Source: a virus. From it: a stretch of DNA of 29,889 nucleotides. The stretch is from positions 1 through 29,889 of IMG/VR virus record IMGVR_UViG_3300045135_001134, one strand, 5' to 3'. Of this stretch, positions 1-29,889 are shown in pieces (positions within the stretch are counted from its first letter, which is position 1; the number at the start of each line of letters is the position of its first letter). A program made the translations under genes and the position numbers. Below the pieces are notes generated by a model that was not told where the DNA came from, ran no database searches, and saw only the letters and a program-made list of their open reading frames with translations.

Positions 1-17
1 TGATAACGGAGATAAAA

Positions 18-965
18 ATGGACTTAAAATACATTAATGCAATTGCAGAGGCAATGCGGAAGGTCGACGAGAAGATGAAACTCGATCCTGTTGATCAGAA
101 AGCATTAAAAGGCAAACATGCAGATCGTAAAGACAAAGACATCGACAACGATGGTGATGTTGATAAGTCTGACGAGTATCTGCACAAACGCCGTCAAGCA
201 GTTAGTAAGGCGATGAAGAACGAGTCAGAAGACGAGATGAAACCTTGTCCGAAGTGTGACGGTTCTATGCAGAATCATGATCCTGAATGTCCTATGGCAG
301 ACAAAGGTGATGACGATGATATGGAAAAAGACGAATCATGTGGTAAGAAAATGAAGAAAGAGTCTGTTGAAGTTGATGAAGGTGCTTTCAAGGGTGTTGG
401 TAAATTTATTGCTAAAAGAAAGTTCGCTAATAAATCAAAACAAGCATATAAAGATGCCGAAAAGTCAATATCTAAAGCACACAAGTATAATTTTGACGAC
501 GTTAAGAATCGTGAACCACATGAAAAAGATTTTACGGACAAGATGAAAAAATCAGATAGATACGATAGAGCGGCAAAACGACTCAATCGTGAGTCTGTCG
601 CGCACGAACAATGGGGTTACGGTGAAGTCATTGAAACTACTGAAAATGGTTTCAACGTATACTTCGAACACGGTGTTGAGTTTGACGTTTCTGAATCAGA
701 ACTGATGTTCCTTGAAAAGAATTATGCAATGCGTACCAAAGGTGCGACCAAACCTGAGACCATGTTGGATAAATATAAAGGCAAGGCCGCCACAGATATG
801 GCGAAAGACTCTGATATGGAAAAACCTGAAATGGTTGCAGATGATGAGAAAGGTCACACAGATGCAACAAAGGCAGGTCGTGCAACTAAACAGTCACCTG
901 CTCGTGGCCCCGCAGACAAGTTAAATGTAGGGGACAAGAAACCTGTTAAACAAGGAGGCAAATAA
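18..965 (+). CDS. Acidic/lysine-rich phage protein with EF-hand-like loop
   Basis: Unassigned 315-residue, highly charged, low-complexity protein. Residues 41-52 form a textbook EF-hand/dockerin-type calcium loop (D41, D43, D45, G46, V48, D49, D52). A Cys-rich patch follows: C77-x2-C80 with H87 and C91, which could bind a metal. The C-terminal 80 residues are Lys/Asp/Ala-rich and probably disordered. Similar DxDxDGDVD segments occur in head-region proteins of marine T4-like phages (from memory), so a virion or assembly role is likely but unproven. The ATG is preceded by a GGAG ribosome site and the stop overlaps the next start (TAATG). Confidence 0.75.
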   Translation: MDLKYINAIAEAMRKVDEKMKLDPVDQKALKGKHADRKDKDIDNDGDVDKSDEYLHKRRQAVSKAMKNESEDEMKPCPKCDGSMQNHDPECPMADKGDDDDMEKDESCGKKMKKESVEVDEGAFKGVGKFIAKRKFANKSKQAYKDAEKSISKAHKYNFDDVKNREPHEKDFTDKMKKSDRYDRAAKRLNRESVAHEQWGYGEVIETTENGFNVYFEHGVEFDVSESELMFLEKNYAMRTKGATKPETMLDKYKGKAATDMAKDSDMEKPEMVADDEKGHTDATKAGRATKQSPARGPADKLNVGDKKPVKQGGK

Positions 966-1240
966 TGGCCATCAAGACCCCACACTGGGCAGCAAAGGCC
1001 GGTGCATACCCACACCATCTCGGTTGGGTTGTTGATCGACCAAAGGGTCGTGTTGAAGTTGTTCGTAAAGGATCATTTACCGCAGAAGAAATTGCGGAGT
1101 GGCACGGCGAACAGGGTTCAACCGAACACACAATTCAAACTTTACATGAAGCTCCTCATGTCGAAGTAGAAGTTGAGAAACCCGTTTATGAATACTTTTC
1201 TACTTTTGCACAGGGAGCGTCTTCGTCTGAGGAGGAATAA
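965..1240 (+). CDS. Hypothetical 91-aa phage protein
   Basis: Family not recognised. The N-terminal half is Trp/His/Gly-containing (WAAKAGAYPHHLGWVVDRPKG), suggesting a small beta-rich fold. The segment FTAEEIAEWHGE looks like a short helix, and the tail is acidic and ends in SSSEEE. There is no signal peptide or membrane segment. It overlaps the stop of the upstream gene by one base and is followed directly by the start of a membrane-protein gene, so it is probably co-expressed with both. AAGGAGGC just upstream is a strong ribosome site. Confidence 0.7.
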   Translation: MAIKTPHWAAKAGAYPHHLGWVVDRPKGRVEVVRKGSFTAEEIAEWHGEQGSTEHTIQTLHEAPHVEVEVEKPVYEYFSTFAQGASSSEEE

Positions 1241-1614
1241 TGTCAGACGAAGTCGGCACAGCAAAAGTTGACTTGGAGAAATACACCGAACTTGTCCTCA
1301 AGGTTGAAGAGGCGGAGGACAAGATTCGGGAAATGGAAGAACTGACCAAAGATTTAAAAATGACAACGGCGTTAGCAAAACCGCCAGCAAGATTTACCTT
1401 TGGTGCACTCTTCCGAGATGAAAACGATATCAATGAAAAATCCATCATCGGATTTGCAAGTTTCGCCATCATGGTTGCTTTTGGTATATGCGACCTCATC
1501 ACAGCACTGAATGGTACAGATCTACAGATATCTGATACCATATATTCATCATTCGTAATTGTTACATTAGGGGCCTTCGGTATCAGCGAAGCTGGCAAGG
1601 CTTTCGGAAAATAG
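1240..1614 (+). CDS. Small two-helix membrane protein with N-terminal coiled coil
   Basis: A 124-residue protein. Residues about 10-42 are heptad-like and charged (coiled coil), and two hydrophobic segments lie near 69-90 and 98-115. No enzyme motif is present. The architecture fits a phage inner-membrane effector (holin or antiholin-like) or a virion membrane-contact protein. It is the first of three consecutive small membrane proteins (with 1631-1900 and 1902-2066), which supports a lysis or membrane role, though this is inferred from topology and context only. The start is preceded by GAGGAGGAAT. Confidence 0.7.
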   Translation: MSDEVGTAKVDLEKYTELVLKVEEAEDKIREMEELTKDLKMTTALAKPPARFTFGALFRDENDINEKSIIGFASFAIMVAFGICDLITALNGTDLQISDTIYSSFVIVTLGAFGISEAGKAFGK

Positions 1615-1630
1615 TTGCGGAGAAAAAAAC

Positions 1631-1900
1631 ATGTCGGACTACGACTTTAATCGTCTCGATAAAACAATAAATCGAGTAGACGAAGCTCTAACTCGCATTA
1701 CAATTCTTGAAGAGAGGTTTCAACAGAACTCTCGTACATTAGAACGTGCTTTTGATAATATAGATAGTCTTAAGGCAGATATGCAAGAGGTGGAAAAGAG
1801 TCAGGCAATCAATCAAACCAAAATAGGGTTTAACGAAAGAATTGTTTGGGTTTTCATTTCTGGTTTGATAGGAATTGCATCATACTTCATGAGGAGTTAA
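1631..1900 (+). CDS. XhlA-like coiled-coil protein with C-terminal membrane anchor
   Basis: An 89-residue protein. Residues 5-65 are a long amphipathic, coiled-coil-like region, followed by a polar joint (NER) and one transmembrane helix at about 71-87, ending in MRS. This layout is that of the haemolysin XhlA-type phage holin accessory family and of other tail-anchored phage proteins; the match is by architecture, not by a diagnostic motif. Its position next to other small membrane proteins supports a lysis-related function. Confidence 0.65.
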   Translation: MSDYDFNRLDKTINRVDEALTRITILEERFQQNSRTLERAFDNIDSLKADMQEVEKSQAINQTKIGFNERIVWVFISGLIGIASYFMRS

Positions 1901-1901
1901 T

Positions 1902-2066
1902 ATGAAATGGTTGGACAAAATAATAACTGAAAAAGGTTCCACACCCACCGCTAAAGAGATATATAAAGCACGGTGGGTGTGGTATCACACAATTCTCGCA
2001 TTCGAGATTGCGTTTACGAACATTCTTTTAATTGCAATATTGGCGGTGCTGGCGTATAAACTATAA
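1902..2066 (+). CDS. 54-aa single-pass membrane protein
   Basis: Short ORF starting MKWLDKIITEKG and ending LAVLAYKL. The N-terminal half is basic and polar, and residues about 28-51 are strongly hydrophobic, giving one transmembrane helix. The gene is supported by tight packing: it begins 2 bases after the previous stop, follows GAGGAG, and its TAA overlaps the next ATG (TAATG). Its coding sequence contains a perfect 12-bp inverted repeat (1939-1950/1971-1982). The function is unknown; a small holin, antiholin or spanin-like role is possible. Confidence 0.65.
   Translation: MKWLDKIITEKGSTPTAKEIYKARWVWYHTILAFEIAFTNILLIAILAVLAYKL
1939..1982 (+). repeat. Perfect 12-bp inverted repeat inside a coding sequence
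   Basis: CCACACCCACCG (1939-1950) and its exact reverse complement CGGTGGGTGTGG (1971-1982) are separated by 20 AT-rich bases. The transcript would form a GC-rich 12-bp stem. No T-run follows, so it is not a standard terminator. It lies within the 54-aa membrane-protein gene. Confidence 0.85.
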
Positions 2067-2437
2067 TGAAATTATTTGATGAATTGACTGATGACAACTT
2101 CGAGTTGTTTGCAATACGAAATTATTATTCTCCGAATTGCATAGATCCCGAAGAGTTTTATGAAGATCTTAAACGTTTTAAATATGTTAAACGTCTGATC
2201 ACTCGTTACAAAGAAAATGGTAACCCTCCTGTGAATCTACTACTGAATCATTTGGTTATCATTTTCAATGTATTTGGAATACAGAGTGGTTTAAAAATGT
2301 TGGAGTTTAAGGTGCCTGATATTGAAGATTGGGAAATCATCAAACCTTTTCTGATCTACTTAAAAACGATAGAAAACACTAAATACGTTAGTATCCCTAT
2401 GGATCAACGTATAGTTGAAGAGTTGAGGAAAATATGA
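2066..2437 (+). CDS. Conserved T4-like marine phage hypothetical protein
   Basis: A 123-residue, mostly helical, soluble protein. It resembles a small protein found repeatedly in marine T4-like phages (remembered features: FYEDLKRFKYVKRL, LLNHLVIIFNVFG). No catalytic motif or membrane segment is seen. The start overlaps the upstream TAA by one base, and the stop overlaps the next ATG by four bases (ATGA), so it is translationally coupled to the following gene. The function is unknown. Confidence 0.75.
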   Translation: MKLFDELTDDNFELFAIRNYYSPNCIDPEEFYEDLKRFKYVKRLITRYKENGNPPVNLLLNHLVIIFNVFGIQSGLKMLEFKVPDIEDWEIIKPFLIYLKTIENTKYVSIPMDQRIVEELRKI

Positions 2438-3021
2438 GTTTAGCGTCTAGAGCCGGCGACCTTTATTACACATTTAGATTTGTCAAGATGTTGACAACTC
2501 CATTTAATGAGACTGACGCATTTAAGTTAGGAATCATTGACGAAGATGGACAAAGAATCAAGAGTAAGAAGATTAGTACGTCCGAAGAAAAAACCGCATA
2601 CACAGTGTTTCATCGCCTAGTGTTCAATATCAAAAAGTTATTAGAGAAACTTCCTGGCGGTGCAAGTCGTCTGTCGTCCTATGCGGCGGCCTTGTTTCTG
2701 TTACGTGAAAAGACAGAGATGTCAGAGAAATCCTTGAAAAAGATTTTAGATACCTGTGGTATCGAAACAATTGATTTTATGTCAGAAGACACTGGATGGT
2801 ATGTCTTGGGTGATAAAGAACTTGCACAGGGTGTATATAAACTACGAGAAGACAAGTTAGAAATCACACAATGTAATGGTGTGGCGTTTAAGGGTGATAC
2901 TGTTCGTGTTAAAGAAGGGTGTTATCCTGTTGGTGATATTTTCGGACTAGATGTCTACATGGTCGAACATATAAATAGTAGGCAACCCTTATATGTGACG
3001 GTCGGAGAACTGTACCGATGA
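2434..3021 (+). CDS. Conserved T4-like phage protein, probable virion-associated
   Basis: A 195-residue protein opening with SLASRAGDLYYTFRFVKMLT and containing LPGGASRLSSYAAALFLLRE. I recognise this pattern from marine T4-like phage genomes, where it sits among head and tail genes and is usually left hypothetical or called structural. The N-terminal two-thirds look helical; the C-terminal third (about 120-195) looks beta-rich. It begins inside the stop of 2066-2437 and its TGA overlaps the next ATG. An exact TATAAATA late-promoter word lies inside its 3' end. Confidence 0.75.
   Translation: MSLASRAGDLYYTFRFVKMLTTPFNETDAFKLGIIDEDGQRIKSKKISTSEEKTAYTVFHRLVFNIKKLLEKLPGGASRLSSYAAALFLLREKTEMSEKSLKKILDTCGIETIDFMSEDTGWYVLGDKELAQGVYKLREDKLEITQCNGVAFKGDTVRVKEGCYPVGDIFGLDVYMVEHINSRQPLYVTVGELYR
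2970..2977 (+). promoter_or_regulatory. Candidate T4-type late promoter (TATAAATA)
   Basis: Exact TATAAATA, the T4/cyanophage late-promoter -10 element, followed by G. It lies within the 3' end of the 2434-3021 gene, about 40 bases before the small gene at 3018 and 220 before the holin-like gene at 3191. Late transcription of a holin would make sense. A single 8-mer can occur by chance, hence moderate confidence. Confidence 0.45.
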
Positions 3022-3182
3022 AATCATTCAAAGAAATGTATGAAGATGCGATGACCACGGCTGACGCTGGTATTCCAGATCAGACTCGTGACGCCATGTT
3101 CAAAAAGAAGAAACGTAAGTCAAATATCTTGACACGAAATTTCATAGAGATTGCAGGAAAGCGCAAACGATTAACAAAGTGA
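3018..3182 (+). CDS. 54-aa basic peptide with capsid-targeting-like N-terminus
   Basis: Short ORF starting MKSFKEMYEDAMTTADAG and ending in a very basic tail (FKKKKRKS, GKRKRLTK). The first ten residues resemble the T4 capsid-targeting sequence of internal head proteins (MKTYQEFIAE type), which routes proteins into the prohead before cleavage after an acidic residue. The Lys/Arg-rich remainder could bind packaged DNA. It overlaps the upstream stop by four bases (ATGA) and is followed by GAGGTGAG and the holin-like gene. The head-packaging idea is inference. Confidence 0.65.
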   Translation: MKSFKEMYEDAMTTADAGIPDQTRDAMFKKKKRKSNILTRNFIEIAGKRKRLTK

Positions 3183-3190
3183 GGTGAGAC

Positions 3191-3655
3191 ATGAGTGCAT
3201 TACTCGGTTCGTTATTAGGTTTTGGTGGCAGTATAGTCCCTGCCATCACTGATTATTTTGGAAAGAAACAAGATCAGAAGTTCGAACTCCAGAAAATGGA
3301 AAAGCAAGCGGAGTTGATCAAAAATGGTTATACTCATGAAATGCAGATGTTCGATCAACAAGCAAATGACAAAGAACATCAACGTCTGATCGATCACGAT
3401 ATCTCGATCAATAAAGGAACAGGGTTCATGTCGGCTCTTCAGAAGTCGGTACGTCCTGTCATCACCTATAGTTACTTTGCATTGTTCGCAATGGTAGAGA
3501 TCACTCTACTCAAACATGCGATATCCGCTGATGTTCCGTTCAACGAGGCCGTGACACTGGTATGGGATGAAGACACGCAAGCAATCTTTGCGGCGATCAT
3601 TTCGTTCTGGTTTGGTAATCGTGCAATAGAAAAAGCAAGATTGCGTATCAAATAG
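3191..3655 (+). CDS. Probable holin, GTA_holin_3TM-like
   Basis: A 154-residue membrane protein. It has a hydrophobic, Gly-rich N-terminus (1-20), a charged coiled-coil stretch (about 24-75), then helices near 90-108 and 129-143. The core pattern SVRPVITY ... VWDEDTQAIFAAIISFWFGNRAI closely resembles the three-helix holin family described for gene-transfer-agent release (RPxxTY before TM2; FWFGxR after TM3). The expected role is inner-membrane permeabilisation to release endolysin; the likely endolysin partner is the lysozyme at 10922. Starts at ATG after GAGGTGAG. Confidence 0.65.
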   Translation: MSALLGSLLGFGGSIVPAITDYFGKKQDQKFELQKMEKQAELIKNGYTHEMQMFDQQANDKEHQRLIDHDISINKGTGFMSALQKSVRPVITYSYFALFAMVEITLLKHAISADVPFNEAVTLVWDEDTQAIFAAIISFWFGNRAIEKARLRIK

Positions 3656-3658
3656 TGA

Positions 3659-3687
3659 TTGACAAATCACTATATATTGTGTATTAT
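3659..3687 (+). promoter_or_regulatory. Sigma-70 promoter of the nrd module
   Basis: TTGACA (3659-3664), 17-base spacer, TATTAT (3682-3687): perfect -35, optimal spacing and a 5/6 -10. It sits just after the holin-like stop and about 75 bases before the nrdA ATG, with transcription expected to start near 3694. The -35 lies within a small dyad (GTGATT-GACA-AATCAC, 3655-3670), and the spacer is occupied by an NrdR-box-like palindrome. Confidence 0.85.
3667..3682 (+). promoter_or_regulatory. NrdR-box-like operator between -35 and -10
   Basis: TCACTATATATTGTGT matches the published bacterial NrdR box (ACACWATATATWGTGT) at 15 of 16 positions. NrdR is the ATP/dATP-sensing repressor of bacterial ribonucleotide reductase operons, and its box typically overlaps the promoter, exactly as here. 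NrdR sites usually come in pairs about 31-32 bp apart; a poor match (about 9/16) starts at 3699, 32 bp downstream. Confidence 0.75.
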
Positions 3688-3707
3688 ACTTACTCCTAAT
3701 ACTATTA

Positions 3708-3725
3708 ACGGTTCTTCGGAACCGT
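3708..3725 (+). other. UUCG-capped hairpin in the nrdA leader
   Basis: ACGGTTC (3708-3714), loop TTCG (3715-3718), GAACCGT (3719-3725): a perfect 7-bp stem closed by the extra-stable C(UUCG)G tetraloop, about 14 bases into the predicted transcript. No T-run follows, so it is more likely a 5' mRNA-stabilising or translation-modulating element than a terminator. It also argues against the GTG at 3724 as the nrdA start. Confidence 0.8.
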
Positions 3726-3762
3726 GGATTTCTTTACGTTTTACAAAAGGTTTGTGACCAAA

Positions 3763-5748
3763 ATGAAAGTGAAAATCGACAAGAAAAGAGACGACCTGCT
3801 TGAAGACTATGCAGTAGGTATGTTGAAAGACTTCTACATGAATGAATATGAATCCTCACCCCAAGAAGCGTACTCACGCGCATCGACTGCATGGGCAAAA
3901 TACAAAGACGAACTCGATCCAAAGCACGCACAGAGGTTGTATGATTATGTTTCGAAAAAATGGTTCATGTTTGCATCACCTGTATTGTCAAATGCACCGA
4001 ATGGTCACGACAATAAAAACAAAGGTATGCCAATTTCGTGTTTCCTTACATATGTTCCTGATACACTTGAGGGACTCATTGACCACAGTTCAGAACTCCG
4101 ATGGTTATCTGTTTATGGTGGGGGCGTTGGTGGTCATTGGAGCGATGTGCGTACAGTATCTGATGTTGCTCCTGGCCCAATCCCCTTTCTCCACACAGTA
4201 GACGCAGACATGATCGCCTATCGTCAGGGTAAGACTCGTAAGGGTTCTTATGCGGCGTATATGGACGTATCGCATCCTGACATCATTGAGTTTCTGAATC
4301 TACGTATTCCTACGGGTGATGTACAACGTAAAGCATTGAACCTACACAATGCGATCAATCTCACAGATGAATTCATGAATGCAGTTATAAATAATACTAC
4401 ATTCGATTTGCGGGATCCTAAAGATGGCGCAGTCAAAGAAACTGTCAACGCTCGTAAACTATGGGAGCGAATTATTGAGATCCGTTTCCGTACTGGAGAA
4501 CCGTATCTCAACTTCATTGATACCGCTAACCGAGATCTCCCGCAATCTCTACGTGATCTTGGACTTCGTATTAACGGTTCCAATCTCTGCAATGAGATTC
4601 ACCTTCCAACTTCTGCTGACCGCACTGCTGTTTGCTGTCTATCCTCACTCAACCTAGAATACTATGATGAGTGGAAAGATACTTCGATTGTTCGTGATCT
4701 TGTGCGTATGCTTGACAACGTCTTGCAGTACTTTATCGACAACGCACCAGATACAATATCGAGAGCGAAGTATAGTGCTGAACGAGAGAGATCTATCGGA
4801 CTTGGCGCTATGGGGTTCCACTCCCTACTTCAAAAACACGGTGTTGCGTGGGAAAGTGAAACTGCGAAAGAAATCAATAAGGTGGTCTTTTCACATATCA
4901 AAGAAGAAGCCGTCGCAGAAACTCAACTTCTCGCTCAAGAAAGAGGAGAATATCCCGATGGTGTTGGAACAGGTCGACGTAATGCCCACCTGCTTGCTAT
5001 TGCACCCAACGCATCCTCTGGTGTCATACTGTCCACCAGCCCCTCAATAGAACCATCAAAGGCAAACGCATACACGCACCGTACACGTGCGGGTTCGTTC
5101 TTAGTCAAGAACAAGTATCTTGAACAGTTACTTGATGAGAAGGGGCAGAACAACGAGTCTATCTGGACATCGATCATCACCAACAAAGGTTCGGTACAAC
5201 ACCTGCCGTTTCTGACTGAAGGTGAGAAGGCGATATATAAGACTGCACAAGAGTTAGATCAGAACTGGGTTGTACAACACGCCGCAGATCGTCAACCCTA
5301 CATTTGTCAGGGTCAGTCGGTCAACCTGTTCTTCCCATCGGGTGCACAGAAATCGTATGTAAACAAGGTGCACCTGAAGGCGTTTAAGGAAGGTCTGAAA
5401 GGTTTGTACTATCTGCGTACCGAAGCGAAGAGCCGTGCTGAGAACGTCTCAGAGAAGGTAGAGCGCGTTGCATTACAGGATGATACACGTTCTATCGTAT
5501 ACAGTAAAAAGAACTGTCCATTCTGCGCACTGGCAATGGAAGAATTGAAACTGCGTGGAATACCGTTTGACAAGATCGATCTTGAAGAGATTGGCAAGAC
5601 CGCATCCGAAGTTACAGGTCGTAAAGTCGGAACGGTTCCACAAATTTATATTGAAGGACAGTATGTCGGTGGTTACGAAGAATTGATGGCGTTTCTAAAT
5701 AACGCACCAGTTCAAGAATCTGACGAATGTCGAGCATGTGAAGGTTAA
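3763..5748 (+). CDS. nrdA: Class I ribonucleotide reductase large subunit fused to glutaredoxin
   Basis: Reduces ribonucleotides to deoxyribonucleotides with NrdB, in the cytoplasm. Family hallmarks: ISCFLTY (first redox Cys), SNLCNEIHLPT (radical triad N/C/E), AVCCLSSLNL (second redox Cys) and GLYYLRT (radical-relay Tyr pair). There is no N-terminal ATP-cone. After the barrel, residues about 575-645 form a glutaredoxin domain (C585-P-F-C588, TVPQIYI, GGYEEL), followed by a terminal C656-R-A-C659-E-G that looks like the usual NrdA redox tail. I chose ATG 3763 (661 aa); the reading frame extends to GTG 3724, but that lies in a hairpin. AAAAGG precedes the ATG. Driven by the 3659 promoter. Confidence 0.95.
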   Translation: MKVKIDKKRDDLLEDYAVGMLKDFYMNEYESSPQEAYSRASTAWAKYKDELDPKHAQRLYDYVSKKWFMFASPVLSNAPNGHDNKNKGMPISCFLTYVPDTLEGLIDHSSELRWLSVYGGGVGGHWSDVRTVSDVAPGPIPFLHTVDADMIAYRQGKTRKGSYAAYMDVSHPDIIEFLNLRIPTGDVQRKALNLHNAINLTDEFMNAVINNTTFDLRDPKDGAVKETVNARKLWERIIEIRFRTGEPYLNFIDTANRDLPQSLRDLGLRINGSNLCNEIHLPTSADRTAVCCLSSLNLEYYDEWKDTSIVRDLVRMLDNVLQYFIDNAPDTISRAKYSAERERSIGLGAMGFHSLLQKHGVAWESETAKEINKVVFSHIKEEAVAETQLLAQERGEYPDGVGTGRRNAHLLAIAPNASSGVILSTSPSIEPSKANAYTHRTRAGSFLVKNKYLEQLLDEKGQNNESIWTSIITNKGSVQHLPFLTEGEKAIYKTAQELDQNWVVQHAADRQPYICQGQSVNLFFPSGAQKSYVNKVHLKAFKEGLKGLYYLRTEAKSRAENVSEKVERVALQDDTRSIVYSKKNCPFCALAMEELKLRGIPFDKIDLEEIGKTASEVTGRKVGTVPQIYIEGQYVGGYEELMAFLNNAPVQESDECRACEG

Positions 5749-5750
5749 CA

Positions 5751-6437
5751 ATGGGGAAGAAAAGATATAATCAATGGATTCTTCTCACTGAAGAGAAAGG
5801 CAGTTCCTTTGTGAGGTATGTTCAAGGGATTTCTCCGAATGGTTATGATATGGGTATGTTTTATGGATACCAAGATGCCTTTGATGATGCATTAACTGAC
5901 AAACGTGTTGCTATCGATGTTGGTGCAAGTTATGGTTTTGTCACCAAGTTTCTTTCAGAACGGTTTGATCGTGTCATATCGTCAGAAGTGGTTCCATCGG
6001 TTCGACACTGTCTGAAAGAAAACGTAAAAAATCAAAACATGTCTAATGTTGAAATATTAGAATTTGGTTTCAGCAACCAAAACGGTACATTGGACATATA
6101 TTTCAACGAGAGGTATAGTGGACATTCGTCTTTTATTCAGAACGAGGCCGCTGGAAATATTACAACGTCTTGCGTTGTAAGAACCATTGACAGTTGTGAC
6201 TATGATGTTGTAGACTATATCAAGATAGATGTTGAAGGTCACGAATTAGAGGTTTTGCAAGGTGCAATAAACACATTACAGAAATGTAAACCAATGGTGT
6301 CTATTGAAGTATCCCTGAATGATCCGACAAGATTGAAGATGGCATTCGAGGCCTGCATGTTACTAGAAAATTTAGGATATACATATCATTCAACCGCAAC
6401 AAACGATTTTATTTATATTTTCAAAGGGGAAGACTAA
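5751..6437 (+). CDS. FkbM-family SAM-dependent methyltransferase
   Basis: A 228-residue class I methyltransferase. The SAM motif is AIDVGASYGF (54-63), and the FkbM hallmark is KIDVEGHELEVLQGA (158-172). FkbM enzymes O-methylate sugars or polyketides, so the target may be a glycan linked to the downstream island. It is wedged between nrdA and nrdB: it starts 2 bases after the nrdA stop, and its TAA overlaps the nrdB ATG. A hand count over 6001-6240 gives about 36% GC against about 45% in nrdB (6541-6660), suggesting later insertion. Confidence 0.85.
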   Translation: MGKKRYNQWILLTEEKGSSFVRYVQGISPNGYDMGMFYGYQDAFDDALTDKRVAIDVGASYGFVTKFLSERFDRVISSEVVPSVRHCLKENVKNQNMSNVEILEFGFSNQNGTLDIYFNERYSGHSSFIQNEAAGNITTSCVVRTIDSCDYDVVDYIKIDVEGHELEVLQGAINTLQKCKPMVSIEVSLNDPTRLKMAFEACMLLENLGYTYHSTATNDFIYIFKGED

Positions 6438-7435
6438 TGTCTTTACTAGAATTTAGCACAACGTACAAACCGTTCAAGTACCCTTGGGCGGTAGAACTAT
6501 CGAAGAAACACGAAGAAGTTCACTGGATCGAAGATGAGGCGGAACTGTCAGAAGACGTTCAGGATTGGAAGACCAAACTGACAGTTGACGAGAAAGAGTT
6601 CATCACACAGGTACTACGATTGTTCACACAGTCTGACGTACAGGTAGGTGAGAACTATCACGAACTGTTGATACCCAAGTTTAAGAATAATGAAGTACGT
6701 AACATGCTTTCCTCGTTTGCGTCTCGTGAGGCGGTGCACCAACGCGCCTATGCGCTTCTGAACGACACTCTGGGTTTACCTGATGAAGAGTACCATAAGT
6801 TTCTAGAATACAAAGAAATGGCTGACAAAGTCGACTTCATGAAACAAGGCGATATTAATACTCAGACAGGACTTGCACTTGCGTTGGCACAATCAGTATT
6901 CAACGAAGGTATGTCACTGTTCAGTTCATTCGTGATGTTGTTGAACTTCCAACGCTTCGGTAAGATGAAGGGTATGGGCACGATCGTCGAATGGTCAATA
7001 CGTGATGAGTCTTTACACGTACAGGGTAACGCCAAACTGTTCCGTACATTCTGCGACGAACATCCTCGTATCGTCAACGATGAATTGAAATCAAAAATCT
7101 ACGAGATGGCCAAGACTGCTGTCGAGTTAGAAGATAAGTTTATTAATCTTGCGTTCAAAGGTAATGATGTTCAGGGTCTTACGAAAGAAGAAGTTCGCAA
7201 ATACATTCGTCATATTGCTGATCGTCGTCTTCTGCAACTTGGTCTTAAAACAAAGTTCCGACAGAAAGACAATCCTCTCCCTTGGTTGGATTGGGTACTC
7301 AACGGCGCGTCACACGATAACTTCTTTGAGAAACGTGTAACAGAATACTCTGTAGTGGGTATGGAAGGTGAGTGGGGTTGGGAAGACGAATCCCATGCGG
7401 TGTGCGGTTTAGATGGTGTGGGATGTGCAGCCTGA
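6437..7435 (+). CDS. nrdB: Class I ribonucleotide reductase small (radical) subunit
   Basis: A 332-residue ferritin-like diiron protein that generates the tyrosyl radical for NrdA. All ligands are present with E. coli spacing: D67, E98, H101, E157, E191, H194, and the radical tyrosine Y105 (EAVHQRAY). The C-terminal tail, which normally docks on NrdA, carries two cysteines (CGLDGVGCAA), unusual for the family. The start overlaps the FkbM stop by one base; the stop overlaps the next ATG. Co-transcribed with nrdA. Confidence 0.95.
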   Translation: MSLLEFSTTYKPFKYPWAVELSKKHEEVHWIEDEAELSEDVQDWKTKLTVDEKEFITQVLRLFTQSDVQVGENYHELLIPKFKNNEVRNMLSSFASREAVHQRAYALLNDTLGLPDEEYHKFLEYKEMADKVDFMKQGDINTQTGLALALAQSVFNEGMSLFSSFVMLLNFQRFGKMKGMGTIVEWSIRDESLHVQGNAKLFRTFCDEHPRIVNDELKSKIYEMAKTAVELEDKFINLAFKGNDVQGLTKEEVRKYIRHIADRRLLQLGLKTKFRQKDNPLPWLDWVLNGASHDNFFEKRVTEYSVVGMEGEWGWEDESHAVCGLDGVGCAA

Positions 7436-7569
7436 TGGAGTACGAGTATACACTAGAATGCGGCGTGTGTGATAGTACAGTCACACTCGTCGTCGAAGAT
7501 AACGAAGAACAACCCACCCATTGTCCTATGTGTGGAACAATATCCACCGAAGAGTGGTATAAAGAATAG
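7435..7569 (+). CDS. 44-aa four-cysteine zinc-knuckle (rubredoxin-like) protein
   Basis: Starts MEYEYTLECGVCDS and carries two knuckles, C9-x2-C12 and C30-P-M-C33-G, typical of zinc ribbons; rubredoxins use the same CxxC/CPxCG pair. Proteins of this kind and length are common in marine T4-like phages, usually without a function. The ATG at 7435 overlaps the nrdB TGA; a longer in-frame reading from 7372 would run inside nrdB and is unlikely. Metal binding is predicted; an electron-transfer role is only a possibility. Confidence 0.7.
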   Translation: MEYEYTLECGVCDSTVTLVVEDNEEQPTHCPMCGTISTEEWYKE

Positions 7570-7606
7570 GTATACATAAAGTAACTCAATTACTTAGTGT
7601 ACACCT
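7568..7606 (+). promoter_or_regulatory. Long hairpin abutting the start codon of the endonuclease gene
   Basis: Arms 7568-7584 and 7590-7606 can pair at 15 of 17 positions (one G-U) around loop CTCAA. The hairpin begins in the upstream stop codon and ends at the base before ATG 7607, leaving no free Shine-Dalgarno. T4 homing-endonuclease genes are known to be silenced on early transcripts by such hairpins. The left arm contains TATACATA, one base from the TATAAATA late word. Confidence 0.6.
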
Positions 7607-8017
7607 ATGTGGTATTATAATAATTCACCGTTTAATCCAACCGAAGAGGAGTTATCCGAGTACGTTGGATTTGTTTATTGCATTACAGAAAACGACTCAG
7701 GCAAGAAGTACATCGGTAAAAAGTTTTTCTGGTCTACTCGCAAACTCCCTCCCCTCAAAGGTCAGAAACGCAAACGTACCGTCAAGAAACAGTCTGACTG
7801 GATGAAGTACTATGGGTCTTCCGAAGAACTCAAAACCCTTGTTGAGACCAAGGGAGGCGATGCCTACCATCGAGAAATACTACACCTATGCAAAACCAAG
7901 GGGGAGTGTTCTTACCTTGAGGCTAAGGAACAGTTCGACAGGGATGTTCTTTTGAGCGATAAATATTACAATGAATTTATTGGGTGTAAGATCCATTCCA
8001 AACACCTCAAATTATAA
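7607..8017 (+). CDS. SegE-like GIY-YIG endonuclease
   Basis: A 136-residue protein with a GIY-YIG core: G21-F-V-Y24 ... K34-Y-I-G37-K, followed by a basic stretch (KGQKRKRTVKKQSDW) and MKYYGSSEEL. This matches the SegE-type GIY-YIG proteins of T4-like phages, which nick or cut DNA and can act as freestanding homing endonucleases. The catalytic Glu is probably E112 or E115 (EAKEQF), not certain. Start ATG 7607 lies directly after a hairpin and has no clear ribosome site. Its end overlaps a TATAAATA word. Confidence 0.8.
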   Translation: MWYYNNSPFNPTEEELSEYVGFVYCITENDSGKKYIGKKFFWSTRKLPPLKGQKRKRTVKKQSDWMKYYGSSEELKTLVETKGGDAYHREILHLCKTKGECSYLEAKEQFDRDVLLSDKYYNEFIGCKIHSKHLKL

Positions 8018-8038
8018 ATAACCGTATACATATAAATT
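8013..8038 (+). promoter_or_regulatory. Tandem T4-type late promoter words
   Basis: TATAAATA at 8013-8020 (exact late consensus, overlapping the upstream stop) and TATAAATT at 8031-8038, 18 bases apart. Both lie in the 42-base gap before the P-loop gene at 8060, where a promoter is expected. The gap is AT-rich, so the second copy may be chance. Confidence 0.55.
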
Positions 8039-8059
8039 TACTATTGGGATAAAATATCA

Positions 8060-8932
8060 ATGCAAAGGTTTGCTCAGTTCAACGAAGAACAAGATTTTCT
8101 CTACGAAGAAGCAGAAACACTTCTCGAAAAACTCATCACTTTTGGTGGCAAAGCATACCCCAAGTTTGGTAACGTTGTCATCATGGCAGGTGGTGCTGGT
8201 TCTGGTAAAGGATTTGTACTGGGTAATCTAGTTGGTGTTGAGGGTAAAGTTCTTGATGTTGATGCTTTGAAAACAATGGCATCAAAGACGCCTGTGATTC
8301 AGAAACGAGTCAAGGACGAGATGGGTATTGATCTTGCAAACCTAGCAGGTAATCTAAAAAATCCTGAGAACGTTTCTAAACTGCACGGCATCATCGGTGA
8401 CTATCTTAAGTTAGATAAACGTGTCAACAAAGCATTGTATCGTGGTATCATGACGGCCGCACCCGATCGCAAACCTAATCTAATCTTCGACGTAACTCTG
8501 AAGGATCTACAGAAACTACAGAACATCACACGTCAAGTAGCACAGCTAGGATACGACAAACAGAACATTCACATTGTGTGGGTTGTTAACGATATCGAAG
8601 TTGCACAGAAACAAAATCTTGCACGTGATCGAACTGTTCCACCCGAGATCCTTGTCAACACTCACCGTGGTGCTGCAAACACTATGGGTGACATTATCAA
8701 CATGGGTAAGTCTTTACAACGATACATGGATGGTGAGATTGTGTTTGCATTCAATAAAGTTGGTGTTGATGCTGATCTTGCCAAGTCAGGGCGTGGTGGT
8801 TCGTATGTTAAGGATGCGAACTACTTCTATGTGAAACGCAAAGGTAAATCACCTGTGTCTGTGAAAGACCTCGAAGATGATATCAAGCGTAAGATCAAAG
8901 CATATGTACCAAAAGGTGTCGATTGGTCTTGA
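8060..8932 (+). CDS. P-loop kinase/zeta-toxin-like protein, possibly head-packaged
   Basis: A 290-residue protein with Walker A GGAGSGKG (44-51) after a beta strand (NVVIMA), then LDVDAL and NLIFDVTLKD strands and an Arg-rich ARDRTVPPE segment, as in zeta-toxin/AAA-type kinases. Such proteins are common in marine T4-like phages; the substrate is unknown. The N-terminus MQRFAQFNEEQD resembles a T4 capsid-targeting peptide, and late-promoter words precede the gene, so it may be packaged and injected (inference). The stop codon overlaps the -35 of the next promoter. Confidence 0.75.
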   Translation: MQRFAQFNEEQDFLYEEAETLLEKLITFGGKAYPKFGNVVIMAGGAGSGKGFVLGNLVGVEGKVLDVDALKTMASKTPVIQKRVKDEMGIDLANLAGNLKNPENVSKLHGIIGDYLKLDKRVNKALYRGIMTAAPDRKPNLIFDVTLKDLQKLQNITRQVAQLGYDKQNIHIVWVVNDIEVAQKQNLARDRTVPPEILVNTHRGAANTMGDIINMGKSLQRYMDGEIVFAFNKVGVDADLAKSGRGGSYVKDANYFYVKRKGKSPVSVKDLEDDIKRKIKAYVPKGVDWS

Positions 8933-8957
8933 CAACCGATATAGATATGTGTATAAT
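8929..8957 (+). promoter_or_regulatory. Perfect consensus sigma-70 promoter
   Basis: TTGACA (8929-8934), 17-base spacer, TATAAT (8952-8957): identical to the sigma-70 consensus. The -35 overlaps the stop codon of the P-loop gene. Transcription should start near 8964, 22 bases before the ATG at 8986. The run it drives likely ends at the terminator at 9641. Confidence 0.9.
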
Positions 8958-8985
8958 GAGCTAAACGCGTTAAGGAAATTAAATT

Positions 8986-9420
8986 ATGGCAATAACACCA
9001 CCCAAACGTCAGGTATATGAGATTCTAGAAGAGGCAAGTAAGAAACGTGCCAAGAAAGAAAAGATTGAGATTCTTCGGAAGTATGAGAACATGGCCTTAA
9101 GGGATGTTCTGCAAGGTACTTTCGACAAGAAAATCCAGTGGAATCTACCAGCTGGTCAAGTCCCCTACACCCCAGCAAGAAAAGACATCGTCCCCACCTC
9201 TTTACTTAAAGAACACTTGAAGTTTAAGTACTTCGTGAAGGGTCTGCGTGAGTCAGAAAAACTCATGGGGGTAAAGAGAGAAAGAATGTTTATTGACATA
9301 CTTGAGTCGATACATCCTCGCGATGCCGAGGTTCTTTGTAATATGATTAACAAGAAACCACCCATGAAGGGTATCAGTGAATCTTTAGTAAAGGAGGCAT
9401 TTCCAAATCTTATAACATGA
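8986..9420 (+). CDS. Conserved T4-like phage protein (DUF6433-type)
   Basis: A 144-residue soluble protein with LRKYENMALRDVLQGTFD, a VPYTPAR segment, LLKEHLKFKYFVKGLRES and a C-terminal block (FIDILESIHPRDAEVLCNMI). I recognise this as a family widespread in marine T4-like phages; DUF6433 is from memory. No catalytic motif is evident, and the helical, basic character would suit nucleic-acid or protein binding. First gene after the consensus sigma-70 promoter, implying early or immediate expression. Confidence 0.8.
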   Translation: MAITPPKRQVYEILEEASKKRAKKEKIEILRKYENMALRDVLQGTFDKKIQWNLPAGQVPYTPARKDIVPTSLLKEHLKFKYFVKGLRESEKLMGVKRERMFIDILESIHPRDAEVLCNMINKKPPMKGISESLVKEAFPNLIT

Positions 9421-9454
9421 TTGAATTTCCCATGTAACAAAATAAGGAGAGTAT

Positions 9455-9625
9455 ATGGTTGAGAGCAACCAATTAGAAAGACTTAGAAAAGACTCGCGAG
9501 AGTTGGGACATTACATTCATAAATTACAAAAAAGAGGAAAGGCGGATATCGCATATAAAGTCGCGAAACGACAATCGTTTTTAGACACTGCAATATCACA
9601 AGCTGAAACTCGACTAAGGGGGTGA
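9455..9625 (+). CDS. 56-aa basic helical protein
   Basis: Short ORF starting MVESNQLERLRKDSRELG and containing YKVAKRQSFLDTAISQAET. It is strongly helical and rich in Arg/Lys. The start is supported by AATAAGGAG seven bases upstream. It lies between the 8986 gene and an intrinsic terminator, so it closes that transcription unit. Comparable small proteins occur near this point in marine T4-like phages (recollection); function unknown. Confidence 0.65.
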   Translation: MVESNQLERLRKDSRELGHYIHKLQKRGKADIAYKVAKRQSFLDTAISQAETRLRG

Positions 9626-9640
9626 TCCTTATCTGGAACT

Positions 9641-9671
9641 GGCCCTCTAGATATGAGGGCCTTTTTCTTTT
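9641..9671 (+). terminator. Intrinsic terminator
   Basis: GGCCCTC (9641-9647), loop TAGATAT, GAGGGCC (9655-9661), then TTTTTCTTTT. This is a perfect 7-bp GC-rich stem with a T-run, 15 bases after the 56-aa gene's stop, ending the 8986-9625 unit. Confidence 0.92.
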
Positions 9672-9688
9672 AAATTGGATTCACATAT

Positions 9689-9967
9689 ATGCCAACATAC
9701 GATTTAAGAAATACACAAACTGGAGAAATCAAAGAAATGATTATCTCCATCTCCAAAAAGGAAGAAATGGTATCGTCTGGAGAGTGGGAACAAGTCCACC
9801 TTGGCGTACCAGATCTTGTCACTCATACAGGTTCTATGCTCGGTAAAACGTCTGGCGACTGGAAAAACAAGCTTGATCAAATCAAGAAAAACGCTGGTGG
9901 TAATTCTGGACTCTCTGCCGAGAAAAAGAAGAAATGGGGATTCGTTGACAATACGATTCATAATTGA
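9689..9967 (+). CDS. Conserved phage hypothetical protein (MPTYDLRN-type)
   Basis: A 92-residue soluble protein opening MPTYDLRNTQTGEIKEMII, a pattern seen in marine T4-like phage small proteins. The opening resembles FmdB-type zinc ribbons (MPTYxY), but all cysteines are absent, so metal binding is not expected. The middle is Gly/Ser/Lys-rich, and the tail is basic (KKKKW). It is the first gene after the terminator, and its stop overlaps the phoH start (TGATG). No ribosome site stronger than GGATT is seen. Confidence 0.7.
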   Translation: MPTYDLRNTQTGEIKEMIISISKKEEMVSSGEWEQVHLGVPDLVTHTGSMLGKTSGDWKNKLDQIKKNAGGNSGLSAEKKKKWGFVDNTIHN

Positions 9968-10662
9968 TGAAAACTAAACAACAACATTCGGAGTCGATGA
10001 ATATTCGCATCGATGACCTGCGCACAATTGAGCCTGTTACTGAATCACAAAAAGAAGCGTGGTCTTCATGGCGAGAGGGTGATAACCTCGTCATGGTTGG
10101 GACTGCGGGTACAGGTAAAACATTCCTTGCACTCTATCTTGCACTAGAAGAGGTGATGGACAAATCCACCCCGTATGACTCTGTTCGTATCATTCGCAGT
10201 GCGGTTCCTACACGAGAAGTTGGGTTCTTGCCAGGGACGGTCGAGGAGAAACTCGATGCGTTCACAGGCCCATACCGTGCGGCCTGCGCGGATCTGTTCG
10301 AAGATGAACGTGCATACGAGAAACTCGTACATAATAAGTACATTCAATTCGAGTCAACCTCATACATAAGGGGTGTGACATTTGATAACGCAATCGTGAT
10401 TGTCGATGAGATGCAGAATCTCAACTTCCATGAACTAGACTCGGTAATCACACGGGTCGGACAATGTTCTAAAATCGTTTTCTGTGGCGACGGTAAACAG
10501 TCAGATTTTAAACAACAGTCAGACAAGAATGGAATCAGTACTTTCCTTGAGATACTTGAACAACTTAAACATTTCTCAGTTGTCGAATTCTCTTGGGAAG
10601 ATATCGTTCGCAGTGGTCTCGTAAGAGACTACATAATGACAAAGGAGTGGATGGGACTATGA
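9967..10662 (+). CDS. phoH: PhoH-like P-loop ATPase
   Basis: A 231-residue PhoH-family NTPase. Walker A is GTAGTGKT (45-52), followed by the PhoH signature RSAVPTREVGFLPGT and EEKLDAF, Walker B IVIVDEMQN, and FCGDGKQSDF. PhoH proteins are linked to phosphate starvation in E. coli and to RNA metabolism; the gene is very common in marine phages, but its phage role is unsettled. I chose ATG 9967 (overlapping the previous TGA) over TTG 9964. The stop overlaps the next ATG (ATGA). Confidence 0.93.
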   Translation: MKTKQQHSESMNIRIDDLRTIEPVTESQKEAWSSWREGDNLVMVGTAGTGKTFLALYLALEEVMDKSTPYDSVRIIRSAVPTREVGFLPGTVEEKLDAFTGPYRAACADLFEDERAYEKLVHNKYIQFESTSYIRGVTFDNAIVIVDEMQNLNFHELDSVITRVGQCSKIVFCGDGKQSDFKQQSDKNGISTFLEILEQLKHFSVVEFSWEDIVRSGLVRDYIMTKEWMGL

Positions 10663-10925
10663 GTGACTTATTCGATTTTGGTTTTACTGCTGTCACAGAA
10701 GATGAACTAGAGGCAGTACAATCAATCAAAGCAGAAGCGGAGATGATCAATGAATCATCGTCCGAAATTCAGGAAAGGTTCGATCGTCTGTTCAATGCGA
10801 TCACACCATTGTTGAACAATCTGAAACTCAATTCGGAGAAGGACTATATCTATTGGCCTAACCGATTGGAAAAAGTAGAGGCATTCGAAGACCATCTACA
10901 GAAAATTTACAGAGGTGAGTCGTGA
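10659..10925 (+). CDS. Conserved 88-aa T4-like phage protein
   Basis: Starts MSDLFDFGFTAVTEDELEAV and contains NAITPLLNNLKLN and DYIYWPNRLEKVEAFEDHL. This is a recognisable small protein of marine T4-like phages, acidic and helical, of unknown function. ATG 10659 overlaps the phoH stop (ATGA), and the end overlaps the lysozyme GTG (GTGA), so phoH, this gene and lysozyme are translationally coupled. An earlier in-frame start inside phoH (10593) is unlikely. Confidence 0.75.
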   Translation: MSDLFDFGFTAVTEDELEAVQSIKAEAEMINESSSEIQERFDRLFNAITPLLNNLKLNSEKDYIYWPNRLEKVEAFEDHLQKIYRGES

Positions 10926-11368
10926 ATCGTGAGTCAGTATTCGAACAGTTAAAGATCGACGAGGGAGTCGTCTATGAAATTTATTTGGATCATCTTGGGA
11001 ACCCGACCTTCGGAGTGGGACACCTCGTGCTTGAGTCAGATCCAGAGTACGGAATGCCAGTCGGAACAACCGTGTCAGATCAGCGCGTTGCGGAGTGTTT
11101 TGACCGAGATCTCGATGTGGCAATAAGTGAGTGTGTTGCCCTGTATGGTGCAGACATCTGGGAAGGTTTCCCCAGTGAAGTGCAAGAGATCACAGTAAAC
11201 ATGATGTTTAACATGGGCCGAACACGACTAAGTAAGTTTAAGAAGTTCAACGCCGCATTAAAAGTCGGTGATTGGGATGAGGCGGCTGTTGAAGGTCGCG
11301 ACAGTTTATGGTATCGTCAAGTCACGAACCGTGCAGAACGTTTAATGGAGAGAATGGAGAAAGTTTAA
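10922..11368 (+). CDS. T4-type lysozyme endolysin (GH24)
   Basis: A 148-residue muramidase that cleaves peptidoglycan at lysis. The catalytic triad E14-x8-D23-x5-T29 has exactly the T4 lysozyme spacing (E11/D20/T26), in the context IDEG, YLDHLGNPTFGVGH. C-terminal hallmarks are NMMFNMGRTRLSKF and SLWYRQVTNRAERL. There is no signal peptide or SAR segment, so it needs a holin; the best candidate is 3191-3655. It uses GTG as start, overlapping the upstream TGA. Confidence 0.93.
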   Translation: MNRESVFEQLKIDEGVVYEIYLDHLGNPTFGVGHLVLESDPEYGMPVGTTVSDQRVAECFDRDLDVAISECVALYGADIWEGFPSEVQEITVNMMFNMGRTRLSKFKKFNAALKVGDWDEAAVEGRDSLWYRQVTNRAERLMERMEKV

Positions 11369-11371
11369 GTC

Positions 11372-11524
11372 ATGGCGAAGTACAGCCGTTTTGATCCTCG
11401 TAATAGAAAAAAGAATCGACACAAGAACCAATATTTGGGTCGACAAGTAAAAAGAGTTAGACGCGAGTTAGATCAGGATGATCTAGATTTGCAGAAGTAT
11501 TACGAATCTTTTAGAGCAAAATAA
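11372..11524 (+). CDS. 50-aa highly basic protein
   Basis: Short ORF, MAKYSRFDPRNRKKNRHKN, with an Arg/Lys-rich N-terminal half and an acidic/aromatic C-terminus (LDQDDLDLQKYYESF). It is probably nucleic-acid binding or ribosome-associated by composition only. It starts 4 bases after the lysozyme stop and ends directly at the ATG of the first glycan-island gene (TAA then ATG with no gap). Confidence 0.6.
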   Translation: MAKYSRFDPRNRKKNRHKNQYLGRQVKRVRRELDQDDLDLQKYYESFRAK

Positions 11525-12379
11525 ATGAACAATTGGTTCCGCGAACCAATCTCAGGACAACCTATTTTCGTTAATGATGATTATGAAATAGATTGGCGCG
11601 GGACGATTGGTGTTGGTGATATTCTTTATGGTTTGAATTGTGCACATGCATTGGCACATCTTCACAACCATCCCATTCGTATGAACGTCTTTTGGACTCA
11701 CGATGAAGACTATCTTTATCATCATGAAGATCCAGAGACCATCATTGAACGGTCGGATTATCTACACAACCTGTATCATCGTCAATCCGATGTGACCGTT
11801 AATCACATCTTCAACTCTACGGATGCAGAGATTGAAAAACTAAGATGGCGTGGATTTGGTCATCGTAGTGATCCCCAACGAGTGTTATCATTTCATCACT
11901 GGATGTTTCGAAAAGAATTGTGGCACACAGGAATACCCAAGAAGGTTGTGTTCTGGAGACCCACATTCAATCGTGAGATTCCTGATGGTGGCAAGAAATG
12001 GAAGATGACTTTCTCAGTCAAAGAGTGGGAACGCATCGTCGAGTTTCTTCGTCTCAAAGGTTATGACCTTGTTGAATTGACATATCGAACACCTGTAAAC
12101 GAGGCCGTCTACCACATACGCACCTCGTCGTTTTGTGTATTCTATGACGGAATGTGGCAGTACATCGCACGAAACTTCTGCAAGCCTGTGATTACTCTTG
12201 GTGGTAGTGGTATCTGTACAACACACAGTCCTCAAGGAGTATGGTTTAAAAAACCACATGATCCTAAAAACGATTTTTGGGACTACCTATATAAATTACC
12301 TAAGAATGAAGAACACCTGAATCGGCGGGCAGAACGTTACAAAAACAAACTATGGGAATCGTTAAATGTTAAAGATTGA
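11525..12379 (+). CDS. GT-B-like putative glycosyltransferase
   Basis: A 284-residue protein. The N-terminal glycine motif TIGVGDILYGLNCAHALA (27-44) and the C-terminal FCVFYDGMWQYIARNFCKPVITLGGSG resemble the two halves of GT-B transferases (heptosyltransferase/GT9-like), where the second half binds the nucleotide-sugar. Many His/Trp residues are present. The full catalytic assignment is uncertain. First gene of the glycan island; its 3' end overlaps the radical SAM gene by 14 bases. Confidence 0.55.
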   Translation: MNNWFREPISGQPIFVNDDYEIDWRGTIGVGDILYGLNCAHALAHLHNHPIRMNVFWTHDEDYLYHHEDPETIIERSDYLHNLYHRQSDVTVNHIFNSTDAEIEKLRWRGFGHRSDPQRVLSFHHWMFRKELWHTGIPKKVVFWRPTFNREIPDGGKKWKMTFSVKEWERIVEFLRLKGYDLVELTYRTPVNEAVYHIRTSSFCVFYDGMWQYIARNFCKPVITLGGSGICTTHSPQGVWFKKPHDPKNDFWDYLYKLPKNEEHLNRRAERYKNKLWESLNVKD

Positions 12380-13334
12380 TCGTGCCGTTATTGAAGTGAA
12401 TGGTGGTTGTAACTATTCGTGTGCAATGTGTCCGCAGGACATGAGAACAGGTGGCCGTCACAAAGACTTTCTCAAGAAAATGTCACTCCAAGAGTTTGAA
12501 GATAACGTTGCGGACTGTGCAAAACACGGACTGAACGTTGTGAATCTGGACGGGTCTGGTGAAGCAACCTTGAATCGGGATCTTCCCAAGTACATCGAGA
12601 TCGTGAAGAAATATGGTGCGAAAGCATTTATCTTCTCGAACGGTTATCGAATGGAAGGACAGTTCATGCGCGACTGTGTGGACGCAGGACTCGACTTCTA
12701 TCGTTTCTCATGGATTGGTTCTGATCCAATTGAATATGAAAAGTGGATGTACAATCGCATTGGTGGTGACTTTGGAAGTACGTGGGACAAAGTCGGTGCC
12801 ATGCGTGATTATGTCAAACAGTCAGGTTCGGACTGTGTGGTTGCAACCTATCATTTGATGACCAAGACTGATCCAAAAGAATTTGAACAAGAACTTGAAG
12901 CATACAAACGAATCGTTGAAACGCTGGATGTGAAAACAGAGATCTGGACTATGCACAATTGGTCTGGAGTTTACAAACCTGTTAAAGAACGACAAGGGAA
13001 AATTAAAACCTGCGGAAGACCATTTAGTCCAGATGTTGTTATTCGTGCTGGTGGGTTGGATGGTAAAAGAGGTGCTGTACATCCGTGTTGTCAGGTATTG
13101 GGACGCGATGAGGAAGCAGTCCTTGGACACACGAGTGAAAACACTATTGAAGAGATATGGTACGGAGATGCGTATAATGAGTTGCGTAATCAACACCTTT
13201 CTGGGGATTATCCTTCTTATTGCCGTGATTGTGACTTTCTAATAGACGATCCTGAAGTTTTGGTATGGACAAACTTCGAACGTGATCTGTACAAGATGCA
13301 CGGTACTGAGTTCGATCTAGAGGATTACCGATGA
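12366..13334 (+). CDS. Radical SAM enzyme with SPASM-like C-terminus
   Basis: A 322-residue protein. C15-x3-C19-x2-C22 binds the SAM-cleaving 4Fe-4S cluster, with a glycine motif LDGSGEATLN. C-terminal cysteines C216, C241, C242, C286 and C289 look like a SPASM/twitch domain holding auxiliary cluster(s). Such enzymes modify peptides, sugars or small molecules by radical chemistry. The substrate is unknown; the neighbours are glycosyltransferases, so sugar or glycan modification is plausible. The end overlaps the next gene (ATGA-type). Confidence 0.88.
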   Translation: MLKIDRAVIEVNGGCNYSCAMCPQDMRTGGRHKDFLKKMSLQEFEDNVADCAKHGLNVVNLDGSGEATLNRDLPKYIEIVKKYGAKAFIFSNGYRMEGQFMRDCVDAGLDFYRFSWIGSDPIEYEKWMYNRIGGDFGSTWDKVGAMRDYVKQSGSDCVVATYHLMTKTDPKEFEQELEAYKRIVETLDVKTEIWTMHNWSGVYKPVKERQGKIKTCGRPFSPDVVIRAGGLDGKRGAVHPCCQVLGRDEEAVLGHTSENTIEEIWYGDAYNELRNQHLSGDYPSYCRDCDFLIDDPEVLVWTNFERDLYKMHGTEFDLEDYR

Positions 13335-13900
13335 AACCCGAAGTATGGATGATTCAGATACCAACGAATCCCGTGTCGATGTATTATCGCGGCCGAGTGG
13401 AACAGAGTTGGTTGGATCATGGATTTAAATTGAATTACTTCAATGCGATCACTCCTGAAACCAACACATTGAACTACTTGAATCTGACCAAAAAACGTGA
13501 TACAATAGAGTTCTCACCCACAGAAATTGCGGTGTGGTATAGTCATGTGGAGATGTGGGCAAAAGCAAGAAACCGGCCCATATTGATTATTGAACATGAT
13601 GCATTACTATTAAAGGCAATTCCAAACGAAGTTTTCTACGAAAATGAAATGGTCTGTTTAGGTCAAACACTTAATGAAAAGACAGGATTAATACAGAAAC
13701 TGCCTGGCCTGGCGTATTATTTGACACCAAAGATTGCGAAAAAAATGGTAAACAGTGTTAAGACCTTAAAAAGTATTACATGGAATTCAGATGCAACAAT
13801 ACATAGATCATGTAATGAACACGGGTTGTGGATACCTGAACATGTATTTCAAATCAAAAACCATGATGTCGGAACAACTATAGAGCATAATTCAAAATGA
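13331..13900 (+). CDS. GT25-family-like glycosyltransferase, paralog 1
   Basis: A 189-residue compact GT-A enzyme of the LPS-biosynthesis GT25 type: NAITPE, SPTEIAVWYSHVEMWAKA and the metal-binding region LIIEHDALLL (E88-H89-D90). The usual GT25 motif is EDD; here a His replaces the middle acid, as in the three paralogs at 20804, 22077 and 23491. It probably transfers a hexose to a lipid or surface glycan acceptor. The 3' half is AT-rich. Confidence 0.8.
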   Translation: MKPEVWMIQIPTNPVSMYYRGRVEQSWLDHGFKLNYFNAITPETNTLNYLNLTKKRDTIEFSPTEIAVWYSHVEMWAKARNRPILIIEHDALLLKAIPNEVFYENEMVCLGQTLNEKTGLIQKLPGLAYYLTPKIAKKMVNSVKTLKSITWNSDATIHRSCNEHGLWIPEHVFQIKNHDVGTTIEHNSK

Positions 13901-14694
13901 AACAATTGATATATCAAGTATGTGTTGGTGAGTCGAAGAATTCCAAACTGTACAAACACTGCATACAGAGCGTTGCAGACTACTGTGAGAAACACGGAAT
14001 AGAACACATAGTCCAACGAGAACCTAAACTTCGAATTGCACCAGATCCATTCATGTCAAATCGCAGTCAAGAGTCACACCAGAAACACGGTGGATTTCTA
14101 CCTATCTACGAGAAAGAAAATGCATTTGACCTGTTAGATCAGTATGACCAGATCGCGATCATTGATGCTGACATCTACATTCGATCAGACGCACCCAACA
14201 TCTTTGAAGACTTTGGTACTGAGAAATCGTTTGGCGCAGTGAGTGAACGTGAGATGCCAATTCAAGGTTGGTATCAACAAAAGATCATAAACTATTCACA
14301 GATGCAGTATGCACATTTACACCGTACCGCAATCGGCGTTGATTTCAAACCAAACAAACTCGGGTATGAGTTTTTCAACATGGGTTTGATCCTGTTGAAC
14401 TGTCAGAAGTTTAAACCATATCTCAAGGGTCAGACCGCAAAACAATTCATACAACGTGCGGAGTTCATGCCGTTTGTGAATGGGGAAGGCGCATGGAAGT
14501 GGAGTACCGATCAGACGCTTCTAAACTTCTTTGTTAAGAAGCATCGTGTTGATGTTAAACATATGGATTGGAAATGGAATGGTCTGTTCACCGCAAACAT
14601 AAAGATAAAGGAGTGTCACTTTGTACATTTCTTTTTGAAAGACAAACTACCCGATCGTGGTGAGAATGTCGAGGAACTAATGAAACAGATATGA
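13897..14694 (+). CDS. GT8-like glycosyltransferase
   Basis: A 265-residue GT-A enzyme. The DxD metal motif is IIDADIYI (D90-A-D92), followed by a GT8-like YEFFNMGLILLN segment and a C-terminal ECHFVHFFLKDKL resembling the GT8 H-x-GxxKPW region. Uses a nucleotide-sugar in the cytoplasm; acceptor unknown. Overlaps both neighbours by four bases. Confidence 0.75.
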   Translation: MKQLIYQVCVGESKNSKLYKHCIQSVADYCEKHGIEHIVQREPKLRIAPDPFMSNRSQESHQKHGGFLPIYEKENAFDLLDQYDQIAIIDADIYIRSDAPNIFEDFGTEKSFGAVSEREMPIQGWYQQKIINYSQMQYAHLHRTAIGVDFKPNKLGYEFFNMGLILLNCQKFKPYLKGQTAKQFIQRAEFMPFVNGEGAWKWSTDQTLLNFFVKKHRVDVKHMDWKWNGLFTANIKIKECHFVHFFLKDKLPDRGENVEELMKQI

Positions 14695-15797
14695 GTTACG
14701 AAGAAAAGACACAGAAGTATAGTACGTGGGGTGACAAGTATCTTCAACATACTGACGTGTTGTATTCCATTCAATACGAAGACAAGTTCAAACCGATCAA
14801 CATTCAGTTATCACTGTGTGAAATCTGCGACAGCGATTGTCCATTCTGTTCCGTTGCGGCACGCCCACTGAAAAGCTACATTTCATGGCCTAAACTGGTC
14901 AAGATGATGCACGACTTTGCAATACTGGGGGCAAAGGCAGTTGAGATCACGGGTGGTGGTAATCCATTACTCTATCGTGACAAAGAACACAAGAAAGACA
15001 TCAACGATGTGGTGACATTGTGTCATGAACTTGGTTTCGACGTGGGTATCATTACAAACACAGAGAAACTTGAGCGTCACCTTAAACCCGAAGTGTATGA
15101 TAAAATCAACTGGATTCGTATCAGTCTAATCAAACTCGACGAAGGAAAAGAACCCGAAGATTATGATTTCGGATCATTTCCAAAAGACAAGATTGGAATG
15201 AGTTATATCATCTATGAAAGCACGGGTGGTGTTCCTGATGAACTGTCTCGAACAAACAAACCGTATGTTGGTACGACGAAAGATACCATCATCAAGATTG
15301 CAAAACTAATCGAGTTGAATCCCGAGGTTAAATTCTGTCGTATTGCGGGTAACGCATTGATCGATGGGTATCAGACAACTATTCAGGAGAAGTGGAGATC
15401 GGTACTCGAAGAGATCGACAACCATTCTAAATTTTTCATTAAAGATGTGTGGGACTCAACCAAACCATTCGAAGACGGTTGTTATGTTGGTCTGACTCGG
15501 CCTTACATTGCACCTCACCCTGATGGTGGAGAGTATCAGGTTTATATTTGCACCAGTCATGTTTTGGAAGCACGAACATACAAACTAGAATTTTCTCTGG
15601 GTAACATTGACAATGTTATTAAAATATGGGATAATTGTAATCTGAACTATGCACAGTATGGTTATCCTTATGAAGTGCGTGATAACAAGGGCAGTTGTTG
15701 GGACAAGGCCTGTGGAACTTGTCTGTACTATAACAACAACCGATTATTGCATACTGTCGCTCAAGAAATGGATAAGGATGACAGGAACTTTGCATAA
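14691..15797 (+). CDS. Radical SAM enzyme 2
   Basis: A 368-residue protein with the cluster motif C46-DSD-C50-PF-C53 preceded by INIQLSLCEI, and an ITGGGNPLLY glycine motif. C-terminal cysteines (about C267, C286, and the CWDKACGTCLYY group) suggest one or more auxiliary clusters. It differs in sequence from the 12366 enzyme, so this is not a recent duplication. A chemically unusual sugar or lipid modification is likely, substrate unknown. TAA overlaps the next ATG. Confidence 0.85.
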   Translation: MSYEEKTQKYSTWGDKYLQHTDVLYSIQYEDKFKPINIQLSLCEICDSDCPFCSVAARPLKSYISWPKLVKMMHDFAILGAKAVEITGGGNPLLYRDKEHKKDINDVVTLCHELGFDVGIITNTEKLERHLKPEVYDKINWIRISLIKLDEGKEPEDYDFGSFPKDKIGMSYIIYESTGGVPDELSRTNKPYVGTTKDTIIKIAKLIELNPEVKFCRIAGNALIDGYQTTIQEKWRSVLEEIDNHSKFFIKDVWDSTKPFEDGCYVGLTRPYIAPHPDGGEYQVYICTSHVLEARTYKLEFSLGNIDNVIKIWDNCNLNYAQYGYPYEVRDNKGSCWDKACGTCLYYNNNRLLHTVAQEMDKDDRNFA

Positions 15798-16369
15798 TGT
15801 TTAGTGAAGAATACTACAAGTCAAACAACTATACAGATTATCTTGCACGAGGTGATCGATATCAGAAACTGGCCAATGAGACGTTGGATCTGTTGGATCA
15901 GTTGAGTCTGCCACACAAGATCGTCTGTGATTTTGGATGCGCGGTAGGTCATCTATTACCTGCACTGGACAAACGGTCGACATATTCTTATGGTACAGAC
16001 ATATCCGAATATGCATTGGATGTGTGTAAAGAAAAGAAACTGAACGTGCGCCTTGAACCGAAGTGGGATATGAATCATGATTTGGTATATTCTCTTGATG
16101 TATTCGAACATATGCAGGTCGAAGAACTGAATGAGTTCTTTGATAAAATCAAATCAAACGTGATCATTTTTCGTATGCCTGTGTGCGCGAGAGAGGGTGG
16201 TGATTATGTTTTGGAAGTGTCTCGACGTGATCCAACACACACCATTCGATGGACAAAGGAACAGTGGTCTGACTATTTCAAACGTTACGGATACCACTGT
16301 TTAGAATTGAACCTACACACCATTTACAACAGTGAAGGAGTCTATTCAGGACTTGCAATACAGGTATAA
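15797..16369 (+). CDS. Class I SAM-dependent methyltransferase
   Basis: A 190-residue protein with SAM-binding motif I CDFGCAVGHLL (44-54), YGTDISEYALDVC as motif II, and SLDVFEHM as the DxFxH post-motif typical of Methyltransf_11/23 enzymes. The substrate is probably a small molecule or glycan, since no nucleic-acid-binding extension is seen. It lies between a radical SAM gene and a phosphodiesterase gene. Confidence 0.85.
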   Translation: MFSEEYYKSNNYTDYLARGDRYQKLANETLDLLDQLSLPHKIVCDFGCAVGHLLPALDKRSTYSYGTDISEYALDVCKEKKLNVRLEPKWDMNHDLVYSLDVFEHMQVEELNEFFDKIKSNVIIFRMPVCAREGGDYVLEVSRRDPTHTIRWTKEQWSDYFKRYGYHCLELNLHTIYNSEGVYSGLAIQV

Positions 16370-16372
16370 GAA

Positions 16373-16837
16373 ATGAAAATTATTAGTCACCGTGGCAATC
16401 TTAATGGCCCAGATCCACTTACAGAGAACTCACCCACACAAATCGATCTCTGTATCTCGAAAGAATACGATGTCGAAGTTGATCTGTGGGTCAATGACGG
16501 TGAGTTGTGGTTAGGCCATGATAAACCCGAGTATCCGATTTCTAAAACATGGTTGACTTTTCGTGTACGCAATCTGTGGGTTCATTGTAAAAACATTGAG
16601 GCGATATACTACCTCAAACAAGAATGTCCACAGATCAATTATTTTTGGCACCAACAAGACGATTACACATTAACATCACATGGGTGGGTGTGGGCATATC
16701 CTGATCAACCTGTACCAAAAAAAGATCCCGATGTTGCGTTTGGTCAAAGATCTGTTTGTGTTATGCCCGAACTGCACAACTCTGATCCAAGTAATTTTAA
16801 TGCAATATGTACAGATTACCCTGAGAGGTACAAGTGA
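16373..16837 (+). CDS. Compact GDPD-type phosphodiesterase
   Basis: A 154-residue protein with the glycerophosphodiester phosphodiesterase catalytic set: H6-R7 (ISHRGN), E19-N20, E35/D37 (VEVDLWV) and H49-D50 (LGHD), ending with CTDYPERY like the C-terminal TDxP of the family. It is much shorter than usual GDPDs (about 240-260 aa), yet the motifs from both ends are there, so it is compact rather than truncated. It may act on a glycerol-phosphate or other phosphodiester in a glycan. Confidence 0.75.
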   Translation: MKIISHRGNLNGPDPLTENSPTQIDLCISKEYDVEVDLWVNDGELWLGHDKPEYPISKTWLTFRVRNLWVHCKNIEAIYYLKQECPQINYFWHQQDDYTLTSHGWVWAYPDQPVPKKDPDVAFGQRSVCVMPELHNSDPSNFNAICTDYPERYK

Positions 16838-18180
16838 TCAAACTGGTTTTATTTGACCTTGACGGGGTTCTGGTCGATGCGAAGAACATTCACTACCTTG
16901 CGTTGAACGAGGCACTGGGCGAAGAATATGCGATCTCATCTGAGGATCATCGCAACATCTATGACGGTCGTAAGACAAATGAAAAGTTGCAGATGTTGAC
17001 TGAACGCAAGGGTCTTCCTGTAGAGTCACACAAGTCTATCTTCGATAAGAAACAGTCGCGCACTGTAGAACTGATGCACGAACTCCCATTGAACACGAAT
17101 GCTCTGGAGTTATTCAAAGAACTAGAACATCAAGGGTACATGATTGGTGTGTGTTCTAACAGTATACGAAGAACGGTACTCACCGCATTATCAAAGTCAG
17201 GTCTGATTGAATATTGTTCGGTCATACTCTCCAACGAGGATGTGAAGAACTCTAAACCCCATCCCGAGATCTATTGGAAAGCAATGTCCATGATGGGTGT
17301 GTTACCAGACGAAACCATTATTGTAGAAGACTCACCTCCTGGCTTACTGGCAGCAGAACGTTCACGAGCTTCCTATATACGTGTAGAGAGTCCGAATGAA
17401 GTGACCAAAGAAAACATAATGCCCAAATTAGAGACAACAAAGATAATGAACAAATGGAAAGATGATAAACTAAATGTACTGATTCCTATGGCAGGTGCAG
17501 GATCTCGATTCGCACAGGCAGGATACACATTCCCAAAACCTCTAATTGATGTAAATGGTAAACCCATGATTCAGATTGTGGTAGAGAACCTCGGCCTAGA
17601 TGCAAACTTCATCTTTGTTGTTCAGAAAGAACATCGTGAACGGTTCAAACTAGATAACATGTTACCTCTGATTGCACCCAACTGCAAGATAGTAGAAGTG
17701 GATGGAATCACAGAGGGTGCGGCATGTACTGCGTTACTTGCAAAAGAGTTCATCGATAACGATGGCCCTTTGTTCTTTGCCAACTCTGATCAGTACGTTG
17801 AGTGGGAACCTGTACAGTTTATGTATGATATGCAGGAGACTCAGGCTGACGGTGGTATCGTAACATTCAAAGCAACACATCCCAAGTGGTCGTTTGCAAA
17901 GATTGACGAGAGTGGTCTGGTGACTGAGGTTGCAGAGAAGAATCCTATCAGTGACAATGCAACCGTGGGGTATTACTACTGGAAACACGGTTCTGATTTT
18001 GTCAGATATGCGGAACAAATGATTGAGAAAGATGTTCGAGTCAATGGTGAATTCTATGTGTGTCCAGTATTCAATCAAGCAATCAAAGACTGCAAAAAAA
18101 TTCGAGTGCACGAAGCGTCTGCGATGTGGGGATTAGGAACACCCGAAGATTTAGAATACTACCTCAAGGAAAGAAAATGA
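16834..18180 (+). CDS. HAD phosphatase - sugar-phosphate nucleotidyltransferase fusion
   Basis: A 448-residue bifunctional protein. Residues 1-205 form a HAD phosphatase/mutase: FDLDG (D8/D10), CSNS (about 107-110), KPHPEIY (K141), VEDSPPG. Residues 213-448 form a nucleotidyltransferase: LIPMAGAGSRF (glycine/Arg loop) and FPKPLIDVNGKPM, then FFANSDQY as the metal site. It would dephosphorylate one intermediate and activate a sugar (or alditol/choline-like) phosphate as NDP- or CDP-derivative for the island's transferases. GTG start overlaps the upstream TGA. Confidence 0.88.
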   Translation: MIKLVLFDLDGVLVDAKNIHYLALNEALGEEYAISSEDHRNIYDGRKTNEKLQMLTERKGLPVESHKSIFDKKQSRTVELMHELPLNTNALELFKELEHQGYMIGVCSNSIRRTVLTALSKSGLIEYCSVILSNEDVKNSKPHPEIYWKAMSMMGVLPDETIIVEDSPPGLLAAERSRASYIRVESPNEVTKENIMPKLETTKIMNKWKDDKLNVLIPMAGAGSRFAQAGYTFPKPLIDVNGKPMIQIVVENLGLDANFIFVVQKEHRERFKLDNMLPLIAPNCKIVEVDGITEGAACTALLAKEFIDNDGPLFFANSDQYVEWEPVQFMYDMQETQADGGIVTFKATHPKWSFAKIDESGLVTEVAEKNPISDNATVGYYYWKHGSDFVRYAEQMIEKDVRVNGEFYVCPVFNQAIKDCKKIRVHEASAMWGLGTPEDLEYYLKERK

Positions 18181-18755
18181 TATGCCGTTGCACCTACTGC
18201 AGTGCACTAGGTAACCAACCTTGGTTGTGGAAACTGGGAGACAACTATTGGTTTGAGATTCCAAAGAATGCTTCGTATGCAATCAAAAGAAACTATAATC
18301 TTGACCGAAACTACCTTGATAACATTCAACCACTTCCGTTTTCCCCAAACATAGAGAAAGTTTACTACGTCTGGAGAGACCCCGTCGAACGTTTCTCTTC
18401 TTTATTTTCACACTATTTTGTGGCAGGAAACAAACGAATCCGTCATGGACAATCGTTTCTTCGTCGGTTGAATCACAATCCCGATCGACTGTCTTTGGAA
18501 GAGAAGGTAGAAATCTGTCTATCCAACATAGACCAATTCACAGACTCCGAAGAAAGACATCATTTTTTTCCTCAACATGCATTTTTAGATTTTCGATACA
18601 ATCTACACAAACTCACTCTAGAAAGTCTGAACGAGTCGCCATTAGGGCCTCTGAAGGTAGAGAATGCAACACATCGAAGACTGTCTGTACTACCCGCATT
18701 AGAAAAATATGTTGATGACATCAAGTCGATATACGCAGAAGACTATAACCTATGA
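18177..18755 (+). CDS. Carbohydrate sulfotransferase-like protein
   Basis: A 192-residue protein with both PAPS-binding elements of the Sulfotransfer_2 type: a 5'-phosphosulfate loop EIPKNASYAIK (27-37) and a 3'-phosphate motif VWRDPVERFSSLFSHY (65-80), followed by FFPQHAFLD. It would transfer sulfate from host PAPS to a sugar. A Cys-rich N-terminus (C3, C5, C8) is unusual. I chose ATG 18177, overlapping the upstream stop; a longer frame starts inside the previous gene. Confidence 0.75.
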   Translation: MICRCTYCSALGNQPWLWKLGDNYWFEIPKNASYAIKRNYNLDRNYLDNIQPLPFSPNIEKVYYVWRDPVERFSSLFSHYFVAGNKRIRHGQSFLRRLNHNPDRLSLEEKVEICLSNIDQFTDSEERHHFFPQHAFLDFRYNLHKLTLESLNESPLGPLKVENATHRRLSVLPALEKYVDDIKSIYAEDYNL

Positions 18756-19555
18756 TTAAGATATTCATACTGACTTATAAGGCACCCGAAGAACTGAATG
18801 CGAATCTCAGTTCTCTTTTCAAAACAGAAGGGGACTATGAAGTACACATTATCAACAATCATTCTGAAGTGTTTGAAGTAAACGAAGAGTTTCGGTCACG
18901 AGTAATTATTCATCACCAAACCACACGTCTGAATGCTGGAACAGGTCATCCCGCAAGAGACTGGAATCAGGCATTGATATTGGGATTCAAGGACTTGATG
19001 AATCCTGAGTGTGAACAAGTTATTCTGTGTCAAGATGATGTGATTTGGCACGACAATTGGATTGAGACACTAAACAAAATTCATCTTAAATACACCTTCT
19101 ACACATGTGGGTGGGGTGATTGTTTCATGAGTTTCAAACCAGAGGCTGTACAACGTATTGGTTTGTTTGATGAACGATTCTCAATTGTGGGATTCCAAGA
19201 CGGTGATTATTTCTTACGCGCATACATCTATAACAAAGATAAGAGTTCGATCAACGATTCATATCACAAACGAGTCCTGAATCCAACTGTTTCTGTAGCA
19301 AAAAGATATACTGATATACCAAAGTCTCGTTCATCTGCCTATCAGAAAACTTTAGGAAAAACGTTGTGGAAACATAAGTGGGGCAATCAAGATGAACGAT
19401 GGACAAATGCAGTCACGGCCACAACACCTTTATGTGACTCCTACATAACATACCCATACTTTGAAAAGAATATAACGACACTCAGAGAACAACGGTTTAT
19501 TTATGATGAATTCGATAAGAACATGAGACCAGAACTAACGGAGTTTCGAAAATGA
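18752..19555 (+). CDS. GT2-like glycosyltransferase
   Basis: A 267-residue GT-A protein. The N-terminal beta-alpha unit IKIFILTYKAPEELNANLSS and VHIINNHS match GT2, and the metal motif is ILCQDDVIW (D95-D96). GFQDGDYFLRAYIYNK resembles the acceptor-side ED/GxDxDxxxR region of the family. Acceptor and sugar unknown. ATGA overlaps at both ends. Confidence 0.8.
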   Translation: MIKIFILTYKAPEELNANLSSLFKTEGDYEVHIINNHSEVFEVNEEFRSRVIIHHQTTRLNAGTGHPARDWNQALILGFKDLMNPECEQVILCQDDVIWHDNWIETLNKIHLKYTFYTCGWGDCFMSFKPEAVQRIGLFDERFSIVGFQDGDYFLRAYIYNKDKSSINDSYHKRVLNPTVSVAKRYTDIPKSRSSAYQKTLGKTLWKHKWGNQDERWTNAVTATTPLCDSYITYPYFEKNITTLREQRFIYDEFDKNMRPELTEFRK

Positions 19556-20130
19556 AATTGTACAAGTACGAATCCTATCAAGAATATGTCGACGCACAGG
19601 TCGCGGCGAATGTTCGAAAGATTAACAATGTATGGGTCAGACCGTCGACGATTTCGAAGATTAAGGCCGCCGCAGGGGGAAATGTTCAGACCATACTGTG
19701 TCACGGAACTCGAAACGCCGCAGAACAGAAATACTTTCGTGAGGCATATCCGTTTGCGATGATTGTTGGTACAGAGATTTCACACACCGCAGACCAGTTT
19801 CCGATGACCGTTCAGTGGGATTTCCACGAAGAGAAAGAAGGATGGAATAATCGATTCGACCTAATATATTCCAACTCATTCGACCATAGTTATGACCCCG
19901 ACAAGTGTTTAACAACGTGGGTAGGGCAACTCGCCGCCGGTGGTAAACTGTTCTTGGAACACGCACTCGATGAGAGTGACAATCGTTCACGAGTATCTGA
20001 CCCACTTGAAATCTCTACCGAAGAAGTGGTAGAATTATTAGAGTCTAAAGGATTACGTATCATCACCAGACTACAACAGAACGACTTTAAAAATCACCCG
20101 TCTGTAATATTTGTTTGTGAGAAACTATGA
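19552..20130 (+). CDS. SAM-dependent methyltransferase-like protein
   Basis: A 192-residue Rossmann-type protein: motif I region TILCHGTRNAAEQKYF, motif II MIVGTEIS, a QWDFHE segment, FDLIYSNSFDHSYDP as motif IV, and LAAGGKLFLEHALDES. The arrangement is that of class I methyltransferases acting on small molecules or sugars, but the glycine loop is degenerate (GTRN instead of GxGxG). GC-richer than the genes further downstream. Confidence 0.65.
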   Translation: MKLYKYESYQEYVDAQVAANVRKINNVWVRPSTISKIKAAAGGNVQTILCHGTRNAAEQKYFREAYPFAMIVGTEISHTADQFPMTVQWDFHEEKEGWNNRFDLIYSNSFDHSYDPDKCLTTWVGQLAAGGKLFLEHALDESDNRSRVSDPLEISTEEVVELLESKGLRIITRLQQNDFKNHPSVIFVCEKL

Positions 20131-20807
20131 AAGAAGGTGTAACCCTTGTTATAACATCGATGGACAGAATGGACTTGTTGGAGAAGACCGTCGAGTCTTT
20201 TTTTCGGCACAACACCTGTCCGATTACCAAGACACTCATTATCGAAGATAGTGGCAAGGAACTAGATTTCTCTAGTGTAGAACAACACATTGTGGGTGAT
20301 TACGAAATCATTCAGAACGAAACCAATCTTGGTCAGTTTGCATCACTCGACAAGGTTTACTCGAAAGTTGAGACTGAATGGATTTTTCATTGCGAAGAAG
20401 ATTGGGAGTTTATCGATAGTGGATTTATCGAAGACTCGATGGAAGTCTTTGAGTCTTATAACGGTAAGTTGTGTACTGTGTGGGTTTGTGCCAGTAAGAT
20501 ACACAAAAACCCAGGCCGAGTCTTGATAGGTGACCACAAAACAAAAAGTGGAAAAACGTTTAGAATTCTATCCCCTGATGTAGCAATGGGTGGATACACA
20601 TTGAATCCTGGCTTGCGTCGAACCGAAGATGTGATGAGAGCTCATCCATATAGAGAGTTACCTATGAACGGTGAGACCAATCGCGAATGGGTTCTTTCTA
20701 AACTTTATGTCAGGAAGTGGGGATATCGCGCCGCGTGGATAGTAGATTCTCACTACTGTGAACACCTTGGTTATGGAAGACATATTCCTAGAGACCTAGC
20801 ACTATGA
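20127..20807 (+). CDS. GT2-family glycosyltransferase
   Basis: A 226-residue GT-A enzyme: VTLVITSMDRMDLLEKTVES, TLIIEDSG, NLGQFASLDKVYS and the metal site FHCEEDWEF (E91-D92) form a clear GT2 pattern. It is short and lacks membrane helices, so it is a soluble transferase. Acceptor unknown. Overlaps both neighbours by four bases. Confidence 0.85.
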   Translation: MKEGVTLVITSMDRMDLLEKTVESFFRHNTCPITKTLIIEDSGKELDFSSVEQHIVGDYEIIQNETNLGQFASLDKVYSKVETEWIFHCEEDWEFIDSGFIEDSMEVFESYNGKLCTVWVCASKIHKNPGRVLIGDHKTKSGKTFRILSPDVAMGGYTLNPGLRRTEDVMRAHPYRELPMNGETNREWVLSKLYVRKWGYRAAWIVDSHYCEHLGYGRHIPRDLAL

Positions 20808-21493
20808 AGGGTCAGATTGTCTATGTCAAGGGACACACGGACTCCGAGAAACAGGCACAGGTCTCACTCGACTCTTTCCTGAAATATGGTTGGGAGGTCG
20901 AGTTGGTCGAAGGTATCACGCCGAAAACACTTGATGAATCAGAGTTCGACTATCCGAATCAGAAAGACGGTAGACTTGATGCATTTCAATCCCAGAACTC
21001 TCCTGCGTACAAAATCAAGAAAAGTTGTTTGTTCAATCACCTGAGATTCTTTCAACGGGTAATCGAACAGAACACACCAATGGCATTTCTTGAACACGAC
21101 ACTGTGTGTCAGTCTGCATGGACAGATCCGACTTTCGATGAACTTTTGATTCTCAATCTTGATCATGCATTCAAACCACCAACAACGTTTGGTGACAAGC
21201 CAGGATTTTCCAATTGGCAACCACCATACTCTATGACTGCCGTTAATGATTTGCCGTCTGACTACCCCTTGAAGTATTACAAAAACAATCAATACAAGGG
21301 TCATAACATGATTGCAGGAACGGCCGCCTATATAATCTCACCGAAGGGTGCAAAGAAATTGTTGAATGCATTGAGTCAAGGATTAGACCAATCAGACTTC
21401 TTTATCAACTCAAGAAACGTTCGATTGCAGTATCTTTCCCCAAGTCCTGTAAGATTTCAAAAAGTTAACTTAAACACGTCACATAAATTATGA
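20804..21493 (+). CDS. GT25-like glycosyltransferase, paralog 2
   Basis: A 229-residue protein: VELVEGITPK, KSCLFNHLRFFQRVIE and MAFLEHDTVC (E97-H98-D99), with AAYIISPKGAKKLLNAL as the conserved GT25 C-terminal segment. EHD replaces the usual EDD. Hand-counted GC over 20821-20940 is about 50%, much higher than in the following gene. Confidence 0.75.
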   Translation: MKGQIVYVKGHTDSEKQAQVSLDSFLKYGWEVELVEGITPKTLDESEFDYPNQKDGRLDAFQSQNSPAYKIKKSCLFNHLRFFQRVIEQNTPMAFLEHDTVCQSAWTDPTFDELLILNLDHAFKPPTTFGDKPGFSNWQPPYSMTAVNDLPSDYPLKYYKNNQYKGHNMIAGTAAYIISPKGAKKLLNALSQGLDQSDFFINSRNVRLQYLSPSPVRFQKVNLNTSHKL

Positions 21494-22080
21494 TTGAATA
21501 TGCTATAGTTGTTTTTATCGGTGCAAGTCAAAAATTTGGGGTAAATACGACAGAGTTTCAAAAAACTCTGAACACTCTGGGATATAAAGATATTTTATAT
21601 GTTGCAGACACTTCAGTGACATGGTATAATAAACGTGGTGTATATGAGAAATTGCATAAACAAATTCAAACATATTTAAACGAAAGACCTCATAAAAACG
21701 TAGTGTTTTTTGGTTCGAGTATGGGTGGGTTTGGTTCTATCTTATATGCATCTGTTTTTAATAGATGTGAAAAGGTAATTGCCTTCGGGCCTCAAATTCA
21801 CATCGACACAAAATTAACCAGTGATTGGGATACACGTTGGGTTCCAAATGTCGGACATCTTAAGGAATTTATATATCCCACTGTAAGTGATAAGTTTCGT
21901 AAGGACATACCGTATCATCTAATTGTGGGTACTGAAGAACCAAGAGACCAAAAACACTTTGATTATGTTCCGAAAAAAGACAACATACATATTCATGTAA
22001 TTGAAGGATCTGATCATAATATTCCGAAATTTTTAAAGAGTCGAAATCAACTAACACAATATATCAGAAAATTATTATGA
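21490..22080 (+). CDS. Small alpha/beta-hydrolase (esterase-like)
   Basis: A 196-residue protein with a nucleophile elbow FFGSSMGGFGS (S77 in GxSxG), a late strand LIVGTEEPRDQ with candidate acid D153, and H176 in EGSDHNIP. A complete serine-hydrolase triad is plausible; a deacetylase or thioesterase on the glycan or its precursors would fit. A hand count over 21541-21780 gives about 31% GC, clearly below its upstream neighbour, suggesting separate acquisition. Confidence 0.7.
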   Translation: MIEYAIVVFIGASQKFGVNTTEFQKTLNTLGYKDILYVADTSVTWYNKRGVYEKLHKQIQTYLNERPHKNVVFFGSSMGGFGSILYASVFNRCEKVIAFGPQIHIDTKLTSDWDTRWVPNVGHLKEFIYPTVSDKFRKDIPYHLIVGTEEPRDQKHFDYVPKKDNIHIHVIEGSDHNIPKFLKSRNQLTQYIRKLL

Positions 22081-22775
22081 AAGCGTATATCATCACATTA
22101 ACAGAAAACAAAGAGTCTACTTCTGCAACTGATACCGCAATTAAATCTAGTATTTCGGTCGGTAACAATTTCAGTATCGAGGTGTTCGATGCAATTACAC
22201 CAGAACGTGTAGAACAAGAGATGGAGTTATTTGGTCTGAAGTGGAACTGGCCATGGCAATATCCTGAAACCGATATGCACAGTGGTTTGATGAAAACTCC
22301 TTATCTGACTGCATATCCCAAAAAGAGAATGGCGTGTTTCATGTCTCACTATCGTCTCTGGAAACATTGTGCAGAACACAACGAACCTCTTCTGATTCTG
22401 GAACACGATGCGATCTTTACTCATAAGGTTCCTTTAGAACTCCTCGAAGAATCTAAGTTCCATGTTATTGGTCTCAATGATCCTCGAAAGGCCACACGTA
22501 AGTCAGAGATGTATCACGATGGTGTTCAGAAACAAGATGGGCCTGTTGTGGAGTGTCCCAAGATAGATCGAGACAATATTGCGCAGGGTCTTGCAGGCAA
22601 TTCTGCATACTACATCAAACCCGAAGGTGCAAAGAAACTAATCGACCTAGTCGCAGAGTTTGGTGCATGGCCTAATGATGCAATCATGTGTCGACAGATG
22701 ATGCCACGTAAGTTGGGTCACCTGCGTAAGTACTGCACTACTCTACAGTCAATGGTATCTTCGACGAAGACATGA
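22077..22775 (+). CDS. GT25-like glycosyltransferase, paralog 3
   Basis: A 232-residue protein: FDAITPERV, ACFMSHYRLWKHCAEHNEPLL, then LILEHDAIF (E109-H110-D111) and SAYYIKPEGAKKLIDL with PNDAIMC near the C-terminus, all standard GT25 positions. The EHD variant is again present. Among the four paralogs this and 23491 look most alike in layout. Transfers a sugar, probably to an LPS-like acceptor. Confidence 0.85.
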   Translation: MKAYIITLTENKESTSATDTAIKSSISVGNNFSIEVFDAITPERVEQEMELFGLKWNWPWQYPETDMHSGLMKTPYLTAYPKKRMACFMSHYRLWKHCAEHNEPLLILEHDAIFTHKVPLELLEESKFHVIGLNDPRKATRKSEMYHDGVQKQDGPVVECPKIDRDNIAQGLAGNSAYYIKPEGAKKLIDLVAEFGAWPNDAIMCRQMMPRKLGHLRKYCTTLQSMVSSTKT

Positions 22776-23494
22776 GAATCGCGGTATGTTCCGGCGGTCA
22801 GTTACGTATGTCCGATGACGTATTGAAACTGACCGATCGTCTATTGAAGGATGCGTTTCCTACTGCGGACTTCTACTACCCTGTGTGGAAAGAGGATTAC
22901 AAGGAAAGGAAGATCCTTGATACGTTTGATGGCACAGTAGAAGTCATAGAAGAGTATGACATTGACTACCATCCCTATGACGACAATCCGAATGTCAATA
23001 TGTCATGGGACTACCAGAAGAAGATTAAGAACCCTAATCCAATCCGACACTTACACCAGACCAAACAGATACTCAATCATAATCGTATGGTGCGCAAGTA
23101 TCTAAAAGACTACGACGTGATAGTACGCACCCGTTACGACTCAATCATAAGTCCCGTACAGAACTTTTCTGCGGGGTTAGATCTTGCCAGAGAGGGGTGC
23201 GTGGTTTCGTATCAGGCGGGTGGCAATCACGAGTTTCTACACCACGAGAAGATCATCACAGGTTCGAAGACCGAAATGATATCGGACGGCGGACTGATCT
23301 TTCACTCTCCGAAGGTGTGGGATTGTGAGTTAGTGGATAGACTAGATAAAGAGAAACGTTTACTTGCCGCTGAGTTTGGATGGTATCAAGTCCTGATGGA
23401 GAACAGTAAACAGTACTATAGGTACGTTGGTGGTGCACATCTTACACGGTGTGTGATCAAAGAATTCAGAGAAGAGATAGAAAACTTGTTATGA
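22772..23494 (+). CDS. Putative glycosyltransferase with RTRYD motif
   Basis: A 240-residue protein starting MRIAVCSGGQLR. The segment YDVIVRTRYDSII (R119-T-R-Y-D123) is the metal/nucleotide region of a poorly characterised group of polysaccharide-locus proteins; ISDGGLIFHSPKVWD follows, like the GT-A acceptor side. No other enzyme family fits. The assignment rests on this motif and on neighbours, so it is tentative. Confidence 0.5.
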   Translation: MRIAVCSGGQLRMSDDVLKLTDRLLKDAFPTADFYYPVWKEDYKERKILDTFDGTVEVIEEYDIDYHPYDDNPNVNMSWDYQKKIKNPNPIRHLHQTKQILNHNRMVRKYLKDYDVIVRTRYDSIISPVQNFSAGLDLAREGCVVSYQAGGNHEFLHHEKIITGSKTEMISDGGLIFHSPKVWDCELVDRLDKEKRLLAAEFGWYQVLMENSKQYYRYVGGAHLTRCVIKEFREEIENLL

Positions 23495-24153
23495 AATCAT
23501 ATGTTATTACGATAATGGAGATGGAAGATTCGGTAAAGGCCGCAGAACGATGTATTGCGTCAATGCCAGAATTCAATGTGGAAATGTTTCCTGCCATCAC
23601 CCCCCTGAAAAATAAACTTCTGCCAGAACAACTTGCAAGAGAGAAAGAAATTGACCTTGCATGGTTCAGTCGAATAGACGGTGCAAAATATTCTCGTATG
23701 CTTCGATGTATATCTGCCTTCCTGTCTCATCACTCCCTATGGGAGAAGTGTGTCGAACTCAATGAAGAGATTCAGATCTTTGAACATGATGCGGTACGGG
23801 TGGGTAACCTACCACAACACATAAATTACCAAGGGTGTATTACTCTGGGTGCACCTAGTTATGGTAGGTACGAGACACCTGCAAAACTAGGTGTTAATCC
23901 TTTAACTCAGAAGGTTTACTTTGGTGGTGCACATGCGTATCGAATCAAACCAGAGGCGGCACGTTTGTTCATTACTCAGGCTAAGTTATATGCCGCGGCA
24001 ACCGATGTGTTCATATGTAAAGAGTTCTTCCCTTGGTTAGAAGAGTATTACCCATGGCCAGTCATCGCAAAGGATAGTTTCTCTACGATTCAGAACGAAG
24101 GTGGATGCGTTGCAAAACACGGGTATAACAAGGAGACTTATCAGTTGTTATGA
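23491..24153 (+). CDS. GT25-like glycosyltransferase, paralog 4
   Basis: A 220-residue protein: MKSYVITIMEMEDSVKAAER, MFPAITPLK, CISAFLSHHSLWEKCVE and IQIFEHDAVRV (E98-H99-D100), then AHAYRIKPEAARLFI. EHD again replaces EDD. I chose ATG 23491 (overlapping the upstream TGA, with MKSYVIT aligning to MKAYIIT of paralog 3) over an earlier in-frame start at 23449. Confidence 0.85.
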   Translation: MKSYVITIMEMEDSVKAAERCIASMPEFNVEMFPAITPLKNKLLPEQLAREKEIDLAWFSRIDGAKYSRMLRCISAFLSHHSLWEKCVELNEEIQIFEHDAVRVGNLPQHINYQGCITLGAPSYGRYETPAKLGVNPLTQKVYFGGAHAYRIKPEAARLFITQAKLYAAATDVFICKEFFPWLEEYYPWPVIAKDSFSTIQNEGGCVAKHGYNKETYQLL

Positions 24154-24824
24154 TTACTGTATGTTGTGTGTTGTGGGGAGACAAGTTCTCTGAAGAGTAT
24201 GTTCATAATCTAAAGGCGGCAGTAGAACGAAACACGACTGTGCCTCATGAGTTTGTGTGTCTGAGTGATCGACAGATTAAGGGTGTCAAGACTAAGTTAC
24301 TCAAGCCTGGAGTTACGGGTTGGTGGAATAAGTTGCAGTTGTTTGATGGTGAGATCAAGGGGCGTATTGTCTATCTTGACCTTGATACATTGATCACGTC
24401 TAACATCGATTGGTTGTTGAATTACTCTGGTAACTTTGCGGGTATTGAAGATCTGGGTGTTGCGAATGCACATCAACAACATCTCAAAGGTGTGATGCAG
24501 TCTGGTGTGATGGCATGGAAGTCGGAGTGGATGGATTGGTTGTATGTTGAGTTTTCATTCTCTCGCGATACAGTGATGCAACAGTTTCGAGGTGACGGTG
24601 AGTACCTAAATTACATCGTAAAACGGCGGGATCTTCTACAACATATATACCCCAACAAGATACAGTCGTACAAGTATCAAGTGTATCCACAAAACATAGA
24701 AGGTACGTCGATCATCTGTTTTCATGGTCGACCAAGTATAATTCAGGCAATGAATGAGTCAGTAACTACTCCAATGAGAACGTACTGGCCACAAGAATGG
24801 GTAAAGGATTATTGGCATGGGTAA
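24150..24824 (+). CDS. GT-A glycosyltransferase with DLDT motif
   Basis: A 224-residue protein: MITVCCVLWGDKFSEEYV, FVCLSDR, GWWNKLQLF, then the metal motif VYLDLDTLI (D77-L-D79), a GVMAWKSEW segment and C-terminal IICFHGRPSI. The layout is that of GT8-related transferases from surface-polysaccharide loci. The 3' end overlaps the next gene by eight bases. Confidence 0.75.
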   Translation: MITVCCVLWGDKFSEEYVHNLKAAVERNTTVPHEFVCLSDRQIKGVKTKLLKPGVTGWWNKLQLFDGEIKGRIVYLDLDTLITSNIDWLLNYSGNFAGIEDLGVANAHQQHLKGVMQSGVMAWKSEWMDWLYVEFSFSRDTVMQQFRGDGEYLNYIVKRRDLLQHIYPNKIQSYKYQVYPQNIEGTSIICFHGRPSIIQAMNESVTTPMRTYWPQEWVKDYWHG

Positions 24825-25569
24825 GGTAGTTCATGTAATAGGTAATGGTGATCGAGCGCATTATTATCAGGATGAACCTCGAAAAGGTTTGAAACTTCTG
24901 TGTAATATGCCTCCGTTCACAGTTGATCCAAAGGAAGTCTTTGCTACCTGTATGGTAGACTTTAAGATGATGATGGCGTTGACTGCGGGAGAGATTAAAC
25001 TCGATCAGTATCAGTGGGTTCTTGGAACTCGTCCTCGTATTTGGATGTATGAACGTTCTGCATTCTACATGAAGTATGCACCCAACGTTCGTGAGTTCTA
25101 TACGCACGTTCCACAGTATGCAGGTAACGCAACCAACTTTAACTGTGGTCACATGGCAGTTCACTATGCAGCTGCAAGACACAACGCAGACGAAGTTCAC
25201 CTATATGGATTTGACACAATCTTTGATTTCAATATGCGAAGTTACACCGATGTGATACTATCCAGTGATCGGTCACAGAGTAACAACTATCGCCTGTTGA
25301 ATATCTGGAGACCAATCTGGAGAGACATCTTCCGTGAGTTTCCCAAGACTAAGTTCGTCCTTCATCACAATCATGATGTTTTGAAAATACCAAAGCTTGA
25401 CAACGTTGAGGTAAAGCTGTATAATAGTAAAGGTCTGTCCAAGGCACAGTCGAAAGAAGATCCGTCAGATATCAGTGACGGCCGCGGCATGGAAGTCCCT
25501 ATCAATACTGCACCTCTCAATCGTAAACAGAGACGTGCCCAAGAAGCGTTGCAACGTAAGGCGAAATGA
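24817..25569 (+). CDS. DUF115/GT42-like Rossmann protein
   Basis: A 250-residue protein: VVHVIGNGDRAHYY at the N-terminus and CGHMAVHYAAARHNADEVHLYGFDTIFDF in the centre resemble the DUF115/sialyltransferase-like (GT29/GT42) group, in which the second block sits at the nucleotide-sugar pocket. The C-terminus is a basic linker ending in LNRKQRRAQEALQRKAK. A transferase role is plausible but not shown by a catalytic residue I can name. Last gene of the glycan island. Confidence 0.55.
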   Translation: MGKVVHVIGNGDRAHYYQDEPRKGLKLLCNMPPFTVDPKEVFATCMVDFKMMMALTAGEIKLDQYQWVLGTRPRIWMYERSAFYMKYAPNVREFYTHVPQYAGNATNFNCGHMAVHYAAARHNADEVHLYGFDTIFDFNMRSYTDVILSSDRSQSNNYRLLNIWRPIWRDIFREFPKTKFVLHHNHDVLKIPKLDNVEVKLYNSKGLSKAQSKEDPSDISDGRGMEVPINTAPLNRKQRRAQEALQRKAK

Positions 25570-26237
25570 TGTTTGAACATGTAGGAATCGATCTGGGTTA
25601 TTCTGATCTGGAGGCGATTACAACTGAACATGGTAGACGATATGTCATGCCCAATGGTGGTGCATATCCGTCAATTACTACTGTACTTTCTATTCTGAGT
25701 GAAGCAGGGATTGCTGCGTGGAGAAAGAGAGTAGGAGAAGAAGAGGCAAACAAGATCTCTTATCGTGCTTCTCAACGAGGAACCGCTGTACACGAAATTA
25801 CTGAGAAGTACATCAACAATGATGAAGACTACACCAGTGGTTTCATGCCCAATGTGGTTAGTGATTTTCAATCGATCAAACCGATACTGGATGAACGGAT
25901 TGGTAAAGTGTACGCACAAGAGGTACCCTTGTACTCCGACTACCTTAAGGTTGCGGGGCGTGTAGACTGTATTGCAGAGTTCGACGGTAAACTGTCTGTC
26001 ATAGACTTCAAGACCAGTCGACGTTACAAGTCTCACAGTCATGTGAAAAACTATTTCCAACAAGAGGCATTCTATGCAATTGCGTGGGAAGAACGCACAG
26101 GAATGCCTATTACACAACTCGTTACAATCATTGCGGTTGATGATGGTGGATCGCAAGTGTTCGTTGAACATCGTGATGATTGGGCCCCAGAATTACAAAA
26201 AACAATAGGGAAGTATTATGAACGAGAAAATTCGTGA
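25566..26237 (+). CDS. PD-(D/E)XK exonuclease (MGME1/RecB-like)
   Basis: A 223-residue nuclease. PD-(D/E)XK signatures: GTAVHEITEKY (H76), QEVPLYS (E119), GRVDCIAEF (D134), LSVIDFKTS (D147-x-K149) and QQEAFYAIA (QxxxY motif). The pattern is that of MGME1/RecB-type single-strand exonucleases frequent in marine T4-like phages, acting in replication or recombination. Start ATG 25566 overlaps the previous stop; an ATG three bases later is equally possible. Overlaps the ho gene by 20 bases. Confidence 0.85.
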   Translation: MMFEHVGIDLGYSDLEAITTEHGRRYVMPNGGAYPSITTVLSILSEAGIAAWRKRVGEEEANKISYRASQRGTAVHEITEKYINNDEDYTSGFMPNVVSDFQSIKPILDERIGKVYAQEVPLYSDYLKVAGRVDCIAEFDGKLSVIDFKTSRRYKSHSHVKNYFQQEAFYAIAWEERTGMPITQLVTIIAVDDGGSQVFVEHRDDWAPELQKTIGKYYERENS

Positions 26238-26727
26238 GATTCACGACGAAGTTGAACGTCTACCTTTCTCTCAGGCATTGTTCAACGGAGAGTTGACTAG
26301 ACACCAAACCGTTGCGTATCTAAACAATCAGTACTTTATTTTCCAGGCGATGGAACATTCGTTGAACAAACTACCACACAAATCACTACTTCGTTGTGAA
26401 AAGATTAAAGAATGTCTTGCCGAACTGAACGAAGAAGTGAATGGAAAGTGGATGGCAAAGGCCACACAAGACTACATCAAAGAAATCATTGATACCGAAG
26501 ATAATCGAGAGAAATGGATGTCACACGTTTATCTGAACTATATGGCGATGATGATGGGTGGTTCTATTCTCGCAGAGAAGAGTCCAGAGTTGGCACGGAT
26601 GTGGTACTTTACTGATCGTTCTGAATGTATCAAGTCTATTCGAGATGAAAAGGTTGATTGGGATCAAGTCGAGGAAGGGTTTCAGTATCACCGTGGTATA
26701 CTAGAGGAACTGATCCATGTGGAATGA
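26218..26727 (+). CDS. ho: Heme oxygenase-like protein (biliverdin-forming)
   Basis: A 169-residue, all-helical protein. IREIHDEVERLPF carries H9, matching the proximal heme-ligand position of heme oxygenases (H25 in HO-1). QYFIFQAMEHSL and SHVYLNYMAMMMGGSILAEK (102-121) match the distal helix with its Gly pair (GDLSGGQ in HO-1). It would cleave heme to biliverdin, CO and iron using ferredoxin or another reductant. It is shorter than cyanophage enzymes (about 230 aa). The bilin reductase start lies inside its 3' end, a strong functional link. TenA-type alternatives are less likely given that neighbour. Confidence 0.75.
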   Translation: MNEKIREIHDEVERLPFSQALFNGELTRHQTVAYLNNQYFIFQAMEHSLNKLPHKSLLRCEKIKECLAELNEEVNGKWMAKATQDYIKEIIDTEDNREKWMSHVYLNYMAMMMGGSILAEKSPELARMWYFTDRSECIKSIRDEKVDWDQVEEGFQYHRGILEELIHVE

Positions 26728-27355
26728 TTTCCTTGATCTGAAACGAGAACTCACTAGGGTCTTCACTTATTATTGTGAGAACGGAAAACCAGATCATTAT
26801 GAAGAGTACGACCACTACAACTGGTACTGGAAAAGTAAAAGACTAGAACTTGGTCATATCTCAGTTGTTGACAAACGTGAGTCACACGGTATATGGATGA
26901 TGCACGTCAACGCCTATGCACGTGTAACCTATCCGATGCCTATCTACGGTTTCGATGTGGTGTGTGGCAAGAAGAAAGTTACAGGATGTTTTCACGATCT
27001 GTCTCCGACTGGATACAACAGTATGAGAATGGAACGTAAAGAAGTCAAACGAGAACGTGAACTACCAGACTGGGCCAAAGAGATCTTTTCGGGAGATATG
27101 CTCGCAGCGGGTAACATCACCGATCGTGATGAAATCATAGAGTACGCAACGATGGGACTGGACAATCTGGAGTCTTGGTTTATCAAACTGGAGTCATTGA
27201 ACATGGCATCCCCACCAGTGAACTACATTGCAGCTCGATCAAAATACTGTCACAATCAGTTACAGAACCCCCACAGTTTCAATGTGATGAAGAGTCTAGG
27301 TCTCCCCGAAGACTATCTCACTGAATTCAAAATGAATAAACAATTCCCCTTTTAG
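26717..27355 (+). CDS. pcyX: Ferredoxin-dependent bilin reductase, PcyA/PcyX type
   Basis: A 212-residue reductase of the HY2/FDBR family. Hallmarks: WMMHVNAYARVTYPMPIYGFDVV, FHDLSPTG, ELPDWAKEIFSGDMLAAG, and a C-terminal YCHNQLQNPHSF ... FPF. H63 and D80 are 17 residues apart, as are the catalytic pair H88/D105 of PcyA, so it is PcyA/PcyX-like rather than PebS-like (which has Asn at the His site). It would reduce biliverdin from the upstream heme oxygenase to a bilin such as phycoerythrobilin or phycocyanobilin. The start overlaps ho by 11 bases. No ferredoxin gene is visible here. Confidence 0.88.
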   Translation: MWNDFLDLKRELTRVFTYYCENGKPDHYEEYDHYNWYWKSKRLELGHISVVDKRESHGIWMMHVNAYARVTYPMPIYGFDVVCGKKKVTGCFHDLSPTGYNSMRMERKEVKRERELPDWAKEIFSGDMLAAGNITDRDEIIEYATMGLDNLESWFIKLESLNMASPPVNYIAARSKYCHNQLQNPHSFNVMKSLGLPEDYLTEFKMNKQFPF

Positions 27356-27372
27356 AACAAAATATTCTAAAA
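27350..27372 (+). other. AT-rich hairpin after the bilin reductase gene
   Basis: TTTTAGAA (27350-27357), loop CAAAATA, TTCTAAAA (27365-27372): a perfect but weak 8-bp stem spanning the stop codon. It is followed by A's, not T's, so it is not a convincing intrinsic terminator on this strand; it may protect the mRNA 3' end. Confidence 0.4.
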
Positions 27373-27388
27373 AAACTTCATAATTCGC

Positions 27389-27417
27389 TTCCTTTTCTTT
27401 TAAAAACATAGTATAAT
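27389..27417 (+). promoter_or_regulatory. Early-type promoter copy 1
   Basis: TTCCTT (27389-27394), 17 bases, TATAAT (27412-27417), followed by a leader TACCATGTAATTGAGAGAGAGG that is nearly identical in copy 2. Member of a three-copy family (with 28605 and 29261), each preceded by CGCTT and placed 30-34 bases before an ATG. The GAGAGAGAGG doubles as ribosome site. Confidence 0.8.
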
Positions 27418-27447
27418 TACCATGTAATTGAGAGAGAGGAAGAAATT

Positions 27448-27711
27448 ATGATTTACCAACCTGACTACTACATTCAAGACTTCACTTGGGAAGAGGCTGT
27501 GTCGTTGATGACCTGTTACGGTCGTGGTGACCTGCTTCGAGGTATGAAAGAGTTCGAAGCCGAGTATGAACTCAGACTGAAAGAGTGTGATGATATGGAT
27601 CTTGGCGTGATGGAGTTTGATCACTGGTTAGACATCTATGCCCATGAACATTCAGCGTTCAATGTGGTGTGGGAAGGAATGAGTCAATTATTTGAGAAGG
27701 ATGTTGCGTAA
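27448..27711 (+). CDS. Small early-type protein, 87 aa
   Basis: Family not recognised. An acidic, helical protein starting MIYQPDYYIQDFTWEEAVSL and rich in aromatic residues and Met, with no cysteines beyond C23 and C47. First gene after promoter copy 1, behind GAGAGAGAGGAAG. By position and size it resembles T4-like early genes that interfere with host functions, but nothing in the sequence says which. Stop overlaps the next ATG (TAATG). Confidence 0.65.
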   Translation: MIYQPDYYIQDFTWEEAVSLMTCYGRGDLLRGMKEFEAEYELRLKECDDMDLGVMEFDHWLDIYAHEHSAFNVVWEGMSQLFEKDVA

Positions 27712-27929
27712 TGAATTGGAAACTTGAAGGTCTTAAAATTGAAGCGGAATATCTTGATGTTCCTGTGTGTGGTGTTGTGACTCATAGTCGTGTTGCTTAC
27801 GGTGGTCGTGTGGAACATCACATGGTGTTAGACGCCGACTATTCTAACTGTAATGGTCGTGTGACTCGCCCCGCTGGCGATGTTGTGATCGTTGATCACC
27901 GAACTGTTTCTCGTGTAATGGAGGCTTAA
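27711..27929 (+). CDS. Small early-type protein, 72 aa, beta-rich
   Basis: Family not recognised. Contains CGVVTHSRVAYGGRVEHHMVLD and VVIVDHRTVSRVMEA. The alternating hydrophobic pattern suggests a small beta-barrel-like domain, and the protein has several histidines. It overlaps the upstream stop by one base and is followed two bases later by the next ATG, so it is part of the operon from promoter copy 1. Confidence 0.6.
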   Translation: MNWKLEGLKIEAEYLDVPVCGVVTHSRVAYGGRVEHHMVLDADYSNCNGRVTRPAGDVVIVDHRTVSRVMEA

Positions 27930-27931
27930 TT

Positions 27932-28141
27932 ATGGTTGTACGTTTAGAAAACTTTGATGGTCAACCCTGTGACCTCACAGGTAAACCCATGACCAACGCT
28001 GTTGGTTTCTTTGCCCGTGGTGCTACGGGTCGTGTGTGCCTTGTCATGGTGGGTGAATGCCGTGAAGGTGAAACCTTGTCAACCTTAGAAGAGGTTGAGA
28101 CTTGGGCAGAGTCTGTTCCAGGCGGTTACTTGGATTACTAG
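27932..28141 (+). CDS. Small early-type protein, 69 aa
   Basis: Family not recognised. Starts MVVRLENFDGQPCDLTGKPM; the opening CDLTGKPM plus ATGRVCLVMVGEC gives three cysteines without a clear metal-binding spacing. Ends in an acidic helix (TLEEVETWAES) and PGGYLDY. Starts two bases after the upstream stop, with GGAGGC upstream as ribosome site. Confidence 0.6.
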   Translation: MVVRLENFDGQPCDLTGKPMTNAVGFFARGATGRVCLVMVGECREGETLSTLEEVETWAESVPGGYLDY

Positions 28142-28150
28142 GAGTTAGTG

Positions 28151-28333
28151 ATGATGACTAGTTCTGAAGCGTTTTGTAGGTTGGACTTGTTAGTGTTGAA
28201 TGAGAAGACTCCCCATGATCGAATGGACATTATGGGGTATTTGTGCCGACTACTGAACCAAGATCAGTTAGATCAGATCGAAAAAGATATCAACGATGTG
28301 TATGACCACATGAGAAAAGGAGGATTGGTTTAA
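28151..28333 (+). CDS. Small early-type protein, 60 aa
   Basis: Family not recognised. All-helical, acidic: MMTSSEAFCRLDLLVLNEKT ... DQLDQIEKDINDVYDHMRKG. I chose ATG 28151 (GGAG at 28141-28144 is well spaced); GTG 28148 and ATG 28154 are in-frame alternatives. The TAA overlaps the next ATG (TTTAATG), continuing the operon. Confidence 0.6.
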   Translation: MMTSSEAFCRLDLLVLNEKTPHDRMDIMGYLCRLLNQDQLDQIEKDINDVYDHMRKGGLV

Positions 28334-28566
28334 TGTTTGTTTATTCGTTTTGGTGTAGACCATTGTATTCAGAGTACGGAGCAATGTACACGATCGTTGC
28401 CGACTGTATTTCAAGTGCGATCGAACTTTTGAAGGCCGATGATGAGTATCACTTCAAACAAGAGTTTGCCGATGTTGACTATCTGTACAGGTGTATCGAG
28501 AAAGGTGCGATCATTAAGTGTGATGATAATGAGAAACCTCGAATCGCAGAATATTTTGATACCTAA
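28333..28566 (+). CDS. Small early-type protein, 77 aa
   Basis: Family not recognised. Starts MFVYSFWCRPLYSEYGAMYT, contains VADCISSAIELLKADDEYHF and ends CDDNEKPRIAEYFDT. The pattern of one beta strand, an AIELLK helix and a later strand suggests a small alpha/beta domain. Last gene of the promoter-copy-1 operon; about 95 untranslated bases with promoter copy 2 follow. Confidence 0.6.
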   Translation: MFVYSFWCRPLYSEYGAMYTIVADCISSAIELLKADDEYHFKQEFADVDYLYRCIEKGAIIKCDDNEKPRIAEYFDT

Positions 28567-28604
28567 CATTACCAAAATTTAATGAAAAAATGTTCTCAAA
28601 ACGC

Positions 28605-28633
28605 TTGCAGATGTTTTCAAAATATGAGATAAT
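28605..28633 (+). promoter_or_regulatory. Early-type promoter copy 2
   Basis: TTGCAG (28605-28610), 17 bases, GATAAT (28628-28633), then TACCCTGTAATTGAGAGAGAGG. The 16-mer ATGTTTTCAAAATATG (28611-28626) in the spacer is identical in copy 3, and the leader differs from copy 1 by one base in TACC(A/C)TGTAATTGAGAGAGAGG. Such conservation outside -35/-10 implies shared ancestry or an additional binding factor. Confidence 0.85.
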
Positions 28634-28663
28634 TACCCTGTAATTGAGAGAGAGGTGATTGTT

Positions 28664-28879
28664 ATGAAAGAACGTGAATTGGAAATGTACGGTTGTCTCC
28701 GTGCCGACATCGACGCCGAGATAGCGGAGATCATCGGGCCTAAGGAAATGTATGCGATGGCTATCCTGTCTGATGCGCAGATCGTCATGGGTGCGAATCC
28801 TGAACTGTCTCGACAGTACATAAACAAAGCGAAGTATGTAATGTCTCAGATTCTGAAAGAAAAGTTGGAGAATGTGTAA
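28664..28879 (+). CDS. Small early-type protein, 71 aa
   Basis: Family not recognised. Helical, starting MKERELEMYGCLRADIDAEI and ending MSQILKEKLENV, with charged amphipathic helices. The ATG at 28664 is well spaced from GAGAGAGAGG; an in-frame GTG at 28655 overlaps that ribosome site and is unlikely to be used. First gene after promoter copy 2; its TAA overlaps the next ATG. Confidence 0.6.
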   Translation: MKERELEMYGCLRADIDAEIAEIIGPKEMYAMAILSDAQIVMGANPELSRQYINKAKYVMSQILKEKLENV

Positions 28880-29040
28880 TGAATGAAGTGAAATGGTACG
28901 AGAAGGGTGATATCGGCGATCGTATTCGTGACCTGTTAGACTTTTGGGATCCGGCAACGTCTATCCGAGAGATGCAGAAACTCGGTCTGACAGACGAAGA
29001 GATCCTTGATGTAATTTTGAAAGAAGAGGAGTATGCGTAA
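28879..29040 (+). CDS. Small early-type protein, 53 aa
   Basis: Short ORF: MNEVKWYEKGDIGDRIRDLL ... LTDEEILDVILKEEEYA. It is acidic and helical. Coding is supported by TAATG overlaps at both ends, which fit it exactly between its neighbours. Family not recognised. Confidence 0.6.
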   Translation: MNEVKWYEKGDIGDRIRDLLDFWDPATSIREMQKLGLTDEEILDVILKEEEYA

Positions 29041-29267
29041 TGAATTATGAAAAGTATTATCAAGTGTTGACTCAGATCGGTGGTGCTGAGTACCACCTTG
29101 AAATGTTAATCAAGTCTTTAGAAGAACACTTCGATCCAGAGACTCGTGACTACACCACGATTGTTGCGCTTGATCAAGCAAAGCGTTTTCTGAGTGAAAT
29201 CAAAGCGCCTCGTATCGAGAAAACATTACAAAGAATTAATGAAAGTATTGAAAAAATCGCTTGCTAA
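29040..29267 (+). CDS. Small early-type protein, 75 aa
   Basis: Family not recognised. An all-helical protein with a YHLEMLIKSLEEHFD segment and a C-terminal coiled-coil-like LQRINESIEKIAC. Last gene of the copy-2 operon. The -35 of promoter copy 3 overlaps its stop codon (TTGCTAA), so the operons are fused head to tail. Confidence 0.6.
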   Translation: MNYEKYYQVLTQIGGAEYHLEMLIKSLEEHFDPETRDYTTIVALDQAKRFLSEIKAPRIEKTLQRINESIEKIAC

Positions 29268-29289
29268 TGTTTTCAAAATATGTCATAAT
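29261..29289 (+). promoter_or_regulatory. Early-type promoter copy 3
   Basis: TTGCTA (29261-29266), 17 bases containing ATGTTTTCAAAATATG (identical to copy 2), CATAAT (29284-29289), then a diverged leader ending TTGAGAGAG before ATG 29323. The upstream CGC is also shared with copies 1 and 2. Confidence 0.75.
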
Positions 29290-29322
29290 TCGTTTGTAAG
29301 TTGAGTTGAGAGAGAAAATATT

Positions 29323-29592
29323 ATGTTGATTGACCGTGTTGAACAGATCCTTGCCACTTTTATGCACCGTGACCCTTCACTGCGTAGCATTGGCATGAAA
29401 GATCACCACATTCTTGAAGAGATCGAACGTCTCCGCAAGTGTTGCTGTGCTGATGCTTACAAACGTGTGAGCCGTGTGGGTTCGACTCTCCAACTGTCTC
29501 GCAAAGGTCGCCTACACATTTTGGGTCTCTACGAGAACGCAAAGAAACACGCATCGATTGAACTTGAAATGAAAGAAGCAGGAGTACTGTAA
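29323..29592 (+). CDS. Small early-type protein, 89 aa
   Basis: Family not recognised. A basic, helical protein starting MLIDRVEQILATFMHRDPSL. It contains HHILEEIERLRKCCCADAYKRV with three consecutive cysteines, a pattern like a winged-helix or small regulatory domain (SRVGSTLQLSRKGRLHILGL), but this is only a visual impression. First gene after promoter copy 3; stop overlaps the next ATG. Confidence 0.6.
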   Translation: MLIDRVEQILATFMHRDPSLRSIGMKDHHILEEIERLRKCCCADAYKRVSRVGSTLQLSRKGRLHILGLYENAKKHASIELEMKEAGVL

Positions 29593-29780
29593 TGAATATG
29601 ACTTTGTCTTTTAACTGTGTTGCTCAAAACTGGCCCGATTGTGCAGATCTGACTGTCGGTAATACAATGTACGTCGACGATGTCAAAGCGTACAGCGGCA
29701 CTCGTCGGGTGGTGTTAGAAATCACTCGTTTGACTAACGAGTACTGTAAAGTAAAAGAACGTCGTGACTTAACATTCTAG
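29592..29780 (+). CDS. Small early-type protein, 62 aa
   Basis: Family not recognised. Beta-rich: MNMTLSFNCVAQNWPDCADL, VGNTMYVDDVKAYSG, RRVVLEITRLTNEYCKVKER. It could be a small OB- or SH3-like domain judging by strand alternation, not established. Last gene before the strong terminator; starts at a TAATG overlap. Confidence 0.6.
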   Translation: MNMTLSFNCVAQNWPDCADLTVGNTMYVDDVKAYSGTRRVVLEITRLTNEYCKVKERRDLTF

Positions 29781-29790
29781 GAGGACTTGG

Positions 29791-29844
29791 GCGACAACAC
29801 ACGAAGATTGCTATGAATTGCTATGAGTGTTGTCGCTGTTTTTT
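29791..29844 (+). terminator. Strong intrinsic terminator with a tandem repeat in its loop
   Basis: GCGACAACAC (29791-29800) pairs perfectly with GTGTTGTCGC (29827-29836), followed by TGTTTTTT. The 26-base loop contains a perfect tandem 10-mer, ATTGCTATGA twice (29807-29816, 29817-29826). It ends the early-gene block. Confidence 0.88.
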
Positions 29845-29858
29845 ATTATGGAAAATGT

Positions 29859-29889
29859 ATGAAACCTAAAATGAAATCCTACTATATGA
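29859..29889 (+). CDS. Possible start of the next gene (runs off the window)
   Basis: ATG 29859 opens MKPKMKSYYM and stays open to the window end. There is no clear ribosome site, and ATG 29871 in the same frame is an alternative. Too short to judge. Confidence 0.2.
   Translation, partial: MKPKMKSYYM

Follow-up and report, generated by a model that had tools for sequence, protein, structure and literature searches.

A 29,889-base virus record, here called the window, carries a heme oxygenase (HO) gene and a bilin reductase (FDBR) gene that, as judged by sequence comparison, belong to a known phage gene set and form a separate branch of it, in which textbook catalytic residues are replaced in both enzymes. 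Because the branch is separate and these residues are replaced, neither its pigment nor its purpose can be read from known examples. Such cassettes have been described as hemO-pcyX in marine phage sequences and in the SAR11 phage Mosig, and with alaS in freshwater phages; the purpose of phage HO and bilin reductase in non-photosynthetic hosts is 'still enigmatic' according to the describing group (PMC11480375).

On balance, the pair probably forms a translationally coupled phage heme-catabolism module, with heme/iron turnover rather than light harvesting as its likely benefit. HO would bind host heme through His9 and open it to biliverdin IX-alpha, iron and CO, using a distal pocket that would no longer rely on the Tyr58-Arg136-Asp140 hydrogen-bond network. 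FDBR would reduce the biliverdin with ferredoxin electrons, probably the host's, employing His63 and Asp80 with no acid at the Glu76/Asp55 position and giving some reduced bilin. This reduction may draw product off or dispose of biliverdin during heme/iron turnover in infection. The window's branch (the S clade, with Ser at the Glu76/Asp55 position) amounts to a natural experiment: catalytic residues have been exchanged in both enzymes, and selection still acts on the two proteins. As two small, expressible proteins, they could be used to test the need for distal Asp and Arg in heme oxygenation and the determinant of phycoerythrobilin (PEB) versus PCB formation.

The phage and the cassette locus

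The window derives from a virus of aquatic bacteria. The virus is T4-like, in agreement with an earlier sequence-only reading: it encodes a class I RNR, PhoH, a tail lysozyme and a T4-type exonuclease, and gp32 is present in relatives. The RNR large subunit has a fused C-terminal glutaredoxin domain (window 3724-5748; Pfam Glutaredoxin, E 5.5e-11). The nearest annotated genome is Phage C48C1 (Kyanoviridae, no host recorded; RNR 79.7%, exonuclease 62.8%), in which the cassette was not found, being absent from the cassette search matches.

A long glycan island in the window holds GT25/GT8 enzymes, radical SAM proteins and sugar-nucleotide genes. A recurring order, from glycan genes through a conserved protein and the exonuclease to HO and FDBR (Table 1), was seen on comparing 22 S-clade sequences, in some of which it is broken by one or two insertions; this indicates that the cassette is stably retained in S-clade genomes. 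Within the island, two radical SAM proteins lie amid glycosyltransferases (window 12366-13334 and 14691-15797, one with SPASM), and window 16834-18180 encodes a predicted HAD hydrolase-nucleotidyltransferase fusion, probably for an activated sugar. A TET-associated glycosyltransferase gene (PF20691, E 9e-47) lies by the cassette in one relative (L021:2132-3088), and its cluster also occurs in L017, L018, L039 and L042; this gene suggests DNA base hypermodification in those relatives.

HO and FDBR are adjacent and co-oriented in a tailed phage, as in other phage hemO-FDBR cassettes. The overlap between them, already noted from the letters, amounts to 11 nt and suggests translational coupling. 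Purine-rich stretches lie 5' of each gene, GGGAAG at ~26209 for HO and GAGGAA at 26704-26709 for FDBR.

Table 1. Features of the HO-FDBR locus, in window coordinates; hHO-1 is human HO
Feature	Position	Strand	Assignment and basis
Conserved protein	24817-25569	+	5' of exonuclease; no Pfam match; cluster 3, present in 19 of the 22 S-clade sequences compared (the window included)
T4-type PD-(D/E)XK exonuclease	25566-26237	+	Overlaps HO start; conserved upstream neighbour; phrog_298 (E 1e-77), synteny
HO, rewired type	26218-26727	+	Pfam, AlphaFold model, fold match, residue mapping
HO His9	26242-26244	+	hHO-1 His25 (proximal, heme-binding)
HO Phe42	26341-26343	+	hHO-1 Tyr58
HO Asn107	26536-26538	+	hHO-1 Arg136
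HO Met111	26548-26550	+	hHO-1 Asp140
HO Gly114-Gly115		+	hHO-1 Gly143-144 (distal)
HO His158	26689-26691	+	hHO-1 Asn210
HO end/FDBR start overlap	26717-26727	+	11 nt; coordinates, sequence
FDBR, S-type	26717-27355	+	Pfam, PDB sequence match, model, residue mapping
FDBR Ser49	26861-26863	+	PcyA Glu76/PcyX Asp55
FDBR His63	26903-26905	+	PcyA His88
FDBR Asp80	26954-26956	+	PcyA Asp105
AT-rich gap past FDBR	27356-27447	+	TATAAT at 27414-27419 before next small-gene run; putative promoter from sequence reading, TATAAT not listed by consensus scan

The bilin reductase and its serine column

The sequence-only reading had named profile searches, structure prediction and an FDBR phylogeny as checks. 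In profile searches, neither gene falls outside its family (Pfam Heme_oxygenase and Fe_bilin_red), and both structure predictions returned the expected folds. The 212-aa FDBR matches Fe_bilin_red above the curated cut-off (E 5.3e-9), and its closest PDB sequence is 5owg, PcyX_EBK42635 (E 6e-42), with PcyA next (2e-6). Its AlphaFold model, made with an alignment of relatives as input, has a pLDDT of 89.8 and finds 5owg as the best Foldseek match, with PcyX, PcyA, PebA and others returned. The gene is therefore of the PcyA/PcyX type, as first read.

Equating His63 and Asp80 with the PcyA catalytic pair was correct as far as it went. The two residues align with His88 and Asp105, are invariant in a 42-row FDBR alignment and, among 78 aligned FDBRs, occur in every PcyA/PcyX-branch sequence that extends over their positions; the equation is incomplete, however, as the third catalytic position is Ser49. 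PcyA enzymes of cyanobacteria, cyanophages and Acetobacteraceae share the pair and the fold with the window FDBR but differ in Glu76, which is present in every PcyA compared. The Ser49 column is that of PcyA Glu76, since the E76Q mutant chain 3i95 departs from wild type exactly there. For PcyX, Mosig Met1 aligns to residue 9 of the 5owg chain (8-residue tag), so that native Asp55 is chain residue 63; it is the first D of HLDVVD, where the window reads HISVVD.

Across the 78 FDBRs, this column holds E in PcyA, D in the Mosig/5owg group, S in the group to which the window belongs and K in another, third set of phage sequences. On an IQ-TREE phylogeny built after deleting the column, S (17 rows, 100/100), K (17 rows, 100/100) and D (9 rows, 92/93) are each single groups, and the column requires four changes for five groups, the minimum. 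The window FDBR groups with the D and K phage types, but within an S clade of its own that lies outside the D clade. Its FDBR sits outside the biochemically characterised PcyX clade.

Asp55 has been called PcyX-specific and catalytic; marine PcyX makes PEB, while the PcyA of phage CB_2 makes PCB (PMC11480375). As the window FDBR has neither Asp55 (PEB) nor Glu76 (PCB), neither product is predictable. Pre-PcyA enzymes lack both Glu76 and His88 (PMC10151467), and their products are phytochromobilin or PEB, as cited in PMC13193486. A rule by which absence of Asp55 would give PCB was not adopted, as CB_2 is known here by description, without the residue at that column.

The pair might nevertheless be an ordinary PcyX cassette whose changes are neutral in outcome, with HO making biliverdin and FDBR making phycoerythrobilin like marine PcyX. 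Its closest solved relative is PcyX, the two-gene order is the same, and the S, D and K FDBRs cluster together with support (100/99), apart from the PcyA-like enzymes of a further set of contigs, the X group. PcyX (EBK42635, 5owg) and Mosig (EXVC030M) also resemble the window in having an overlapping hemO-FDBR pair from a marine T4-like phage, an FDBR ~41% identical and the same His/Asp pair. They differ from it at Asp55, where the window has Ser49, and in HO, where Arg/Asp stand for the window's Asn/Met. Neutral change seems unlikely when Ser occupies the Asp55 site in 17 of 17 S-clade representatives, the clade separates with full support (100/100) and the HO changes are clade-wide too.

Partner genes, host and the use of the bilin

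The recurring DUF454 (PF04304) neighbour is a concrete lead to heme/iron metabolism. In about half of the S clade, this gene lies directly 3' of FDBR, overlapping its end by ~38 nt in most contigs (hemO-FDBR-DUF454 loci L018-L020, L022, L023, L025-L028, L035, L039-L042 and L157-L166). In Proteobacteria, the domains most often found beside cluster 1 T11SS genes include HO and DUF454, with an iron-uptake functional signal (PMC12282271), and a DUF454 gene is induced under iron restriction (PMC7970244). By analogy, the neighbour suggests a part in heme/iron turnover for the phage cassette. Two points weigh against this main reading: the DUF454 link is not present in the window's own subclade, and iron release alone would need no FDBR.

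The vHemO-vPcyA-vAlaS cassette of the peat-bog phage CB_2 is similar in combining HO with an FDBR lacking Asp55 in a presumed non-cyanobacterial host, and its HO and FDBR are both active; it differs in carrying alaS and making PCB (PMC11480375). No alaS was found in S-clade or X-group contigs, and the three-gene alaS cassette therefore does not apply to them. DUF454 adjoins alaS in the K-clade contigs G041 and G043, where the alaS matches (L100, L102) contain internal stop codons, possibly edge effects or frameshifts. Ferrochelatase was also rejected as a linked gene, with no PF00762 match in Mosig and 49 other records; the Mosig gene annotated 'putative ferrochelatase' (L082:8354-9124) has no Pfam ferrochelatase match. 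A search of the large X-group contigs for pmoC, as a link to CB_2, gave no match, and its controls were silent too.

The absence of photosynthesis genes first seen in the window extends to the contig fragments of its relatives. No psbA, CpeT or PHY was found in ~30 S-clade records, which are fragments round one locus, with cyanophage or bacterial controls matching; nor did these fragments contain a Fer2 ferredoxin, which Mosig has and for which it scored positive. As the S-clade records are all metagenomic fragments, this absence is weak evidence, and they may miss a lyase, acceptor protein or ferredoxin encoded elsewhere in the genome. Heme/iron turnover is favoured over light use with modest confidence.

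The sequence-only reading had considered the host of such cassettes unclear, a view overtaken by the isolation of the pelagiphage Mosig, which carries hemO and pcyX and infects SAR11 (PMC11480375). For the window, the nearest isolates by RNR and gp32 are C48C1, then OM43 (Melnitz), SAR11 phages and cyanophages; no single host follows from this. Its GC content of 42%, against 34% in Mosig, makes SAR11 no obvious host. The S-type FDBR was not found among bacterial genome-contig matches, which are of D, K and Acetobacteraceae type, and in a gp23 search for host placement the controls were silent. The host is apparently non-cyanobacterial.

These observations bear on a possible role of the bilin in light sensing, as chromophore of a host sensor (phytochrome or bilin-binding globin) reprogrammed by the phage. 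This use appears quite unlikely, given that no PHY domain occurs in any of the S-clade fragments and that SAR11, cultured as host of a phage with a related cassette, is not known to have a phytochrome. It has precedents in co-expressed CB_2 PcyA, which feeds a phytochrome, and in Bradyrhizobium ORS278, where hemO-pcyA-alaS lies beside bphP (PMC11480375).

The heme oxygenase, its partners and selection

The 169-aa HO matches Pfam Heme_oxygenase well above the curated cut-off of 23 (49.3 bits, E 6.7e-13). Its AlphaFold model, likewise made with an alignment of relatives as input, has a pLDDT of 94.6, and its top Foldseek matches are HmuO and mammalian HO (E 9e-7, TM 0.78), in agreement with the first assignment. 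Residues are numbered here on hHO-1, to which the distal helix aligns without gaps. The canonical fold, the proximal His25, correctly located at His9 in the sequence-only reading, and the distal Gly143-Gly144 are all present. The distal helix recognised in that reading keeps the Gly-Gly but lacks the catalytic Asp and Arg: the canonical Tyr58-Arg136-Asp140 network is replaced, in a pattern that is clade-wide, and the window HO also has Ala at the Gly139 position. The window HO retains E13 (Glu29), H103 (His132), Y105 (Tyr134) and the conserved R142, and H9, E13, H103, Y105, G114, G115 and R142 are invariant across HO relatives.

The Arg136 site is Asn in 36 of 36 S-type loci and the Asp140 site M, F, W or L, whereas Asp is retained at 140 in all 16 D-type loci, and K-type loci have Glu or Asp. 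Tyr58 to Phe is specific to the S type (15/16). On the HO tree, the rewired type, with Asn at 136 and a hydrophobic residue at 140, is a single change. His158 was considered as a substitute proton donor and rejected: it is conserved in the S clade (15/16) but missing in most X-group HOs and in L039 and L130.

HO and FDBR are tightly linked. Among related FDBR loci, 71 out of 82 have a same-strand HO no more than 1.1 kb upstream, in most cases overlapping the FDBR; in the remaining 11, the available upstream sequence is shorter than 1 kb. Conversely, when the S-clade HO alignment served as query, 61 HO loci were found, all 61 adjoining an FDBR, and every rewired-type HO found has an FDBR neighbour. 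Such linkage across related loci shows that the pairing is not due to chance.

The partners, on the other hand, are not fixed. Among 91 distinct HO/FDBR pairs, the 54 HOs with Asn at 136 and a hydrophobic residue at 140 are partnered by S (35) or E (19) FDBRs only, and one His/Trp HO by an E-type FDBR, while the 36 with an acid at 140 are partnered by K (23), D (12) and E (1) types. A rewired HO was never paired with a D- or K-type FDBR, nor an acid-type HO with an S-type. The X group (L130-L155 and L172; contigs up to 271 kb) combines a rewired HO with a PcyA-like, Glu-bearing FDBR; the Glu, two residues past a conserved His, was placed by its H-x-E motif, as automatic alignment gap-shifts it. 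With one change on the HO tree and S, D and K apart from X on the FDBR tree, the two genes have different histories. L039 and L130 are a case in point: their HOs are 87.4% identical, while the adjacent FDBRs, S-type and PcyA-like with Glu, are 28.8% identical, which is an exchange of one cassette partner. This exchange suggests that the rewired HO still supplies biliverdin to S-type and PcyA-like FDBRs alike, and the PcyA-like partner is the best argument for predicting that it is active.

Alternatively, the HO-like protein may be no oxygenase but a heme binder, shuttle or peroxidase, with FDBR using host biliverdin. In human HO-1, the distal network is thought to aid oxygen activation, and D140A shifts the enzyme to peroxidase chemistry (PMC5623701); loss of the Tyr58, Arg136 and Asp140 equivalents, together with the Ala at the Gly139 site, thus counts against the main reading. 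However, plant HO-1 has neither this Arg nor this Asp and functions through another network (PMC7948506), so that their absence is no proof of inactivity. The active plant-type GmHO-1 resembles the phage HO in lacking both residues; it uses an Ala149/His150 network, whereas the phage HO retains the usual proximal H-x-x-V-E, and it has a polar His at the Asp site, where the phage HO has a hydrophobic residue. Given this precedent and the constant adjacency of FDBR, including PcyA-like FDBRs with Glu/His/Asp, a non-oxygenase seems very unlikely.

Within the preferred reading of a heme-catabolism module, a more specific proposal can be made only tentatively, and it may well prove wrong: the S clade would represent a distinct phage HO class that opens heme without the Arg/Asp proton relay, its distal pocket being apolar, and that is joined to a Ser-type FDBR whose bilin outcome is unlike that of PcyX or PcyA. 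The two genes would belong to an operon for heme/iron turnover, extended to hemO-FDBR-DUF454 in some members of the clade, that has nothing to do with photosynthesis.

Both genes are under purifying selection. In the sole pair clearly unsaturated in both, L007-L016, dN/dS is 0.11 for HO (dS 0.56) and 0.044 for FDBR (dS 0.55); other computable pairs give ~0.03-0.2, with dS mostly near saturation. That the genes are decaying or functionless passengers, as the lost key residues and the lack of a partner gene in view might suggest, has next to no likelihood in light of these already unfavourable estimates, the invariance of the alternative residues and the constant location of the pair in all S-clade contigs compared: the replaced residues are conserved alternatives, not decay.
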